From Pseudomonas reidholzensis (GTDB lineage Bacteria; Pseudomonadota; Gammaproteobacteria; Pseudomonadales; Pseudomonadaceae), in assembly GCF_900536025.1 (NCBI RefSeq), contig NZ_UNOZ01000039.1, positions 1 through 64,000 of the forward strand: a stretch of 64,000 bases of DNA, read 5' to 3'. The number at the start of each line of letters is the position of its first letter. Position 1 is the first letter of the stretch. This document shows, piece after piece, positions 1 through 64,000 of this stretch. The position numbers and the translations under genes are program-made. The notes below the pieces were generated by a model. The model did not search any database. It worked only from the letters and a program-made list of their open reading frames with translations, and was not told where the DNA came from.

Positions 1-211
1 AGGCCGGGTCCCAGAAGTGCACCACGCGGATCGGGCCCGGGCCGGCGAGGTCGTCGGGCAGGCGTAACTGGCTGCCGTCGAACAGGGTGGTCTGGTTGTC
101 GAACGGGCGCAGGTAGCGCGCCTGGAAGCTGTCGTAGGCCCACCACAGGACGGCGGTGCAGAGCAGGATGGCAAGCAGTACAAGGCCGGATTTGATGACT
201 CGATTATTCAT
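1..211 (-). CDS. Partial DUF6436-like, possibly thioredoxin-fold membrane-anchored protein
   Basis: Only the first 70 codons are in the window; the rest lies beyond the left edge. The start is the ATG read from 211 (MNNRVIKSGLVLL...). Residues 7-25 form a hydrophobic segment ending in WWAY, which fits an uncleaved signal anchor or signal peptide. The visible part then reaches RVVHFWDPA, which resembles the strand leading into the active-site loop of thioredoxin-fold proteins. Pseudomonads carry a DUF6436 protein of this kind. The cysteine motif, if there is one, is outside the window, so a redox role is inference. Confidence 0.5.
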   Translation of the reverse strand, partial: MNNRVIKSGLVLLAILLCTAVLWWAYDSFQARYLRPFDNQTTLFDGSQLRLPDDLAGPGPIRVVHFWDPA

Positions 212-232
212 GGGATTATCCGCGGGCCACAT

Positions 233-349
233 TGTGGGAGCGGCCTTGTGTCGCGAAAGGGCCGCAAAGCGGCCCCGGCAATCTCGGCGGCGACGCTGAA
301 ATCCTGGGGCCGCTTTGCGGCCCTTTCGCGACACAAGGCCGCTCCCACA
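233..349. repeat. Perfect 44-bp inverted repeat (REP pair)
   Basis: Positions 233-276 and 306-349 are exact reverse complements over 44 bases and are separated by 29 bases. Each arm contains the 'gtgggagcggcc...cgcgaa' core seen elsewhere in this window and is typical of Pseudomonas REP elements. The pair lies between two divergently transcribed genes and can form a very stable cruciform or RNA hairpin. Confidence 0.85.
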
Positions 350-443
350 GGGGGAAGAGTTGCTCATTCGAAGGTGGCCAAGCTTGCCACGATGCGACCC
401 AGACCTGAATATCACAGATCAATACTCGCTCCGGATGTAGCCA

Positions 444-1370
444 ATGCCCGCGCCTTTTCACCCCGACCTGCTGCGTACCAGCCTCGCGCCCCTCGCCGAT
501 CGCCAGGCGTTATCGGCCCAGGCGCTGGACTATCAGCGCTCGTACGGGCTCGACCTGCGCGTGCAGCGTTGGCTTGGCGGCTTCCAGGCCGGGGGCTTCG
601 AGCTGGTCGGGCAGGTCTGGCTGCCCGAGCAGCCGGTGGCGACGATGTTCCTGCTGCACGGCTATTACGACCACATGGGCCTGTACCGGCATGTGATCGA
701 ATGGGCATTGGCGCAGGGCTACGCGGTCATCAGTTGTGACCTGCCCGGGCATGGCTTGTCCAGCGGTGAGCGGGCCAGCATCGCCGACTTCGCGCTCTAT
801 CAGCAGACGCTCGACGCGCTGTTCGAGCAGGCGCTACAGCTCGACCTGCCGCGGCCCTGGCACCTGTGCGGGCAGAGCACCGGCGGCGCCATTGCCGTCG
901 ATCACCTGCTGCACGCCGGCGAGCGCAGCCCGGTCGATGGCCAGGTGATCCTGCTCGCACCGCTGGTGCGGCCACGCGCCTGGCACTGGTCGAAGTTGAG
1001 TTACCGGGTGCTGCGGCACTTCGTCAACGGCATCGAGCGGCAGTTCAGCGAGAACAGCAACGACCCGGCTTTTCTGCCGTTCCTGCAGGCCGACCCCTTG
1101 CAACCGCGGCGCCTGCCGACCGCCTGGGTCGGGGCGCTGATGGCGTGGGTCAAGCGCATCGAGGCCGCGCCGCCGAGCCCGCGGCGGCCGTTGATCGTGC
1201 AAGGGGAAGCGGATGGCACGGTCGACTGGCCGTACAACCTCAAGGTGCTCAAGGCCAAGTTCGCCGATCCGCAGATCCTGATGCTGCCCGAGGCGCGCCA
1301 TCACCTGGCCAATGAATTGCCGGGTACCCGCCAGCGCTACTTCGACTTCATCGCTCAGCGCCTGGGCTGA
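444..1370 (+). CDS. Alpha/beta hydrolase, monoacylglycerol-lipase-like (Hydrolase_4 / S33)
   Basis: The 308-residue protein has the alpha/beta hydrolase signatures. The oxyanion-hole motif LLHGYYDH lies near residues 69-76, followed by CDLPGHGLSSG. The nucleophile elbow is GQSTGG, with the catalytic serine in GxSxG. A late acidic residue sits in QGEADGTVDW and the catalytic histidine in EARHHLANE. There is no signal peptide, so it is probably cytoplasmic. The family hydrolyses acyl esters such as monoglycerides or lysophospholipids, but the substrate here is unknown. It stands alone, and its TGA directly abuts the stop of the convergent DUF2059 gene. Confidence 0.8.
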   Translation: MPAPFHPDLLRTSLAPLADRQALSAQALDYQRSYGLDLRVQRWLGGFQAGGFELVGQVWLPEQPVATMFLLHGYYDHMGLYRHVIEWALAQGYAVISCDLPGHGLSSGERASIADFALYQQTLDALFEQALQLDLPRPWHLCGQSTGGAIAVDHLLHAGERSPVDGQVILLAPLVRPRAWHWSKLSYRVLRHFVNGIERQFSENSNDPAFLPFLQADPLQPRRLPTAWVGALMAWVKRIEAAPPSPRRPLIVQGEADGTVDWPYNLKVLKAKFADPQILMLPEARHHLANELPGTRQRYFDFIAQRLG

Positions 1371-2123
1371 TCACTGGGGGTTGTTGCCGCTCTGGCCGAC
1401 GGCCAACCCGGCACGCACCGCGGCCAGCACCGCCTTGTAATAGGCCTGGCCTTCGGCTGACTCGGCAAACGTCGAGAACTCCTCCAGCTCGGCATCACTG
1501 AGGTCGCGGTAGACGTACAGCAGGGTATTGTTGAGGTCTTCACCGATCTGGTTCATCAGGCGCTGGCGCTGGCCATCGAGCAGGCCCTGGGCCTGGCCGC
1601 CGCCAAACAGGCCGGGGATCATCGAGCTCAGGCTGTCGGCCGCAACGCCAGCGATCGCCAGGCTGACTTCGGCACCGGCTTCCCGCGCGGGCAGGGCCTG
1701 GGCCAGGTGGCCGATGATCAGCTGGCGGGTGTCGCTGGCCTGGACCTTCGGCAGGCCCTTGGCATTTTTCGCCAGCTGGTCCTTGCGCGTGGCCAGCAAT
1801 TCGGCGGCCACCACCTTGCGCCCCAGCGGCGACTGGAAGAACGCCAGGGCCGGTGCCGGGTCCGGCAGGTTGCTGCGCAGCTGTGCCTGGGCACGCTGGT
1901 CCATGGCCTGGGCCTGGAAGCGCTGGTTGCTGTTGCTCACCAGGGCCTGGTAAACCGCAGGCGGCAGACTGTTGCGGTAGCGCTGCTGGGCGGCGCTCAC
2001 GGCATCGGTGAAGTGGGCGCGCTGGTCGGGCCAGCCGGCAGCCTTGTACAGCTGATCGAGGCTGTCTGCCCAGGCAGGCAGGGTACACATCATCAGCAAC
2101 AGCAGGGAAAACAGACGGCGCAT
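1371..2123 (-). CDS. DUF2059 domain-containing periplasmic protein
   Basis: The 250-residue protein begins with a clear Sec signal peptide (MRRLFSLLLLMMCTLPAWA, cleavage after AWA). The C-terminal third contains the DUF2059-type segment YRDLSDAELEEFSTFAESAE followed by GQAYYKAV. The N-terminal half is rich in Gln and Ala and probably helical. The function of the family is unknown. The gene is convergent with the preceding hydrolase gene with zero spacing and has no partner in the same direction. Confidence 0.75.
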   Translation of the reverse strand: MRRLFSLLLLMMCTLPAWADSLDQLYKAAGWPDQRAHFTDAVSAAQQRYRNSLPPAVYQALVSNSNQRFQAQAMDQRAQAQLRSNLPDPAPALAFFQSPLGRKVVAAELLATRKDQLAKNAKGLPKVQASDTRQLIIGHLAQALPAREAGAEVSLAIAGVAADSLSSMIPGLFGGGQAQGLLDGQRQRLMNQIGEDLNNTLLYVYRDLSDAELEEFSTFAESAEGQAYYKAVLAAVRAGLAVGQSGNNPQ

Positions 2124-2243
2124 TCAGGACTCCTGTCGGCAGTGCGCTATTGTCCGTGGCGGGGTGTGAGTTTGTCGAGACGCAATGACGAACGTCAGCC
2201 AAGTGGCGCTGGAGGGGGGCAGGGCGAATGGATATGATGCGCC

Positions 2244-2867
2244 ATGCACAACTCTCCCGAATTCCCGATGCTGTCAGCCATCGTCGACGACCTGGCCACC
2301 CAGGGCTGGTCCCAGCAGGCCCATTTTCTGCCTGCCGCGCTGGTCGCTGCACTGGCGACCGAGTGCCGGCGCCGCGCCGCCGAAGGCCAGCTCAACCCGG
2401 CCGGGGTCGGCCGTGGCGCTGCCCAGGAGGTGCGCGAGGCGATTCGTGGCGATCATATCCTCTGGCTCGAGCCGGGTGAGTCCGACGTCTGCGACCAGTA
2501 CCTGACGGCCATGGACGACCTGCGCCAGGCGATCAACCAGGGCCTGTACCTCGGGATCGAGGATTACGAGTGCCACTTTGCCCTGTATCCGCCCGGCGCG
2601 TTCTATCGCCGTCACCTCGATCGCTTCCGCGATGATGACCGGCGTGCCGTGTCGGCGGTGTTCTACCTCAACCCTGACTGGCAGCCCGGCGATGGCGGCG
2701 AGCTGCGCATGTTCCTGGGCGATGAGCGCACGCATGACGTGCAGCCGACGGCGGGCACGCTGGTGGTGTTCCTGTCGGCTGAGATGCCCCATGAAGTGCT
2801 GGTGGCCGGGCGTGAACGGCTGTCCTTGACGGGCTGGTTCCGGCGGCGTGGCAATGAGCCGTTCTGA
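2244..2867 (+). CDS. 2OG-Fe(II) oxygenase, likely EF-Tu prolyl hydroxylase (PPHD-type)
   Basis: This 207-residue prolyl-4-hydroxylase-fold dioxygenase has the HxD...H iron triad visible as H124/D126 (RRHLDRF) and H183 (MPHEVL). An arginine in RERLSLTGWF is placed to bind 2-oxoglutarate. Length and motif spacing match the Pseudomonas prolyl hydroxylase PPHD, which hydroxylates a switch-I proline of elongation factor Tu. That assignment comes from family resemblance rather than alignment. An internal ATG at 2268 is an alternative start. The end overlaps the start of the DUF523 gene, so the two are probably cotranscribed. Confidence 0.75.
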   Translation: MHNSPEFPMLSAIVDDLATQGWSQQAHFLPAALVAALATECRRRAAEGQLNPAGVGRGAAQEVREAIRGDHILWLEPGESDVCDQYLTAMDDLRQAINQGLYLGIEDYECHFALYPPGAFYRRHLDRFRDDDRRAVSAVFYLNPDWQPGDGGELRMFLGDERTHDVQPTAGTLVVFLSAEMPHEVLVAGRERLSLTGWFRRRGNEPF

Positions 2868-3369
2868 GTTGCCGCGGGTGTTGGTCAGCGCCTGCCTGCT
2901 CGGCCAGCCGGTGCGCTACGACGGGCGCGCCAGCGGCCATCCGGACCTGCTCCAGCGCTGGCAGGCCGAGGGCCGGGTAGTGCCGTTGTGCCCGGAGGTG
3001 GCCGGTGGCTTGCCGACGCCGCGCCCGCCTGCGGAGATCCCTGGCGGGCAGGGCGCACAGGTGCTTGCCGGGCAGGCGCAGGTGATTGCGCTGTCGGGCG
3101 AGGATTTCAGCGCGGCGTTCGTCGCCGGGGCGCAGGTTGCACTGGCCCTGGTGCGCCGGCATGCGATCAAGGTCGCCGTGCTCAAGGCCGGCAGCCCTTC
3201 GTGTGGCAACCGGCTGACCTACGACGGCACGTTCAGCGGGGTGAAGGTGCCGGGCGAGGGCGTGACGACCGCCTTGCTGCGCCGCGAAGGCGTGCTGGTG
3301 TTCAGCGAGCTGGAGCTGGAGGAGGCCCAGCGGGCGGTCGAGGCATTGGCGGTTACTGCCCGGCCGTAG
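2854..3369 (+). CDS. DUF523 domain-containing protein
   Basis: This 171-residue protein begins at ATG 2854; a GTG at 2848 is an alternative two codons upstream. The start overlaps the preceding oxygenase gene by 14 nt. The DUF523 pattern is clear: VSACLLGQPVRYDG at the N-terminus, VPLCPEVAGGLPTPRPP near residue 45, and VLKAGSPSCG near residue 110. The conserved cysteines in SACLLG, PLCPE and SPSCG suggest metal or cluster binding, but no function is established. Its last 17 nt overlap the convergent substrate-binding-protein gene. Confidence 0.8.
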   Translation: MSRSELPRVLVSACLLGQPVRYDGRASGHPDLLQRWQAEGRVVPLCPEVAGGLPTPRPPAEIPGGQGAQVLAGQAQVIALSGEDFSAAFVAGAQVALALVRRHAIKVAVLKAGSPSCGNRLTYDGTFSGVKVPGEGVTTALLRREGVLVFSELELEEAQRAVEALAVTARP

Positions 3370-3841
3370 CCTTTTCACCGCCCTCGAGCCATTTCTGTTC
3401 CAGCGCCGCGAGGCGGCCATCGTCCTTGATCCGCTGCAACGCGTTGTTGACCGCGCTCTCGAACGCCGGGTTGTCCTTCTGGAACGGGATCACAAGCTTG
3501 GCCTTGCCAAACGCTTCGCTGACGTCCAGCGCAGCCTCGGCCTTGTGTTCGGCATTCAGCTGATTCAGGGCGATGTCGAACTTGCCGCTCTCCACCCCTG
3601 GCAACACTTCGTCGGCAGGCGTCTCGATGAACTCGGCACGCAAGTCCAGTTCCTTGGCCAAGGCCTGGCCCAGCTCGATCTCGAAACCGGTGAGGTGCTC
3701 GGCTTCCTTGAACGCATAGGGCGGAGTGTCGGCTTGCACGGCAATGCGCAGTTCGCCCCGGTCGTTGATTTCGTCTATCAGCTCGGCCTGGGCCAACGGA
3801 CTGATCAGTACTGCCAGCAGTACGCCAATGGTCAAACGCAT
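3353..3841 (-). CDS. Miniature family-3 solute-binding protein lacking lobe 2
   Basis: The protein has a signal peptide (MRLTIGVLLAVLISPLAQA) and the opening strands of an SBP_bac_3 amino-acid-binding protein: LRIAVQADTPPYAF, LTGFEIELGQALAKEL and a DEVLPGVESGKFDIAL segment. After the LDVSEAF segment it passes straight to the closing part (LVIPFQKDNPAFESAVNNAL...LAALEQKWL). It is 162 residues long instead of about 250-270. The second lobe and the hinge crossings between the two halves are therefore missing, while the frame is intact. No ABC permease or ATPase genes are adjacent. It may be a sensor-like or scavenging periplasmic protein; a transport role is doubtful. Confidence 0.65.
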   Translation of the reverse strand: MRLTIGVLLAVLISPLAQAELIDEINDRGELRIAVQADTPPYAFKEAEHLTGFEIELGQALAKELDLRAEFIETPADEVLPGVESGKFDIALNQLNAEHKAEAALDVSEAFGKAKLVIPFQKDNPAFESAVNNALQRIKDDGRLAALEQKWLEGGEKATAGQ

Positions 3842-4065
3842 GAGTGTCCCTTCTTGTTCGGCAGGTGAATTTCATTCGCCGCGGCTTTCTGTCTGCCCCG
3901 GTCGAACGCAGGCTATGACCTTCGCTCCCTGTTAATGTTTTAGTCCACGGTGAATTTTTTATGACGCCTGATTTAGACACATCGGACGCCAATTGGACTA
4001 TGTTGAACATCCGCTGCCGACGATTTACCGGTGGCGGTCAATGAAGTGAATCACAGGAGAAGTGA

Positions 4066-4542
4066 ATGAACAGCCTATTTTCGCGTGCTGCCGTTGCCGG
4101 TCTGCTGATGGGGGCCGCGGCATTCGCCAGTGCCGCAGACGGCCTCAAGAGCCACGAGCCGCAGAAAGACGCCAAGGTCTTCATCGTTTCCCCGGCGGAT
4201 GGCGCAACGGTCGAGAAGACCTTCACCGTCAAGTTCGGCATCGAGGGCATGGCGCTCAAACCCGCGGGTGACCAGACCCCGCACAGCGGCCACCACCACC
4301 TGCTGGTGGACGTCGACAAGCAGCCGCTCGACGACATGCCGCTGCCGACCAGCCTGATGCCGGAGAACAACGCGCCGCTGCCTGCCGGGCCGCAGGTCTT
4401 GCATTTTGGCAAGGCGCAGACCGAGGCGACGATTACCCTGACCCCGGGCAAGCACACCCTGCAACTGGTGCTGGGTGACCAGTATCACGTGCCGTTCAAG
4501 CCGAGCGTCGAGTCGAAGAAGATCACCGTAGAGGTCAAGTAA
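4066..4542 (+). CDS. DUF4399 domain-containing periplasmic protein
   Basis: The 158-residue protein has a signal peptide ending AAAFASAAD. The mature part carries the DUF4399 hallmark SGHHHLLVDVD, a cluster of three histidines, followed by a beta-rich C-terminal half ending KKITVEVK. The histidines could bind a metal, but the family has no assigned role and is sometimes mislabelled RodA. An SD-like 'caggagaagtga' lies just upstream. It is monocistronic, with a bidirectional terminator shared with serA. Confidence 0.8.
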   Translation: MNSLFSRAAVAGLLMGAAAFASAADGLKSHEPQKDAKVFIVSPADGATVEKTFTVKFGIEGMALKPAGDQTPHSGHHHLLVDVDKQPLDDMPLPTSLMPENNAPLPAGPQVLHFGKAQTEATITLTPGKHTLQLVLGDQYHVPFKPSVESKKITVEVK

Positions 4543-4555
4543 CGCTGGTTTCGAG

Positions 4556-4592
4556 ACAAAAAAAGGGAGGCCACCAGGGCCTCCCTTTCTTA
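4556..4592. terminator. Bidirectional terminator between DUF4399 gene and serA
   Basis: The stem gggaggcc/ggcctccc (4565-4572 and 4578-4585) has a 5-nt loop, A-tract on the left and T-tract on the right, so it serves both convergent genes. Confidence 0.8.
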
Positions 4593-4606
4593 TCCAGCGC
4601 AGAACC

Positions 4607-5836
4607 TTAGAACAGTACGCGCGAGCGGATGGTGCCCTTGACGTGCTGCAGTTTCTCTTGCGCCAGGTCCGAGTACTCGGCATCGACGTCGATCACCACA
4701 TAACCGACTTTCTCGTCGGTCTGCAGGAACTGACCGGAGATGTTGATCCCGTTTTCGGCGAACACCTTGTTGATTTCGCTGAGCACGCCCGGAATGTTTT
4801 CGTGGATGTGCAGCAGGCGGTGTTTGCCTGGGTGGGCCGGCAGGGCAACTTCCGGGAAGTTGACCGACGACACCGACGTACCGTTGTCGCTGTACTTGAC
4901 CAGCTTCTCGGCCACTTCCAGGCCGATGTTGGCCTGGGCTTCAGCGGTGGAACCGCCGATGTGCGGGGTCAGGATCACGTTGTCCAGGCCACGCAGCGGG
5001 CTTTCGAACTCGTCATCGTTGGAGCGTGGCTCGACCGGGAACACGTCGATGGCGGCGCCGATCAGGTGCTTGTCCTTGATGGCGTTGGCCAGGTGGTCGA
5101 GCTCGACCACGGTGCCACGGGCGGCGTTGATCAGGATAGAGCCCTTCTTCATCGCGCGGATTTCCTTCTCGCCGATCATCCACTGGGTGGACGGCAGCTC
5201 AGGCACGTGCAGCGAGACGATGTCGGCCAGGCCCAGCAGCTCGTTGAGGCTACCCACCTGGGTGGCGTTGCCCAGCGGCAGCTTGGTCAGCGGGTCGAAG
5301 AAGTACACCTGCATGCCGACGCTTTCAGCCAGGACCGACAGCTGGGTACCGATCGAGCCGTAGCCGACGATGCCGAGCTTCTTGCCGCGGATCTCGAACG
5401 AGTTGGCCGCGCTCTTGATCCAGCCACCACGGTGGCAGGCTGCGTTCTTCTCGGGGATGCCGCGCAGCAGCAGGATGGCTTCGGCCAGCACCAGCTCGGC
5501 CACCGAACGGGTGTTCGAGTACGGGGCGTTGAACACGGCGATACCGCGCTCACGGGCCGCGCCCAGGTCAACCTGGTTGGTGCCGATGCAGAAGCAGCCG
5601 ACCGCGACCAGTTTCTTCGCGCAGTCGAAGAGTTCCTCGGTCAGCTGGGTGCGCGAACGAATACCGATGAAATGAGCATCGGCGATCTTTTCTTTCAGCT
5701 GCGCTTCCGGCAACGAACCCGTGTGGTATTCGATGTTGGTGTAGCCGGCAGCCTTGAGAGTATCGACCGCGTTCTGGTGCACACCTTCAAGAAGAAGGAA
5801 CTTGATCTTGCTCTTGTCGAGAGAAGTCTTGCTCAT
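4607..5836 (-). CDS. serA: D-3-phosphoglycerate dehydrogenase SerA
   Basis: This 409-residue enzyme oxidises 3-phosphoglycerate to 3-phosphohydroxypyruvate, the first step of serine synthesis. The NAD-binding motif GYGSIGTQ, the catalytic region LINAARGTVVE and LTPHIGGSTAEAQ are present. The C-terminus is an ACT domain (LLHIHENIPGVLSEINKVF...), as in the E. coli-length form. It is transcribed divergently from the D-2-hydroxyglutarate dehydrogenase gene. In pseudomonads SerA also reduces 2-oxoglutarate to D-2-hydroxyglutarate, which the neighbour reoxidises, so the pairing is functionally sensible. Confidence 0.95.
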   Translation of the reverse strand: MSKTSLDKSKIKFLLLEGVHQNAVDTLKAAGYTNIEYHTGSLPEAQLKEKIADAHFIGIRSRTQLTEELFDCAKKLVAVGCFCIGTNQVDLGAARERGIAVFNAPYSNTRSVAELVLAEAILLLRGIPEKNAACHRGGWIKSAANSFEIRGKKLGIVGYGSIGTQLSVLAESVGMQVYFFDPLTKLPLGNATQVGSLNELLGLADIVSLHVPELPSTQWMIGEKEIRAMKKGSILINAARGTVVELDHLANAIKDKHLIGAAIDVFPVEPRSNDDEFESPLRGLDNVILTPHIGGSTAEAQANIGLEVAEKLVKYSDNGTSVSSVNFPEVALPAHPGKHRLLHIHENIPGVLSEINKVFAENGINISGQFLQTDEKVGYVVIDVDAEYSDLAQEKLQHVKGTIRSRVLF

Positions 5837-5897
5837 CTGCGTAAACCTGTATCCCGGAGAAATAATGGCGAGGGGGTAATGCGGCGCGGCGTCGGCC

Positions 5898-5931
5898 TTA
5901 GCACGAACAGCGGGAGGGCTATGCTAGCATA
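5898..5931 (+). promoter_or_regulatory. Candidate promoter in the serA/D2HGDH divergent region
   Basis: TTAGCA (5898-5903), a 16-nt spacer and TATGCT (5920-5925) form a plausible sigma70 promoter for the plus-strand gene. The -10 lies in the perfect 12-bp palindrome 5920-5931, so a reversed -10 for serA may overlap it. Confidence 0.4.
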
Positions 5932-6006
5932 CGCGACACAATCTGAGCCCATACCGACAGGTGAAGAGTGCTCAGGGTGACTATGAATAAGTCGAGAGTT
6001 CCTGCG

Positions 6007-7404
6007 ATGACCCACCCCGCAGTAATTGATGAGCTGATGACCCTGGTCGACCCTGGCAAGGTCCTTACCGACGCCGCTTCGCTCGAGGCCTACGGCAAGG
6101 ACTGGACCCAGCATTATCCGCCCGCGCCAAGCGCCATCGTGTTGCCCAAGACCATAGAACAGGTGCAGGCGATCGTCGCCTGGGCCAACCGCCACCGCAT
6201 CGCCCTGGTGCCGTCCGGCGGACGAACGGGCCTGTCGGCCGGTGCAGTGGCGGCCAACGGTGAAGTGGTCGTGGCGTTCGACTACATGAACCAGGTCCTT
6301 GCCTTCAATGCATTCGACCGCACCGTGGTCTGCCAGCCTGGCGTGGTTACCCGCCAGCTGCAGCAATTTGCCGAAGAGCACGGGCTGTATTACCCGGTCG
6401 ACTTCGCCTCGTCCGGCTCCAGCCAGATTGGCGGCAACATCGGCACCAATGCCGGCGGCATCAAGGTGATTCGCTATGGCATGACCCGCAACTGGGTCGC
6501 CGGCCTGAAAGTGGTCACCGGCAAGGGCGAGCTGCTCGAGCTGAACAAGGACCTGATCAAGAACGCCACCGGCTACGACCTGCGCCAGCTGTTCATCGGC
6601 GCCGAGGGCACCCTGGGCTTCGTCGTCGAAGCGACCATGCGCCTCGACCGGGCGCCGCGCAACCTCACCGCGATGGTCCTGGGCACGCCTGACTTCGACT
6701 CGATCATGCCGGTGCTGCACGCCTTCCAGGGCCGCCTCGACCTGACCGCCTTCGAGTTCTTTTCCGACAAGGCGCTGGCCAAGGTCATGGGCCGTGGCGA
6801 CGTACCGCCGCCGTTCGACACCGACTGCCCGTTCTATGCCTTGCTGGAGTTCGAGGCGAGCAACGAAGACGTGGCCAACGAGGCGCTGGCCACCTTCGAA
6901 CACTGCGTCGAGCAGGGTTGGGTGCTCGATGGCGTGATGAGCCAGAGCGAAACCCAGCTGAAGAACCTGTGGAAGCTGCGCGAATACATTTCCGAGACCA
7001 TCTCGCACTGGACCCCGTACAAGAACGACATCTCGGTCACCGTGTCGAAAGTGCCGGCGTTCCTGCGGGAGATCGACGCCATCGTCGCCGAGCACTACCC
7101 GGACTACGAAGTGGTCTGGTACGGCCACATAGGCGACGGCAACCTGCACTTGAACATCCTCAAGCCGGATGACATGAGCAAGGACGCGTTTTTCGCCTCC
7201 TGTGCGCGGGTCAACAAATGGGTGTTCGAGATCGTCGAGCGCTACAACGGTTCGATTTCCGCCGAGCATGGCGTCGGCATGACCAAGCGCGACTATCTGG
7301 CGTACAGCCGCTCGCCGGAGGAAATCGCCTGCATGAAGGCGATCAAGGCCGTTTTCGACCCTAACGGCATCATGAATCCGGGTAAGATCTTCGCTCCTGA
7401 ATAA
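6007..7404 (+). CDS. FAD-binding oxidase, D-2-hydroxyglutarate dehydrogenase
   Basis: This FAD-linked oxidase belongs to the GlcD/D2HGDH family. The FAD-binding core shows SGGRTGLSAGAV, SSGSSQIGGNIGTNAGG and GAEGTLGFV. The C-terminal FAD-oxidase_C domain shows the metal/substrate histidines in YGHIGDGNLHLN and the end motif SAEHGVGMTKRDYL. Starting at ATG 6007 it has 465 residues; GTG 5968 and ATG 5983 lie in frame upstream, and the latter has the better SD (AGGGTG). The divergent serA supports the D-2-hydroxyglutarate assignment, because this enzyme removes the by-product of SerA in Pseudomonas. A D-lactate-type substrate cannot be excluded from sequence alone. Confidence 0.85.
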   Translation: MTHPAVIDELMTLVDPGKVLTDAASLEAYGKDWTQHYPPAPSAIVLPKTIEQVQAIVAWANRHRIALVPSGGRTGLSAGAVAANGEVVVAFDYMNQVLAFNAFDRTVVCQPGVVTRQLQQFAEEHGLYYPVDFASSGSSQIGGNIGTNAGGIKVIRYGMTRNWVAGLKVVTGKGELLELNKDLIKNATGYDLRQLFIGAEGTLGFVVEATMRLDRAPRNLTAMVLGTPDFDSIMPVLHAFQGRLDLTAFEFFSDKALAKVMGRGDVPPPFDTDCPFYALLEFEASNEDVANEALATFEHCVEQGWVLDGVMSQSETQLKNLWKLREYISETISHWTPYKNDISVTVSKVPAFLREIDAIVAEHYPDYEVVWYGHIGDGNLHLNILKPDDMSKDAFFASCARVNKWVFEIVERYNGSISAEHGVGMTKRDYLAYSRSPEEIACMKAIKAVFDPNGIMNPGKIFAPE

Positions 7405-7429
7405 AAGCAGTAAGCAGAAGGAGTCGGCC

Positions 7430-8095
7430 ATGAGTTACCAGCACCAGTACGTAGACGGCACGCGCATCCACTTCCCGCTGGGTAAAGTGGTCTGCATCGG
7501 GCGCAACTACGCCGAGCACGCCAAGGAACTGGACAACCCCATTCCGAGCGAGCCACTGCTGTTCATCAAGCCAGGCAGTTGCGTGGTACCGCTTGCCGGC
7601 GGCTTCAAGATCCCGACTGATCGTGGCTCGGTGCACTACGAGGCTGAGATTGCGGTGTTGCTGGGCAAGCCGCTGTCTGCCCACCCTTCGCAGGAAGAAG
7701 TGCTCGACGCGATCTCCGGCTTCGCCCCGGCGCTGGACCTGACCCTGCGTGACGTGCAGGCCAAGCTCAAGGAAAAGGGCCTGCCGTGGGAGCTGTGCAA
7801 GAGCTTCGATGGCGCCTGCGTGCTGCCGCCGTTCGTGGCCGCTGGCACCTTTGAAGACCTGACCGACATCCCGGTGCGCCTGACCATCAATGGCGCGGTG
7901 CGCCAGGACGGCAACAGCGCCATGATGCTCAACCCGATCGTGCCGATCATCCAGCACATTGCCGCGCACTTCTCGCTGCAGCCGGGGGACGTGATCCTCA
8001 CCGGTACGCCTGCGGGTGTCGGGCCGTTCGAGGTGGGGGATGAGCTGGTGCTGGAACTGCCGGGTGCAAGCCGCTTCGAGAGCCGGGTGCTCTGA
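7430..8095 (+). CDS. Fumarylacetoacetate hydrolase family protein
   Basis: The 221-residue protein matches the single-domain FAH family (acylpyruvase/YcgM type). Visible motifs are GKVVCIGRNYAEHAKEL, a metal-binding acidic segment HYEAEIAVLLGK, KSFDGACVLPP, and GDVILTGTPAGVGPF near the C-terminus. The family hydrolyses acylpyruvates or decarboxylates oxaloacetate with Mg2+. The start has a strong SD (agaagga). It begins 25 nt after the D2HGDH stop and probably shares its transcript, which suggests a role in oxo-acid metabolite clean-up. Confidence 0.85.
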   Translation: MSYQHQYVDGTRIHFPLGKVVCIGRNYAEHAKELDNPIPSEPLLFIKPGSCVVPLAGGFKIPTDRGSVHYEAEIAVLLGKPLSAHPSQEEVLDAISGFAPALDLTLRDVQAKLKEKGLPWELCKSFDGACVLPPFVAAGTFEDLTDIPVRLTINGAVRQDGNSAMMLNPIVPIIQHIAAHFSLQPGDVILTGTPAGVGPFEVGDELVLELPGASRFESRVL

Positions 8096-8100
8096 TGCTC

Positions 8101-8158
8101 CAGCGGGTGTGGCAGGGTTGGCCCTGGCACACTCGCTGTCGCCGCTTGGCGTTTTTTT
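8101..8158 (+). terminator. Hairpin and T-tract after the FAH-family gene
   Basis: Positions 8101-8117 and 8122-8138 form a 17-bp imperfect stem (one G-G mismatch, one G-U). A small cgcc/ggcg hairpin and seven T (8152-8158) follow. This fits the end of the D2HGDH-FAH transcript. Confidence 0.5.
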
Positions 8159-8245
8159 CACAAACAATCTGGATAATGCCCTCCTCTATATAGCCCTGCG
8201 CCGCGGTCAGGGAAAAACGCGGTATCCCCAGGAACCCTCCCCACC

Positions 8246-9172
8246 ATGCCATCCCCCTCCAGCGCTTCACTTCCTCCGTCGCGCAAGCGTCGCGCGTTTC
8301 TGCGTTGGCCCGTCCTGCTGGGCGTTGCGGCCGTGATCGGCTATGGCCTGTCGGTCGCCATGCACTGGGATGACCGTGGTCTGCTGTGGCTCAAGGAGCG
8401 TTTCGAGAGCAGCAGTGAGCGCAAAGAAAGCGTGTGGCTGCCCGATTACACGGTAGACATCGACGCCAAGGTCTTGCCGGGGATGGAAGATGACGAAGCC
8501 TCGGACCTGGCCTACAACCGGCAAACCCGCACCCTGTTCGCGGTGATGGGCAAGAACCCGTTCCTGGTCGAGTTGAGCCTGGACGGCAATGTGCTGCGCA
8601 AGATGCCGCTCGAGGGCTGGGAAAACCCCGAAGGCCTGGCCGTGCTTGAAGACGGTTGGCTGGCCATCGTCGACGAGCGCGCGCACGACCTCACCCTGGT
8701 GAAGGTCGATGCCGCCACCACGTCGCTCAAGCGCGACGACTACCAGCGCTACGACCTGGGCAAGTCGGCCAAGAGCAACAAGGGTTTCGAAGCGATCGCC
8801 TGGGACCCGACGCGCCAGCGCCTGGTGATCGGCGAGGAGCGTCCGCCGAAGCTGTTCACCTGGAGCACCGACGGCCGCAGCCCGCTGACCGGCGACAAGC
8901 AGCCACTGGCCAGTGACCAGCTCGACCTGCGCAACCTGTCGGCACTGGGTGTCGACCCACGGACCGGCCACCTGCTGGTGTTGTCGGCCGACTCGAACAT
9001 GCTCCTGGAGCTGGACGAGCACGGCGAGCAGGTCAGCTTCATGACCCTGCTGGGCGGCTTCAACGGCCTGGAAGACCGCGTGCCACGGGCCGAAGGCGTG
9101 GCGATGGACGAGCAGGGCACCCTGTACATGGTCAGCGAGCCAGACCTGTTCTATCGCTTCAAGAAGCACTGA
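8246..9172 (+). CDS. SdiA-regulated-domain protein, membrane-anchored beta-propeller-like (copy 1)
   Basis: The 308-residue protein has a short basic N-terminus, then one hydrophobic segment (WPVLLGVAAVIGYGLSVAM) that should anchor it in the inner membrane. The rest resembles the SdiA-regulated domain: repeated blade-like motifs such as SDLAYNRQTRTLFAV, NPEGLAVLEDGWLAIVDE, KGFEAIAWDPTRQRLVIGEE and RAEGVAMDEQGTLYMVSEPD. It is a periplasmic or extracytoplasmic propeller of unknown function. A close paralogue follows directly, so the pair probably arose by tandem duplication. Confidence 0.75.
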   Translation: MPSPSSASLPPSRKRRAFLRWPVLLGVAAVIGYGLSVAMHWDDRGLLWLKERFESSSERKESVWLPDYTVDIDAKVLPGMEDDEASDLAYNRQTRTLFAVMGKNPFLVELSLDGNVLRKMPLEGWENPEGLAVLEDGWLAIVDERAHDLTLVKVDAATTSLKRDDYQRYDLGKSAKSNKGFEAIAWDPTRQRLVIGEERPPKLFTWSTDGRSPLTGDKQPLASDQLDLRNLSALGVDPRTGHLLVLSADSNMLLELDEHGEQVSFMTLLGGFNGLEDRVPRAEGVAMDEQGTLYMVSEPDLFYRFKKH

Positions 9173-9263
9173 CCACAGGCTCGGATTTTTCCGATGCTGG
9201 CATTAAGCTTTACTTCAGCTGATCGTGGTTAGATTCGCCATCCTTTCGCTGAGTCTGCCTGCT

Positions 9264-10175
9264 ATGCGCCGTTACCTTCGCCTGCCACTGCTGCTGTTGT
9301 TTCTCGGCGTCCCTGCGCTGCTCCTGATCGGGGTGGCAGGGCAGGAGTTTCGCCTGTTCGAGCGTGGCTGGTTCAACCTCAAGACCTGGTGGCAGCCCAG
9401 CGAACAGGGCATCGGCCTGAGCCGCTACCGGGTGGTGCTCGAGGCCATGCCCGTCGAAGGCCTGGATGAGGACATCTCCGCCCTGACCTACGATCCGGAC
9501 CGCAAGACCCTGTTCACGGTCACCAACAAGCGCCCGGAGTTGATCGAGCTGTCCCTTGAAGGGCGCATTCTGCGCCGCATACCGTTGACCGGCTTTGGCG
9601 ATCCTGAGGCGGTCGAGTACATCGGGCCGAGCAGCTACGTGATCACCGACGAGCGCCAGCAACGGCTGATCCGCGTGCATGTGGACGATGACACGCGCTT
9701 CCTCGACGCCAACGATGCCGAGCAACTGACCTTGGGTATCGGCCTGAATGGCAACAAGGGTTTTGAAGGCCTGGCCTACGACTCGGTCGGCAAGCGTCTG
9801 TTCGTGGCCAAGGAACGTGATCCGATGGTGATCTACGAGGTCCACGGCTTCCCCCACGACAACCCCGAGCAGCCCTATGCGGTGCATGTGGTTCAGGACC
9901 GCAAGCGCGATTCACGGTTGTTCGTGCGCGACCTGTCGAGCCTGCAGTTCGATGAGCGCAGCGGGCACCTGCTGGCCCTGTCGGACGAGTCGCGGCTGGT
10001 GGTGGAGCTGGATGTGAAGGGCAAGCCGCTGAGTACCTTGTCGCTGAACAAGGGTTACCAGGGGTTGCAGAACAACGTCCCACAGGCGGAAGGGATTGCC
10101 ATGGACGATGCGGGGACGATCTATCTGGTGAGTGAGCCGAACCTGTTCTACGTATTCAAGCAGCCGGCTGACTGA
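9264..10175 (+). CDS. SdiA-regulated-domain protein (copy 2)
   Basis: This paralogue of the preceding gene shares the order of blade motifs: SALTYDPDRKTLFTV, ELSLEGRILRRIPL, KGFEGLAYDSVGKRLFVAKE and QAEGIAMDDAGTIYLVSEPN. The preferred start is ATG 9264 (MRRYLRLPLLLLFLG...), which puts a basic residue pair before a signal anchor and gives 303 residues. A GTG at 9225 would add 13 residues. The two copies have clearly diverged, so the duplication is old. The function is unknown. Confidence 0.75.
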   Translation: MRRYLRLPLLLLFLGVPALLLIGVAGQEFRLFERGWFNLKTWWQPSEQGIGLSRYRVVLEAMPVEGLDEDISALTYDPDRKTLFTVTNKRPELIELSLEGRILRRIPLTGFGDPEAVEYIGPSSYVITDERQQRLIRVHVDDDTRFLDANDAEQLTLGIGLNGNKGFEGLAYDSVGKRLFVAKERDPMVIYEVHGFPHDNPEQPYAVHVVQDRKRDSRLFVRDLSSLQFDERSGHLLALSDESRLVVELDVKGKPLSTLSLNKGYQGLQNNVPQAEGIAMDDAGTIYLVSEPNLFYVFKQPAD

Positions 10176-10211
10176 TGGCCCGTGAGGGCCTCCCACAGGA
10201 AGCGGCAGCAG

Positions 10212-10251
10212 TGCCGGACCTGTGGGAGCGGGTTGACCCGCGAACGAGGGC
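10212..10251. repeat. REP-type palindrome
   Basis: This is a single REP-like palindrome with core gtgggagcgggttgacccgcga, between the second SdiA-domain gene and rpiA. A degenerate partner (cctcccacagg) lies about 20 nt before it. Confidence 0.65.
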
Positions 10252-10268
10252 AACGCCGTCGCCGGGTG

Positions 10269-10943
10269 TTACTCGGCCTTCAGGCTCTTGACGCCTTCAG
10301 CGGTGCCCAGCAGCAGCAGGTCCGCCGGACGCGCTGCGAACAGGCCGTTGGTGACCACGCCGACAATTGCATTGATCTGGCTTTCCAGCGCCACCGGATC
10401 GGTGATCTGCAGGTTGAACACATCGAGGATGACGTTGCCGTTGTCGGTCAGCACGCCTTCGCGGTACACCGGATCGCCACCCAGCTTGACCAGTTGACGG
10501 GCCACATGGCTGCGGGCCATCGGGATCACTTCGACCGGCAGCGGGAAGGCACCCAGCACCGGCACCAGCTTGCTGCCGTCGGCGATGCAGATAAAGGTCT
10601 TGGCCACTGCCGCGACGATCTTCTCGCGGGTCAGGGCTGCGCCGCCGCCCTTGATCAGGTTCAGGTGCGCGTCGCTCTCGTCGGCGCCGTCCACGTAGAA
10701 CTCCAGCTCGCTGACCGTGTTCAGCTCGTAGACCGGGATGCCATGGCCCTTGAGGCGCTGGGCAGTGGCCTCGGAGCTGGCGACCGCGCCGTCAAACGCC
10801 GTCTTGTGCTGAGCCAGGGCGTCGATGAAGAAGTTGGCGGTCGAACCGGTACCGACGCCGACGACGCTCTTGACATCCAGCTTGGGCAGAATGAAATCGA
10901 CGGCGGCCTGGGCGGTGGCCTGTTTGAGTTGGTCCTGGGTCAT
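10269..10943 (-). CDS. rpiA: Ribose-5-phosphate isomerase A
   Basis: The 224-residue enzyme interconverts ribose-5-phosphate and ribulose-5-phosphate. The signatures are [16 protein letters not shown], the catalytic DGADESD and [12 protein letters not shown]. The open frame extends upstream to 11120, but the ATG at 10943 has a GGAG SD and matches the normal RpiA N-terminus. The extension would run into ilvA and is rejected. It is divergent from ilvA, with about 145 nt between starts. Confidence 0.95.
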
Positions 10944-11088
10944 GCGGGCTCCGAGTGGGGCTGGGGAGTTTCGAGAGGCGCGTAGTATAGCGGCAAGTGC
11001 CGGCAAAACCTCGGCTTTGCTGTGGTCCGCCGACGTAGCGCTGGGGTAGACTCGCAGCCCTTGTCCCGCGGCCAGTGATGCGTTCCCG

Positions 11089-12603
11089 ATGCTCGAACAG
11101 TACGTCAAGAAGATCCTCACCTCGCGCGTCTATGACGTTGCGGTCGAAACCCCGCTGCACAGCGCCGGCCAGCTGAGCAAGCGCCTGGGCAACCAGGTCC
11201 TGCTCAAGCGTGAGGACCTGCAGCCGGTGTTCTCGTTCAAGATCCGTGGGGCGTACAACAAGCTGGCCCAGCTGACCCCTGAAGAACTCGCCCGCGGCGT
11301 GGTCACCGCCTCGGCGGGCAACCATGCCCAGGGCGTGGCCCTGGCAGCGCGCGAGCTGGGCATCAAGGCCACCATCGTGATGCCCAAGACCACCCCGGAG
11401 ATCAAGATCGAAGGCGTGCGCTCGCGCGGCGGCAAGGTCGTGCTGCACGGTGATTCGTTCCCCGAGGCGCTGGCCTATTCGTTGAAGCTGGTCGAGGAAA
11501 AGGGCTTCGTCTATATCCACCCCTACGACGACCCGCACACCATCGCCGGCCAGGGCACCGTGGCCATGGAGATCCTCCGTCAGCACCCGGGCCGCCTGGA
11601 TGCGATCTTCGTGCCGGTCGGTGGCGGCGGGTTGATCGCCGGCATCGCCGCCTACGTCAAATACCTCCGGCCCGAGATCAAGGTGATCGGTGTCGAACCG
11701 GACGACTCCAACTGCCTGCAGGCCGCGATGGCCGCTGGCGAGCGGGTGGTGCTGCCGCAGGTCGGGCTGTTTGCCGATGGCGTCGCGGTGGCCCAGATCG
11801 GCCAGCACACCTTCGATATCTGCAAGCTGCACGTCGACCAGGTGGTGACGGTCAGCACCGATGAAATCTGTGCGGCGATCAAGGATATCTACGACGATAC
11901 CCGCTCGATCACCGAACCTGCTGGTGCGCTTGGCGTGGCCGGGATCAAGAAGTACGTCGAGATGACCGGTGTCACCGGCCATACCCTGGTGGCGATCGAC
12001 TCCGGCGCCAACGTCAACTTCGACCGCCTGCGGCATGTCGCCGAGCGCGCCGAGCTGGGCGAGAAGCGCGAAGCGATCATCGCCGTGACCATCCCTGAGC
12101 GCCCGGGCAGCTTCAAGGCCTTCTGCGAGGCCATCGGCAAGCGCCAGATCACCGAGTTCAACTACCGCAAGCACACCTCGGACGAAGCGCACATCTTTGT
12201 CGGCGTGCAGACCCACCCGGAGAACGACCCGCGTGCGCTGCTGGTCCAGCAGTTGACCGACCAGGGCTTCCCGGTCACCGACCTGACCGATAACGAACTG
12301 GCCAAGCTGCATATCCGCCACATGGTCGGTGGGCATTCGGCGGGCGCCAGCGACGAGATCGTGCTGCGCTTCGAGTTCCCCGAGCGGCCGGGGGCGTTGT
12401 TCAACTTCCTCAACAAGCTGGGCGGGCGCTGGAATATCTCGATGTTCCACTACCGCAACCACGGCGCTGCCGACGGGCGCGTGGTGGCAGGGTTGCAGGT
12501 GCCTGCAGATGAGCGCCACCTGGTGCCGGCGGCGTTGGCCAAGATCGGTTACCCGTATTGGGACGAGACCGAGAACCCGGCTTACAGGCTGTTTCTGGGC
12601 TAA
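11089..12603 (+). CDS. ilvA: Threonine ammonia-lyase, biosynthetic
   Basis: The 504-residue PLP enzyme converts threonine to 2-oxobutyrate for isoleucine synthesis. The PLP lysine is K51 in [11 protein letters not shown], and the phosphate-binding loop is [10 protein letters not shown]. The C-terminal third holds two ACT-like regulatory domains, beginning around [14 protein letters not shown] and [15 protein letters not shown]. These are typical of the allosteric, isoleucine-inhibited form, and the length fits it. The gene is divergent from rpiA and followed by a REP element. Confidence 0.95.
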
Positions 12604-12653
12604 GGGGCTAAGCTAGCCCTCAAGGCCCTCTTCCCTGGGCACCCCGCGCCTTC

Positions 12654-12682
12654 GCAGGCGCGGGCTTGCCCGCGACAGGGCC
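12654..12682. repeat. REP-type palindrome
   Basis: The core gcgcgggcttgcccgcgac lies between ilvA and the DUF2269 gene and has the same class of sequence as the pair at 16108-16184. Confidence 0.6.
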
Positions 12683-12709
12683 AGCAAGCGCAACCCAAGG
12701 ACCGCACAC

Positions 12710-13135
12710 ATGGAATACCTGACCACCCTCAAGGCCGCACACATCCTCGCCACCGTGCTGCTGCTGGCCAGCGCCCTCGGCCTGGCCCTCTGGACCTGGC
12801 GCGCCCGCCGCCGCGGCGATGCCGGGGTCTACGGCCAACTGCTGCGCCGCCCGCTGCTGTTCGTCTGGCTGCTGATGGGCGTGTGCCTGGTGAGCATGCC
12901 GTTCACCGGCTGGTGGCTGGTGCACCTGATCGGCTGGCCGCTCGGTCAGACTTGGGTATTGGCCTCCAGCGTCATCTATACCGTCGGCGCCTTCAGTGCC
13001 TGGTGGTTGCTGGTGCGTTTGAACCGGCTGCGTCGGGCCGAGCCTGTCGGGTTGCGGCTGACCCTGGCGCTGGCGCTGTTCAGTGGCGTGTGCTTCCTCT
13101 CCATCGCCGGGCTGATGGGCGCCAAGCCGGTCTGA
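12710..13135 (+). CDS. DUF2269 family inner-membrane protein
   Basis: The 141-residue protein has four predicted transmembrane helices, starting about residues 8-28, 47-67, 75-98 and 114-135. It opens with the DUF2269-type sequence LKAAHILATVLLLASALG, which includes the conserved histidine. The function is unknown. It sits alone between ilvA and rppH. Confidence 0.75.
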   Translation: MEYLTTLKAAHILATVLLLASALGLALWTWRARRRGDAGVYGQLLRRPLLFVWLLMGVCLVSMPFTGWWLVHLIGWPLGQTWVLASSVIYTVGAFSAWWLLVRLNRLRRAEPVGLRLTLALALFSGVCFLSIAGLMGAKPV

Positions 13136-13306
13136 AACCCCTGCGTCGCCGCTTCTGCCGCTTGCGCGGTGCGTCGGAACGCCGCACCGCCGCTCCCACC
13201 CCTCCAGGAAGTTTTTACCTGGCTGCACATAAGCGTGGCGGGCGCGTTGCTGCGCTCGTGAGCTTTGTGGAACAATGCGGTGACATGCGTTTGCGAGGTT
13301 GCTGCC

Positions 13307-13786
13307 GTGATCGACCCGGATGGTTTTCGCCCCAATGTCGGGATCATTCTCACGAATGATGCCGGGCAGGTGCTATGGGCTCGGCGGATCAACCAGGATG
13401 CCTGGCAGTTTCCCCAGGGTGGCATCAACCCTGACGAGACGCCGGAAGATGCCCTGTACCGTGAGCTGAATGAAGAAGTCGGCCTTGAGCGCGACGATGT
13501 GGAAATTCTTGCCTGCACCCGTGGCTGGTTGCGTTATCGTTTACCCCAGCGTCTGGTGCGTACGCACAGCCAACCGCTGTGCATCGGGCAAAAACAGAAG
13601 TGGTTCCTGCTGCGCCTGGTGAGCAATGAGCAACGGGTACGCATGGACCTTACCGGCAAACCGGAATTCGACGGCTGGCGCTGGGTCAGCTATTGGTATC
13701 CGTTGGGCCAGGTAGTGACATTCAAGCGCGAGGTCTACCGTCGCGCCCTGAAAGAGCTTGCACCGCGCCTGCTGACGCGCGACTGA
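13307..13786 (+). CDS. rppH: RNA pyrophosphohydrolase RppH
   Basis: This Nudix hydrolase removes pyrophosphate from 5'-triphosphate mRNA and so starts decay. The Nudix box [20 protein letters not shown] fits GX5EX7REUXEEXGU. The start is the GTG at 13307, giving the conserved beginning (M)[14 protein letters not shown] and 159 residues. The frame is open upstream to 13265, but the family N-terminus rules that out. The next gene is ptsP, 22 nt downstream, and the two are usually linked in gammaproteobacteria. Confidence 0.93.
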
Positions 13787-13808
13787 CGACGGAGTTCGAC
13801 CCCGAGCC

Positions 13809-16088
13809 ATGCTCAATACGCTGCGCAAGATCGTCCAGGAAGTGAACTCCGCCAAAGATCTCAAGACGGCGTTGGGGATCATTGTCTTGCGCGTCAAGGA
13901 GGCCATGGGCAGCCAGGTCTGCTCGGTCTACCTGCTCGACCCGGAAACCAACCGCTTCGTGCTGATGGCCTCCGAGGGCCTCAACAAGCGTTCCATCGGC
14001 AAAGTCAGCATGGCCCCCAACGAGGGCCTGGTCGGCCTGGTCGGCACGCGCGAAGAGCCGCTGAACCTGGAAAACGCCGCCGATCACCCGCGTTATCGCT
14101 ACTTCGCCGAAACCGGTGAAGAACGCTTTGCCTCGTTCCTCGGTGCGCCGATCATCCACCACCGTCGCGTGGTCGGGGTGCTGGTCATCCAGCAGAAAGA
14201 GCGCCGCCAGTTCGACGAGGGTGAAGAAGCCTTCCTGGTGACCATGAGCGCCCAGCTCGCCGGGGTTATCGCCCACGCCGAGGCCACCGGGTCGATTCGT
14301 GGCCTGGGCCGCCAGGGCAAGGGCATCCAGGAAGCGCGCTTCGTCGGTGTGCCGGGCTCGCCGGGCGCCGCAGTCGGGCGGGCGGTGGTCATGCTGCCGC
14401 CGGCCGACCTGGAAGTGGTGCCGGAAAAGACCGTCGACGACATCGACGCCGAACTGAAACTGTTCAACAACGCCCTCGAAGGCGTGCGCGCCGACATGCG
14501 CAAGCTGTCGGCCAAGCTCGCCACCCAACTGCGCCCGGAAGAGCGCGCGCTGTTCGACGTGTACCTGATGATGCTCGAAGACGCCGCCCTGGGTGGCGAA
14601 GTGGTCGAAGTCATCAAGACCGGCCAGTGGGCCCAGGGCGCGCTGCGCCAGGTGGTCGGCGAGCACGTCAATCGCTTCGAACTGATGGACGACGATTACC
14701 TGCGCGAGCGCGCCTCCGACGTCAAGGACCTCGGCCGGCGCCTGCTGGCGTACCTGCAGGAAGCCCGCTCGCAGACCCTGGTCTACGCCGAAAACACCAT
14801 TCTGGTCAGTGAAGAGCTGACCCCGGCGATGCTCGGCGAAGTGCCCGAAGGCAAGCTGGCCGGCCTGGTTTCGGTACTCGGCTCGGGCAACTCGCACGTG
14901 GCGATCCTGGCCCGGGCGATGGGCATCCCGACCGTCATGGGCCTGGTCGACCTGCCGTATTCCAAGGTCGACGGCATCGAAATGATCGTCGACGGCTACA
15001 AGGGCGAGGTCTTCACCAACCCCAGCGACGTGCTGCGCAAGCAGTACAGCGAAGTGGTCGAAGAGGAGCGCGAGCTGGCCAAGGGCCTGGACGCGCTGCG
15101 CGAACTGCCGTGCGTGACCCCCGACGGCCACCGCATGCCGTTGTGGGTCAACACCGGCCTGCTCGCCGACGTCGCCCGCGCCCAGCAGCGTGGTGCCGAA
15201 GGCGTTGGCCTGTACCGCACCGAAGTGCCGTTCATGATCCAGCAGCGCTTCCCCAGCGAAAAAGAACAGCTGGCGATCTACCGCGAGCAGCTGGCGGCGT
15301 TCCACCCGTTGCCGGTGACCATGCGCACCCTGGACATCGGCGGTGACAAGGCGCTGTCGTACTTCCCGATCAAGGAAGAAAACCCGTTTCTGGGCTGGCG
15401 CGGTATCCGCGTCACCCTCGACCACCCGGAAATCTTCCTGGTGCAGACCCGCGCCATGCTCAAGGCCAGCGAAGGCCTGAACAACCTGCGCATCCTGTTG
15501 CCGATGATCTCTGGCATCCACGAGCTGGAAGAGGCCCTGCACCTGATCCATCGCGCCTGGGGCGAGGTGCGCGACGAAGGCACCGACGTACCGATGCCGC
15601 CAGTGGGGGTGATGGTCGAGATCCCGGCGGCGGTGTACCAGACCAAGGAGCTGGCGCGCCAGGTGGACTTCCTCTCGGTCGGCTCCAACGACCTGACCCA
15701 GTACCTGCTGGCGGTCGACCGCAACAACCCGCGGGTAGCCGACCTTTACGACTACCTGCACCCGGCAGTGCTGCAGGCGGTGCAGACGGTGGTCCGCGAT
15801 GCGCATGCCGAAGGTAAGCCGGTGAGTATCTGCGGCGAGATGGCCGGTGACCCGGCGGCGGCGATCCTGTTGATGGCGATGGGTTTCGACAGCCTGTCGA
15901 TGAACGCCACCAACTTGCCGAAGGTGAAGTGGATGCTGCGTCAGATCAACATGAGCAAGGCCAAGGAATTGCTCGCCGATGCCATGAGCCACGACAACCC
16001 GCAGGTTATCCACAGCTCGCTGCAGTTGGCCCTGAAGAACCTGGGGCTGGCACGGATGATCGGGCCAGGGGCCAACAAGACCCTCTGA
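13809..16088 (+). CDS. ptsP: Nitrogen-PTS enzyme I, PtsP (EI-Ntr)
   Basis: The 759-residue protein phosphorylates NPr (PtsO) from phosphoenolpyruvate in the regulatory nitrogen PTS. The first ~160 residues are a GAF domain (LLDPETNRFVLMASEGLN...). Next comes the PEP-utilising N-domain and the phospho-acceptor histidine at about H363 (GSGNSHVAILAR). The C-terminal TIM barrel has GLYRTEVPFM, TLDIGGDK and SVGSNDLTQYLLAVDR. It is full length. It probably follows rppH on the same transcript and is followed by a REP pair. Confidence 0.95.
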   Translation: MLNTLRKIVQEVNSAKDLKTALGIIVLRVKEAMGSQVCSVYLLDPETNRFVLMASEGLNKRSIGKVSMAPNEGLVGLVGTREEPLNLENAADHPRYRYFAETGEERFASFLGAPIIHHRRVVGVLVIQQKERRQFDEGEEAFLVTMSAQLAGVIAHAEATGSIRGLGRQGKGIQEARFVGVPGSPGAAVGRAVVMLPPADLEVVPEKTVDDIDAELKLFNNALEGVRADMRKLSAKLATQLRPEERALFDVYLMMLEDAALGGEVVEVIKTGQWAQGALRQVVGEHVNRFELMDDDYLRERASDVKDLGRRLLAYLQEARSQTLVYAENTILVSEELTPAMLGEVPEGKLAGLVSVLGSGNSHVAILARAMGIPTVMGLVDLPYSKVDGIEMIVDGYKGEVFTNPSDVLRKQYSEVVEEERELAKGLDALRELPCVTPDGHRMPLWVNTGLLADVARAQQRGAEGVGLYRTEVPFMIQQRFPSEKEQLAIYREQLAAFHPLPVTMRTLDIGGDKALSYFPIKEENPFLGWRGIRVTLDHPEIFLVQTRAMLKASEGLNNLRILLPMISGIHELEEALHLIHRAWGEVRDEGTDVPMPPVGVMVEIPAAVYQTKELARQVDFLSVGSNDLTQYLLAVDRNNPRVADLYDYLHPAVLQAVQTVVRDAHAEGKPVSICGEMAGDPAAAILLMAMGFDSLSMNATNLPKVKWMLRQINMSKAKELLADAMSHDNPQVIHSSLQLALKNLGLARMIGPGANKTL

Positions 16089-16107
16089 GGTCGTTGCTGG
16101 CTGTACG

Positions 16108-16184
16108 GGCCTCATCGCGGGCAAGCCCGCTCCTACAGGAAGGTCGCGTACTACTGTAGGAGCGGGCTTGCCCGCGATAAGGCC
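16108..16184. repeat. Inverted REP pair after ptsP
   Basis: The arms at 16108-16138 and 16154-16184 are reverse complements with one mismatch in 31. The core is cgcgggcaagcccgctccta. The pair lies between the convergent ptsP and NRDE genes and could act as a transcript-end structure. Confidence 0.85.
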
Positions 16185-16191
16185 GGTAGGC

Positions 16192-16938
16192 TCAAACCAA
16201 GAGTTCAACCTCCCCCAGATGCCCACCAAACGGCCCAAAGCTGCGCTCTACCATCCGCCGCCGCCCCTGCTTATCCACAATCAGCACCGTACTCGCCCGC
16301 GTGCCATAGTTCTGGCTGGCAATAAACGCACTGGACAACAACCGCTCGGTCGCCAAACCGACCCCGGTCTCTGGCAGCTGCGCATCAGGTGCCGGCTGGG
16401 CATCGCCCAATAGCCCCAGCAACCGCTGCGGCTGCGGATCATCGAGCAGTTGCTGCAACCCTGCGCGGGTCTTCAGCAGCTTCGGCCAGGGCGTATCCAG
16501 CCCCGCATTGGACAGCCCGTACACCCCAGCCTCGAGCAGCCGCGGCGCCGCCTCGCGGGCATGCACGAAGCCCAGTTGCTCGCCGTCGCCCACCAGCAGG
16601 TTGAACCCCGAATACTGCGCACTGTGGCTGGCGACCTGATCCAGGTACGCCTCGACCCCAAGCGCTCCGCGCAGATACGCCGCCACCAGCTCGCCGCGCG
16701 AGCGTGACCCCAGCGCCTGCCCGGGCTCACGAATATTGGTCAGCGCGGCGAAGCGCCCACCTGGCCCAAGCCCCAGCCACGTGCCGCCGGCTTCCAGGTC
16801 GCGCCCGGCATAGACACCGGGCGCGTCGTCCCAGGCCGCGAGCGCCTGGGTCGGTCGAGCGTAGAACTCATCACGGTTGGCCGCGACGATCAGCGGCAGG
16901 GCATGCCCCGGCCGCCAGGCAAAAACGATCAGGCACAT
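16192..16938 (-). CDS. NRDE (TANGO2) family protein
   Basis: The 248-residue protein has the family start MCLIVFAW, with a potential N-terminal nucleophile Cys2, and the diagnostic ANRDEFYARPT. Other matches are GGTWLGLGPGGRFAALTN and the late TRASTVLIVDKQG. The NRDE/TANGO2 family is linked to heme handling and Golgi or secretory phenotypes in eukaryotes. The bacterial role is not settled. The gene is monocistronic and convergent with ptsP. Confidence 0.85.
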   Translation of the reverse strand: MCLIVFAWRPGHALPLIVAANRDEFYARPTQALAAWDDAPGVYAGRDLEAGGTWLGLGPGGRFAALTNIREPGQALGSRSRGELVAAYLRGALGVEAYLDQVASHSAQYSGFNLLVGDGEQLGFVHAREAAPRLLEAGVYGLSNAGLDTPWPKLLKTRAGLQQLLDDPQPQRLLGLLGDAQPAPDAQLPETGVGLATERLLSSAFIASQNYGTRASTVLIVDKQGRRRMVERSFGPFGGHLGEVELLV

Positions 16939-17090
16939 AGCGTGGCCTCGGTGGTTTGCCTCACTCTACTCACTGGGCGGCGCTTGATCCATCCTGTCAC
17001 AGTGTTCACCGCTGCCTGTCGTAGAGTTCACTAGAGCCGCGACCCCGGCTTCCGTTACCATGCCGGATTGAATTGTCTCGGGGTCGACGA

Positions 17091-17873
17091 ATGGAGTTCG
17101 TACTCTACCTGCTGTTGGGAGCCTGCGCCGGGGTACTGGCCGGGCTGTTCGGTGTGGGCGGCGGGATCATCATCGTGCCGGTGCTGGTGTTCAGCTTCAC
17201 CTTGCAGGGCTTCGACCCCAGCGTGCTGACCCACCTGGCGGTCGGTACCTCGCTGGCGACCATCGTCTTCACCTCGATCAACGCCATCCGCGAGCACCAC
17301 CGCAAGGGCGCCGTGCAGTGGCCGATCTTTGCCTGGATGACCCTCGGCATCCTCATCGGGGCCGGCATCGGCGCCAAGACCGCGTCGCTGATCCAGGGCC
17401 CGATGCTGCAGAAGATCATCGGCGTGTTCGCCCTGGTGATCGCCGCGCAGATGGCCCTGGACCTGAAACCCAAGGCCAGCCGTGGGGTCCCCGGTAAACC
17501 GGCACTGACCGGCGCCGGCGTGGTGATCGGTTGGGCGTCGGCGATCTTCGGCATCGGCGGCGGCTCGCTGACCGTGCCCTTCCTGACCTGGCGCAGCCTG
17601 CCCATGCAGCAGGCGGTGGCAACCTCGTCGGCCTGCGGCCTGCCGATCGCCCTGGCCAGCGCCCTGAGTTTCATGCTGCTGGGCTGGCACGAGGCGCAGT
17701 TGCCCGCGCACAGCCTTGGCTATGTCTATCTACCGGCGCTGCTCGGCATTGCCTTGACCAGCATGTTCTTCGCCCGCTACGGCGCGCGGCTGGCACACCG
17801 GCTGTCGCCGCGCCTGCTCAAACGTCTGTTTGCCGCGCTGCTGTTCTGCGTTGGCCTCAGCTTCCTGATTTGA
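17091..17873 (+). CDS. TauE/SafE-type sulfite exporter family permease
   Basis: The 260-residue membrane protein has about eight hydrophobic segments in two halves. Each half begins with the glycine-rich motif typical of TauE/Saf[15 protein letters not shown] near residue 20 and [15 protein letters not shown] near residue 150. ATG 17091 is preferred; a TTG at 17073 lies in frame upstream. Members export sulfite or organosulfonates, but the substrate here is unknown. lgt starts 16 nt downstream and is likely cotranscribed. Confidence 0.88.
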
Positions 17874-17889
17874 ACCGAGAGGAACCCTA

Positions 17890-18699
17890 ATGCTGCCTTA
17901 CCCGCAGATCGACCCCGTGGCCCTGGCCCTCGGGCCGCTGAAAATTCACTGGTACGGCCTGATGTACCTGATCGGCATCGGCGGTGCCTGGCTGATGGCC
18001 TCGCGCCGGCTGAACCGCTTCGATCCCACGTGGAGCCGCGAGAAGCTCTCCGACCTGGTGTTCTGGCTGTCGATGGGGGTCATTGTCGGCGGGCGGCTGG
18101 GCTATGTGCTGTTCTATGACCTGCACGCCTATCTGGCCAACCCGGCGTTGATCTTCGAAGTGTGGAAAGGCGGCATGTCGTTCCATGGCGGCTTCATCGG
18201 CGTGATGCTCGCGGCGCTGTGGTTCGGCAAGCGCAACAACAAGTCGTTCTTCGAGCTGATGGACTTCGTCGCGCCGCTGGTGCCGATCGGCCTGGGCGCC
18301 GGGCGGATTGGCAACTTCATCAATGCCGAGCTGTGGGGCAAGGCTACCGATGTGCCGTGGGCGATGGTCTTCCCGCCGTTCAGCGACCCGGCCCAGCTGC
18401 CGCGTCACCCGTCGCAGTTGTATCAGTTCGCCCTCGAAGGTGTGGCATTATTCCTGATCCTCTGGCTGTACTCGCGCAAGCCGCGCCCGACCATGGCCGT
18501 CTCCGGCATGTTCGCGCTGTTCTACGGCATCTTCCGCTTCATCGTGGAGTTCGTGCGGGTGCCCGATGCCCAGCTTGGCTACATTGCCTTCGGCTGGTTG
18601 ACCATGGGGCAGTTGCTCTGCGTGCCGATGATCGCCGCGGGCGTGTTCCTGATCTGGTTGGCCTACAACCGTAAACCCACGGCCAAGGCCGCCGTCTGA
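17890..18699 (+). CDS. lgt: Prolipoprotein diacylglyceryl transferase
   Basis: The 269-residue inner-membrane enzyme transfers diacylglyceryl from phosphatidylglycerol to the lipobox cysteine. Seven transmembrane segments are expected. Conserved motifs are [21 protein letters not shown] (catalytic His), the Lgt signature [12 protein letters not shown], and RHPSQLYQ. It lies between the TauE-type permease and thyA, the common lgt-thyA order. Confidence 0.95.
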
Positions 18700-18747
18700 T
18701 TTCCACGGCAGGGGCGATCCCCCTGCCGTTCTTGTTACAGGTAAGCC

Positions 18748-19719
18748 ATGAAACAGTATCTAGATCTGGTCCGCGACGTTATCGAAAACGGCACCCTGCA
18801 GGGCAACCGCACCGGCATCCGCACCATCAGCCTGCCGGGCGCCATGTTGCGCTTCGACCTGCAGAAGGGCTTCCCGGCCATCACCACCCGCAAGCTGGCG
18901 TTCAAGTCGGCGATCGGCGAGATGGTCGGCTTTCTGCGTGGGGTGAAAAACGCCGGCGAGTTCCGCGAGCTGGGCTGCAAGGTCTGGGACCAGAACGCCA
19001 ACGAAAACGCCCAGTGGCTGGCCAACCCGTTCCGCCAGGGGCATGACGACCTGGGCGAGATCTACGGCGTGCAATGGCGTCAGTGGCCAGGCTACAAGCG
19101 TGTGCCGCTGAGCAACCCGGCGGCCATCGAGATGGCTGAGCAGCAGGGTTTTCGCAAGATCGCCCAGGACGAGGAAGACGGCCAGGCGTTCGTCGTCCTG
19201 TACAAGGCCATCGACCAGGTGCGCCAGTGCCTGGATACCATCGCCAACGATCCGGGCAGCCGGCGCATCCTGTTCCACGGCTGGAACTGCGCCCAGCTTG
19301 ACGAGATGGCCCTGCCGCCGTGCCACTTGCTGTACCAGTTCCACCCGAATGTCGAGACCAAGGAAATTTCCCTGACACTCTACATCCGCTCCAACGACCT
19401 GGGCCTGGGGACGCCGTTCAACCTTACCGAAGGCGCCGCGCTGCTGTCGCTGTTCGGTCGCCTGACCGGCTACACGCCGCGCTGGTTCACCTATTTCATC
19501 GGCGATGCGCATGTCTACGAGAACCACCTCGACATGCTCAACGAGCAGCTCAAGCGCGAACCGCTGGAGGCGCCGAAGCTGGTGATCAGTGACCGCGTGC
19601 CGGACTTCGCCAAGACCGGCAAGTACGAGCCGGAGTGGCTGGAGAAGATCGAGCCGAGTGACTTCAGCCTGGAAGGGTATGAGCACCATGCGCCGCTGAC
19701 GGCGCCGATGGCGGTCTGA
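18748..19719 (+). CDS. thyA: Thymidylate synthase
   Basis: The enzyme methylates dUMP to dTMP using methylene-tetrahydrofolate. The catalytic cysteine is in [11 protein letters not shown], and [12 protein letters not shown] is the nucleotide/folate motif. At 323 residues it is about 60 longer than the E. coli enzyme. Extra sequence lies around [18 protein letters not shown] in the middle, as in other pseudomonads. folA, which regenerates its folate, is about 6 kb downstream. It follows lgt after 48 nt. Confidence 0.95.
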
Positions 19720-19730
19720 TCCACAATTGC

Positions 19731-19874
19731 TGGGGCTGCTTCGCAGCCCTTTCGCGACACAAGGCCGCTCCCACAGGTACAGTGCAAGCCTCAACTACGG
19801 CGCTGTACTTGTGGGAGCGGCCTTGCCGGGGCGCCGGACCGGTCGGAAAGGGGCGCAAAGCGCCCCCAGCGCTG
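19731..19874. repeat. Composite REP cluster after thyA
   Basis: Two facing REP arms ('acaaggccgctcccacaggtacag' at about 19759-19782 and its near complement at about 19803-19824) are flanked by smaller hairpins, ggggctgcttcgcagccc and ggggcgcaaagcgcccc. The cluster lies between the convergent thyA and cadR. Confidence 0.7.
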
Positions 19875-19881
19875 TCATTGA

Positions 19882-20325
19882 CTAATGCCCATGGCTGCGC
19901 CCCACATGTGAATGCTCGGTTTCCGGCACGGATACCGCCCCGTTCACCTCCAACTGCTGCAAGATCGCGCACTCGGCCCCCGGTGCCGTGCAGCGTTGGC
20001 GCAATTCCACCAACTGCGCCTGCAACGCCATCAACCCGTCGATACGTGCCTGCACGTGCTCGATATGCTCATCGACCAACGCATTGACGCTGCCACATTG
20101 CCCCTCGGGGCTGTCGCGCAGGCGCAGCAGGCTGCGGATCTCGTCCAGGGTCATGTCCAGCGTGCGGCAGTTGCGGATGAAGGTCAGGCGCTCGACGTGG
20201 GCCTGGGTGTAGAGCCGGTAGTTGCCCTCGCTGCGGGCTGGCTCGGGCAGCAGTTGCTCACGCTCGTAGTAGCGCACGGTCTCGACGGCGCAGTCGGTGG
20301 CCTTGGCCAGTTCTCCGATCTTCAT
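19882..20325 (-). CDS. cadR: Cd(II)/Pb(II)-responsive MerR-family regulator CadR
   Basis: The 147-residue regulator has the N-terminal MerR winged helix (MKIGELAKATDCAVETVRYYE) and a long dimerisation helix. The metal-binding cysteines are C77, C112 and C119, the three used by P. putida CadR. The C-terminus is histidine-rich (HSHVGRSHGH), a CadR-specific extension that can bind a second metal. It is divergent from the P-type ATPase gene, whose promoter contains the matching operator, so it should activate that gene on Cd or Pb. Confidence 0.93.
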   Translation of the reverse strand: MKIGELAKATDCAVETVRYYEREQLLPEPARSEGNYRLYTQAHVERLTFIRNCRTLDMTLDEIRSLLRLRDSPEGQCGSVNALVDEHIEHVQARIDGLMALQAQLVELRQRCTAPGAECAILQQLEVNGAVSVPETEHSHVGRSHGH

Positions 20326-20346
20326 GACGAATCTCCCACAGGTGGC

Positions 20347-20377
20347 TTGACCCTATAGTGGCTACAGGGTGTTCACT
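20347..20377 (+). promoter_or_regulatory. cadA promoter with CadR operator
   Basis: TTGACC (20347-20352) is followed after 19 nt by the -10-like TTCACT (20372-20377). In the over-long spacer lies the dyad accctatag-tgg-ctacagggt (20350-20370, 8 of 9 pairs match). A stretched spacer with a central dyad is the mark of MerR-family activated promoters. Confidence 0.8.
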
Positions 20378-20407
20378 TGGCAACAGGCTCACTTTAAGGA
20401 TGAACCC

Positions 20408-22654
20408 ATGTACCAGCCTGTCCGCCCCGAGAAGCACCACGACCACGTCCATAGTCACGCCAAGGATCATGGCGACCACGAGACTCACGCCCACAGCTGC
20501 TGCGGCTCTGCTGCGGCGCCTGCCCTGGTGAACCTGACTGAAACCGCCAGCAGCGATGCCCAGCTCAGCCGTTTTCGCATCCAGGCCATGGACTGCCCGA
20601 CCGAGCAGACCCTGATCCAGGACAAGCTGGGGAAGATGGCCGGCATCGAGCAGCTCGAGTTCAACCTGATCAACCGGGTGCTGGGCGTGCGCCACACGCT
20701 GGCGGGCACGGCTGAGATCGAGCAAGCCATCGACAGCCTGGGCATGCACGCCGAACCGATCAGTGACGACGATGCCGGGGCTGCGGTGGCCGCTACAAAG
20801 ACCCGCTGGTGGCCGCTGGCGCTGTCCGCGGTCGCGGCAATTGCCGCCGAAGTCGTGCACTTCAGTGGCGTGGCACCGGAGTGGCTGGTGGCTGCGCTGG
20901 CCTTGGCGGCCATCCTCGGTTGCGGCCTGGGCACCTACAAGAAGGGCTGGATCGCCCTGAAGAACCGCAACCTCAATATCAACGCGCTGATGAGCATCGC
21001 CGTGACCGGTGCGGTGCTGATCGGGCAGTGGCCGGAAGCGGCCATGGTCATGGTCTTGTTCACCGTCGCCGAGCTGATCGAGGCGCGCTCGCTGGACCGC
21101 GCACGCAATGCGATCGGCAGCTTGATGCAGCTCAGCCCGGACATGGCCACCGTGCAGCAGGCGGATGGCCAGTGGCGCGAACTCGAGGTCCGTGCCGTGG
21201 CGATGGGTACCCGGGTGCGGGTGCGTCCCGGCGAGCGCATCGGCCTGGACGGCGAAGTGCTGGCGGGGCAATCGAGTGTCGATCAGGCACCGATCACCGG
21301 CGAAAGCCTGCCGGTCGAGAAAGTGATCGGCGACAAATTGTTCGCCGGCACCATCAACCAGGAAGGTGCGCTGGAGTACCAGGTCACGGCTCTGGCGGGG
21401 CAGTCGACCCTGGCCCGGATCATCAAGGCGGTGGAAGAAGCCCAGGGCGCTCGCGCGCCCACCCAGCGCTTCGTCGACCGCTTCTCGCGGATCTACACCC
21501 CGGTGGTGTTCGCCCTGGCCCTGGCCGTGGCGATCCTGCCGCCGCTGTTCATGGCCGGCGCCTGGTTCGACTGGATCTACCGCGCGCTGGTCCTGCTGGT
21601 GGTGGCATGCCCCTGCGCGCTGGTGATATCCACCCCGGTGACCATCGTCAGTGGCCTCGCCGCCGCTGCCCGCAAAGGCATTCTGATCAAGGGCGGCGTC
21701 TATCTCGAGGGCGGTCGAAAACTCGACTTCCTGGCGTTGGACAAGACCGGCACGATTACCCACGGCAAGCCGGTGCAGACCGACTTCGTGGCCCTCGATG
21801 CACGGTTCGAAGGCCGCGCCCAGGCGCTGGCTGCCAGCCTGGGGGGGCGCTCCGACCACCCTGTTTCGCGGGCAATTGCCCAGTTTGCCGAGACCCAGCA
21901 ACTGGCTCTCAGTGACGTCAGTGACTTCGCCGCCCTGGCCGGCCGTGGTGTGCGTGGTGAGATCGACGGCGTGCAGTATCACCTGGGCAACCATCGCCTG
22001 GTCGAGGAACTGGGGCTGTGCTCGCCGCAACTGGAAGCCCGCCTTGACGCCCTGGAGCGCCAGGGGAAGACGGTGGTGCTGTTACTCGACCACAGCGGCC
22101 CGCTGGCGCTGTTCGCCGTGGCCGACACGATCAAGGACAGCAGCCGCGAGGCCATCGCCGAGCTGCATGCGCTGGGCATCAAGACGGTCATGCTGACCGG
22201 TGACAATCCGCACACCGCCCAGGCCATCGCCGCCCAGGTCGGTATCGACCGGGCCGAGGGCAACCTGCTGCCAGGCGACAAGCTCAAGGCCATCGAGGCG
22301 CTGTACGCCGAAGGTCATCGGGTCGGCATGGTCGGCGACGGCATCAACGACGCGCCCGCCCTGGCACGCGCCGAGATCGGCTTCGCCATGGCCGCCGCAG
22401 GCACCGACACCGCCATCGAAACCGCGGACGTTGCGCTGATGGACGACGACCTGCGCAAGATCCCGGCGTTCGTCAGGCTGTCGCGGCAAAGCGCGGCGAT
22501 CCTCACCCAGAACATCGTCCTGGCGCTGGGGATCAAGGCGATTTTCCTGGCGATCACCTTTGCCGGCATGGCCACCCTGTGGATGGCGGTGTTCGCAGAC
22601 ATGGGCGTGAGCCTGCTGGTGGTCTTCAACGGCCTGCGCCTGCTGCGCAGGTAG
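20408..22654 (+). CDS. cadA: Cd/Zn/Pb-exporting P1B-type ATPase CadA
   Basis: The 748-residue metal pump has a histidine-rich N-terminus (about 8 His in residues 8-28, then a Cys-Cys). A heavy-metal-associated domain follows with MDCPTE at residues 61-66. Further motifs are the actuator TGES, the transmembrane metal site CPC at 401-403, the phosphorylation site DKTGT (D445), and GDGINDAPALA. The start is ATG 20408, with AAGGA upstream. The in-frame GTG at 20369 falls inside the CadR operator and cannot be used. It exports Cd, Zn or Pb to the periplasm under CadR control. Confidence 0.93.
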   Translation: MYQPVRPEKHHDHVHSHAKDHGDHETHAHSCCGSAAAPALVNLTETASSDAQLSRFRIQAMDCPTEQTLIQDKLGKMAGIEQLEFNLINRVLGVRHTLAGTAEIEQAIDSLGMHAEPISDDDAGAAVAATKTRWWPLALSAVAAIAAEVVHFSGVAPEWLVAALALAAILGCGLGTYKKGWIALKNRNLNINALMSIAVTGAVLIGQWPEAAMVMVLFTVAELIEARSLDRARNAIGSLMQLSPDMATVQQADGQWRELEVRAVAMGTRVRVRPGERIGLDGEVLAGQSSVDQAPITGESLPVEKVIGDKLFAGTINQEGALEYQVTALAGQSTLARIIKAVEEAQGARAPTQRFVDRFSRIYTPVVFALALAVAILPPLFMAGAWFDWIYRALVLLVVACPCALVISTPVTIVSGLAAAARKGILIKGGVYLEGGRKLDFLALDKTGTITHGKPVQTDFVALDARFEGRAQALAASLGGRSDHPVSRAIAQFAETQQLALSDVSDFAALAGRGVRGEIDGVQYHLGNHRLVEELGLCSPQLEARLDALERQGKTVVLLLDHSGPLALFAVADTIKDSSREAIAELHALGIKTVMLTGDNPHTAQAIAAQVGIDRAEGNLLPGDKLKAIEALYAEGHRVGMVGDGINDAPALARAEIGFAMAAAGTDTAIETADVALMDDDLRKIPAFVRLSRQSAAILTQNIVLALGIKAIFLAITFAGMATLWMAVFADMGVSLLVVFNGLRLLRR

Positions 22655-22678
22655 CAGCGGCAGGCTGAAGCGTGCCGC

Positions 22679-24049
22679 TTAGAGCTGACGGAGCAGCTGT
22701 TCCAGCTGCTCCTGCCGCTCGGCCGCATTCAGCCGCGCTCCTGGGTTCAGCGACGACCACTGCGGGTGCGCCCGGGCCTTGCCCAGCGCTTCGGGCAACT
22801 TGCCCTCGCGCCAGGCTTTTTCATCCGCTGGGGCCAGGCGAATGCTGTCCTGCGCCGCATGCCCGCGGCTTTCCAGCGCCTGCACCAGTTGCTGCTGACG
22901 CAGTGCCAGCAACCGCAGCACGTGGTCATCCACCGTCAGCTCACGCTGGCCCTTCAGCTTGCCCAGCAACCGCGAGCCATAGTTGCGCGCGGTCTGCAGC
23001 GCGCCACCGGCAATTGCCCCCGCGAGGGCTGCGGCGCCAAGGGTCAGGCCACCCACCAGCAGGTCGACACCGGCCCCAGCGGCGGCACCGGCGGCGACCC
23101 CGCTGCCCAGCCGCACACCCAGCAGCTTCAAGGTTTCGGGGTTGAACAGGTCATCCCCCCAGCGGCCATCCAGCAACGGCAAGTCGCCTGCATTGGCGTC
23201 TTCGCGGCGGAACCCATACAGCTTGAGCAGTGCCTCGACGCAACGCTGCTCACGTTGCCGCACCTCCTGGCGCAGGCCCTCGACGGCCTTGGCTTCGGCC
23301 GCAGGCTCGGCCTCGACGCTGCGGCGGCAGGCGGCGCAGTCGAGCAGCAGCTCGGCGATCAGACGCTTGGCGCTGTGCTGGCGGGCCAGGCGCTGGGCCT
23401 GCTGGTCGTCGATCAAGCGCTGCAACGCCGGGCGCGCATCTTCCAACAGCAGGGCGAGGCTTTCGTACAAGCGCCGCTCGCCGTCCTCGGGCGGGGCGAC
23501 GCTGTCGAACCGCACCAGCGCATGCAGGCCAAGCCGGGCCAGGGCTTCGCGCCATTCGGGCTCGCGGTGCTGGCTGCTGGCGACGAAGTTGAGCACCGGC
23601 AGCAGCGGCTTGCCGCAACTGGCCAGCACCTCCAGCTCATCGCGGTACTTGGCCAGCACCGGCTCGCGGGCGTCGATCACGTACAGCCCGGCGTTGCTCG
23701 CGAGTAACTGCCGCACCACCTTGGCCTCCTGTTCGAAGCGCTGACGTGCCTCGCTGCCTTGCAGAAAACGTTCGAGCCGGGCCGGGCCGTCGAGGCGTTC
23801 GCCCGGTCGCTCCAGGCGTTCGAGGTAGTCGAGCAGGGCGATCGCATCCTCCAGCCCCGGTGTGTCGTAGAGCTCAAGCAGCGGCTCGCCGTCGACCGAC
23901 AAGCGGGCGCCTTCGACATGCCGGGTGGTGCTGGGGCGGTGCGACACCTCGCCAAAGCCGACGTCACGGGTCAGGGTGCGCAGCAGCGAGGTCTTGCCGA
24001 CATTGGTGTGGCCGACCACGGCCAGTTTCAGCGGCTCAGTCATGGCCAT
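22679..24049 (-). CDS. GTPase with DUF3482 domain
   Basis: The 456-residue protein has an N-terminal Ras-like G domain: P-loop GHTNVGKTSLL, switch region STTRHVEG, G3 DTPGLED, and a G4-like LNFVASSQ. The C-terminal DUF3482 part contains a glycine/alanine-rich hydrophobic hairpin (SGVAAGAAAGAGVDLLVGGL...) that may contact membrane. The first codon is ATG 24049, with another ATG two codons in. The first 14 nt overlap the end of the upstream DUF2868 gene, so the two products probably act together. No pathway is known. Confidence 0.85.
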   Translation of the reverse strand: MAMTEPLKLAVVGHTNVGKTSLLRTLTRDVGFGEVSHRPSTTRHVEGARLSVDGEPLLELYDTPGLEDAIALLDYLERLERPGERLDGPARLERFLQGSEARQRFEQEAKVVRQLLASNAGLYVIDAREPVLAKYRDELEVLASCGKPLLPVLNFVASSQHREPEWREALARLGLHALVRFDSVAPPEDGERRLYESLALLLEDARPALQRLIDDQQAQRLARQHSAKRLIAELLLDCAACRRSVEAEPAAEAKAVEGLRQEVRQREQRCVEALLKLYGFRREDANAGDLPLLDGRWGDDLFNPETLKLLGVRLGSGVAAGAAAGAGVDLLVGGLTLGAAALAGAIAGGALQTARNYGSRLLGKLKGQRELTVDDHVLRLLALRQQQLVQALESRGHAAQDSIRLAPADEKAWREGKLPEALGKARAHPQWSSLNPGARLNAAERQEQLEQLLRQL

Positions 24050-25427
24050 GCTCCAGCCAGGTCAGCGGTGAGGTGTCGGCGTGGGGCAGGCCCAGGCGCT
24101 CGAGTGCTTCGTGCCAGTCGCCCAGGCGCGCGGCGTCCAGGGCCTGTCCGGGGACTGCCGGAAGCAGCCAGATCCGCGTGGCACCGGCATTGCGTGCCAG
24201 CTCGGCGAGCAGCGCCAGGCTGCCGCGGTCCGGCGAACGCCGTGGGTCGCAGGCGATGGCCAGGCGTGCCGGCGGGAAGCGGCTGAGTTGTTCGAGCAAT
24301 TTGTTGCGTGATTCGCGGCTGTCGAGGATCCCGGCGTTGGTCACGGTGCTCGGCAGGGCCGGAGGCCAGGGTCGCTGATCGTCCAGCTCGAGGCCGACCA
24401 GCAAGGCGCCGCTGGCGCCGGCTTCCAACTGGCCGGGCTGAAACTGCGGCAGCGCCTGGGGCGCCGGGTCCTGTACGCCCAGCCGCTCACTGCGCGGCAT
24501 CAGGGCCTCACGCAGTGGCGCATAGCCCGGCAGGCTCAGGTCCAGGCTCAGGCGCTCGCGGCCTTGGCGCCAGCGCCACAGGCACAGCGTCGCCAGCAGC
24601 AGGCGCGGCAGCAGGCCATACACCAGCACCACGCCGAGCAGCCAGCTGGCCCAGGCCTGCCGGGCCAGGTCGAGGGCCGGCAGGGTATCGCCGCTGGCGC
24701 GGATCATCGCCTCGTCGGGGACACTGAAACCGAGCAGCGAGGGCAGGGCGCCCAGGGCGTGGGTGAGGCGGATGAACGGTTCGGCGGCGAGCAGGGTGGT
24801 TTCCCAGACAAAGCCGTAGCGGCGGGTGGCGAGCAGGGCCAGGAGCATGCCCAGCGCGGTGATCATCGCCAGCAGCCACAGGCCGTGCACCAGGGCGCCC
24901 AACAGCCAGCGATCGAGGCGCTGGCGCTGCAGCAGCACGAGTAACGCCGGCGCCAGGTGCGCGGCCTTGGCATCCCGCGCAAAACGCTCGCTCAGCCACA
25001 GCCATAGCCGGCCTAGCACGGCGCCTTGCTCGGCGGCGGTGATCAGGCTGGCCGCCCAGCCGAGCAGCATCAGCAGGTTCAGCCCGAGCAGGCTGCCCAG
25101 CGCCCAGAACACATTCACCGGCCGCTGGCCGTCGCCCAGCGCGGCCAGGCCCAGGCCCGCGCCACTGAGCACGGCGAACAGCATCAGGCCTATCAAGGCC
25201 AGGCGCGCGCCCTGCTTCCAGTGGCGCAACGCCTCGCCCATGCCATCGCGTTCGGCCAGCCACAACGCACGGTGTTCGATGCGTGTCGCCAGGTCGCCGC
25301 CCTGCTGGCGGGCGCGGCGGTTGGCTTCCTGGTCTTCGAGGGGGCCGGCGTGTTCTTCACGCAGGCGCACCGCTTCGGTGAGCCAGTGCTTGTCCAGTTG
25401 GGTCGGTGCAGTCACAAGGTCGTCCAT
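24036..25427 (-). CDS. DUF2868 domain-containing membrane protein
   Basis: The 463-residue protein has a hydrophilic N-terminal ~80 residues and transmembrane helices around 75-100, 105-130, 175-200 and 265-290. A soluble C-terminal domain rich in Ala and Leu follows (LLVGLELDDQRPWP...). DUF2868 is regularly encoded directly upstream of the DUF3482 GTPase, as here with a 14-nt overlap. A GTPase-plus-membrane-partner complex is inferred. It is divergent from folA. Confidence 0.82.
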   Translation of the reverse strand: MDDLVTAPTQLDKHWLTEAVRLREEHAGPLEDQEANRRARQQGGDLATRIEHRALWLAERDGMGEALRHWKQGARLALIGLMLFAVLSGAGLGLAALGDGQRPVNVFWALGSLLGLNLLMLLGWAASLITAAEQGAVLGRLWLWLSERFARDAKAAHLAPALLVLLQRQRLDRWLLGALVHGLWLLAMITALGMLLALLATRRYGFVWETTLLAAEPFIRLTHALGALPSLLGFSVPDEAMIRASGDTLPALDLARQAWASWLLGVVLVYGLLPRLLLATLCLWRWRQGRERLSLDLSLPGYAPLREALMPRSERLGVQDPAPQALPQFQPGQLEAGASGALLVGLELDDQRPWPPALPSTVTNAGILDSRESRNKLLEQLSRFPPARLAIACDPRRSPDRGSLALLAELARNAGATRIWLLPAVPGQALDAARLGDWHEALERLGLPHADTSPLTWLEHGHD

Positions 25428-25481
25428 TGCACAGGTCAGGGCACAAGCTTAACCCAGGCGGGGTTTGCTATCCTCGCCGAC

Positions 25482-26000
25482 ATGAATACATCACTCCCCC
25501 TCAGCCTGATCGCGGCGTGCGCCGAGAACCGCGTGATTGGCATCGACAACTCCATGCCCTGGCACCTGCCGGGGGACTTCAAATACTTCAAGGCCACCAC
25601 CCTGGGCAAGCCGATCATCATGGGTCGCAAGACCTGGGATTCGCTTGGCCGGCCGCTGCCGGGGCGCTTGAACATCGTCGTCAGCCGCCAGCCGGGTTTG
25701 CAGCTGGAGGGCGCCGAGGTGTTCGCCTCGCTGCAGCAGGCGCTGGCCCGCGCCGAGCAGTGGGCGCGTGAGCAGGGCGTCGACGAGCTGATGCTGATCG
25801 GCGGGGCGCAGCTGTATGCGCTGGCGCTGGAACAGGGGCTGGTGAGCCGCATGTACCTGACCCGGGTCGAGCTGTCGCCGCAGGGCGATGCCTGGTTCCC
25901 TGAGTTCGACGAGGGCCAGTGGCAGCTGGCGTCCTCCGACCCGCAGCCGAGCGAGGGCGACAAGCCGGCGTACCACTTCGAGGTCTGGGACAAGGCGTGA
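25482..26000 (+). CDS. folA: Dihydrofolate reductase
   Basis: The 172-residue enzyme reduces dihydrofolate with NADPH. Motifs are LIAACAENRVIGIDNSMPWH at the N-terminus, with an active-site acidic residue and WxLPxD-type PWHLPGDF. Further on are IIMGRKTWDSLGRPLPGR and LMLIGGAQLY. The open frame extends far upstream, but ATG 25482 gives the family N-terminus. It is divergent from the DUF2868 gene. Confidence 0.95.
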   Translation: MNTSLPLSLIAACAENRVIGIDNSMPWHLPGDFKYFKATTLGKPIIMGRKTWDSLGRPLPGRLNIVVSRQPGLQLEGAEVFASLQQALARAEQWAREQGVDELMLIGGAQLYALALEQGLVSRMYLTRVELSPQGDAWFPEFDEGQWQLASSDPQPSEGDKPAYHFEVWDKA

Positions 26001-26006
26001 GCTTTT

Positions 26007-26025
26007 GGGGCCGCAAGGCGGCCCC
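26007..26025. terminator. Weak hairpin between folA and tcyP
   Basis: A perfect 8-bp GC stem ggggccgc/gcggcccc with a 3-nt loop lies between the convergent genes. There is no T-tract on either strand, so intrinsic termination is uncertain. Confidence 0.4.
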
Positions 26026-26032
26026 AACCTTC

Positions 26033-27424
26033 TCAGGTATGGCTCAACTCAGCATGCTCATCACCGGCCAGCACAGCCTGGTCGGTCTCCTTGAGCAATT
26101 GACTGGTGACTACCCCGGCGGTCATCGAACCGTTCACGTTCAACGCCGTACGGCCCATGTCGATCAGTGGCTCCACCGAGATCAGCAGCGCCACCAGTTC
26201 TACCGGCAAGCCCATGGCCGGCAGCACGATCAGCGCGGCAAAGGTCGCACCGCCACCCACCCCGGCGACCCCCGCCGAGCTCAGCGTGACGATCGCCACC
26301 AGGGTAGCGATCCACAGCGGGTCGAAGGTGTCGATCCCCACGGCCGGGGCCACCATCACCGCCAGCATCGCCGGGTACAGGCCGGCGCAGCCGTTCTGGC
26401 CGATGGTTGCGCCAAACGAGGCACTGAAGCTGGCGATCGACTGCGGCACGCCCAGGCGGCGGGTCTGTGCCTCGATGTTCAGCGGGATGCTGGCCGCGCT
26501 GGAGCGGCTGGTGAAGGCAAACGTGAGCACTGGCCAGACCTTGCGCAGGAAGCGCAGCGGGTTGACCCCGGTGGCCGCGAGGATCAGCCCGTGGACCACG
26601 AACATCAGCCCCAGGCCGATGTACGAAACCACCACGAAGCTGCCCAGCTTGAGGATGTCTTCAAGGTTGGAGCTGGCCACTACCTTGGTCATCAAGGCCA
26701 GCACGCCATACGGGGTGAGCTTCATCACCAGGCGCACCAGGCGCATCACCCAGGCTTGCAGGGTGTCGATGGCCGACAGCGCGCGCTCGCCCTTGTCCTG
26801 GTCGTCCTTGATCAGCTGCAACGCCGCCAGGCCGACGAACACGGCAAAGATCACCACGCTGATGATCGAGGTCGGTTTGGCCCGCGCCAGGTCGCCGACC
26901 GGGTTGCTGGGGATGAACGACAGCAGCAGCTGCGGGATATTCAGGTCCGCCACCTTGCCGGCGTAGTCGGTCTGGATCGCCTGCAGCCGCGCCGCCTCCG
27001 GGATGCCCGCCACCAGGCCTTCGGCACTGAGGCCGAAGAGGTTGGTCAGGACGATCCCGATCAGCGCGGCGATGGCGGTGGTCAGCAGCAGCGTACCGAT
27101 GCTCAGCACGCTGATGCGGCCCAGCGCGGAGGCGTTGTGCAGGCGCGCCACGGCGCTGAGGATCGAGGCGAAGATCAGCGGCATGACGATCATCTGCAAC
27201 AGGCCGACGTAGCCGTTGCCGACCAGGTCGAGCCAGCCGATGGTGGCCTTGAGCACCGGGTGGCCGGCGCCGTAGACCGTGTGCAGGACCAGGCCGAAGA
27301 GCACGCCAAGGGCGAGGCCGAGCAGGACTTTCTTGGCCAGGCTCCAGTCGGTGCGGCGGGTTTGCGCCAGGCCCAGCAACAGCGCCAGAAACGCCAGCAG
27401 GTTGAGTGACAACGGCAGGTTCAT
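26033..27424 (-). CDS. tcyP: L-cystine:cation symporter TcyP
   Basis: The 463-residue transporter of the dicarboxylate/amino-acid:cation symporter family has the same length as E. coli TcyP (YdjN). It shows near-identical blocks, such as [60 protein letters not shown] and [20 protein letters not shown]. The start is ATG 27424; the upstream in-frame extension to 27616 is not coding. It imports cystine as a sulfur source. The AT-rich upstream stretch (27480-27540) is a reasonable place for CysB-type control, but that is inference. Confidence 0.92.
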
Positions 27425-27581
27425 TGAAGCTCCAGAATCGAATACAAAGCGTCGCGTCTGTGCGCGATAGCGAACGCAAATGCTAACAGGCCGAAAACAA
27501 ACGAATTTATATCCAAATGGAATGTGCTTAGATCTCGATGGAATAACGCTTTGAGGGTAGTCTTCTGGCCCTGACAGGCAT

Positions 27582-27613
27582 AAAAAAACCGGCGCTCTGG
27601 GCGCCGGTTTTTT
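27582..27613. terminator. Bidirectional-type terminator after ilvD
   Basis: The stem ccggcgc/gcgccgg has A-tract on the left and T-tract on the right. It ends the ilvD transcript on the minus strand, upstream of tcyP. Confidence 0.8.
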
Positions 27614-27629
27614 CACTGCTCGCTAAGCC

Positions 27630-29471
27630 TTACAGCCCGTCGAGCATCGCCTTGTTACGCACGGCACCCTTGTCGGCACTGGTCGCCAGCAGGGCATAGG
27701 CCTTGAGCGCGGTGGTCACCTTGCGCGGACGCACTTCGACCGGCTTCCAGCCTTTCTTGTCCTGCTCGATGCGCCGCTGAGCCAGCTCTTCATCGCTGAC
27801 CAGCAGGTTGATCGAGCGGTTAGGGATGTCGATCAGCACCTTGTCGCCGTCCTGCACCAGGCCGATGGCGCCGCCAGCGGCGGCCTCAGGCGAGGCGTGG
27901 CCGATCGACAGGCCCGAGGTACCGCCCGAGAAGCGGCCGTCGGTGAGCAGGGCGCAGGCCTTGCCCAGGCCCTTGGACTTCAGGTACGAGGTCGGGTAGA
28001 GCATTTCCTGCATGCCCGGGCCGCCTTTCGGGCCTTCGTAGCGGATGATGACGATATCGCCCGCTTTGACTTCGTCGGCGAGGATGCCGCGCACGGCGCT
28101 GTCCTGGCTCTCGAAGATCTTCGCGTTGCCTTCGAACACGTGGATCGACTCGTCGACCCCGGCGGTCTTCACCACACAGCCGTCGAGGGCGATGTTGCCG
28201 TACAGCACGGCCAGGCCGCCTTCTTGCGAGTAGGCATGCTCGAAGCTGCGGATGCAGCCGTTTTCACGGTCGGCGTCGAGGGTTTCCCAACGGGTCGACT
28301 GGCTGAATGCGGTCTGCGTCGGGATACCTGCCGGGCCGGCCTTGAAGAAGGTGTGCACGGCTTCATCGTCGGTCTGGGTGATGTCCCACTTGGCGATGGC
28401 TTCTTCCATGCTGCGGCTGTGCACGGTCGGCAGGTCGGTGTGCAGCAGGCCGCCACGGGCCAGCGAACCGAGGATGCTGAAGATGCCGCCGGCGCGGTGG
28501 ACGTCTTCCATGTGGTACTTCTGGATGTTCGGCGCGACCTTGCACAGCTGCGGCACCACGCGCGACAGGCGATCGATGTCGCGCAGGTCGAAGGCGATCT
28601 CGGCTTCCTGGGCGGCGGCCAGCAGGTGCAGGATGGTGTTGGTCGAACCGCCCATGGCGATGTCGAGCATCATGGCGTTCTCGAACGCCTTGAAGTTGGC
28701 GATGTTGCGCGGCAGCACCGACTCGTCGTTTTCGCCGTAGTAGCGTTTGCACAGCTCGACGATGGTCCGCCCGGCGGTGAGGAACAGCTGCTCGCGGTCG
28801 GAGTGGGTGGCCAGGGTCGAACCGTTGCCCGGCAGGGCCAGGCCCAGGGCCTCGGTCAGGCAGTTCATCGAGTTGGCGGTGAACATCCCGGAGCACGAGC
28901 CACAGGTCGGGCAGGCGCTGCGCTCGTACTCGGCGACCTTCTCGTCGCTGGCGCTGGCGTCGGCGGCGATGACCATCGCGTCGACCAGGTCGAGGCCGTG
29001 GCTGGCCAGCTTGGTCTTGCCGGCTTCCATCGGGCCGCCGGAGACGAAGATCACCGGGATGTTCAGGCGCAGGGCGGCCATCAGCATGCCAGGGGTGATC
29101 TTGTCGCAGTTGGAGATGCACACGATGGCATCGGCGCAGTGCGCGTTGACCATGTACTCGACGGCGTCGGCGATGATCTCGCGGCTCGGCAACGAATAGA
29201 GCATGCCGTCGTGGCCCATGGCGATGCCGTCATCGACCGCGATGGTGTTGAATTCCTTGGCCACGCCACCGGCGCGCTCGATTTCGCGGGCGACCAGCTG
29301 GCCCAGGTCCTTCAGGTGCACATGCCCCGGGACGAACTGGGTGAACGAGTTGGCGATGGCAATGATCGGTTTCTTGAAGTCGTCGTCCTTCATGCCGGTC
29401 GCGCGCCACAGGGCACGGGCACCGGCCATGTTGCGGCCGTGGGTCGAAGTCTTGGAACGATAATCAGGCAT
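27630..29471 (-). CDS. ilvD: Dihydroxy-acid dehydratase
   Basis: The 613-residue Fe-S enzyme converts 2,3-dihydroxy-3-methylvalerate or -isovalerate to the keto acids of the isoleucine/valine pathway. Cluster ligands are visible in [10 protein letters not shown] and [20 protein letters not shown]. The C-terminal region has [15 protein letters not shown]. The length is standard. It works downstream of ilvA (11.1 kb) in the same pathway, though the two genes are not linked in an operon. Confidence 0.96.
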
Positions 29472-29824
29472 GAAGCACTCCTGGCGGCTGAATCAGGTCA
29501 CTAAAAAGGGGAGTGAGCTTCTCTTGTCCTTTGCACCCAAGGCCGGTTGCCACTGGTACGGATGAGGCCGAACTCACTGCGGGATCGCCGCAGGCTCGGC
29601 CAGAGCTCATAAACCCGCCGGGGGATGTCTGGCGATGAATAGGCCGATTCTACACCGCTGGCGCTGTGAAGGAATGACGATGTGCCAGGTGGGGGCCGGC
29701 CGTGACCTGGCCGAAGTGTCGGAGGCGATGTCTGAGTCGCCGCAGTAGGCGATTTTTCCTGCTGATAGCGGAGTCGAGCCTGAGCGTGGGCCGCACGGGG
29801 GCCCACGCTCCTCGGCTGGCTGAA
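29472..29824. other. 353-nt intergenic region upstream of ilvD
   Basis: I see no gene here. It contains a perfect 11-bp hairpin, gagcgtgggcc/ggcccacgctc (29782-29792 and 29800-29810), just past the rlmI stop and without a T-tract. On the minus strand there is a TAGAAT -10-like element (29647-29652) with no convincing -35, which may drive ilvD. Confidence 0.5.
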
Positions 29825-31021
29825 TCAGCTGTTAGGCAGCAACCGGCAGGTGATGCTCTTGATGTAGCGGGTCTCGGCAATGGCAGGGTGCACCGGATGG
29901 TCCGGGCCCTGGCCGCCACGCTCGAGCAGCTGCAGGTTGCGGTCCAGGTGACGGGCGCTGGTCAGCAGGATGCCGTTCAGGTCGTCTTCGGGCAGGTGCA
30001 TCGAGCACGATGCGCTGACCAGGATGCCGTCCTTGTTGAGCAGGCGCATGGCCTGTTCGTTGAGGCGGCGGTAAGCGGCCTCGCCGTTTTTCAGGTCCTT
30101 CTTGCGCTTGATGAAGGCGGGTGGGTCGGCAATGATCACGTCGAAGCGCTCTTCAGCCGCCTTCAGCTCACGCAGGGCCTCGAACACGTCGCCTTCGATG
30201 CAGGTGACTTTCTCGCTGATGCCGTTCAGTGCCGCGTTGCGCTCGACGCCATCGAGGGCGAAGCTCGAGGCATCCACGCAGAACACTTCGCTGGCGCCGA
30301 ACGCGCCGGCCTGCACACCCCAGCCACCGATGTAGCTGAACAGGTCGAGTACGCGCTTGCCCTTGGCGTAGGGTGCCAGGCGTGCGCGGTTCATGCGGTG
30401 GTCGTAGAACCAGCCGGTCTTCTGCCCTTCGCGTACCGGGGCTTCGAACTTCACGCCGTTTTCTTCCAGGGCAACCCAGTCCGGCACTTCACCGTAAACG
30501 GTCTCGACGTAGCGCTGCAGGCCTTCGGCATCACGCGCGGCGGAGTCGTTCTTGAACAGGATGCCGCTCGGCTTGAGCACCTGGATCAGCGCCGCGATGA
30601 CGTCGTCCTTGTGCTGTTCCATGGTCGCCGAGGCCAGCTGGACCACCAGGATGTCGAAGAAACGGTCGACCACCAGGCCTGGCAGCAGGTCGGAGTCGCC
30701 GTACACCAGGCGGTAGCAAGGCTTGTCGAACAGGCGCTCGCGCAGCGACAGGGCGACGTTCAGGCGGTGCACCAGCAACGACTTGTCCAGCGGCAGCTTG
30801 ATGTCACGCGACAGCAGGCGGGCGCAGATCAGGTTGTTCGGGCTCAGTGCGACGATGCCCAGAGGTTTGCCATTGGCCGCCTCGAGGATCGCCTGCTGGC
30901 CGGCTTGCAGGCCTTGCAGCGGGGTCGCGGCGACATCGACTTCGTTGCTGTAGACCCACAGGTGGCCGGCGCGCAGACGGCGATCGGCATTGGCTTTGAG
31001 GCGTAGGCTGGGCAGGGACAT
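29825..31021 (-). CDS. rlmI: Class I SAM-dependent rRNA methyltransferase, RlmI-like
   Basis: The 398-residue protein has an N-terminal PUA domain (RLRAGHLWVYSNEVD, GKPLGIVALSPNNLI). The Rossmann methyltransferase core shows VLDLFSYIGGWGVQAGAFGA, the cytosine-methyltransferase-type motif DPPAFIKRKKDL, and LVSASCSMHL. E. coli RlmI makes m5C1962 in 23S rRNA and has the same layout and length. The start is ATG 31021; the frame runs on to 31084 without family similarity. It is divergent from the HDOD gene. Confidence 0.82.
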   Translation of the reverse strand: MSLPSLRLKANADRRLRAGHLWVYSNEVDVAATPLQGLQAGQQAILEAANGKPLGIVALSPNNLICARLLSRDIKLPLDKSLLVHRLNVALSLRERLFDKPCYRLVYGDSDLLPGLVVDRFFDILVVQLASATMEQHKDDVIAALIQVLKPSGILFKNDSAARDAEGLQRYVETVYGEVPDWVALEENGVKFEAPVREGQKTGWFYDHRMNRARLAPYAKGKRVLDLFSYIGGWGVQAGAFGASEVFCVDASSFALDGVERNAALNGISEKVTCIEGDVFEALRELKAAEERFDVIIADPPAFIKRKKDLKNGEAAYRRLNEQAMRLLNKDGILVSASCSMHLPEDDLNGILLTSARHLDRNLQLLERGGQGPDHPVHPAIAETRYIKSITCRLLPNS

Positions 31022-31205
31022 GACGTCGCTCCGGAAAAAAGAGCGGGAGTATAGCGTGTTGGCCCTGGGTTCGGCGTGGGGCACGACAAAGCGTAGCGCC
31101 TCTTGCAGGCACTTCGCGGCCGTTCAGGCGCCGTTATTGAGCGCGCGGTTGCGGCCGTGGCGGAGGACGGGGTTAGAATTGCCTGTCATCAGCGAGTGTG
31201 TACTC

Positions 31206-32078
31206 ATGTCCCAGGAACTCAGCCCCGAACAGATCCAACAAGCCTTGCAAGGCATTACCATCCCGCCGCAGCCGCAGATCATGGTCGATCTGCAGTTCGA
31301 GCAGTACATGCCCGACCCGGACCTGGAGACCATCGCCAAGCTGATCGCCCAGGACCCGGGCCTCTCGGGCGCCCTGCTGAAACTGGTCAATTCGCCACAG
31401 TTCGGCCTGTCCAACAAGATCGGCTCGATCCAGCGCGCGGTCAACCTGATGGGCAGCCGTTCGATCATCAACCTGATCAACGCCCAGTCGATCAAGGGCG
31501 AGATGAGCGACGAGACCATCGTCACCCTCAACCGCTTCTGGGACACCGCCCAGGACGTCGCCATGACTTGCCTGACCCTGGCCAAGCGCACTGGCCTGCA
31601 GGCGGCGGACGAGGCCTATACCCTCGGCCTGTTCCACGATTGCGGCGTGCCGCTGATGCTCAAGCGCTTCCCCAACTACATGCAGGTGCTGGAGGAGGCC
31701 TACGCCGAGGCGGATGACCAGACACGGGTGGTCGATACCGAGAACCGCGCGTTCAACACCAACCATTCGGTGGTCGGCTACTTCACCGCCAAATCGTGGC
31801 GTCTGCCGGAGCACATCAGTGCGGCCATCGCCAACCACCACAACGCCTTGGCGGTGTTCCGCGACCAGTCCTCCGGCAACACCCAGACGCAGCTTAAAAA
31901 CCTGTTGGCGGTGCTGAAGATGGCCGAGCACATCTGCGCGTCCTATCGCGTGCTGGGCAACCAGGCGGTCGACCACGAGTGGGATGCGGTCGCCCCCTTG
32001 GTGCTGGATTACATCGGGCTGTCGGAGTACGACTTCGAGAACCTCAAACAAACCCTTCGCGAACTGGGCGGACACTGA
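31206..32078 (+). CDS. HDOD domain-containing signalling protein
   Basis: The 290-residue protein is one HDOD domain: PPQPQIMVDLQFEQYMPDPD, the LSGALLKLVNSPQFGL block, the central AYTLGLFHDCGVPLMLKRFP and AIANHHNA. HDOD proteins act in signalling and often accompany chemotaxis or c-di-GMP circuits, but they usually lack hydrolase activity. Start ATG 31206 follows a TAGAAT element (about 31174-31179). mutM begins 3 nt after its stop, so the two are cotranscribed. Confidence 0.85.
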   Translation: MSQELSPEQIQQALQGITIPPQPQIMVDLQFEQYMPDPDLETIAKLIAQDPGLSGALLKLVNSPQFGLSNKIGSIQRAVNLMGSRSIINLINAQSIKGEMSDETIVTLNRFWDTAQDVAMTCLTLAKRTGLQAADEAYTLGLFHDCGVPLMLKRFPNYMQVLEEAYAEADDQTRVVDTENRAFNTNHSVVGYFTAKSWRLPEHISAAIANHHNALAVFRDQSSGNTQTQLKNLLAVLKMAEHICASYRVLGNQAVDHEWDAVAPLVLDYIGLSEYDFENLKQTLRELGGH

Positions 32079-32081
32079 CCA

Positions 32082-32894
32082 ATGCCTGAACTCCCCGAGG
32101 TCGAAACCACCCGGCGCGGGATCGCGCCCTATCTCGAAGGCCAGCGGGTCAGCCGCGTGGTGGTGCGTGAGCGGCGCCTGCGCTGGCCGATCCCCGAAGA
32201 CCTGGATGTGCGCCTGTCGGGCCAGCGCATCGTCAGCGTGCAGCGGCGGGCCAAGTACCTGTTGATCAATGCCGAGGTGGGGACGCTGATCAGCCACCTG
32301 GGGATGTCGGGCAACCTGCGCCTGGTCGAAGCAGGGCTGTCGGCGTCGCGCCATGAGCATGTGGACATCGAGCTGGAGTCGGGGCTGGCGCTGCGCTACA
32401 CCGACCCTCGGCGTTTTGGCGCGATGCTCTGGTCGCTGGACCCGCTGAACCACGAGCTGTTGCTGCGGCTGGGGCCGGAGCCGCTGACCGACCTGTTCGA
32501 AGGCGACCGCTTGTTCACCCTCTCGCGGGGCCGCACGATGGCGGTCAAACCGTTCATCATGGACAACGCCGTGGTGGTCGGGGTCGGCAATATCTATGCG
32601 ACCGAAGCGCTGTTTGCGGCCGGTATCGACCCGCGGCGCGAAGCCGGGGGGATCTCCCGGGCGCGGTACCTGAAGCTGGCGCTGGAGATCAAGCGGGTGC
32701 TGGCGGCGGCCATCGAGCGGGGCGGCACGACGCTGCGCGATTTTATCGGCGGCGATGGGCAGCCGGGGTATTTCCAGCAGGAGCTGTTTGTCTATGGGCG
32801 TGGCGGCATGCCCTGCAAGGTCTGCGGCACGCCGTTGCGCGAGCTCAAGCTCGGCCAGCGCGCGAGCGTCTACTGCCCCCGTTGCCAGCGCTGA
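32082..32894 (+). CDS. mutM: Formamidopyrimidine-DNA glycosylase (Fpg)
   Basis: This 270-residue bifunctional glycosylase/AP lyase removes 8-oxoguanine. The N-terminal [13 protein letters not shown] gives the catalytic Pro (after Met removal) and Glu. K in [22 protein letters not shown] and the C-terminal zinc finger C-x2-C-x16-C-x2-C (CKVCG...CPRCQR) complete the set. It is cotranscribed with the HDOD gene. Confidence 0.96.
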
Positions 32895-32927
32895 GGCGGG
32901 GATCCAGGGGGCGCACGACGCAGGGCG

Positions 32928-33215
<288 letters not shown>

Positions 33216-33289
33216 TCATACCTAATGGGCACAATTGTGCCGCAATCGCGCCCGCAGTGCACGCGGGCGCGATGATCAGGCAGCGATGA

Positions 33290-33880
<591 letters not shown>

Positions 33881-33907
33881 TCATGTGCCCGATCGCCGGC
33901 CCCTCGG

Positions 33908-35338
33908 TCAGCGGATGAACAGCTTGTACACCAGGCGCTGCAAGGCTTTGCCATACGGCGGGTAGATCAGCCGGGCCAGGTTGATGCGCTGCTTGGCCAG
34001 CACCGCCTTGGCCTTGCTGAACGTCAGGAAACCCTCATGGCCGTGGTAATGGCCCATGCCGGACGGCCCGATACCGCCAAATGGCAGGTCGTCCTGGGCC
34101 ACCTGCAGCAGGGTGTCGTTCAGGCAGACCCCGCCGGAGTGGGTGTGATTGACCACGTAGGCCTGTTCGCTGCGGTCATAGCCGAAGAAGTACAGCGCCA
34201 GGGGGCGCGGGCGCTGGTTGATGTAGGCGAGGGCGCCTTCGAGGGTGTCGTAGGGCACCAGCGGCAGCAACGGGCCGAAGATCTCGTCCTGCATGACGTG
34301 CATGTCATCGCTCACATCGAGCAGCAGGTGCGGCGGCAACTGCCGCCCTTGACGTGCTTCTTCGGGGTACAGGTCGAGCACTTGCGCGCCCTTGTCGCCC
34401 GCGTCGGCCAGCAGTTGCTCCAGGCGCTGCAACTGGCGCGGGTTGATGATCGCGCTGTAGTCACGGTTGTCGGCAATGCGCGGATACAGGCGTCGGACGG
34501 CGCGCCGGTAGGCGTCGGCAAACGCGCCGACACGGTCGCGCGGCACCAGCACATAGTCGGGGGCGACGCAGGTCTGGCCGGCGTTCAGGGTCTTGCCGAA
34601 GGCGATGCGTTCGGCGGCGCTGTCCAGTGGCACGCCGGGCGAGACGATGGCCGGCGACTTGCCGCCCAGTTCCAGGGTCACCGGGGTCAGGTTATGCGCC
34701 GCCGCCAGCATCACCTGGCGGCCAACGCTGGTGGCCCCGGTGAACAGCAGGTGATCGAACGGCAGGCGGGCAAAAGCCTGGCCGACCTCGACGTCGCCAA
34801 GTACGACGCTGACCAGGTTTGCTGGAAACACCCGTTCCAGCAGGGCCTTGAGCGCCAGGCCGGTAGCGGGCGTGGCCTCACTGAGCTTGAGCATTACCCG
34901 GTTGCCGGCCGCCAGGGCGCAGGTCAGCGGGCCGATGGCGAGAAACACTGGGTAGTTCCACGGCACGATGATCCCCACCACCCCCAACGGCTGATACAGC
35001 ACCTGGGCGCTGGCAGGCTGAAACGCCAGGCCGACCTGCCGGCGCGAAGGCCGCATCCAGCGCTGCAGCCGGCGCTCGGCATGGCGCAGGCCTTGCACCG
35101 CAGGCAGCAACTCGGCGAGCAGGGTCTCATCCGCGCTGCGCCCTGCGAAGTCCGCGTCGATCGCCTCGATCAACCCCTTCTGCTCGGCCAGCAACGCTTC
35201 GCGCAGGCTTTTCAGCCATTGCCGGCGCTGCGCGGCGGGGGGCATCGGGTTGCCGGCGAACGCCTGTCGCTGCAAGGCGAACGTCGCGTCCAGGTCGAGG
35301 TCGGAATACACAGAAGGCAGAGCGATGGACGACGTCAT
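33908..35338 (-). CDS. calB: Coniferyl-aldehyde-dehydrogenase-type ALDH
   Basis: The 476-residue aldehyde dehydrogenase has VIVPWNYP-type GIIVPWNYPVFLAIGPL, VTLELGGKSPAIV (catalytic Glu) and TLNAGQTCVAPDY (catalytic Cys). It belongs to the short ALDH group that includes coniferyl aldehyde dehydrogenase and fatty-aldehyde enzymes. The symbol rests on resemblance to the pseudomonad gene so annotated. A TetR regulator gene is divergent and may control it. The start is ATG 35338, with GGAG upstream. Confidence 0.75.
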   Translation of the reverse strand: MTSSIALPSVYSDLDLDATFALQRQAFAGNPMPPAAQRRQWLKSLREALLAEQKGLIEAIDADFAGRSADETLLAELLPAVQGLRHAERRLQRWMRPSRRQVGLAFQPASAQVLYQPLGVVGIIVPWNYPVFLAIGPLTCALAAGNRVMLKLSEATPATGLALKALLERVFPANLVSVVLGDVEVGQAFARLPFDHLLFTGATSVGRQVMLAAAHNLTPVTLELGGKSPAIVSPGVPLDSAAERIAFGKTLNAGQTCVAPDYVLVPRDRVGAFADAYRRAVRRLYPRIADNRDYSAIINPRQLQRLEQLLADAGDKGAQVLDLYPEEARQGRQLPPHLLLDVSDDMHVMQDEIFGPLLPLVPYDTLEGALAYINQRPRPLALYFFGYDRSEQAYVVNHTHSGGVCLNDTLLQVAQDDLPFGGIGPSGMGHYHGHEGFLTFSKAKAVLAKQRINLARLIYPPYGKALQRLVYKLFIR

Positions 35339-35486
35339 GAGGGCTCCGAGGGGCTGCAAAACCTCTAGAGCCTATACGATAAACAGTGCGTCCTGGCGCG
35401 GATTTTTCATCCTGCGGACAGCTGCCTGGCAGCCCGAAATAACCGTAAGATGCGTCTATCTAGAAGCCCGCAGACTGGAGCTGAGC

Positions 35487-36152
35487 ATGGCCCCGCCCAT
35501 CAAGACCCGTGAGCGTATCGTGCAGAACAGCCTGGAGCTGTTCAACCAGCAGGGCGAGCGCAGCGTCAGCACCAATCACATCGCCGCGCACATGGAAATT
35601 TCCCCCGGCAACCTCTACTACCACTTCGCCAACAAGCAGGCGATCATCGCCGTGCTGTTCAGCCAATATGAAGAGCTGGTCGACAGTTTTCTCCGTCCGC
35701 CCCAGGGCCGCGCCGCCACGGTCGAGGACAAACGCTTCTACCTCAAGGCGTTGCTGGCGGCGATGTGGAACTTCCGGTTCCTCCACCGCGACCTCGAACA
35801 CCTGCTGGAAAGCGACCTCGAGCTGGCCGCCCGCTACCGGCGCTTCTCCCAGCGCTGCCTGCAGCAGGGCCAGGCGATCTACCGCGGCTTTGTCGATGCC
35901 GGCATCCTCGCCATGCAACCTGCGCAGATCGAATCGCTGACCATCAATGCCTGGATCGTGCTGACCTCGTGGGTGCGTTTTCTCAGCACCACCCGTGAGC
36001 ATTCCGCGCACCTGGGCGAAGAAGCCTTCAAACGCGGGGTCTATCAGGTGCTGGTGCTGGAGCTCGGCTTTGTTACCGCCAGCGCCCGCACGGCGGTCGA
36101 TGCCCTCTGCGAGGAATTCCACATACCCTTCAACCAGGCCCTGGAGCAGTAA
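35487..36152 (+). CDS. TetR/AcrR family regulator
   Basis: The 221-residue protein has an N-terminal TetR helix-turn-helix (RERIVQNSLELFNQQGERSV...ISPGNLYYHFANKQAI). A C-terminal all-helical ligand domain follows, containing YLKALLAAMWNFRFLHRDLE. It resembles the YbiH-like subgroup. It is divergent from the aldehyde dehydrogenase gene, with about 150 nt between starts, and is a candidate repressor of that gene. The rhodanese gene follows on the same strand. Confidence 0.85.
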   Translation: MAPPIKTRERIVQNSLELFNQQGERSVSTNHIAAHMEISPGNLYYHFANKQAIIAVLFSQYEELVDSFLRPPQGRAATVEDKRFYLKALLAAMWNFRFLHRDLEHLLESDLELAARYRRFSQRCLQQGQAIYRGFVDAGILAMQPAQIESLTINAWIVLTSWVRFLSTTREHSAHLGEEAFKRGVYQVLVLELGFVTASARTAVDALCEEFHIPFNQALEQ

Positions 36153-36186
36153 GCCGGGGCCTTCGTGCAACCATCAGGAGACTGTC

Positions 36187-37041
36187 ATGCCCCTTGCGCA
36201 ATTGATCACCCCGCAGCAGCTGGCCGAGCAACTGGACGCGCCCGGCTGGGTGATCCTCGATTGTCGTTTTGCCCTGGAAGACGTGGACTATGGCCAACGC
36301 AGCTATGCCGAGGGGCATATCGCCGGGGCGCATTTTGCCGATCTGGAGCGCGACCTCAGCGGCAGGATCGTCAAAGGCCTCACCGGTCGCCATCCGCTTC
36401 CTGAGCCGCAGGGCCTGGTCGAGCGTCTGCGTGAATGGGGCGTGGACAACACCAGCCAGGTGGTGCTGTACGACGACGGTGCGGGTGCCTTCGCCGCCCG
36501 CGCCTGGTGGCTGCTGGCGTGGTTGGGCAAGCGCGATGGGGTGTTTATCCTCGACGGTGGGCTCAAGGCCTGGCACGCCGCTCAACTGCCGCTGAGCCTG
36601 GACCCTGCGCCCAAGCGTGAGGGCAGTTTCGACGGCGAGCCGGATGCCGACCTGCTGATCGATGCCGAGCAACTGCTCGGGCAATTGGGCGAACCGCAGA
36701 TGACCCTGATCGACGCCCGCGGCTTGCCGCGTTTCCGTGGCGAGGTCGAACCGATCGACCCGATCGCGGGGCATATTCCGGGCGCCCAGTGCGCGGCGTT
36801 TACCGACAACCTGGGTGCCGATGGGCGCTTCCTCCCGGCTGACCAGCTCAAGCAGCGCTTTGCAGAGCAACTGGCGGGGCGAGCGCCAGAGGATCTGGTG
36901 GCGTATTGCGGCTCAGGCGTGACGGCCTGTCACAACCTGTTTGCCCTGGCGCTGGCAGGGTATCCCCTGGGCAAGCTGTATGCGGGCTCGTGGAGTGAGT
37001 GGATCATTGATCCGCACCATGGCGTGGCGACTGGCGACTGA
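36187..37041 (+). CDS. Thiosulfate/3-mercaptopyruvate sulfurtransferase, two rhodanese domains
   Basis: The 284-residue protein has an inactive N-terminal rhodanese domain (VILDCRFALEDVDYG, without the active loop). The catalytic C-terminal domain carries the persulfide cysteine in AYCGSGVTACHN. CGSGVT is the 3-mercaptopyruvate-sulfurtransferase/SseA-like loop, which suggests that substrate, though thiosulfate is possible. ATG 36187 has the SD 'caggaga'. Confidence 0.88.
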   Translation: MPLAQLITPQQLAEQLDAPGWVILDCRFALEDVDYGQRSYAEGHIAGAHFADLERDLSGRIVKGLTGRHPLPEPQGLVERLREWGVDNTSQVVLYDDGAGAFAARAWWLLAWLGKRDGVFILDGGLKAWHAAQLPLSLDPAPKREGSFDGEPDADLLIDAEQLLGQLGEPQMTLIDARGLPRFRGEVEPIDPIAGHIPGAQCAAFTDNLGADGRFLPADQLKQRFAEQLAGRAPEDLVAYCGSGVTACHNLFALALAGYPLGKLYAGSWSEWIIDPHHGVATGD

Positions 37042-37059
37042 GTACGTCTCAGCAGCCTC

Positions 37060-38052
37060 TCAACACCCCTCGACCAGCCACTGAGGAATCCTGCGCTCCA
37101 GGTAATACCCTGGCTTGCGCAGGCTGCCCTCGACAAACCCGACATGCCCGCCCCGCTGATGCAGCTCGAACTGGGTCTGTGGCGCCAGCTCGTCGGCGCT
37201 CGGCAAGCTGTGGCCAAACACGAACGGGTCGTCGCTGGCGTGGATGATCAGGGTCGGGGTGCGGTTCTCGCCCAGGTAATAGCGACTCGAAGCGCGTCGA
37301 TAGTAGTCGTGGGCATCATTGAACCCATTCAGCGGTGCCGTGACCTTGCCGTCGAAATCCCAGAACGTGCGCAGGTTGCGCAAGGTGCCAAGACGCTCCA
37401 GTTGCGCCAGCCTGTCGTGATGCCCCTGATCGCGAAAATGGCGCTGCTTGTCCTGTACGTAGGCCAGCATCTCGCGCATGAAGTGCGCCTGGTAGACCTT
37501 GGAAAAACCCAGGCCGATACGGTCGGCGCACTGGTCCAGGCGAAACGGCACCGACACCGCCACGGCCGCTTGCAGCTGGCTGTCCAAGCCACTTTCGCCA
37601 AGGTACTTGAGCAGCACATTGCCGCCCAGTGAGTAACCCACGGCATACAACGGCGCCAGCGGGCGCTGGGCGCGCAGGTGGCGGATGATCTCTGCGAGGT
37701 CTTCGCTGGCGCCCGAGTGGTAGCTGCGGGCGAGCAGGTTCGGCTCGCCGGAGCAGCCGCGCCAGTTCACCGCGACGCTGGCCCAGCCGCGCACCTGCAA
37801 GGCGTGCTGCAGGCCTTTGACATAGGGCGAGCTGGAGGATCCGGTAAGGCCGTGCAGCACCACCACCAGCGGCGCGTCATGCACATGGGGACCATGCCAG
37901 TCGAGGTCGATGAAGTCGCCGTCGGCCAGCCAGACCCGCTCACGGTCGCGCTCAAGCGCTGGCGGCTTGCGCCAGAGCGGGCCCCACAAGGTTTGCAGGT
38001 GGGGATTGGCGAGGCCGATGGCCGGACGAAAACGGGCGGGGAGACTGGGCAT
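37060..38052 (-). CDS. YheT-type alpha/beta hydrolase
   Basis: The 330-residue protein has the YheT/ABHD1-3 layout: N-terminal NPHLQTLWGPL, VVVLHGLTGSSSSPY, the nucleophile elbow GYSLGGNVLLKYLGE, late acidic HASDDPFVF and histidine RGGHVGFVEG. Homologues are probable esterases or lipases of unknown substrate. It is the last gene in the minus-strand series that includes the M16 pairs and rsmD, 60 nt after the preceding stop. Confidence 0.88.
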   Translation of the reverse strand: MPSLPARFRPAIGLANPHLQTLWGPLWRKPPALERDRERVWLADGDFIDLDWHGPHVHDAPLVVVLHGLTGSSSSPYVKGLQHALQVRGWASVAVNWRGCSGEPNLLARSYHSGASEDLAEIIRHLRAQRPLAPLYAVGYSLGGNVLLKYLGESGLDSQLQAAVAVSVPFRLDQCADRIGLGFSKVYQAHFMREMLAYVQDKQRHFRDQGHHDRLAQLERLGTLRNLRTFWDFDGKVTAPLNGFNDAHDYYRRASSRYYLGENRTPTLIIHASDDPFVFGHSLPSADELAPQTQFELHQRGGHVGFVEGSLRKPGYYLERRIPQWLVEGC

Positions 38053-38112
38053 GCTGGGCGACTCTTGATGTGCCTGCCTAGCTTGCCATGAATCCCCGCC
38101 GGGGTCGCTGCG

Positions 38113-39522
38113 CTAGTGGCCGACCACCGCCGGTTCCGGCAAGGGTCGCTGAGCCGCGTTGGGCCCGCCGCTGACAAACACGGCGTGGTCGATGTCCAGC
38201 CAGCGCCGGGCGGCGGCGCGGATGTCGTCAGGCGTCAGCTCGGCCAGCTTGCCTAGATAGGTCGACAAGTGATCTGCCGGCTGCCCCTGCTGGCTATGGC
38301 TGGCCAGGCCGCTGGCAAGCTGGCCGTTGTCGCTCATGCTGTCGAGCAGCTTGCCGGCGAACTGGTTGAGCGCCAGTTGCAGCTCACCCGCGCTCGGCCC
38401 TTGCTCGATCAGGCAGCGGATCAGTTGCAGCACGCGCTCGCGTGAGGCGTCCCTGAAGGCCGGCTCGACGTCCCAGCTGACCACCATGAACCCCCCTTCC
38501 GTCAGGAGCTTCAGATCGGATTCCACGCTGTAGGTCAGCGCCAGGCGGGTGCGCAGCTCCCTCATCAGGCGGGAATCAATGCCTGAACCGAGGATTTCGT
38601 TCGCCATCAACAGGGCCGGGTGTTGTGGGTCCGACGGCGACACTTTGATGGGCAGGGCAAGGGCCATGCGGTTGGAGGTGCCGGGCCAGTCGATGTGCGA
38701 CTGCTTGGGCAGGTTGATCGCAACCGGCGGCAGCGCCGCTGCCGCCCAACCCTGGGGCAATGCCTGGGTGAGGCGGCTGATGATCTGTTGCGCCGCTTCG
38801 CGGGACATATCACCCACCAGGCCTATGTGCAGGTTGTTGGCTGAGTAGGCCCGGCGATGAAAGGTGTGCAGCATTGCCGGCGTCACCTCGGCAATGGCCT
38901 GCTCTGTGCCATAGAGGGAGGTGGCGTAGGGATGGTCGGCGAACAGCTGGCTGATGAGTTCCGTCTGGATGCGTCGATGCAGGCTGGCGTCGGCGCTTTG
39001 CACGGCGACCAGCAGGCGTGCCTTGAGCTTGTCCAGCGCCGCGGCGTCGAAGGCCGGTTGCGCCAGCATTTCCATGAGCAATGCCAAGGCATCGTTACGC
39101 AGGGTTTCGGCACTGAGGCCGCGCAAGGTGATGGTTGCATGTTCGAGTGCAACCGTTCTGGTCATGATCGCGCCCAAGCCTTCGAGCGCTTGCGCGAACG
39201 CCGCGGCATCCCGTTGCTGGGTGCCTTGATCGAGCATGTAAAGGGTCAGCGCCGCGAGACCGGGCCTCTCCCCGTCCAGGGTGGCGCCTGCGCTGAAACG
39301 CAGCACCAGGTCGAACATGGGCTGCTCGTGGCTGGGTGCGAACCGAACGCGGCTGCCGCCCTCGGTCTGCCAGTGCTGGACGTTGCGGTCGATCGGCTCG
39401 AAGCGTCCGAGGTCGAGCCCATGGGTCGACGTCAGGCGGGCGAGATCGGCTTCGGCGATGGCACTGAACGCGCTCGCGCACGCCCCGGTCGGTAGGTTCT
39501 CGATGGCTATCGAGCGGCTCAT
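38113..39522 (-). CDS. M16 peptidase, non-catalytic subunit (second pair)
   Basis: The 469-residue M16-fold protein has no HxxEH motif; the equivalent place reads LAALTLYMLDQG. The substrate-side motif RTRLALTYSV keeps the Arg/Tyr pair found in non-catalytic M16 subunits. There is no signal peptide, unlike the pair at 41.5-44.4 kb. ATG overlaps the stop of the catalytic partner by 4 nt (ATGA), so translation is coupled. It probably forms a heterodimer with that partner. Confidence 0.85.
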   Translation of the reverse strand: MSRSIAIENLPTGACASAFSAIAEADLARLTSTHGLDLGRFEPIDRNVQHWQTEGGSRVRFAPSHEQPMFDLVLRFSAGATLDGERPGLAALTLYMLDQGTQQRDAAAFAQALEGLGAIMTRTVALEHATITLRGLSAETLRNDALALLMEMLAQPAFDAAALDKLKARLLVAVQSADASLHRRIQTELISQLFADHPYATSLYGTEQAIAEVTPAMLHTFHRRAYSANNLHIGLVGDMSREAAQQIISRLTQALPQGWAAAALPPVAINLPKQSHIDWPGTSNRMALALPIKVSPSDPQHPALLMANEILGSGIDSRLMRELRTRLALTYSVESDLKLLTEGGFMVVSWDVEPAFRDASRERVLQLIRCLIEQGPSAGELQLALNQFAGKLLDSMSDNGQLASGLASHSQQGQPADHLSTYLGKLAELTPDDIRAAARRWLDIDHAVFVSGGPNAAQRPLPEPAVVGH

Positions 39523-40853
39523 GGTTGCGCTCCTTGAAAAGTCGTGAGGGTCAGGCGTTGGCGGCTCAGGCAGTCTTGAAGCGCTTGCTGGACGTGGTCG
39601 GCACGGGTCTGCTCGATGAGCTGCAGTTCGTCGTCCGCTAGCGCCGGGTTGCGGCCGCCGATGGCATGCCTGCCGAGCACTTCGCTCTGCGCCTGGAAGC
39701 TGTTGCGCGCATAGATTTGCCGGGCCATCAGGCGCAGCTTCGCGCGTTGCAGGACTTCGGCGGAAAACGGCGTCTGCCTGGCCTCGTCGAGTATTCCCAG
39801 TACCTGCTCGGCGGCTTGCTGGGGAGTCCCTGTGGCAGGGTTGCTGTAGGCCGAAAGTGTCAGCAGGGTGTCGCCGCGCCGCAGGAAGTCATAGTCTGCG
39901 CTGATGCCATTGAACACTGGCTTGTCGCGCACCAGCTGGCCATAGAGCCTGCTACTGAACCCCTGGGCCAGGACTTCTACCGCCAGGCGCAGGGCGTGCA
40001 CGGTCTGTGGCGAGGTGGCGGTGGTCAGGCTCGGCGTGTTGAACGACATGAATAGGCCGTCACGCAGCCCTTGCAGTGTCAGGTTCTGACGCCGCTCCGT
40101 CAGCGCTGCGCTGTGGCGAGGTATGGGCTGGGCGCGCACGGCGACCGCCGGCAAGCCGCCGAACTGACGCTCGACCCATTGCCGCAACTGCTGCGCCGTC
40201 ACCGCGCCGACTACCACCAGCGTGGCGTTGTTGGGGTGGTACCAGCTGGCGTACCAGGTGCGGGCGGTGTCCAGTGTCATCTCGGCCAGGTCGATCGCGT
40301 GGCCAAACACCGGTGCGCCGTAGGGGCTGTCGCCATGGGCCAGGCTCAGGTGTCGGTCATAGGCGAGCTGGTCCGGGGCATTGTCGAATTTGAGCCGACG
40401 CTCATCATCGACCGTTTTGCGTTCCAGCTCGAACTCCGCCGGGTCAAGCCTGGCGCTGGCCATGGTGTCGGCCATGATTTCCAGTGCGACCTCCACGCGA
40501 GCCGACGGCAGCGTCACGTCGAACACCGTGGCATCGTCCCGGGTCGAGGCATTCGACTGCCCACCGAGTTGACCGAGGATGCGCGAATATTGCCCAGGCG
40601 CCAGTTTGCTGCTGCCCTGGAATATCAGGTGTTCGAGCAGATGCGACAGGTTGGAGTGGCCGTTGGGCTCGTGGCTGGTGCCGACGTGGTACCAGAGTTG
40701 GACGCTTGCCTGGGGGACCCGATGGTCTTCCCGCAGGTACACCGTCAGGCCGTTGGCGAGGCTGAAGTGATGCAGCGGCTGGGCAGGCGTCGAGGCCAGC
40801 GTGCCGAGGCTCGTGGCGAGGGTCCGGGACGGGTCTTGAGAGGGGAAAAACAT
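39519..40853 (-). CDS. M16 zinc metallopeptidase, catalytic subunit (second pair)
   Basis: The 444-residue protein contains the inverted zinc motif in LSHLLEHLIFQGS (HxxEH) and a downstream Glu region, ERKTVDDERRL. LYGQLVRDKP marks the partner-binding half. The N-terminus (MFFPSQDPSRTLATSL) is not a signal peptide, so the enzyme should be cytoplasmic. ATG 40853 is the only usable start; an in-frame TGA lies 48 nt upstream. That start sits inside a long hairpin followed by TTTTT. Substrate unknown; processing or degradation of a peptide is likely. Confidence 0.87.
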   Translation of the reverse strand: MFFPSQDPSRTLATSLGTLASTPAQPLHHFSLANGLTVYLREDHRVPQASVQLWYHVGTSHEPNGHSNLSHLLEHLIFQGSSKLAPGQYSRILGQLGGQSNASTRDDATVFDVTLPSARVEVALEIMADTMASARLDPAEFELERKTVDDERRLKFDNAPDQLAYDRHLSLAHGDSPYGAPVFGHAIDLAEMTLDTARTWYASWYHPNNATLVVVGAVTAQQLRQWVERQFGGLPAVAVRAQPIPRHSAALTERRQNLTLQGLRDGLFMSFNTPSLTTATSPQTVHALRLAVEVLAQGFSSRLYGQLVRDKPVFNGISADYDFLRRGDTLLTLSAYSNPATGTPQQAAEQVLGILDEARQTPFSAEVLQRAKLRLMARQIYARNSFQAQSEVLGRHAIGGRNPALADDELQLIEQTRADHVQQALQDCLSRQRLTLTTFQGAQP

Positions 40854-40901
40854 GGCTGAAGTGCTCCGCAGTGGCGATAGGCCGGAGCAGCTTCAGTCAT
40901 G
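40847..40901 (-). promoter_or_regulatory. Hairpin plus T-tract overlapping the M16 start codon
   Basis: On the minus strand, 40901-40851 folds into catg-a-ctgaag-c-tgctccg / cggagca-cttcag-c-catg, with a 14-nt loop (17 pairs, one mismatch, one bulge). TTTTT in codons 2-3 follows. The stem holds both the GGAG SD and the ATG. It looks like an intrinsic terminator or attenuator for rsmD transcripts and a block on translation of the M16 pair. Confidence 0.6.
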
Positions 40902-40949
40902 TGGGGGATGCGCCTGCGTTACATAGTTATGCCGCAGGGCAGGTGCTGA

Positions 40950-41552
40950 TCAGCCGCGCTGCCACAGCGCATAGTGCACCTGGCCGGTTTTCTTCTCGCG
41001 GTGCAGGCGCCAGTTGCCAGGCATTTGCAGCGTGGAAGGGGCGGCTTCGCTTTCGGTGTAGATCCAGGCGCGCTCGCGCAACCACTGGCGCTCTTCCAGC
41101 AGGCTGCAGGTGTTGGCCAGCAGGTCCTGGTGGAAGGGCGGGTCGAGGAAGACCACATCGAACTGCTTTTTCGCCTCGCCATCGAGGTAGCGCAGGGCGT
41201 CGGTCTGGAGGATCTGCCCACGCGGGCAGCGCAGCAGCTCGAGGTTGTCCTTGAGGTTGCTGATCGCCGCCGGGTTGCTGTCCAGCGCTACGGCGTCCTC
41301 GGCCCCGCGCGACAGGGCCTCGAGTACCAGGGCGCCGCTGCCGGTGAAGGCATCCAGCACCTGGGCGCCTTCGATGTAGGGGGCGAGCCAGTTGAACACG
41401 GTTTCACGCACGCGATCAGGCGTTGGGCGCAGGCCCGGGCCCACGGGCACCGCCAGGCGGCGGCTACGCCACTCGCCGGCGATGATGCGCAGGTGGCCCT
41501 GGCCTTGGCTCACGCCCTGATTGGCGCGGGCGGGGGGGGATGGCTTGGCCAT
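40950..41552 (-). CDS. rsmD: 16S rRNA (guanine966-N2)-methyltransferase RsmD
   Basis: The 200-residue methyltransferase has GEWRSRRLAVP and LRPTPDRVRETVFNWL at the N-terminus. The SAM site is VLDAFTGSGALVLEALSRGA and the catalytic motif is FLDPPFHQDLL. It modifies G966 of 16S rRNA during 30S assembly. Its ATG overlaps the stop of the upstream M16 gene by one base (TAATG), so it is in the same operon. Confidence 0.93.
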   Translation of the reverse strand: MAKPSPPARANQGVSQGQGHLRIIAGEWRSRRLAVPVGPGLRPTPDRVRETVFNWLAPYIEGAQVLDAFTGSGALVLEALSRGAEDAVALDSNPAAISNLKDNLELLRCPRGQILQTDALRYLDGEAKKQFDVVFLDPPFHQDLLANTCSLLEERQWLRERAWIYTESEAAPSTLQMPGNWRLHREKKTGQVHYALWQRG

Positions 41553-43048
41553 TAATGCTCCGGTACGCCGAGCGGCTGCTCGGCGGGTTTGTCAGTGGGC
41601 GGTGGCAGGGGTTTCTGAGGCACCGTCGGGCCTACTGTAACGATCACCAGCTGGTCCGCCGCCAGGTGTTTGTTCATCGCGGCCTTGACCTGGTCGACGG
41701 TCAGGCTCTGCGACTGCTGCATGAAGTCTTCGAGCCAGGTCAGCGGCAGGTTGTAGAAGCCGATCGCGCCCAGTTGGCCGACGATGCTGGCGTTGCTGGC
41801 ATTGGACAGCGGGAAGCTGCCGGCCAGTTCGCGCTTGGCGTCGTCCAGCTCTTGCTGGGTCGGGCCGCTCTTGAGGTAGTCGGCAAGGATATCCTGGACC
41901 AGCTTGAGCGTGCCCTCGCTGAGCTCGGCACGGGTCTGCAGGTTGATCATGAACGGCCCGCGCACCTGCATCGGGCTGAACACCGAGTACACGCCATAGG
42001 TCAGCCCGCGCTTCTCACGCACTTCGCTCATCAGGCGGGTGCCGAAGGCGCCACCGCCAAGGATCTGGTTGCCCAGCGACAGCGCGGCCCAGTCCGGGTC
42101 CTGGCGGTCGATGCCCAGTTCGGCGAGCATCAGGTGGGTCTGCTTGGACGGGAAGTCGATGTGGGTCACGCCCGGCTTGGGCGCGCTCGGCTCGGCCGGT
42201 TTGGCCAGCGCCGGGCCCTTGGGCAGGGCGGCGGAAACCTGGTTGGCGATGGCTTCGGCCTGGCTGCGGTCGAGGTCGCCGACCAGGGCAATGACGGCGT
42301 TGCCGGCGGTGTAGGCCTTGGCGTGGAAGGCGCGCAACTGCTCGAGGGTGATCGCCGGGATGCTCTGGGCGGTGCCGTCGCTCGGCTGGCCGTAGGGGTG
42401 GCTGCCGTAGAGGTTGGCGAACAGCGCCTTGCCGCCGATCTTGCCGGGGCTCTGCTTCTCGTATTCGAAGCCGGCCAGCATCTGGTTCTGGATGCGCTTG
42501 AGGGCGTCGGCGGGGAAGGTCGGCTTGCCCACCACATCGGCGAACAGCTGCAGGGCTGGCTCGCGTTTGTCCGCCGCACTGAGGCTGCGCAAGGTGGCGA
42601 CGGCCATGTCGCGGTACGCACCATTGCCGAAGTCGGCGCCCAGGCCTTCGAAGCCTTCGGCGATGGCGGTGACGTCCTTGCCGGCCACGCCTTCGTTGAG
42701 CATGGCGTTGGTCAGGCTGGCCAGGCCAGCGGTGTTGCCGTCCTGGCTGCTGCCGGCGGCAAAGGTCACGCGCAGGTCGAACATCGGCAGCTCGCGTGCC
42801 TCGACGAACAGCACGCGTGCACCTTCAGCGGTGTTCCAGCTCTGGATGTTGAGCTGGCGCCGGCTCGGCGCCTTGCCGTCCAGCTCGGCCAGCGACTGCA
42901 AGGTGTTGGCCGGGCGCGCGGCGCTGCTGTCAGCCTTGGCGGCATTGTCGGACTGGGCCGGGCGCGCCAGCAGGAAGGCCGCAGCCACCACCAGCGCGAT
43001 GAGGCCGAGGCCGATCAGGGTGTAGCGTGGGGCGCTGCGATCACTCAT
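41552..43048 (-). CDS. M16 peptidase, non-catalytic subunit, membrane-anchored (first pair)
   Basis: The 498-residue protein has an N-terminal hydrophobic segment (YTLIGLGLIALVVAAAFLLA), so it is exported or anchored. The M16 fold is present without HxxEH (TAGLASLTNAMLNEG). REKRGLTYGVYSVF is the Arg/Tyr motif of the non-catalytic partner. The start is ATG 43048, overlapping the end of the catalytic gene by 8 nt; the upstream ATG at 43078 is unlikely. The C-terminus is proline-rich. Confidence 0.88.
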   Translation of the reverse strand: MSDRSAPRYTLIGLGLIALVVAAAFLLARPAQSDNAAKADSSAARPANTLQSLAELDGKAPSRRQLNIQSWNTAEGARVLFVEARELPMFDLRVTFAAGSSQDGNTAGLASLTNAMLNEGVAGKDVTAIAEGFEGLGADFGNGAYRDMAVATLRSLSAADKREPALQLFADVVGKPTFPADALKRIQNQMLAGFEYEKQSPGKIGGKALFANLYGSHPYGQPSDGTAQSIPAITLEQLRAFHAKAYTAGNAVIALVGDLDRSQAEAIANQVSAALPKGPALAKPAEPSAPKPGVTHIDFPSKQTHLMLAELGIDRQDPDWAALSLGNQILGGGAFGTRLMSEVREKRGLTYGVYSVFSPMQVRGPFMINLQTRAELSEGTLKLVQDILADYLKSGPTQQELDDAKRELAGSFPLSNASNASIVGQLGAIGFYNLPLTWLEDFMQQSQSLTVDQVKAAMNKHLAADQLVIVTVGPTVPQKPLPPPTDKPAEQPLGVPEH

Positions 43049-44396
43049 GAGCGGACTCCTCGGGCAGTACATGGGCAACGCTCAGGCGTTCGCGGGTGAA
43101 ATACGTGCGGGCGGCGTCCTGGATGTCCTGCGGGGTCACGCGCTTGAGTTCGTCCAGCTCGCTGTCGATCAGCTTCCAGGACAGGCCGACGGTTTCCAGC
43201 TGGCCGATGGTGGTGGCCTGGCTGCTGATGGAGTCGCGGTCATAGACCAGCCCGGCGATGACCTGGGCGCGCACGCGCTCGAGCTCCTCGGCGGTGGGCG
43301 GCGTGGTCTTGAGTTCGTCGAGCAGTTGCCAGATGCCTTTTTCGACGTCGGCCATGCTCTTTTGCTTCTGCACGTTCGGCGTGGCCGAGATCAGGAACAG
43401 GCTGTCGCCCCGGGTAAAGGCGTTGTAGCCCGACGAAGCGCCGGCCACCAGCTCCTGGCCGCGCTCCAGGCGAGCGGGCATGCGCGCACTGTAGCCGCCG
43501 TCGAGCAGCGCCGAGATCAGCCGCAGGGCATGCACGGTGCGCGGGTCCTTGGCGGTCGCCAGGCCGGGCACGTTGAAGCCGTAGATCAGGTTGGGCAACT
43601 GGCTGCGCACGTGCAGGGTGAGCTGGCGCTGGCCAGGCTCGGCCAGCTCCAGCGGCAGCTTGGAAGGCGGCACGCTGCGCTTGGGGATGGCGCCGAAGTA
43701 CTTCTGCGCCAGGCCCTTGACCTCGTCGACGGTGACATCACCGACCACCACCAGGGTGGCGTTGTTCGGGGTGTACCACGACTCGTACCAGTGCCGCAGC
43801 TCTTCGACCTTCATGCGCTCGAGGTCGGCCATCCAGCCGATGGTCGGCGTGTGGTAGCCGCTGGCCGGGTAGGCCATGGCGCGGAACAGCTCGAACGCCT
43901 TGGCGTTGGGCTGGTCGTCGGTGCGCAGGCGGCGCTCTTCCTTGATGACCTCGATCTCGCGGCTGAACTCGTCGGCCGGCAGGCGCAGGCTGGCCAGGCG
44001 GTCGGCCTCGAGCTCGAAGGCGACCGGCAGGCGATCCCGCGCCAACACCTGGTAATAGGCGGTGTAGTCGTCGCTGGTGAAGGCGTTTTCTTCCGCGCCG
44101 AGGTCGCGCAGGATGCGCGAGGCCTCGCCCGGGCCGAGCTTGGCGCTGCCTTTGAACATCATGTGCTCGAGGGCGTGCGACAGGCCGGTCTGGCCTGGGG
44201 TCTCGTAGCTGGAGCCGACCTTGTACCAGATCTGCGAGACCACCACCGGTGCGCGGTGGTCTTCGCGCACGACCACTTTCAGGCCGTTGTCGAGGATGAA
44301 CTCGTGGGTCGGTTGGGTATCGGCGGCGAGGGCTGCCAGTGGCAGGCAGAGCGTGCTGAGCAACAGGCCAGCGGCACGGCGGGCTAGAGCATTCAT
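43041..44396 (-). CDS. M16 zinc metallopeptidase, catalytic subunit, periplasmic (first pair)
   Basis: The 451-residue protein has a signal peptide (MNALARRAAGLLLSTLCLPLAALA), then FILDNGLKVVVREDHRAP and the zinc motif in LSHALEHMMFKGS. EVIKEERRLRTDDQPNAKA carries the distal zinc ligand. ATG 44396 is chosen because it gives the signal peptide directly. It is divergent from ftsY and opens the minus-strand operon M16-M16-rsmD. It is probably a periplasmic peptide-degrading heterodimer with the next gene. Confidence 0.9.
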   Translation of the reverse strand: MNALARRAAGLLLSTLCLPLAALAADTQPTHEFILDNGLKVVVREDHRAPVVVSQIWYKVGSSYETPGQTGLSHALEHMMFKGSAKLGPGEASRILRDLGAEENAFTSDDYTAYYQVLARDRLPVAFELEADRLASLRLPADEFSREIEVIKEERRLRTDDQPNAKAFELFRAMAYPASGYHTPTIGWMADLERMKVEELRHWYESWYTPNNATLVVVGDVTVDEVKGLAQKYFGAIPKRSVPPSKLPLELAEPGQRQLTLHVRSQLPNLIYGFNVPGLATAKDPRTVHALRLISALLDGGYSARMPARLERGQELVAGASSGYNAFTRGDSLFLISATPNVQKQKSMADVEKGIWQLLDELKTTPPTAEELERVRAQVIAGLVYDRDSISSQATTIGQLETVGLSWKLIDSELDELKRVTPQDIQDAARTYFTRERLSVAHVLPEESAHE

Positions 44397-44628
44397 ACGT
44401 TGATTAACCTGTACGGCGGCCCGCTTCGGTTTAGCGTCGGCGGGCCAGGAGGTGCTAGGATACTGATCCGGTTGCCTGGCGACCATGCCTGTCGCCGTTC
44501 TGGCCCGCAGGACCTACGACAAAACGTTGCGCATGAACCAGCCGGATTCAAGATAGTCTGTTCTGCGTGATTGAGAATTCCAGATGTGCCGCTAATGGCT
44601 CATCGCTACCCTGAGATAGCCGTCCTCC

Positions 44629-46266
44629 ATGTTTGGTTCCAACGACGACAAGAAAGCGCCGGCCGAGGCTGGCGAGAAGAAAGGCCTGTTCGGCTGGTTC
44701 CGCAAGAAACCGCAGCAACCTGTCGCCGAACAGCCATCAACGCCTGAACCGCAGGCTGCCGAGCCCGTTGTGCCCGTCGAGCAGCCTGCTCCGGTCGCCG
44801 AGGTGCTGCAGCCTGCGCCGGAGACCCCAGCGCCGCTGCAGCCGACGCAGCTGCAGGCAACTGCCGAGGCGCTCCAGGCCCCGGTGGCCGCGGACCTGCC
44901 CGCACCGGCACAGCCAGCGCTCGAGCCTGGCGCAGTTGCCCCGGCCAGCAGCCTGGTGCTGCCGGTTGCCGAGGAACCTGTGGCCCTGGTCCCAGACCAC
45001 GCGCCCACGGAACCGCCGGCCATCCCCGAGCGCCCGGCCCCTGAGCCTGTGGCCGCAGTGGTCGTGGCGCCTGCGCCTGCGCCCGTCGAACCGGAGCCAG
45101 AGCCAGAACCCGCGCCAGAGCCCGCGCCTGTAGTCATTACGCCTGTGATCGAGGTCGCGCCAGCAGCCCCTGCTGTTGCCACCCCGGTCGACGCCGCGCC
45201 TGAGCCGGTCGTTGCACCCGCTGCCGTCGAGCTGCCGCCAGCGGTTGCCGTGGTCGCCGCTCCGGTCGCCGTCGAGCCCGCAGTCGTGCCGCAGGCTGAG
45301 CAACTCCCGGTAGAGGCCGCCACCGAGCAATCCAAGCCCGGCTTCTTCGCCCGCCTCAAGCAAGGCCTGTCGAAGACCAGCGCCAGCATCGGCGAGGGCA
45401 TGGCCAGCCTGTTCCTGGGCAAGAAGGTCATCGACGATGACCTGCTCGACGAGATCGAAACCCGTCTGCTGACCGCCGACGTAGGCGTCGAGGCCACCTC
45501 GGCGATCGTCCAGAACCTCACCCAGAAAATCGCCCGCAAGCAGCTGGCCGATGCCGACGCACTGTACAAGTCGCTGCAGGAAGAACTGGCCGCGCTGCTG
45601 CGCCCGGTCGAGCAGCCGCTGAAGATCGAAGCGCGCAACAAGCCGTATGTGATCCTCGTGGTCGGCGTCAACGGCGCCGGCAAGACCACCACCATCGGCA
45701 AGCTGGCGAAGAAGCTCCAGCTCGATGGCAAGAAGGTCATGCTGGCCGCTGGCGACACCTTCCGCGCCGCCGCGGTCGAGCAGTTGCAGGTCTGGGGCGA
45801 GCGCAACCAGATCCCGGTGATCGCCCAGCACACCGGTGCCGACTCGGCCTCGGTGATCTTCGACGCCGTGCAGGCCGCCAAGGCCCGTGGCGCCGATGTG
45901 CTGATCGCCGATACTGCCGGTCGTCTGCACACCAAAGACAACCTGATGGAAGAACTGAAAAAGGTTCGCCGGGTGATCGCCAAGCTGGATGCCGACGCAC
46001 CGCACGAAGTGCTGCTGGTGCTCGATGCCGGTACCGGCCAGAACGCCATCAGCCAGGCCAAGTACTTCCACCAGAGCGTCGAGCTCACCGGCCTGGCCCT
46101 GACCAAGCTGGATGGCACCGCCAAAGGTGGGGTGATCTTCGCCCTGGCCAAACAGTTCAAGCTGCCGATCCGCTTCATTGGCGTCGGTGAAGGTATCGAC
46201 GACCTGCGCACCTTCGAGGCCGAGCCTTTCGTCAAAGCCCTGTTTGCCGAGCGGGAACCTTCATGA
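44629..46266 (+). CDS. ftsY: Signal recognition particle receptor FtsY
   Basis: The 545-residue SRP receptor GTPase docks ribosome-SRP complexes at the inner membrane. Residues 1 to about 235 form an unusually long A domain made almost entirely of Pro, Ala, Glu and Val. The N domain follows ([15 protein letters not shown]). The G domain has [18 protein letters not shown] at about 346-363, DTAGRLHT at 428 and [10 protein letters not shown] at 492. Its stop overlaps the ftsE start (ATGA), giving the ftsYEX operon. Confidence 0.96.
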
Positions 46267-46934
46267 TTCGATTCGAACAGGTTGCCAAGCGCTACCCCAA
46301 TGGCCACGTCGGCCTGCATGAGCTGAGTTTCCGGGCGCGCCGTGGCGAGTTCCTGTTCGTGACCGGCCACTCTGGCGCCGGCAAGAGCACCTTGCTGCGG
46401 CTGCTGCTGGCCATGGAGCGACCGACCAGCGGCAAGCTGCTGCTGGCTGGCCAGGACCTGGGCCAGATCAGCAATGCGCAGATCCCGTTCCTGCGCCGGC
46501 AGATCGGCGTGGTGTTCCAGAATCACCAGTTGCTGTTCGACCGTACGGTGTTCAACAACATCGCCCTGCCGCTGCAGATCCTCGGCCTGTCCAAGCCGGA
46601 GATCGCCAAGCGGGTCGACTCGGCGCTGGAGCGCGTGGCCCTCAGCGACAAGGGCGAGCTGTACCCGGCTGACCTGTCCACCGGCCAGCAACAGCGGGTC
46701 GGCATCGCCCGGGCGATCGTCCACCAGCCAGCCTTGCTGCTGGCCGACGAACCCACCGGTAACCTCGATCCACGCCTGGCAGCGGAGATCATGGGGGTGT
46801 TCGAAGACATCAACCGCCTGGGCACCACGGTACTGATCGCCAGCCACGACCTGGCCCTGATCGCGCGCATGCGCCACCGCATGCTGACGCTGCAACGCGG
46901 TCGTCTGATCGGCGACGGGGAGGCCGGACAATGA
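46263..46934 (+). CDS. ftsE: Cell-division ABC ATPase FtsE
   Basis: The 223-residue ABC ATPase has Walker A GHSGAGKSTLL, Q-loop VVFQNHQLL, signature LSTGQQQRVGIARAI and Walker B LLLADEPTGNLD. With FtsX it controls peptidoglycan hydrolases at the septum. It overlaps both ftsY and ftsX by 4 nt, indicating translational coupling. Confidence 0.96.
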   Translation: MIRFEQVAKRYPNGHVGLHELSFRARRGEFLFVTGHSGAGKSTLLRLLLAMERPTSGKLLLAGQDLGQISNAQIPFLRRQIGVVFQNHQLLFDRTVFNNIALPLQILGLSKPEIAKRVDSALERVALSDKGELYPADLSTGQQQRVGIARAIVHQPALLLADEPTGNLDPRLAAEIMGVFEDINRLGTTVLIASHDLALIARMRHRMLTLQRGRLIGDGEAGQ

Positions 46935-47956
46935 GCACAGCACGTACACCCAAGGTTTCCGAGCGCGTTGCGCCGAAGCCGGCCGACCCGCAACCGGGCA
47001 ACAAGCGCGGTGGCCACGATGACGATGGCCCGGATTTTCGCACCCTGCTCAACGCCTGGCTGGAAAGCCACCGCGCCAGCCTGGCCGACAGCCTGCGCCG
47101 CCTGGCCAAGCAGCCGATCGGCAGCTTTTTCACCTGCCTGGTGATGGCCGTTGCCCTGAGCATGCCGATGGGCCTGTCGTTGTTGCTGAAGAATATCGAA
47201 CAGCTGGGTGGCTCCTGGCAGCGCGCGGCGCAGATCTCCCTTTACCTGAAGCTCGATGCGGGCGGCAAGGAAGGCGAGGCCCTGCGCGAAGAGATCAAAG
47301 GCATGCCGGGCGTCGCCGATGCCCAGTACGTCAGCCGCGAGCAGGCGCTGGAAGAGTTCCAGCAACAGTCCGGCTTGGGCGAGGCCCTGCGCGAGCTGCC
47401 AGACAACCCGCTGCCGGGCGTGGTCGTGGTCACCCCGACCGAGGTCGACAAGCCGGCCCTCGAGGCCCTGCGCCAGCGCCTGGCTGAGCTGCCCAGGGTT
47501 GAGGTGGCGCAACTCGACCTGGTCTGGGTCGAGCGACTGGCGGCGATCCTCAAGCTGGGCGACCGCTTCGTTTTCGGCCTGGCCGTGATGCTTATTTCTG
47601 CGTTGCTGTTAGTAATCGGTAACACAATTCGTCTACATATCGAGAACCGCCGCGTCGAGATCGAAGTGATCAAGCTGGTCGGCGGTACCGACAGCTACGT
47701 ACGCCGGCCTTTCCTCTATATGGGCGCGCTGTACGGGCTGGGCGCTGGCCTGCTGGCCTGGGGCATCCTGGCGTTCGGGCTGAACTGGCTCAACGACGCG
47801 GTGGTCGGGCTTTCCGGGCTGTACAACAGCAGCTTCGCCCTGGGTGGGGTGCCGGCGTCCGATGGTCTGTCGCTCTTGATTGGTGCGGTGTTGTTAGGGT
47901 ATATCGGTGCATGGATCGCGGTGGCTCGTCACTTGAATGAGCTGGCGCCGCGATAA
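46931..47956 (+). CDS. ftsX: Cell-division membrane protein FtsX
   Basis: The 341-residue protein has a long basic, hydrophilic N-terminus (~60 residues) and a first transmembrane helix near IGSFFTCLVMAVALSMPMGL. A periplasmic loop of about 110 residues and three further helices at the C-terminal end follow (FVFGLAVMLISALLLVIGNT, YMGALYGLGAGLLAWGILAF, SLLIGAVLLGYIGAWIAV). The layout matches FtsX. It is the last gene of ftsYEX. Confidence 0.95.
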   Translation: MSTARTPKVSERVAPKPADPQPGNKRGGHDDDGPDFRTLLNAWLESHRASLADSLRRLAKQPIGSFFTCLVMAVALSMPMGLSLLLKNIEQLGGSWQRAAQISLYLKLDAGGKEGEALREEIKGMPGVADAQYVSREQALEEFQQQSGLGEALRELPDNPLPGVVVVTPTEVDKPALEALRQRLAELPRVEVAQLDLVWVERLAAILKLGDRFVFGLAVMLISALLLVIGNTIRLHIENRRVEIEVIKLVGGTDSYVRRPFLYMGALYGLGAGLLAWGILAFGLNWLNDAVVGLSGLYNSSFALGGVPASDGLSLLIGAVLLGYIGAWIAVARHLNELAPR

Positions 47957-47992
47957 TGTTTTTGCGCCAGCATTGACTTTCTTGTCGTTATG

Positions 47993-48020
47993 GGAACTTG
48001 TTTCGTGGTTTCCGGTCAAT
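47993..48020 (+). promoter_or_regulatory. AlgU/RpoE-type promoter upstream of rpoH
   Basis: GGAACTT (47993-47999), a 16-nt spacer and TCAAT (48016-48020) match the extracytoplasmic-stress sigma consensus (GAACTT-N16/17-TCtgA). An AlgU-dependent rpoH promoter is known in P. aeruginosa, which supports the reading. A TTGACT at 47973 could be part of a separate sigma70 promoter. Confidence 0.6.
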
Positions 48021-48069
48021 GTTGCGCAGTGCCCAAAAGGCACGAGTCTAGTGAGTCGGAGGTTCTTGA

Positions 48070-48924
48070 ATGACCACTTCGTTGCAACCTGCCTATGCGT
48101 TGGTCCCCGGTGCAAACCTGGAAGCCTACGTGCACACGGTCAACAGCATTCCCCTGCTGACGCCCGAGCAGGAGCGTGAACTGGCTGAGCGTCTCTTTTA
48201 CGAGCAGGATCTTGAGGCCGCTCGGCAGATGGTAATGGCCCACCTGCGCTTCGTCGTGCATATCGCACGCAGCTATGCAGGCTACGGGCTGGCCCAGGCC
48301 GACCTGATTCAGGAAGGCAACGTTGGCCTGATGAAGGCGGTAAAACGCTTCAACCCGGAAATGGGCGTGCGTCTGGTGTCCTTCGCGGTGCACTGGATCA
48401 AGGCCGAGATCCACGAATTCATCCTGCGCAACTGGCGCATCGTCAAGGTGGCCACCACCAAGGCCCAGCGCAAACTGTTCTTCAACCTGCGCAGCCAGAA
48501 GAAACGCCTGGCCTGGCTGAACAATGACGAAGTCCACCGCGTGGCTGAAAGCCTTGGCGTCGAGCCGCGTGAAGTACGCGAGATGGAAAGCCGTCTGAGT
48601 GGCCAGGACATGGCCTTCGACCCGGCCGCCGAGGCCGATGACGACAGCGCCTTCCAGTCGCCTGCGCATTACCTGGAAGACCACCGTTATGACCCGGCCA
48701 TGCAGCTCGAGGATGCCGACTGGAGCGACAACTCCACCAGCAACCTGCATGAAGCCCTGAGCGGGCTGGATGATCGCAGCCGCGACATTCTCTATCAGCG
48801 CTGGCTGGCCGAAGAAAAGGCCACCCTGCATGAGCTGGCGGAGAAGTACAGCGTGTCGGCCGAGCGTATCCGCCAGCTGGAAAAGAACGCGATGAACAAG
48901 GTCAAGGCGCTGATTACCATCTGA
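48070..48924 (+). CDS. rpoH: Heat-shock sigma factor sigma-32
   Basis: The 284-residue sigma-70-family factor has region 2 with [20 protein letters not shown] and [20 protein letters not shown]. The RpoH-specific box is [15 protein letters not shown]. Region 4 is [20 protein letters not shown]. It directs heat-shock genes. It follows ftsX as in E. coli, but with its own promoter region. Confidence 0.96.
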
Positions 48925-48940
48925 TCGGCCGCCTGCCTGT

Positions 48941-48980
48941 AAAAAAACCGCCTGTCCCTCACGGGGCAGGCGGTTTTTTT
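48941..48980. terminator. Terminator between rpoH and mtgA
   Basis: An 11-bp stem ccgcctgtccc/ggggcaggcgg with a 4-nt loop, A7 on the left and T7 on the right, serves both convergent genes. Confidence 0.9.
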
Positions 48981-49000
48981 GTCTCTGCAGGCCTGAGGTC

Positions 49001-49711
49001 TCAGGGCCCGCGTGCAGCGTCGAGCTGCATCAGGTAGCCGGTACCGCCCAGTTGGCTCATCTGCCGGCGAATCCAGCCCGCGCGGCCCGCGACGTAGGTA
49101 CTCGGCCGGCCGGCGTTCCACTTCAGCGGGCTTGGCAATACCGCCGCCAGTTGCGCCGCCTGCTGGCGCGAAAGCCGGCTGGCATCCACGCCAAAGTGGT
49201 AGCGCGCGGCCGCCTGGGCGCCAAACACGCCAGGGCCCCACTCGACGCTGTTCAGGTACACCTCGAGGATCCGCTCCTTCGACCAGAACAGCTCGATCAG
49301 CGCGGTAAACCAGGCTTCGAGGCCTTTACGAAACCAGCTGCGACCCGACCACAGGAACAGGTTTTTCGCCACCTGTTGAGTCAGTGTGCTGGCGCCGCGG
49401 ATATTGCCGCCGCGCTCGTTGTGCGCCAGGGCGGCCTGGATGGCCGGGATGTCGAAGCCCCAGTGGCTGGCGAACTTCTGGTCTTCGCCAGCAATCACCG
49501 CCACCTTGAGGTCGTCGGAGATCCGCTCCCAAGGCTCCCAGTCGCGCTGCAGGTCGATGGCGTCGCCGCCGAACCAGGATTGCACCTTGCGTTCGACCAT
49601 CAGTGCGGTGCCCGGCGGGGGCACCCAGCGCAACACCAGGACCAGCACGATGCTGCCTGCAGCGAACCAGAGCAGGGCGCGGGCTAAGCGCCGGAAAAAG
49701 AGTGACAGCAT
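49001..49711 (-). CDS. mtgA: Monofunctional biosynthetic peptidoglycan transglycosylase MtgA
   Basis: The 236-residue GT51 enzyme polymerises lipid II. It has an N-terminal membrane anchor (ALLWFAAGSIVLVLVL), the catalytic Glu motif VIAGEDQKFASHWGFD, GASTLTQQVAKNLFLW, and KERILEVYLNSVEWGPGVFG. The start is ATG 49711; the frame continues to 49777 and would overlap the divergent DUF423 promoter. It has no transpeptidase domain. Confidence 0.95.
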   Translation of the reverse strand: MLSLFFRRLARALLWFAAGSIVLVLVLRWVPPPGTALMVERKVQSWFGGDAIDLQRDWEPWERISDDLKVAVIAGEDQKFASHWGFDIPAIQAALAHNERGGNIRGASTLTQQVAKNLFLWSGRSWFRKGLEAWFTALIELFWSKERILEVYLNSVEWGPGVFGAQAAARYHFGVDASRLSRQQAAQLAAVLPSPLKWNAGRPSTYVAGRAGWIRRQMSQLGGTGYLMQLDAARGP

Positions 49712-49775
49712 GGCGATGGCTTGGCCGGACCGATGGAACGGGCCATTATACAGACCCCTTTCGAGGAGTCCTCCC

Positions 49776-50147
49776 ATGCTTCGCAGCTTCCTGATGCTTG
49801 CCGCATTTTTCGCCTTTACCGGCGTGGCCCTTGGCGCCTTTGCCGCGCACGGCCTGAAGAACCGCCTCAGCGCCGAGTACCTGGCGATCTTTCATACCGG
49901 CGTGACCTACCAACTGGTGCACGCGCTGGCGATCTTTGGCGTGGCCCTGCTCGCAGCGCACCTGCCAGGGCGGCTGATCGGCTGGGCCGGCGGTCTGTTC
50001 GCGGTGGGCATCCTGCTGTTCTCCGGTAGCCTTTACCTGCTGACCCTGAGCGGCGTGGGCAAGCTGGGCATGATCACCCCCATCGGCGGCCTGTGCTTCC
50101 TGGCCGGCTGGCTGTGCCTGGGCCTGGCCGCCTGGCGCCTGGGCTGA
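49776..50147 (+). CDS. DUF423 family inner-membrane protein
   Basis: The 123-residue protein with four transmembrane helices has the DUF423 motifs FTGVALGAFAAHGLKNRL, FHTGVTYQLVHALAIF and MITPIGGLCFLAGWLCL. SD gaggag is 7-8 nt before ATG 49776. Function unknown (YgdD family). It is divergent from mtgA. Confidence 0.88.
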   Translation: MLRSFLMLAAFFAFTGVALGAFAAHGLKNRLSAEYLAIFHTGVTYQLVHALAIFGVALLAAHLPGRLIGWAGGLFAVGILLFSGSLYLLTLSGVGKLGMITPIGGLCFLAGWLCLGLAAWRLG

Positions 50148-50187
50148 CCGAGCGGTCCACAATCACGACTAATGGTGCCCGCCACCC

Positions 50188-50217
50188 TTGGGTTCAAAGG
50201 TGGATCGGGGCTAGAAT
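50188..50217 (+). promoter_or_regulatory. Candidate sigma70 promoter for thiS-thiG-trmB
   Basis: TTGGGT (50188-50193), an 18-nt spacer and TAGAAT (50212-50217) lie about 30 nt before thiS. No TPP riboswitch pattern is seen between this and the start codon. Confidence 0.45.
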
Positions 50218-50249
50218 GCGGGCCCCAAAGAACAACGGTGGCCGTGCGC

Positions 50250-50450
50250 ATGCGCATTCAATTGAACGGTGAACCTTACGAAGTGCCCGCGGGCGAGAGC
50301 GTCGCAGCCTTGCTGAGTCGGCTGGAGCTGACCGGTCGCCGGGTGGCGGTGGAACTCAACCTGGACATCGTGCCGCGTAGCCAGCACGAGACTACCGCGC
50401 TGAACGAAGGCGACCAGGTCGAAGTGGTCCATGCCATCGGTGGCGGTTGA
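50250..50450 (+). CDS. thiS: Sulfur carrier protein ThiS
   Basis: The 66-residue ubiquitin-fold protein begins [12 protein letters not shown] and ends in the required Gly-Gly (HAIGGG), which becomes the thiocarboxylate for thiazole synthesis. ATG 50250 is chosen over the upstream in-frame start at 50172 because it matches the family length. thiG follows after 50 nt. Confidence 0.93.
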
Positions 50451-50500
50451 GCGCCTTCGATTCACCTGCAAATCCCGCAACCTTTTCCAGAGGAACAACG

Positions 50501-51295
50501 ATGAGCAACGTTCGTAGCGACAAGCCCTTCATCCTGGCCGGGCGCACGTTCCAGTCGCGCCTGCTGGTCGGCACCGGCAAGTACCGTGACATGGAAGAAA
50601 CCCGCCTGGCCATCGAGGCCTCGGGTGCCGAAATCGTCACTGTCGCCGTGCGCCGCACCAACCTTGGCCAGAACCCGGGCGAGCCGAACCTGCTCGACGT
50701 GCTGCCGCCGGACCGCTACACCATCCTGCCGAACACTGCCGGCTGCTACGACGCCATCGAAGCGGTACGTACCTGCCGCCTGGCGCGTGAACTGCTGGAT
50801 GGCCACAACCTGGTCAAGCTGGAAGTCCTGGCCGACCAGAAGACCCTGTTCCCGAACGTGATCGAGACCCTCAAGGCCGCCGAAGTGCTGGTCAAGGACG
50901 GTTTCGACGTGATGGTGTACACCAGCGACGACCCGATCATCGCCCGCCAACTGGCCGAAATCGGCTGCATCGCGGTCATGCCGCTGGCCGGCCTGATCGG
51001 GACGGGCCTGGGGATCTGCAATCCGTACAACCTGCAGATCATCCTTGAAGAATCCAAGGTGCCGGTGCTGGTCGATGCCGGCGTCGGCACTGCATCCGAC
51101 GCCACCATTGCCATGGAAATGGGCTGCGAGGCGGTGCTGATGAACTCGGCCATCGCCCACGCCCAGCAGCCGGTGCTGATGGCCGAAGCCATGAAGCACG
51201 CGATCGTCGCGGGCCGCATGGCCTACCTGGCCGGCCGTATGCCGAAAAAACTCTACGCCAGCGCCTCGTCGCCGCTGGATGGTCTGATCAAGTAA
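50501..51295 (+). CDS. thiG: Thiazole synthase ThiG
   Basis: The 264-residue TIM-barrel enzyme forms the thiazole phosphate of thiamine from DXP, dehydroglycine and ThiS thiocarboxylate. Motifs are [30 protein letters not shown], the Schiff-base lysine in LVKLEVLAD, and [15 protein letters not shown] agagga precedes ATG 50501. It works directly with ThiS. Confidence 0.95.
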
Positions 51296-51304
51296 GAGCC
51301 CCTG

Positions 51305-52027
51305 ATGACTGAATCGCAAGATACGCCGATCACCGCCGAAGGCGAAGAGCGCCCGCACCGCCGCATCAAGAGTTTCGTGATGCGCGCCGGGCGCATGACC
51401 GAAGGCCAGCAACGCGGCCTGGACCAGGGCGCGCCGCTGTTCGTGCTGCCCCTGGCTGACAGCCCGGTGGACTACGACCAGGTGTTTGGCCGTTCGGCGC
51501 CGCGCACCCTGGAGATCGGCTTCGGCATGGGCCATTCCCTGCTGGAGATGGCTGCGGCCGCGCCCGAGCAGGACTTCATCGGTGTCGAAGTGCACCGTCC
51601 GGGTGTCGGCGCGCTGCTCAATGGCGTGCTGACGCAGGACCTGAAGAACCTGCGCGTGTATGACTGCGACGCCATCGAGGTACTCAACCGCTGCGTGGCA
51701 GACAACAGCCTCGATCGGTTGATGCTGTTCTTCCCGGACCCTTGGCACAAGGCGCGTCACCACAAGCGCCGGATCGTCCAGCTGGAGTTCGCCGAACTGG
51801 TCCGCCGCAAGCTCAAGCCGGGCGGCGTGTTCCACATGGCGACCGACTGGGAACCGTATGCCGAGTACATGCTGGAAGTGATGAGCGCCGCACCGGGCTA
51901 TCGCAACCAGGCGGAAGATGGCGCCTATGTGCCACGCCCGCTGGAGCGCCCGATCACCAAGTTCGAACGCCGCGGCGAACGACTGGGGCATGGCGTGTGG
52001 GACTTGAAGTTCGAGAAGCTGGCTTGA
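51305..52027 (+). CDS. trmB: tRNA (guanine46-N7)-methyltransferase TrmB
   Basis: The 240-residue methyltransferase has [16 protein letters not shown] at the N-terminus, SAM motif [15 protein letters not shown], and the TrmB signature [19 protein letters not shown]. It makes m7G46 in tRNA. It starts 9 nt after thiG and shares its transcript, which ends at the bidirectional terminator 52083-52115. Confidence 0.95.
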
Positions 52028-52082
52028 CCGACGGGCTGCCCAGTCAGCCCTGGTGATGCCAGAGCCTGCTAAACCGCAGGCG

Positions 52083-52115
52083 AAAAAAAACCGCCTTGCG
52101 AAGGGCGGTTTTTTT
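52083..52115. terminator. Bidirectional terminator: trmB (+) and sRNA unit A (-)
   Basis: The stem ccgcctt/agggcgg has a GCGA tetraloop, eight A on the left and seven T on the right. It ends trmB on the plus strand and the predicted minus-strand RNA of unit A. Confidence 0.85.
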
Positions 52116-52173
52116 ATTGCAGTGACGGCTTGAACAGCCGCTATTGCGGGTACTTCACTGGACCTCCATCACA
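52083..52173 (-). ncRNA. Predicted small RNA A (about 90 nt)
   Basis: The minus-strand promoter has TTGACG (52208-52203), a 17-nt spacer and TATCAT (52185-52180). The expected +1 is near 52173 and the 3' end at the T8 tract 52090-52083. The 5' part carries the segment complementary to the plus-strand leader of the same unit: 52152-52175 against 52393-52416, with 21 Watson-Crick and 2 G-U pairs in 24. No conserved ORF is seen. Transcription is a prediction from sequence only. Confidence 0.6.
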
Positions 52174-52179
52174 AGGTCG

Positions 52180-52208
52180 ATGATAGGTAGCCGGGTTAGC
52201 TGCGTCAA
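52180..52208 (-). promoter_or_regulatory. Sigma70 promoter of small RNA A
   Basis: TTGACG-17 nt-TATCAT on the minus strand (-35 at 52203-52208, -10 at 52180-52185) has ideal spacing and is conserved in units B and C. Confidence 0.75.
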
Positions 52209-52556
52209 TCAGACCACATATCCTGCATCAGTAAAGCGAAGTGAAAGAGGCGAATGCTCGTTATGATCGTTTCGCTCTCTTGCGATCAGGTTCAGTGAAG
52301 GGGTTGGGAAGGCGATCATTTTGCTGTCTAGCCCCTTCGACGCGGCCTGCGAACCGTGCCGGTGATGTTTTCGAAGGGCCATCTACCTGGCCACTTCACC
52401 GGATCTCCATCGCAAGATTTCCGAAGGCGTCGAAGTACCGGTCAGGCGCTGGAAGATTGGCCCGCCATAAGCAGCCCTGGCAGCGGCGGTCAGCCACCAC
52501 ACCGATCAATACCATCCCCATGGCGCCAAGCATGAGGCCCTGTGAAATCGCAGGCG

Positions 52557-52588
52557 AAAAAAACCGCCCTGAAAGGGGCGGTTTTTTT
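52557..52588. terminator. Terminator of small RNA B
   Basis: The stem ccgccc/gggcgg is flanked by A7 and T7, so it can work in both directions. It ends the minus-strand RNA of unit B and insulates it from unit A. Confidence 0.85.
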
Positions 52589-52644
52589 GTGAGTGGCGGA
52601 TTGAGAGGCCGTCACACAAGGTACATCACTGAGCCCAAACCACG
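52557..52644 (-). ncRNA. Predicted small RNA B, candidate antitoxin RNA (about 88 nt)
   Basis: It is driven by TTGACG (52679-52674), a 17-nt spacer and TATCAT (52656-52651) on the minus strand, with expected +1 near 52644 and end at 52557. Its first 20 or so nucleotides contain a segment complementary to the plus-strand leader about 70 nt upstream of the small ORF. The core is tcactgagcccaaaccac against tcactgagtccaaaccac, giving 17 Watson-Crick pairs and one G-U. Divergent, non-overlapping placement with trans-acting complementarity resembles IstR/TisB- and OrzO/ZorO-type antitoxins. Confidence 0.6.
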
Positions 52645-52650
52645 AAGCTG

Positions 52651-52679
52651 ATGATAGGTAGCTGAGGCTGATGCGTCAA
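52651..52679 (-). promoter_or_regulatory. Sigma70 promoter of small RNA B
   Basis: TTGACG (52674-52679) and TATCAT (52651-52656) are read on the minus strand with a 17-nt spacer, matching the units on either side. Confidence 0.75.
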
Positions 52680-52732
52680 TCACCCGAAATATCATGCATA
52701 AGTTCAGCGAAGTTGTGTTGAACGTGCCGGGT

Positions 52733-52958
52733 TATCATCTTCGCGCTCCCTTGTGGGGAGGATTCAGTGATGGGGCTGGGAAGTACAGGTTTTGCGGTCT
52801 AGCCCCCTTCGACACGGCTTGAGAACCGTGCCGGTGACGTTTCTCGAAGGGCCATCCACCTGGCCACTTCACTGAGTCCAAACCACATGGGCTCCGAAGG
52901 CGTTGAAGTGCCGGTCAGACGCTGGAAGATTGGCCCGCCAACACGGAGGCCAAGGCGT
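52733..52958 (+). promoter_or_regulatory. Structured leader of the 36-codon ORF, unit B
   Basis: A conserved TATCAT (52733-52738; TATCAT in C, TATGAT in A) may be the -10, but no good -35 is seen. Downstream, three nested stems are conserved in all units: ggggct/agcccc (52772-52777 and 52801-52806), cccttcga/tcgaaggg (52805-52812 and 52844-52851, partly alternative to the first), and cacgg/ccgtg (52813-52817 and 52826-52830). Unit A has G-U replacements that keep the pairing. Pairing element 2 (52866-52890) follows, then SD GGAGG 9 nt before the ATG. Confidence 0.5.
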
Positions 52959-53069
52959 ATGAAGCGTTTGCTTGATACTCTGAGCCGCGTCTGGAAAATC
53001 GTGAGGATCTTGGCTGTGCTCAAGGCCGCGCGAGACTTCATGCGTGATCACTTCGACGACGCCCGCTAA
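52959..53069 (+). CDS. 36-residue cationic amphipathic peptide, candidate type I toxin
   Basis: The ORF MKRLLDTLSRVWKIVRILAV...DHFDDAR has SD GGAGG 9 nt upstream and its own terminator 17 nt after the stop. The peptide is predicted to be helical with nine Lys/Arg and five Asp (net about +4). Hydrophobic residues at 4, 8, 11, 15, 18 and 21-22 line one face, and the acidic residues cluster at the C-terminus. That is the composition of membrane-active small toxins, although the hydrophobic run is shorter than in TisB or LdrD. An in-frame ATG at 52887 would add 24 residues but lacks an SD and is not conserved in unit C. I do not recognise a named family. The toxin role is inference. Confidence 0.55.
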   Translation: MKRLLDTLSRVWKIVRILAVLKAARDFMRDHFDDAR

Positions 53070-53085
53070 GGGCTAGTTGGGTGAG

Positions 53086-53116
53086 AAGCCGCTCCGGCTT
53101 GCCGGGGCGGCTTTTA
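53086..53116 (+). terminator. Terminator of the small-peptide gene, unit B
   Basis: The 12-bp stem aagccgctccgg/ccggggcggctt (one G-U) has loop cttg followed by TTTT. It closes the plus-strand transcript. Confidence 0.75.
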
Positions 53117-53174
53117 AGTAGTATCAAGCCCGATCAGCATCAGCCCCGCATTAGTCTCTGTGAAACCGGAGGCG

Positions 53175-53207
53175 AAAAAAAACCGCCTTGAAAGGGGCGG
53201 TTTTTTT
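53175..53207. terminator. Terminator of small RNA C
   Basis: The stem ccgcctt/ggggcgg (G-U pairs included) has a GAAA tetraloop, eight A on the left and seven T on the right. Confidence 0.85.
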
Positions 53208-53263
53208 GTGAGTGACGGATTGAGAGGCCGTCAAACAGGTTGCTTCACTGAATCCAAGCCACG
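53175..53263 (-). ncRNA. Predicted small RNA C (about 89 nt)
   Basis: It has the same design as RNAs A and B: TTGACG (53298-53293), 17 nt, TATTAT (53275-53270), +1 near 53263, ending at the T8 tract. Its pairing segment matches leader element 2 of unit C (53485-53509). In the 20-nt core cttcactgaatccaagccac against cttcattgaatccgagtcac, all three differences give G-U pairs and none gives a mismatch. The promoter and pairing have survived although the peptide ORF of this unit is broken. Confidence 0.6.
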
Positions 53264-53269
53264 AAGCTG

Positions 53270-53298
53270 ATAATAGGTAGCTGTGGCTGATGCGTCAA
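53270..53298 (-). promoter_or_regulatory. Sigma70 promoter of small RNA C
   Basis: TTGACG-17 nt-TATTAT on the minus strand is the closest of the three to consensus. Confidence 0.78.
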
Positions 53299-53577
53299 TC
53301 ACTCGAAATATCATGCATAAGTTCAGCGAAGTTGCGATGAACGTGCCGGGTTATCATCTTCGCGCTCCCTTGTGGGGAGGATTCAGTGATGGGGCTGGGA
53401 AGTACAGATTTTGCGGTCTAGCCCCCTTCGACACGGCTTGAGAACCGTGCCGGTGACGTTTCTCGAAGGGCCACCCATCTGGCCACTTCATTGAATCCGA
53501 GTCACAAGGATTTGGAAGGCGTCGAAGTACCGGTCAGGCGCTGGAAGATTGGCCCGCCAACACGGAGGCCAAGGCGT

Positions 53578-53689
53578 ATGAAGCGTTTGCTTGATACATC
53601 TGAGCCGCGTCTGGAAAATCCTGAGGATCTTGACTGTGCTCAAGGCCGCACGAGACTTCATGCGTGATCACTTCGACGACGCCCGCTAA
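53578..53689 (+). pseudogene. Frameshifted copy of the 36-residue peptide ORF
   Basis: It matches 52959-53069 except for one inserted A (gatacatctg against gatactctg) after codon 6 and two missense changes (equivalent to V15L and A19T in the original frame). The SD and ATG are intact, but translation would leave the frame and stop after 29 codons. Loss of a toxin ORF beside a retained antitoxin RNA is what one would expect of a decaying type I locus. Confidence 0.7.
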
Positions 53690-53705
53690 GGGCTAGTCGG
53701 GTGAG

Positions 53706-53736
53706 AAGCCGCTCCGGCTTGCCAGGGCGGCTTTTA
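53706..53736 (+). terminator. Terminator of the peptide gene, unit C
   Basis: It has the same stem as 53086-53116, with one base change in the right arm, followed by TTTT. It directly precedes the DUF3392 stop. Confidence 0.65.
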
Positions 53737-53743
53737 AGCAGCC

Positions 53744-54070
53744 CTAGCCGCGGCGGTCAGCCACCACGCCGATCAACACCAGCACGACCAGCAACACTGG
53801 CGCCAGCGCATAGTTGTTGAACTGGCTCAGCCCCTTGATCACCCACGGCGTTGCGTAGATCAACGCCGCGCCGCTGCCAATCATCACCAGGATGGCCATG
53901 AACGGCACGCGCAAGGCGCCGGCCAGGCCGCCGAGCCGCTGCTCTACCCACGCCTTGATATCAGTGCCGAACAGCACCAGCAGGCAGCCTACCAATGCCA
54001 GGGAAATCTCTGACAGGTTGCTGCGGCTCCAGCGGGATACGGTTGCAAGCAGGTCGAGTACCAGGTCCAT
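53744..54070 (-). CDS. DUF3392 family inner-membrane protein
   Basis: The 108-residue protein begins MDLVLDLLATVSRWSRSNLS and has three hydrophobic segments (about 20-38, 56-75 and 86-104). It ends VLVLIGVVADRRG. It matches the DUF3392 family of pseudomonads in length and layout; no function is known. Its stop is at the edge of repeat unit C, and about 45 nt of its 3' end is duplicated at 52469-52513 in unit A. It lies 9 nt after hemW on the same strand and is probably the last gene of the rdgB-hemW series. Confidence 0.7.
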   Translation of the reverse strand: MDLVLDLLATVSRWSRSNLSEISLALVGCLLVLFGTDIKAWVEQRLGGLAGALRVPFMAILVMIGSGAALIYATPWVIKGLSQFNNYALAPVLLVVLVLIGVVADRRG

Positions 54071-54079
54071 GGGTCATCC

Positions 54080-55294
54080 TTAGGTCAAGAAATACTGCAG
54101 CAGGTCATTGAGGAACAACTGGCCGCGCGGCGTGGCGGCCAGACGATCCGGTTCGACCTGCAAAAGGCCTTTTTGTTCGGCCTCGCGGCGGGCCTTGGCG
54201 AGCTGCTCCAGCGGCAGGCCGGTGCGGCGGGTGAACAGGTCGGCTTCCACGCCGTGGGTCAGGCGCAGGGCGTTCATCAGGAACTCGAACGGCAGTTCGT
54301 CCACTGGCAGCAGCTTTTCGCCGGCCTTGTACGGCTTGGCCGGGTTCAGGTAGTCCTTGGGCAGGCGCGTCTTCCAGGTCCGCAGGATGCGCCCGTCCGG
54401 GAACGACAGCTTGCCGTGGGCACCGGCACCGATACCGATGAAGTCGCCGAACCGCCAGTAATTGAGGTTGTGCCGCGCAGCCCGATCAGGCTGGGCGTAG
54501 GCCGACACTTCGTATTGCTGGAAGCCGTTTTGCGCCATCAGCGCCTGGCCGGCCTCCTGGATGTCCCAGAGAATGTCGTCCTCGGGCAGCTCGGGTGGCT
54601 GGTTCCAGAACACCGTGTTCGGCTCAACGGTCAGCTGGTACCAGGACAGGTGAGTCGGGCCGAGGTCGATGGCCTGTTGCAGGTCGCCCAGGGCGTCGTC
54701 CAGCGACTGATCGGGCAGGCCGTGCATGAGGTCCATGTTGAAGTTGTCGAAGCCTGCTGCGCGCGCCATGCCGGCGGCACGAATCGCTTCGTCACCGTTA
54801 TGGATGCGCCCAAGCTTCTCCAGCTTGGCCGGCTGGAAGCTCTGCACGCCTATCGACAGCCGGTTGATGCCTGTCTGCCGGTAGGCCTTGAATTTGTCCT
54901 GCTCGAACGTCCCGGGGTTGGCTTCCAGGGTGATTTCGATGTCGGCGGCGAACGCGATGCGTTGCTCCACTCCGCGCAGCAATCGGCCCAGCGCGTCGGC
55001 GCTGAACAGGCTGGGGGTGCCGCCACCAAAGAAGATCGAGCTGATCGGCCGACCCAGCACGGCGCCAAGCTCCTCGTCGAGGTCGGCCAGCAGCGCATCG
55101 ACGTAGGCCTCTTCTGGCAGCTCAGGGCCCGCCTGGTGCGAGTTGAAGTCGCAATAGGGGCACTTGCGCACGCACCAGGGGATATGGATGTACAGCGACA
55201 GCGGCGGCAGCTCTGGCAGTGCCAGGCGTGGCACATGCAGGTTGGCGCCAGCCGCTCCGGGGTGGAGCAGCTGGATGGACGGCTTTTCGGTCAT
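54080..55294 (-). CDS. hemW: Radical SAM heme chaperone HemW
   Basis: The 404-residue radical SAM protein has the CxxxCxxC cluster motif followed by Phe in [14 protein letters not shown], the loop [10 protein letters not shown], and the C-terminal HemW domain. The motif C-x3-C-x2-C-F rather than -C-x-C identifies HemW rather than coproporphyrinogen dehydrogenase HemN. It delivers heme to membrane enzymes. ATG 55294 overlaps the rdgB stop by 4 nt; the upstream open frame to 55468 is within rdgB. Confidence 0.92.
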
Positions 55295-55887
55295 GCCAGT
55301 CCCAGACGCTGACGCAGCAGGGCCATGGCCCGGGCGCGGTGGCTGAGCTGGTTCTTTTCCAGCGGCGCGAGGTCGGCGCTCGAACAACTGCGCTCGGGCA
55401 CCCAGAACAGCGGGTCGTAGCCGAAACCGTGCTCGCCGCTGGCGGCGTGCAGGATGCTGCCATGCCACAGGCCTTCGCAGAGAATCGGCAGTGGGTCGTC
55501 GGCGTGCCGTACCAGCGCCAGGACGCAGACGAACTGGGCCCCGCGCTGATCATCCGGGACATCTTTCAAGGCGTCGAGCAACTTGGCGTTGTTGGCCGCA
55601 TCACCTTTGCCATCGGCGTAGCGCGCCGAGTAGATGCCGGGTGCACCGCCGAGGTAATCCACGGCCAGGCCGGAGTCGTCGGCCAGCGCCGGCAAGCCGG
55701 AAATCCGCGCAGCGTTACGCGCCTTGAGAATGGCGTTTTCGACGAACGACAGGCCGGTCTCTTCCGGCTCGACCTGGCTGAATTCGCCGATCGAGCGCAG
55801 CTGCACGGACACGCCGAGCATGGCCTGGAGTTCCTTGAGTTTGCCAGCGTTGTGGCTGGCCAATACGAGTTGCTGGAAATTGATCAT
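55291..55887 (-). CDS. rdgB: XTP/dITP diphosphatase RdgB
   Basis: The 198-residue Ham1-family pyrophosphatase clears non-canonical purine nucleotides. Motifs are [38 protein letters not shown] and [13 protein letters not shown]-type [11 protein letters not shown]. It is coupled to hemW (ATGA overlap) and to the DUF4426 gene upstream (4-nt overlap). Confidence 0.95.
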
Positions 55888-56318
55888 TCGCCTGGGAACA
55901 CTTCCTGGTTGAAGCTGAGTTTGTGACTGACCCCGCCGGTCTCGACATTCAGGTCGAAGGTGAGGGTTTCTGGCTGTTCGATCTTGAACTGGGCGATGTA
56001 ATACACCGCGCCCTGATCGCTGATCTGTTTGAACGACAGCGGGCTGCTGCGCCCGGTCAGGTCCTTGACGGTGCCGCTGACCACCGCCATGCCCGGCTTG
56101 CCGGCCTTGAGCACCGCCACGTTGAGCACGCCCTGGTTCTTGCTGCGGGTCAGGCCAGTGGCGGCAGCGATGTTCGGCTGCAGCATGCTCGAGGTAAAGG
56201 CACTGTAGTGTACCGTCACGTCGCCGAAGACTTCCTTGCGCTCAGGCTTGGCGGCATCGGCAGCCAGTACCGGCAATGCCAGGCACAGGCTGAACAGGAA
56301 AACAGCTAGACGACGCAT
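55884..56318 (-). CDS. DUF4426 domain-containing periplasmic protein
   Basis: The 144-residue protein has a signal peptide ([19 protein letters not shown]) and a beta-rich mature domain: [30 protein letters not shown] and [18 protein letters not shown]4426 proteins have unknown function and usually sit between metW and rdgB, as here. It is translationally coupled to rdgB. Confidence 0.85.
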
Positions 56319-56344
56319 GGGGCCATTCCTCCGGGGTGGGCGGG

Positions 56345-56965
56345 TCAGACCGCGACCTGGTGTTCCGCCAGGCCAGGGCTGCTGACGCGATAGATACCGA
56401 TCTCACCTAGAAGATTAGGCCAAACCCGCCCGCCCAACCCGTTACGGTGCAGACGGTCGACTGCCAGCCGGTCGAGAATCTTCGCCCGGTGGTCGAGGCA
56501 CAGCCGTTCGAAGTCGGCAAAGGTGCAGAAGTGGATGTTCGGCGTGTTGTACCAGGTGTATGGCATGAAGTCCGAGACCGGCATGCGGCCCTTCGTCGCC
56601 AGGTACCAGCGGCAGCGCCAGTGGCCGAAATTGGGGAAGGTGATGACGCACTCACGGCCCACCCGCAGCATTTCGGCGAGGATCCGGTCGGGGTATTCGA
56701 CGGCCTGCAGGGCCTGGGTCATGACCACCACGTCAAAGCTGTTGCTGGCGAAGTTGCCCAGGCCCTTGTCGAGGTCTTGCTCGATGACGTTGACGCCCTT
56801 GGCCACGCAGGCGGCGATGTTGTCGGCGTCGATTTCCAGGCCATAGCCGGTGACTTGCTTGCGGTCGCGCAACGAAGCCAGCAGCTCGCCGTTGCCGCAG
56901 CCCAGGTCGAGGACCCGGCTGCCGGCGGGGATCCAGTCTTGGATGATTTCCAGGTCGGCTCTCAT
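56345..56965 (-). CDS. metW: Methionine biosynthesis protein MetW
   Basis: The 206-residue class I methyltransferase-fold protein has the SAM motif RVLDLGCGNGELLASL and the MetW-specific block YPDRILAEMLRVGRECVITF. It is required together with MetX for homoserine acylation in several proteobacteria. It follows metX by 7 nt on the same strand. Confidence 0.93.
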   Translation of the reverse strand: MRADLEIIQDWIPAGSRVLDLGCGNGELLASLRDRKQVTGYGLEIDADNIAACVAKGVNVIEQDLDKGLGNFASNSFDVVVMTQALQAVEYPDRILAEMLRVGRECVITFPNFGHWRCRWYLATKGRMPVSDFMPYTWYNTPNIHFCTFADFERLCLDHRAKILDRLAVDRLHRNGLGGRVWPNLLGEIGIYRVSSPGLAEHQVAV

Positions 56966-56972
56966 GCGGTCC

Positions 56973-58112
56973 TCAGAGGGCGATGCGGTTCATGTAGTTC
57001 GAGAATCCCTGCATGTAGCGAGGCGTGGGGATCAGGAAGGCATCGTGCCCGTAGGGCGAGTCGATTTCCAGGTAACAGACGTTCTTGCGCGCCGCCATCA
57101 GGGCGTCGACGATTTCCCGCGAGCGGGCCGGCGAGAAGCGCCAGTCGGTGGTGAACGACATGATGCAGTAGTCCGCAGTGACGTGCGCGAGGGTTGCCGA
57201 CAGGTCGCCGCCGTGGGCCGCGGCCGGGTCGAAGTAGTCCAGCGCCTTGGTCATCAGCAGGTAGGTGTTGGCGTCGAAGCGGCCGGAGAATTCTTCACCC
57301 TGGTAACGCAGGTAGCTCTCGACCTGGAATTCGACGCTGTGGAAATCGTAGTTGAGCTTGTCGCTTTTCAACTCGCGGCCGAATTTTTCACCCATCGAGT
57401 CATCCGACAGGTAGGTGATGTGGCCGACCATGCGCGCCAGCATCAGGCCGCGCTTGGGGATCACGCCCTGGTCCTGGAACGAACCGCCGTGGAACTCGGG
57501 GTCGGTGAGGATGGCCTGGCGCGCCACTTCGTTGAAGGCGATGTTCTGCGCCGACAGCTTGGGGGCCGAGGCGACGTCCACGCAGTGGCGAACCCGGTCC
57601 GGGTAGGTGATGGTCCATTGCAGCGCCTGCATGCCGCCCAGGCTGCCACCGACCACGGCGGCCCACTGGCCAATGCCCAGGCGATCGGCAAGGCGCACCT
57701 GGCTGTGCACCCAGTCTTCGACCGTCAATACCGGGAAGTCGGCGCCGTAGGGCTTGCCGGTGAGCGGGTTGAGGCTGCTCGGGCCGGTGCTGCCGTTGCA
57801 GCCACCGAGGTTGTTCAGGCTGACCACGAAGAACCGGTTGGTGTCGATTGGCTTGCCGGGGCCGATGCAGCTGTCCCACCAGCCCGGCTTGCGGTCGTCT
57901 GCGCTATGGAAGCCTGCGGCATGGTGATGGCCGGACAGCGCATGGCAGATCAGCACGGCGTTGCTCGCGCTGCTGTTCAGCGTGCCATAGGTTTCATAGA
58001 CCAGCTCGTAGCTGGCCAGCGATCGGCCACAGGCAAGGGCCAACGGTTCATCGAACCGGGCAGTCTGCGGTGTTACCAGACCGACGGAATCTTCGGGAAA
58101 GACAGTGGACAT
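56973..58112 (-). CDS. metX: Homoserine O-acyltransferase MetX
   Basis: The 379-residue alpha/beta hydrolase-fold acyltransferase has nucleophile [28 protein letters not shown] and the C-terminal catalytic His in SPYGHDAFL. It activates homoserine for methionine synthesis. In pseudomonads the donor is usually succinyl-CoA despite the acetyltransferase name; that cannot be decided by eye. It forms a unit with metW. Confidence 0.93.
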
Positions 58113-58149
58113 CGACCCTGCTCACGCTTGACGGAGGCGTAAGTCTAAA

Positions 58150-58196
58150 GAGCGCTACCCCCAGCGGCAAGCAAAGGCTTGCCGCTGGTGGGCGCT
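58150..58196. terminator. Long hairpin between yggT and metX
   Basis: The near-perfect stem cagcggcaag/cttgccgctg is extended by flanking acccc/gtggg and agcgc/gcgct pairs. No T-tract follows, so it may be an mRNA-stability or attenuation element within the minus-strand series rather than a terminator. Confidence 0.45.
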
Positions 58197-58202
58197 AGCA
58201 GA

Positions 58203-58793
58203 TCAGATCAGTCGCCAGAGGATTTCCGGCATGCCGACATAGTCAGCCAGCGGCGGCATGGCGTATGCCTGAATCACCTGAATCGCCAGGAAAGCGAAGA
58301 TCGGCGAGATGTCCATGCCACCCAGGTTCGGCACCAGCTTGCGGAACGGTGCCAGCACCGGTTCGCTGATCTGATAGGCCAGTTCTGCGGCGGGGTTGTG
58401 GCTGTTCGGTGCGACCCAGGAGACGATCACCATGACGATCATCGCCACCCAGAAAATCTTCAGGAACAGCGAGGTGATGCCAATGATTGCCCATATGATC
58501 AATTGCAGCGGCGTGTAGCCGAGATTGACGAACAGCATCACGAAGGCCATCAGCAACGCCTGGATGACGATGGCCAGCAGCAGCGACGACGTGTCGAGGC
58601 CCGCGATGCTGGGGACGATACGGCGGATTGGCTTGAGCAGTGGCTGGGTGGCGCGCACCGCGAACTGGCTCAGCGGGTTGTAGAAGTCGGCCTTGACCAG
58701 TTGCAGCACGAAGCGCAGCAGGACGATCACCAGGTACAGGCTGACCAGGGTTTGCACCACGAAAATCGCGGCGCCGGACAGTGCATTCATCAA
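58203..58793 (-). CDS. YggT family membrane protein
   Basis: The 196-residue protein is built of two YggT repeats, each with two membrane segments: VQTLVSLYLVIVLLRFVLQL with NPLSQFAVRATQPLLKPIRR, and LKIFWVAMIVMVIVSWVAPN with YQISEPVLAPFRKLVPNLGG. The family is implicated in membrane and osmotic functions but remains poorly defined. It lies between proC and metX, the standard yggS-proC-yggT order. Confidence 0.9.
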   Translation of the reverse strand: MMNALSGAAIFVVQTLVSLYLVIVLLRFVLQLVKADFYNPLSQFAVRATQPLLKPIRRIVPSIAGLDTSSLLLAIVIQALLMAFVMLFVNLGYTPLQLIIWAIIGITSLFLKIFWVAMIVMVIVSWVAPNSHNPAAELAYQISEPVLAPFRKLVPNLGGMDISPIFAFLAIQVIQAYAMPPLADYVGMPEILWRLI

Positions 58794-58800
58794 CAGCTCC

Positions 58801-59619
58801 TTATTTGCCCAATTGTTCGGCCAGCTCGGCGGAACGAGTCGCCGCAGCCTGCAGCGCCTGTTCGACGATGGCCTCGAAAGCGTTGCCCTGGAACGACTTG
58901 ATCGCCGCCTCGGTGGTGCCAGCGGGCGAGGTCACCCGGCGGCGCAGTTCGGCGGCGTCGACGTCACTGGCGACAGCCATGCGTGCGGCGCCCAGGGCGG
59001 TTTGCAGGGTCAGCTGCGAGGCGGTTTCGCGCGGCAGGCCGAGTTTCTCGCCGGCTGCGGTCATGGCTTCGATCAGCAGGAAGAAATACGCCGGGCCGCT
59101 GCCGGAAACAGCGGTGACCGCGTCCAGTTGCTGCTCCTGGTCGAGCCACAGCGCGGTACCGACCGCCGACAGCAGTTGCTCGGCCTGCTGGCGTTGCGCG
59201 CTGGACACCTCGGCGGTGGCGTACAGGCCACTCACGCCTTGGCGCAGCAGCGCCGGGGTGTTGGGCATGCAGCGTACGACCGGGCGCGCGCCCAGCCAGT
59301 CCTGCAGGCTGGCACAGGTGATGCCGGCGGCGATCGAGACGATCAGCTGGCCGTCCCGCAGGCTGGCCTGCAGGTCTTGGCAGACGGCCTTCATGACCTG
59401 CGGCTTGACCGCCAGGACGATGACGTCGGCGTCGGCGATCGCCTGGGCGTTGTCTTCGAATACCTCGATGCCGTGCTCGGCCTGGACGCGGCTGCGGGTC
59501 TCGGCGCCCGGGTCGCTGGCGCGGATCTGCTTGGCGTCCAGACCCTGCGCACGCAGGCCGCCGATCAGGCTGGCGGCCATGTTGCCGGCGCCGATAAAGG
59601 CAATACGTGTGTCGCTCAT
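58801..59619 (-). CDS. proC: Pyrroline-5-carboxylate reductase
   Basis: The 272-residue enzyme completes proline synthesis. The NAD(P)-binding start is RIAFIGAGNMAASLIGGL, with VVRCMPNTPALLRQG and the signature GSGPAYFFLLIEAM. ATG 59619 is the start; the open frame to 59745 has no similarity to the family. It follows the yggS gene by 37 nt. Confidence 0.95.
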   Translation of the reverse strand: MSDTRIAFIGAGNMAASLIGGLRAQGLDAKQIRASDPGAETRSRVQAEHGIEVFEDNAQAIADADVIVLAVKPQVMKAVCQDLQASLRDGQLIVSIAAGITCASLQDWLGARPVVRCMPNTPALLRQGVSGLYATAEVSSAQRQQAEQLLSAVGTALWLDQEQQLDAVTAVSGSGPAYFFLLIEAMTAAGEKLGLPRETASQLTLQTALGAARMAVASDVDAAELRRRVTSPAGTTEAAIKSFQGNAFEAIVEQALQAAATRSAELAEQLGK

Positions 59620-59656
59620 GTCAGGTCCTTGAGGGAAAGAGTGAGTTGAACAGGTT

Positions 59657-60343
59657 TCATGCGCGTCCGTAGTCACGGGCGCCGAACAAAGCGGTACCGA
59701 TGCGCACCCAGGTCGCGCCTTGGGCGATTGCGGCTTCGAGGTCATGGCTCATGCCCATCGACAGGGTGTCCAGGCCAAGGCCCAGGCCCTCCTGCAGTGT
59801 GCGCAGGCGGGCGAAGGCGGCTTCCTGCTCGGCACGCTCATCGCTGGGCTCGGGGATCGCCATCAGCCCGCGCAGGCGCAGGCCAGGCAACGCCGCAACG
59901 GCGGCGGCCAGGGCAGGCAGCTCGGCCGCCGCGCAACCGGACTTGCTGTCTTCGCCGCTGACGTTGACCTGCAGGCAGATGTTCAGCGGTGGCAGCCCGG
60001 CAGGGCGTTGTTCGGACAGGCGTTGGGCGATCTTCAGGCGGTCCACGGAGTGTACCCAGTCGAAATGTTCGGCGATTGCACGGGTCTTGTTCGACTGAAT
60101 GGGGCCGATGAAGTGCCAGGTCAAGGGCAGGTCGGTTAATTCTTCCTGCTTGGCCAAGGCCTCCTGCAGGTAATTTTCACCGACATGGCGTATGCCTGCC
60201 GCATAGGCTTCGCGCACGGCGGCGGCCGGTTTGGTCTTGCTCACGGCCAGCAACTGGATGCTGGCCGGGTCGCGTGCGCAGGCCTGCGCCGCACTGTCGA
60301 TGCGCGCGGCGAGGGCGCCAAGGTTGTCTGCTATGGTGGACAT
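59657..60343 (-). CDS. YggS family pyridoxal-phosphate homeostasis protein
   Basis: The 228-residue PLP-binding protein has a TIM barrel resembling the alanine racemase N-domain. The PLP lysine is in LLAVSKTKPAAAV, followed by GENYLQEAL, WHFIGPIQSNKTR and SMGMSHDLEAAI. The family maintains free PLP levels. It heads the yggS-proC-yggT series and is divergent from the pilT-like gene. Confidence 0.93.
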   Translation of the reverse strand: MSTIADNLGALAARIDSAAQACARDPASIQLLAVSKTKPAAAVREAYAAGIRHVGENYLQEALAKQEELTDLPLTWHFIGPIQSNKTRAIAEHFDWVHSVDRLKIAQRLSEQRPAGLPPLNICLQVNVSGEDSKSGCAAAELPALAAAVAALPGLRLRGLMAIPEPSDERAEQEAAFARLRTLQEGLGLGLDTLSMGMSHDLEAAIAQGATWVRIGTALFGARDYGRA

Positions 60344-60408
60344 GGATCGATGCCGGCGGCTCAGGGGTCTGCGGCATTCTACCTGCTTGATGGCCTTTGG
60401 GGAGTCTC

Positions 60409-61407
60409 ATGGACGTTACCGACCTGCTGGCCCGGGCCGCAGCCGCGGGGGCATCCGACCTGCACCTGGCCGTGGGCGAGACACCGCTGCTGCGCCTGGA
60501 TGGGCAATTGCAGCGCATGGACCTGGCGCCGTTGTCGGCCAGCCAGCTGGTTGAAGGCCTGGCGCCGCTGCTCGAGGACGACCAGCGACGCCAGTGGCGC
60601 GCCTGCGAAGAGCTCGACCTGGCCGTGAGCCTGGCCGATGGCAGCCGCTGTCGGTTGAACCTGTTTTGCCAGCACGCTGGCCTGGCTGCCAGCGTGCGCC
60701 TGTTACCTGGGCGGGTGCCGACCCTCGCCGAGCTGGGCCTTGAGGAAGTGTTTCAACCTGTTGCGCAATACACCGACGGTCTGGTGTTGGTCGGTGGCCC
60801 GACCGGCAGCGGCAAGTCGAGCAGCCTGGCCGCGCTGGTCGACTGGCTCAACCGTGAGCGCGCGCTGCACATCATCACCCTTGAAGACCCCATCGAAGTT
60901 ATCCACAGCGGGCAACGCAGCCTGGTCACCCAGCGCGAGATCGGTCGGCACAGCCGCGACTTCGCCCAGGCGCTGCGCAGTGCCCTGCGCCAGGATCCGG
61001 ATGTGATCATGCTCGGTGAGCTGCGCGACCTGGAGTCGATTCGCCTGGCCCTGCGTGCCGCGCAGACCGGCCACCTGGTGCTGGCGACCGTGCATACCCG
61101 CTCGGCCGTCAACAGCGTCGACCGCCTGGTGGAGGTGTTTGCCGCCGAGGAGCAGCCATTGGTGCGGGCGATGCTGGCCGACTCGCTGCGCCTGGTGGTG
61201 GCGCAGGTGCTGGTCAGGCGTGTGGGCGGCGGGCGAGTGGCGGCGCGTGAGGTGCTGGTGGGCACGACGGCGGTGCGCAACCTGATTCGCGAGGGTCGGA
61301 TGGCGCAGTTGTACTCGGTGATGCAGACGGGTGGGGCGGTGGGGATGCGGACGATGGAGGCGGCGTTGCAGGCCTTGCGGGCTCAGGGGGTGATCGAGCC
61401 CGCGTAG
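60409..61407 (+). CDS. pilT: PilT/PilU-type twitching ATPase
   Basis: The 332-residue secretion-type ATPase has an N-terminal domain MDVTDLLARAAAAGASDLHL, Walker A GPTGSGKSS at about 130-138, Asp box HIITLEDPIEV, and Walker B DPDVIMLGELRD. The His box is HLVLATVHTRSA and the AIRNLIRE-like motif is AVRNLIREGRMAQLYSVMQT. The ATPase retracts type IV pili. Classical PilT reads GEMRD and is often followed by pilU; here it is GELRD and pilU is absent, so this is a divergent member. ATG 60409 has SD GGGGAG. Confidence 0.85.
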   Translation: MDVTDLLARAAAAGASDLHLAVGETPLLRLDGQLQRMDLAPLSASQLVEGLAPLLEDDQRRQWRACEELDLAVSLADGSRCRLNLFCQHAGLAASVRLLPGRVPTLAELGLEEVFQPVAQYTDGLVLVGGPTGSGKSSSLAALVDWLNRERALHIITLEDPIEVIHSGQRSLVTQREIGRHSRDFAQALRSALRQDPDVIMLGELRDLESIRLALRAAQTGHLVLATVHTRSAVNSVDRLVEVFAAEEQPLVRAMLADSLRLVVAQVLVRRVGGGRVAAREVLVGTTAVRNLIREGRMAQLYSVMQTGGAVGMRTMEAALQALRAQGVIEPA

Positions 61408-61415
61408 GTCAGTGC

Positions 61416-61450
61416 CGGCCGCTTCGCGCTCGCCGCGAAGAGGCCGTGGT
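61416..61450. repeat. REP-like hairpin after pilT
   Basis: The palindrome ggccgcttcgcg...cgcgaagaggcc lies between pilT and the convergent C40 peptidase gene. Confidence 0.55.
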
Positions 61451-61452
61451 GA

Positions 61453-62088
61453 TCAGCCCTTGGCCAGACGCAGCGCCTGCGCCTGCTGGTCTTTGGGCAG
61501 CACGCGCTTGGCAACGACGTAATGCTTCTGCCAGTACGGCTTGCTCAGCTGATCGATGCTCACCCGCTTGCCACGTCGCGGCGCGTGGATGAAGCGGTCG
61601 TTGCCCAGGTAGATGGCGACGTGGTTGACCTTGCGGCTCTTGATGTTGAAGAAGATCAGATCGCCAGGCTTGAGATCGTTGCGTGCTACCTTGACACCAT
61701 GCCCCTGGGCCATGGCGTTGGAGGTGCGCGGCAGGTCGACGTCCGCCACATCGTTGAAGGCGTACTTGACCAGGCCGCTGCAGTCGAAGCCCTTGGTCGG
61801 GCTGCTGCCGCCCCAGCGGTACGGCGTACCGAGGACGTTCACCGCGCGGCTGAGCACATCGCTGCTCTGCTTGGCCGACATGGCCAGGGCAGGCACGCCA
61901 TCACGCGCCTTGGCGGCGTTGTTCGGGCGGGCACGCAGGCTGCTGGTTTTGGCCGGTGCGCGCTTCACGGTGGCGTTGGTGGTATAGCCCGTGAAGCCGT
62001 TGGGAAGACGTTGCTCACGATTGGTGGCGTGGGCTGCCAGTGGTAATAAAAGGCAGAGGGTCAGCCATGTCTTGAGTAAAGGCGGCAT
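61453..62088 (-). CDS. NlpC/P60 (C40) family peptidase
   Basis: The 211-residue exported protein has a signal peptide (MPPLLKTWLTLCLLLPLAAHA). A basic linker of about 60 residues (KRAPAKTSSLRARPNN) leads to the C40 domain: catalytic Cys in GFDCSGLVKYAF, His in VNHVAIYLGNDRFIHA, and the preceding YRWGGSSPTK. It should cleave peptidoglycan stem peptides. The basic linker may bind the wall. It is divergent from the TM2 gene across an AT-rich spacer. Confidence 0.88.
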   Translation of the reverse strand: MPPLLKTWLTLCLLLPLAAHATNREQRLPNGFTGYTTNATVKRAPAKTSSLRARPNNAAKARDGVPALAMSAKQSSDVLSRAVNVLGTPYRWGGSSPTKGFDCSGLVKYAFNDVADVDLPRTSNAMAQGHGVKVARNDLKPGDLIFFNIKSRKVNHVAIYLGNDRFIHAPRRGKRVSIDQLSKPYWQKHYVVAKRVLPKDQQAQALRLAKG

Positions 62089-62255
62089 AGATGAAGCTCA
62101 TATGTTTAAAATTAGGTGTTGGCGCGCAACTTTATAACAGCTTTTTGCTCAAAAAATGATCCGTTGGTCGACTGGCAGGGTGCCATACGTCGACTCGCCA
62201 CGAAAAAGTCACATTTTTTCTTGGAAAATTTTGGGCTAAGCGACGAGGGTTAAGA
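62089..62255. other. AT-rich divergent intergenic region
   Basis: These 167 nt between the C40 peptidase and TM2 genes are far richer in A/T than the rest of the window, with runs such as aaaaaatgat and acattttttc. They probably hold both promoters and may attract H-NS-like (MvaT) proteins. No clear operator was recognised. Confidence 0.4.
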
Positions 62256-62675
62256 ATGAACAGTTATCAACAGGGGTCGCCGTTTCACGACACCCACAGC
62301 AAGGTCCTCGGCTATCTGCTGTGGATCTTCGGCTTTACCGGCTCGCACCGTTTCTACTACGGCAAGCCGATCACCGGGACGATCTGGTTCTTTACCTTGG
62401 GGCTGCTGGGCATCGGCTGGCTGATCGACCTGTTCCTGATCCCGGCGATGGACCGTGAAGCCGATATGCGCTTCCAGGCCGGGCGCGTGGACTACAACCT
62501 GGCGTGGGTGCTGCTGACGTTCCTGGGCATCTTTGGCGCGCATCGCCTGTATCAGGGCAAGTGGATCAGCGCGATCATCTATTTCTTCACCGGTGGGCTG
62601 TTCCTGGTGGGCGTGCTGTACGACTTCTGGACCCTCAACCGGCAGATCTCCGAGGTCAATGCCGCAAGGCCTTGA
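62256..62675 (+). CDS. TM2 domain-containing protein
   Basis: The 139-residue membrane protein has two copies of the TM2-type unit, each starting near a histidine-arginine turn: GFTGSHRFYYGKPITGTIWF, and GIFGAHRLYQGKWISAIIYF. Each unit has two helices. The function is unknown. It is monocistronic with a terminator at 62685-62724. Confidence 0.88.
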   Translation: MNSYQQGSPFHDTHSKVLGYLLWIFGFTGSHRFYYGKPITGTIWFFTLGLLGIGWLIDLFLIPAMDREADMRFQAGRVDYNLAWVLLTFLGIFGAHRLYQGKWISAIIYFFTGGLFLVGVLYDFWTLNRQISEVNAARP

Positions 62676-62684
62676 GGTCGCCAC

Positions 62685-62724
62685 AAAAAAGGCCCTGTCG
62701 CATGACTGCGGCAGGGCCTTTTTT
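62685..62724. terminator. Terminator between TM2 and SPOR genes
   Basis: The stem aaaaaaggccctg/cagggcctttttt has a 14-nt loop and is bidirectional for the two convergent genes. Confidence 0.85.
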
Positions 62725-62726
62725 GC

Positions 62727-63425
62727 TTACTGGCGGGTCTGCCGCTGTTGCAGCAGGAGGTTGTTGAACCCCGCGCCTGCCAACTGCTTCTGCGCCACGG
62801 TCAGCTGTTCTCGGTTGCTGAACGGGCCGACCAGCACGCGGTACCAGGTCTCTTCCTTGACCGTGCCCGACTCCACCTTGACCACCTGACCCAGCAGGAT
62901 GATCTGCGCACGCACCTTGTCGGCATCAGCCTCCTTGCGGAACGACCCCGCCTGCAGGAAGAACTGCGTGGTCGCGGCCGGCTTGATCACCGGCGGCGGG
63001 GGCGGCGGCGTCTGCCCCAGCAGGGCCGCCTGGGCGCGGGCGGTGTCGATCTTTGCCGCCTCTGCTGGCGTTACCGGGGTCACCGGTTGCGCTGGCACGG
63101 GCGGGGTCTTCTCCGGCACGGCCTCGGGCGGCACGATGACTTCCGACTCTGGCAGCAGGGTATAGAAATCATACTTCGGCTTGAGCGGTTGCTGGGGCGT
63201 CGCCGTGCTGCCTTTGGCGGCTTCGGCGACCTTGGCCGGCTTCTGCTGCTCGGGCTTGGCGCGCTTGATGTCGTCGCCGCCCGGCTCGAGCTTCATCAGA
63301 AAGACGATGAAGGCGCCGACCGTGAGGCCGACCGCCAGCCACACCCAACCGGGGATCGGCTGTTTGGCCGGGGCCTGTTGGCGGCTGGCGCCGCGCTTGG
63401 GTGCGGGTTTTTTCTTGGCAGCCAA
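62727..63425 (-). CDS. SPOR domain-containing protein
   Basis: The 232-residue bitopic protein has a basic cytoplasmic start (KKKPAPKRGAS), one membrane helix (WVWLAVGLTVGAFIVFLM), and a long Pro/Ala/Glu-rich linker. A C-terminal SPOR domain follows (QFFLQAGSFRKEADADKVRA...WYRVLVGPFSNREQL). SPOR domains bind denuded septal glycan, so it is probably a division-site protein (FtsN-like). It starts at TTG 63425, one base after the argS stop, and is cotranscribed with argS. Confidence 0.88.
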   Translation of the reverse strand: MAAKKKPAPKRGASRQQAPAKQPIPGWVWLAVGLTVGAFIVFLMKLEPGGDDIKRAKPEQQKPAKVAEAAKGSTATPQQPLKPKYDFYTLLPESEVIVPPEAVPEKTPPVPAQPVTPVTPAEAAKIDTARAQAALLGQTPPPPPPVIKPAATTQFFLQAGSFRKEADADKVRAQIILLGQVVKVESGTVKEETWYRVLVGPFSNREQLTVAQKQLAGAGFNNLLLQQRQTRQ

Positions 63426-63426
63426 C

Positions 63427-64000
<574 letters not shown>

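What the first reader, a model, noticed from the sequence alone, without database searches (positions are those of the whole stretch)
40847..40901. Terminator-like hairpin swallowing the SD and start codon of the second M16 pair
A 17-bp stem (one mismatch, one bulge) ends exactly on the ATG of the catalytic M16 gene and is followed by TTTTT in codons 2-3. No other in-frame start exists because a TGA lies upstream. Transcripts entering from rsmD would tend to stop here, and any that pass have a hidden SD and ATG. The pair is therefore either nearly silent or regulated by attenuation or by a helper that opens the hairpin.
Basis: partly seen in the sequence, partly recalled or inferred. Interest (0 to 1): 0.62.

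Follow-up and report, generated by a model that had tools for sequence, protein, structure and literature searches.

The report
Promoter that doubles as translation lock
The hairpin over this protease gene's start is real and conserved, and one side of it appears to be the gene's own promoter box, so messages running in from the neighbouring gene would be locked while the gene's own shorter message would be free; similar leaders stand before toxin and peptidase genes in other Pseudomonas.

Summary
The hairpin exists as described (17 pairs, one mismatch, one bulge, over SD and ATG, then TTTTT). The stem is kept in 27 of 27 orthologs, mostly Pseudomonas putida group, but the T-run is not (1 of 68 leaders), so it is not primarily a terminator. 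Nearly all related leaders have an operator-like motif (TAnnTAnnTAmCrC) and, 35 nt after its first base, a -10-like hexamer (37 of 40 M16 leaders; 33 of 33 recognisable named-genome leaders). That is class II activator geometry and predicts transcription starting 29 nt before the ATG here. The hairpin's 5' arm is then the -10 region: present in read-through RNA from rsmD, absent from the gene's own mRNA. Predicted cost of opening SD-to-ATG: 15.6 kcal/mol in read-through RNA, 5.1 in own mRNA; 43 script-called genes of the window have a median of 6.2. Similar leaders precede ToxA_N, M3-peptidase, dioxygenase-like and S-pyocin genes, often behind co-directional housekeeping genes. Best reading: an undescribed Pseudomonas regulon whose promoters contain an anti-read-through translation lock, working like those of IS10 and IS200. 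Transcription start and activator are inferred, not shown. Attenuation or a helper is not needed.

The parts
40950..41552 (-). rsmD, co-directional upstream gene and presumed source of read-through RNA
   Evidence: Pfam Cons_hypoth95, NCBIfam TIGR00095 RsmD
40913..40938 (-). imperfect palindrome around the core (CCTGCG...CGCAGG); a stable fold (z <= -2.5) in 8 of 27 orthologs only
   Evidence: mean z -1.0
40916..40929 (-). operator-like core TAACTATGTAACGC (27 orthologs fit [TG]AnnT[AG]nnTAnCnC)
   Evidence: 27 of 27; same motif before unrelated genes
40889..40894 (-). -10-like hexamer GAAGCT, first base 35 nt after the first base of the core, inside the 5' arm of the hairpin
   Evidence: NANNCT at +35 in 37 of 40 M16 leaders and 33 of 33 named-genome leaders with a recognised core; independent core matches
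40882..40882 (-). predicted transcription start (core +47), roughly +/- 2 nt
   Evidence: inferred from the -10 position; not measured
40850..40902 (-). SD/ATG-hiding hairpin; 5' arm 40902-40884, 3' arm 40867-40850
40864..40867 (-). Shine-Dalgarno GGAG
   Evidence: sequence
39519..40853 (-). first M16 peptidase of the second pair (HxxEH motif; motif name recalled)
   Evidence: Pfam PF00675, PF05193; alignment A2
38113..39522 (-). second M16-family protein of the pair
   Evidence: Pfam

Best explanation
The hairpin is a translation lock against read-through, built from the gene's own promoter. An unidentified activator binds the core at about -42. RNA polymerase uses the -10 box that forms the 5' arm and starts 29 nt before the ATG in the window (19-35 nt in other leaders), so the own mRNA lacks the 5' arm and its SD is much more open. 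RNA that runs in from rsmD contains the 5' arm, which folds onto SD and ATG and blocks translation. The pair is thus off unless its own promoter is switched on. The same promoter-lock unit serves a set of toxin-like, bacteriocin and accessory-peptidase genes in Pseudomonas. Shown by computation: the hairpin, its conservation and co-variation, the fixed core to -10 spacing, recurrence at unrelated genes, and the folding difference. Inferred: transcription start, activator, effect in cells.
For: Hairpin in 27 of 27 orthologs. Co-variation score 0.218 against 0.118 in shuffles (0 of 500 reach it); 83.6% of cells paired, 76.6% in shuffles, 34-38% when slid. NANNCT exactly at core +35 in 37 of 40 M16 leaders, next best offset 3, although core-to-ATG varies from 70 to 82; TANNCT at +34/+35 in 9 and NANNCT in 12 of 28 other leaders. 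In 100 core matches from genomes that gave none of those leaders, TA...T at +35 in 17 (mean 0.41, maximum 2, at 75 other offsets) and TA..CT in 13 (mean 0.08); after grouping look-alikes into 67 clusters with one representative each, 6 (mean 0.35, maximum 2) and 5 (mean 0.07, maximum 1). Opening cost of SD-ATG, read-through/own mRNA, medians: 17.2/5.4 (40 M16), 11.9/5.6 (28 others), 11.3/5.3 (17 new), against 6.2 in 43 control genes; cutting the controls at -26 shifts their median by 0.5. Matched arms fold better than swapped arms: -15.8 vs -11.4 and -23.4 vs -17.8 kcal/mol, 0 of 2000 permutations. Ten scanned upstream genes are known families, co-directional, ending from 3 nt inside to 112 nt before the core.
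Against: No transcription start has been measured and no activator is known. The M16 hexamer (GAnnCT) is a poor sigma-70 match. M16 leaders are relatives, so their shared spacing is partly ancestry. RNAalifold on the whole alignment gives only -0.86 kcal/mol; two shuffle measures, pairs and pair types with changes, are unexceptional (53 and 47 of 500). In predicted own mRNA the SD is still only 25% (M16) or 42% (others) unpaired on average. Little or no folding difference in L200 (read-through 3.4, own 5.3), L217 (6.3/4.9), L258 (5.3/3.1) - the three Vps62-type leaders - L219 (13.7/11.2) and L284 (6.8/6.6); ToxA_N leaders L171, L176 and L180 keep a short stem in own mRNA (SD 9-13% unpaired). 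Own arms were the single best partner in only 8 of 28 and 4 of 40. Core counts are below those of the reversed control pattern (22 vs 59; 22 vs 29 sites; 165 vs 323), so many core matches are chance or other operators; only 26 of 100 matches had a start with an SD at 55-100 nt.
Confidence: 0.66

Rival explanations
1. The hairpin is in the gene's own mRNA and is opened by a helper (small RNA, protein, ribosome, temperature): a true riboregulator.
For: SD region paired in all 27 orthologs. ISPpu9 of P. putida has a 5'-UTR structure over the RBS that an antisense RNA is thought to open (PMC8450116, abstract and passages).
Against: The 5' arm carries a -10-like hexamer at fixed spacing from the core. 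SD of the window stays fully paired at 50 C in prediction. No Rfam match. I saw no alternative partner for the 5' arm, but made no systematic search for one.
Confidence: 0.17
2. Intrinsic terminator of rsmD or attenuator of the M16 pair.
For: Strong stem followed by five T in this genome.
Against: T-run in 1 of 68 leaders and 0 of 33 named-genome leaders; the stem is kept without it.
Confidence: 0.07
3. The inverted repeat acts as DNA (a second operator or cruciform), and hiding the SD is a side effect.
For: Inverted repeats in DNA and RNA co-vary alike; the core is also dyad-like.
Against: Arm sequences differ between gene families while the 3' arm stays on SD or ATG in most leaders; a DNA operator would be expected to keep its sequence.
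Confidence: 0.06

Closest known systems
Tn10/IS10 protection from external promoters (Davis, Simons and Kleckner 1985; mechanism recalled, title seen only in the reference list of PMC2965389)
   Same: read-through RNA from outside folds so that the translation start is hidden, while the element's own transcript starts inside and is free
   Different: here chromosomal peptidase and toxin-like genes with an activator-type operator; the 5' arm holds the -10 box itself; no transposase
IS200 structures that repress transposase synthesis (Beuzon 1999; recalled, title seen only in that reference list)
   Same: stem over the SD
   Different: IS200 also uses an antisense RNA and Hfq (named in PMC8450116 passages); none was looked for systematically here
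Terminators in front of insertion-sequence genes that prevent expression from outside transcription (PMC2965389, passages)
   Same: protection of a gene from a transcribed neighbourhood
   Different: there at the level of transcription; here the T-run is not conserved
ISPpu9 tnp leader of P. putida (PMC8450116, abstract and passages)
   Same: structured 5' end over the RBS in P. putida
   Different: there the structure is proposed for the own mRNA and to be opened by antisense RNA Asr9
Class II activator promoters (CRP at -41.5, LuxR at -42.5; recalled)
   Same: dyad centre at about -42 and a -10 at fixed spacing
   Different: core TAnnTAnnTAmCrC matches no operator I recall; regulator unknown

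Membership tests
anti-read-through SD lock (IS10/IS200 type) | SD/ATG hard to open in RNA from upstream promoters | tested here: met
   by prediction: median opening cost 17.2, 11.9 and 11.3 kcal/mol against 6.2 in 43 controls; not in the three Vps62-type leaders
anti-read-through SD lock (IS10/IS200 type) | own transcript starts after the 5' arm | tested here: inconclusive
   promoter geometry predicts it; start not measured
anti-read-through SD lock (IS10/IS200 type) | belongs to a transposable element | tested here: not met
   scanned downstream genes are M16, M3, ToxA_N, M91, Pyocin_S and others
intrinsic terminator | U-run directly after the stem, conserved with it | tested here: not met
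   1 of 68 and 0 of 33 leaders
RNA thermometer | SD opens within a physiological range | tested here: not met
   window SD unpaired 0.00 from 15 to 50 C in prediction
RsmA/CsrA leader | GGA presented in an apical loop | tested here: not met
   GGA lies in the stem in the window; other leaders judged by eye
Rfam family | match at the gathering score | tested here: not met
   0 matches in the window; three weak matches below gathering score, all on the other strand
class II activator promoter | operator centre near -41.5/-42.5 at fixed distance from a -10 | tested here: met
   core +35 hexamer; the -41.5/-42.5 rule itself is recalled
class II activator promoter | a regulator that binds the site | not testable with these tools
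   no regulator identified

The most novel reading that the evidence does not exclude
One unknown activator controls a Pseudomonas-wide set of weapon-like genes (ToxA_N proteins, S-pyocins, an M91 effector, accessory M16 and M3 peptidases, dioxygenase-like and Vps62-domain proteins), often placed directly behind housekeeping genes. In most of this set the -10 box has become part of the anti-Shine-Dalgarno arm, so that promoter and translation lock are one piece of sequence.
Probability: 0.48. Interest if true: 0.8.

Novelty: new variant of a known kind. Interest (0 to 1): 0.66.

Why it matters
If true, it explains how bacteria can keep dangerous or costly genes just behind busy housekeeping genes without expressing them by accident, a trick that I know (from memory) from mobile elements. 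It also gives a sequence rule (core, 35 nt, -10, hairpin on the SD) for finding members of what looks like an undescribed regulon, and it suggests that the second M16 pair, whose role I could not find, works alongside toxins and bacteriocins. It warns that 5'-UTR structures drawn from genomic sequence can be promoter sequence that the real mRNA lacks.

Tried and rejected
Upstream palindrome as a conserved RNA hairpin: z <= -2.5 in 8 of 27 leaders, mean z -1.0, arms not in register with the core; dropped as a general RNA element. Thermometer: rejected. Rfam: nothing. Core as a -10 box: TAnnTAnnTA puts no T at the sixth place. Short upstream ORF starting at the ATG inside the 5' arm: that ATG is missing in many orthologs. 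HigB/HigA-like sites (L183, L187, L231, L268): I first set them aside as the antitoxin's operator, but all four have TACACT at +35, with the ATG 11-13 nt after that hexamer and no room for a lock; unresolved, and two of them are among the 17. Kept in the 68 although probably chance: L146, an acyl-CoA dehydrogenase. Weaker model hits that I fetched and that stood before no long gene: L102, L111. First genome-contig scan: no relative. Ten paper searches: those for motif letters or regulon listed nothing on this motif; the name ToxA_N was read as another word, so that search says nothing. The library holds open-licence papers only. Except for passages of PMC8450116 and PMC2965389 I saw listings only.

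Full report
Observation. The hairpin is present as described: 17 pairs, one mismatch, one bulge, window 40902-40850 on the minus strand, covering SD and ATG of an M16 gene (Pfam) behind rsmD, with TTTTT after the ATG. None of 200 shuffles is as stable (z -3.18).

Conservation. A protein search in 298 genus genomes gave 27 places, own genome included, at E <= 2.5e-108, where I cut; G170 (4e-98) and others found later also belong. All 27 fold a hairpin in which the SD region is at most 25% unpaired; the AUG is 0-55% unpaired; in three of them (L009, L013, L017) the SD reads CGAG. Mean z is -3.9, range -8.7 to -0.4. In named genomes the pair is found in P. guariconensis, P. putida, P. juntendi, P. 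entomophila, P. monteilii, P. mosselii and others, a set that I know as the P. putida group. On alignment A1, 83.6% of cells pair, against 76.6% in shuffles and 34-38% in slid controls; the covariation score is 0.218 against 0.118 (0 of 500). The number of pairs changed on both sides (7 vs 5.2) is not exceptional, and RNAalifold alone is weak (-0.86). The T-run is not conserved: 1 of 68 leaders, the window itself, and 0 of 33 named-genome leaders.

A second conserved element. All 27 leaders hold [TG]AnnT[AG]nnTAnCnC, in those measured 71-78 nt before the ATG. A covariance model of core plus hairpin, searched in 398 genus genomes, hit 87 at E <= 0.1, of which 41 (my count from the listing) at E <= 3.2e-7. 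I fetched part of the weaker hits: ToxA_N genes (L093, L094, L095, L104, L105) and a Peptidase_M91 gene (L096; third TA of the core reads CA, GATGCT at +35); L102 and L111 stand before no long gene. In the window's own genome a weak hit (E 0.23) lies just before a ToxA_N gene, and a pattern search found the unit before a Peptidase_M3 gene and two ToxA_N genes among 22 hits. In 15 genomes the stricter palindrome GNGNTANNTANNTANCNC gave 22 sites; 18 of 22 have an ORF of at least 100 aa with an ATG 66-81 nt downstream. Pfam families downstream: ToxA_N, M16, M3, Dioxygenase_C, Pyocin_S, Vps62; five scanned proteins (L188, L216, L219, L220, L223) have no Pfam match. Raw counts of the core are below those of the reversed pattern (22 vs 59, 22 vs 29, 165 vs 323), so the motif alone is not specific.

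The -10 box inside the 5' arm. From the loci then in hand I took every core with an ATG, an SD and a long ORF 60-85 nt downstream: 68 leaders (L146 is probably chance; leaders with CGAG as SD, as in L009, were lost). NANNCT stands at core +35 in 37 of 40 M16 leaders (next best offset 3), while core-to-ATG varies from 70 to 82. In the 28 other leaders TANNCT stands at +34/+35 in 9 and NANNCT in 12. Twelve genomes that gave none of the 68 were then searched with the core alone. I analysed 100 distinct strand-specific matches: those in the 30 loci returned and in 60 stretches around the remaining listed hits of five of the twelve (one listed site of G029 was left out, and the tool's listing was itself cut). 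TA...T stands at +35 in 17 of 100 (mean 0.41, maximum 2, over 75 other offsets), TA..CT in 13 (mean 0.08). The 17 include related loci, among them five dioxygenase-like and two HigB/HigA-like ones; grouped into 67 clusters with one representative each the counts are 6 (mean 0.35, maximum 2) and 5 (mean 0.07, maximum 1). Of 37 named Pseudomonas-type loci (one labelled Pantoea), 33 had a core and ATG recognised by the script, and 33 of these 33 had NANNCT at +35 (13 of the 37 leaders were new sequences); the other four deviate or were missed and were not examined further. A dyad centred about 42 nt before the start with a -10 at fixed distance is class II activator geometry (recalled). It predicts the start at core +47: window 40882, 29 nt before the ATG.

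Consequence. The 5' arm is upstream of the predicted start. The predicted cost of opening SD to ATG has medians of 17.2 kcal/mol in read-through RNA and 5.4 in own mRNA for 40 M16 leaders, 11.9 and 5.6 for 28 others, 11.3 and 5.3 for 17 new members (chosen by core, hexamer at +35, SD and start, not by folding); read-through is costlier in 40 of 40, 27 of 28 and 16 of 17. For the window it is 15.6 and 5.1. Forty-three control genes of the window, called by script, have a median of 6.2; cutting them at -26 shifts the median by 0.5, and only 1 of 43 by 6 or more, an ORF start inside a REP-like repeat. Swapped arms fold worse on average than matched ones in 2000 of 2000 permutations, so pairing goes beyond shared -10 and SD consensus. 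Limits: the SD is on average only 25-42% unpaired in own mRNA; the three Vps62-type leaders (L200, L217, L258), L219 and L284 show little or no difference.

Setting. One search lists the nearest upstream ORF for 42 leaders, mostly of other families than M16: 31 same direction, 11 divergent, by a rough ORF caller that also picks false frames. I scanned ten of the 31; all ten match known families: FlhB-like, DNA polymerase B, DUF2387 (two), AsnC-type regulator, FolD-type, EamA, KDPG aldolase, zinc alcohol dehydrogenase, polysaccharide deacetylase. They end from 3 nt inside to 112 nt before the core. This is where protection from read-through would be useful.

Interpretation. Best explanation: a regulated promoter whose -10 region is part of the anti-SD arm, so that read-through RNA is translationally locked and own mRNA much less so. 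It works like the protection described for IS10 and IS200 (recalled; titles seen in a reference list), but is not a member of a transposon family. The activator is unknown; searches for the motif or regulon listed nothing on it. Not shown: transcription start, binding protein, expression.

Noticed in passing
L108 (G385) 1810-1912: rsmD is followed by the leader unit (core one base off, GAAGCT at +35, hairpin) but the M16 pair is gone: a 28-aa ORF and then the YheT-like gene; probably a deletion.
   Followed up: partly
L092 (G392) 1878-1982 and 4789-4896: Two tandem second-type M16 pairs, each with its own leader unit.
   Followed up: partly
L057, L184, L232, L251, L270: In other genomes an M16 gene with a signal-like N-terminus carries the same core with CACAGT at +35; L232 and L184 lie behind rsmD or its antisense trace.
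   Followed up: partly
L154, L173, L198, L199, L249: An M3-type peptidase gene with the leader unit; in L154 and L173 (scanned) it directly follows a DUF2387 gene, and a look-alike stands upstream in L198 and L249, a parallel to the M16 pair behind rsmD.
   Followed up: partly
L183, L187, L231, L268: Core beside a HigB/HigA-like toxin-antitoxin pair, with TACACT at +35 and an ATG 11-13 nt after it: same promoter spacing, no lock.
   Followed up: partly
L200, L217, L258: Vps62-domain genes have the core and GATAGT at +35, and ACTATC just before the SD, but the predicted lock is weak.
   Followed up: partly
window 16120-16190: Long REP-like inverted repeat; it made one control ORF start look strongly folded.
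   Followed up: no
L004, L010, L092 (first pair-2 frame), open frames of about 900 aa: In a few genomes the two M16 genes of the pair read as one continuous frame, suggesting gene fusion.
   Followed up: no
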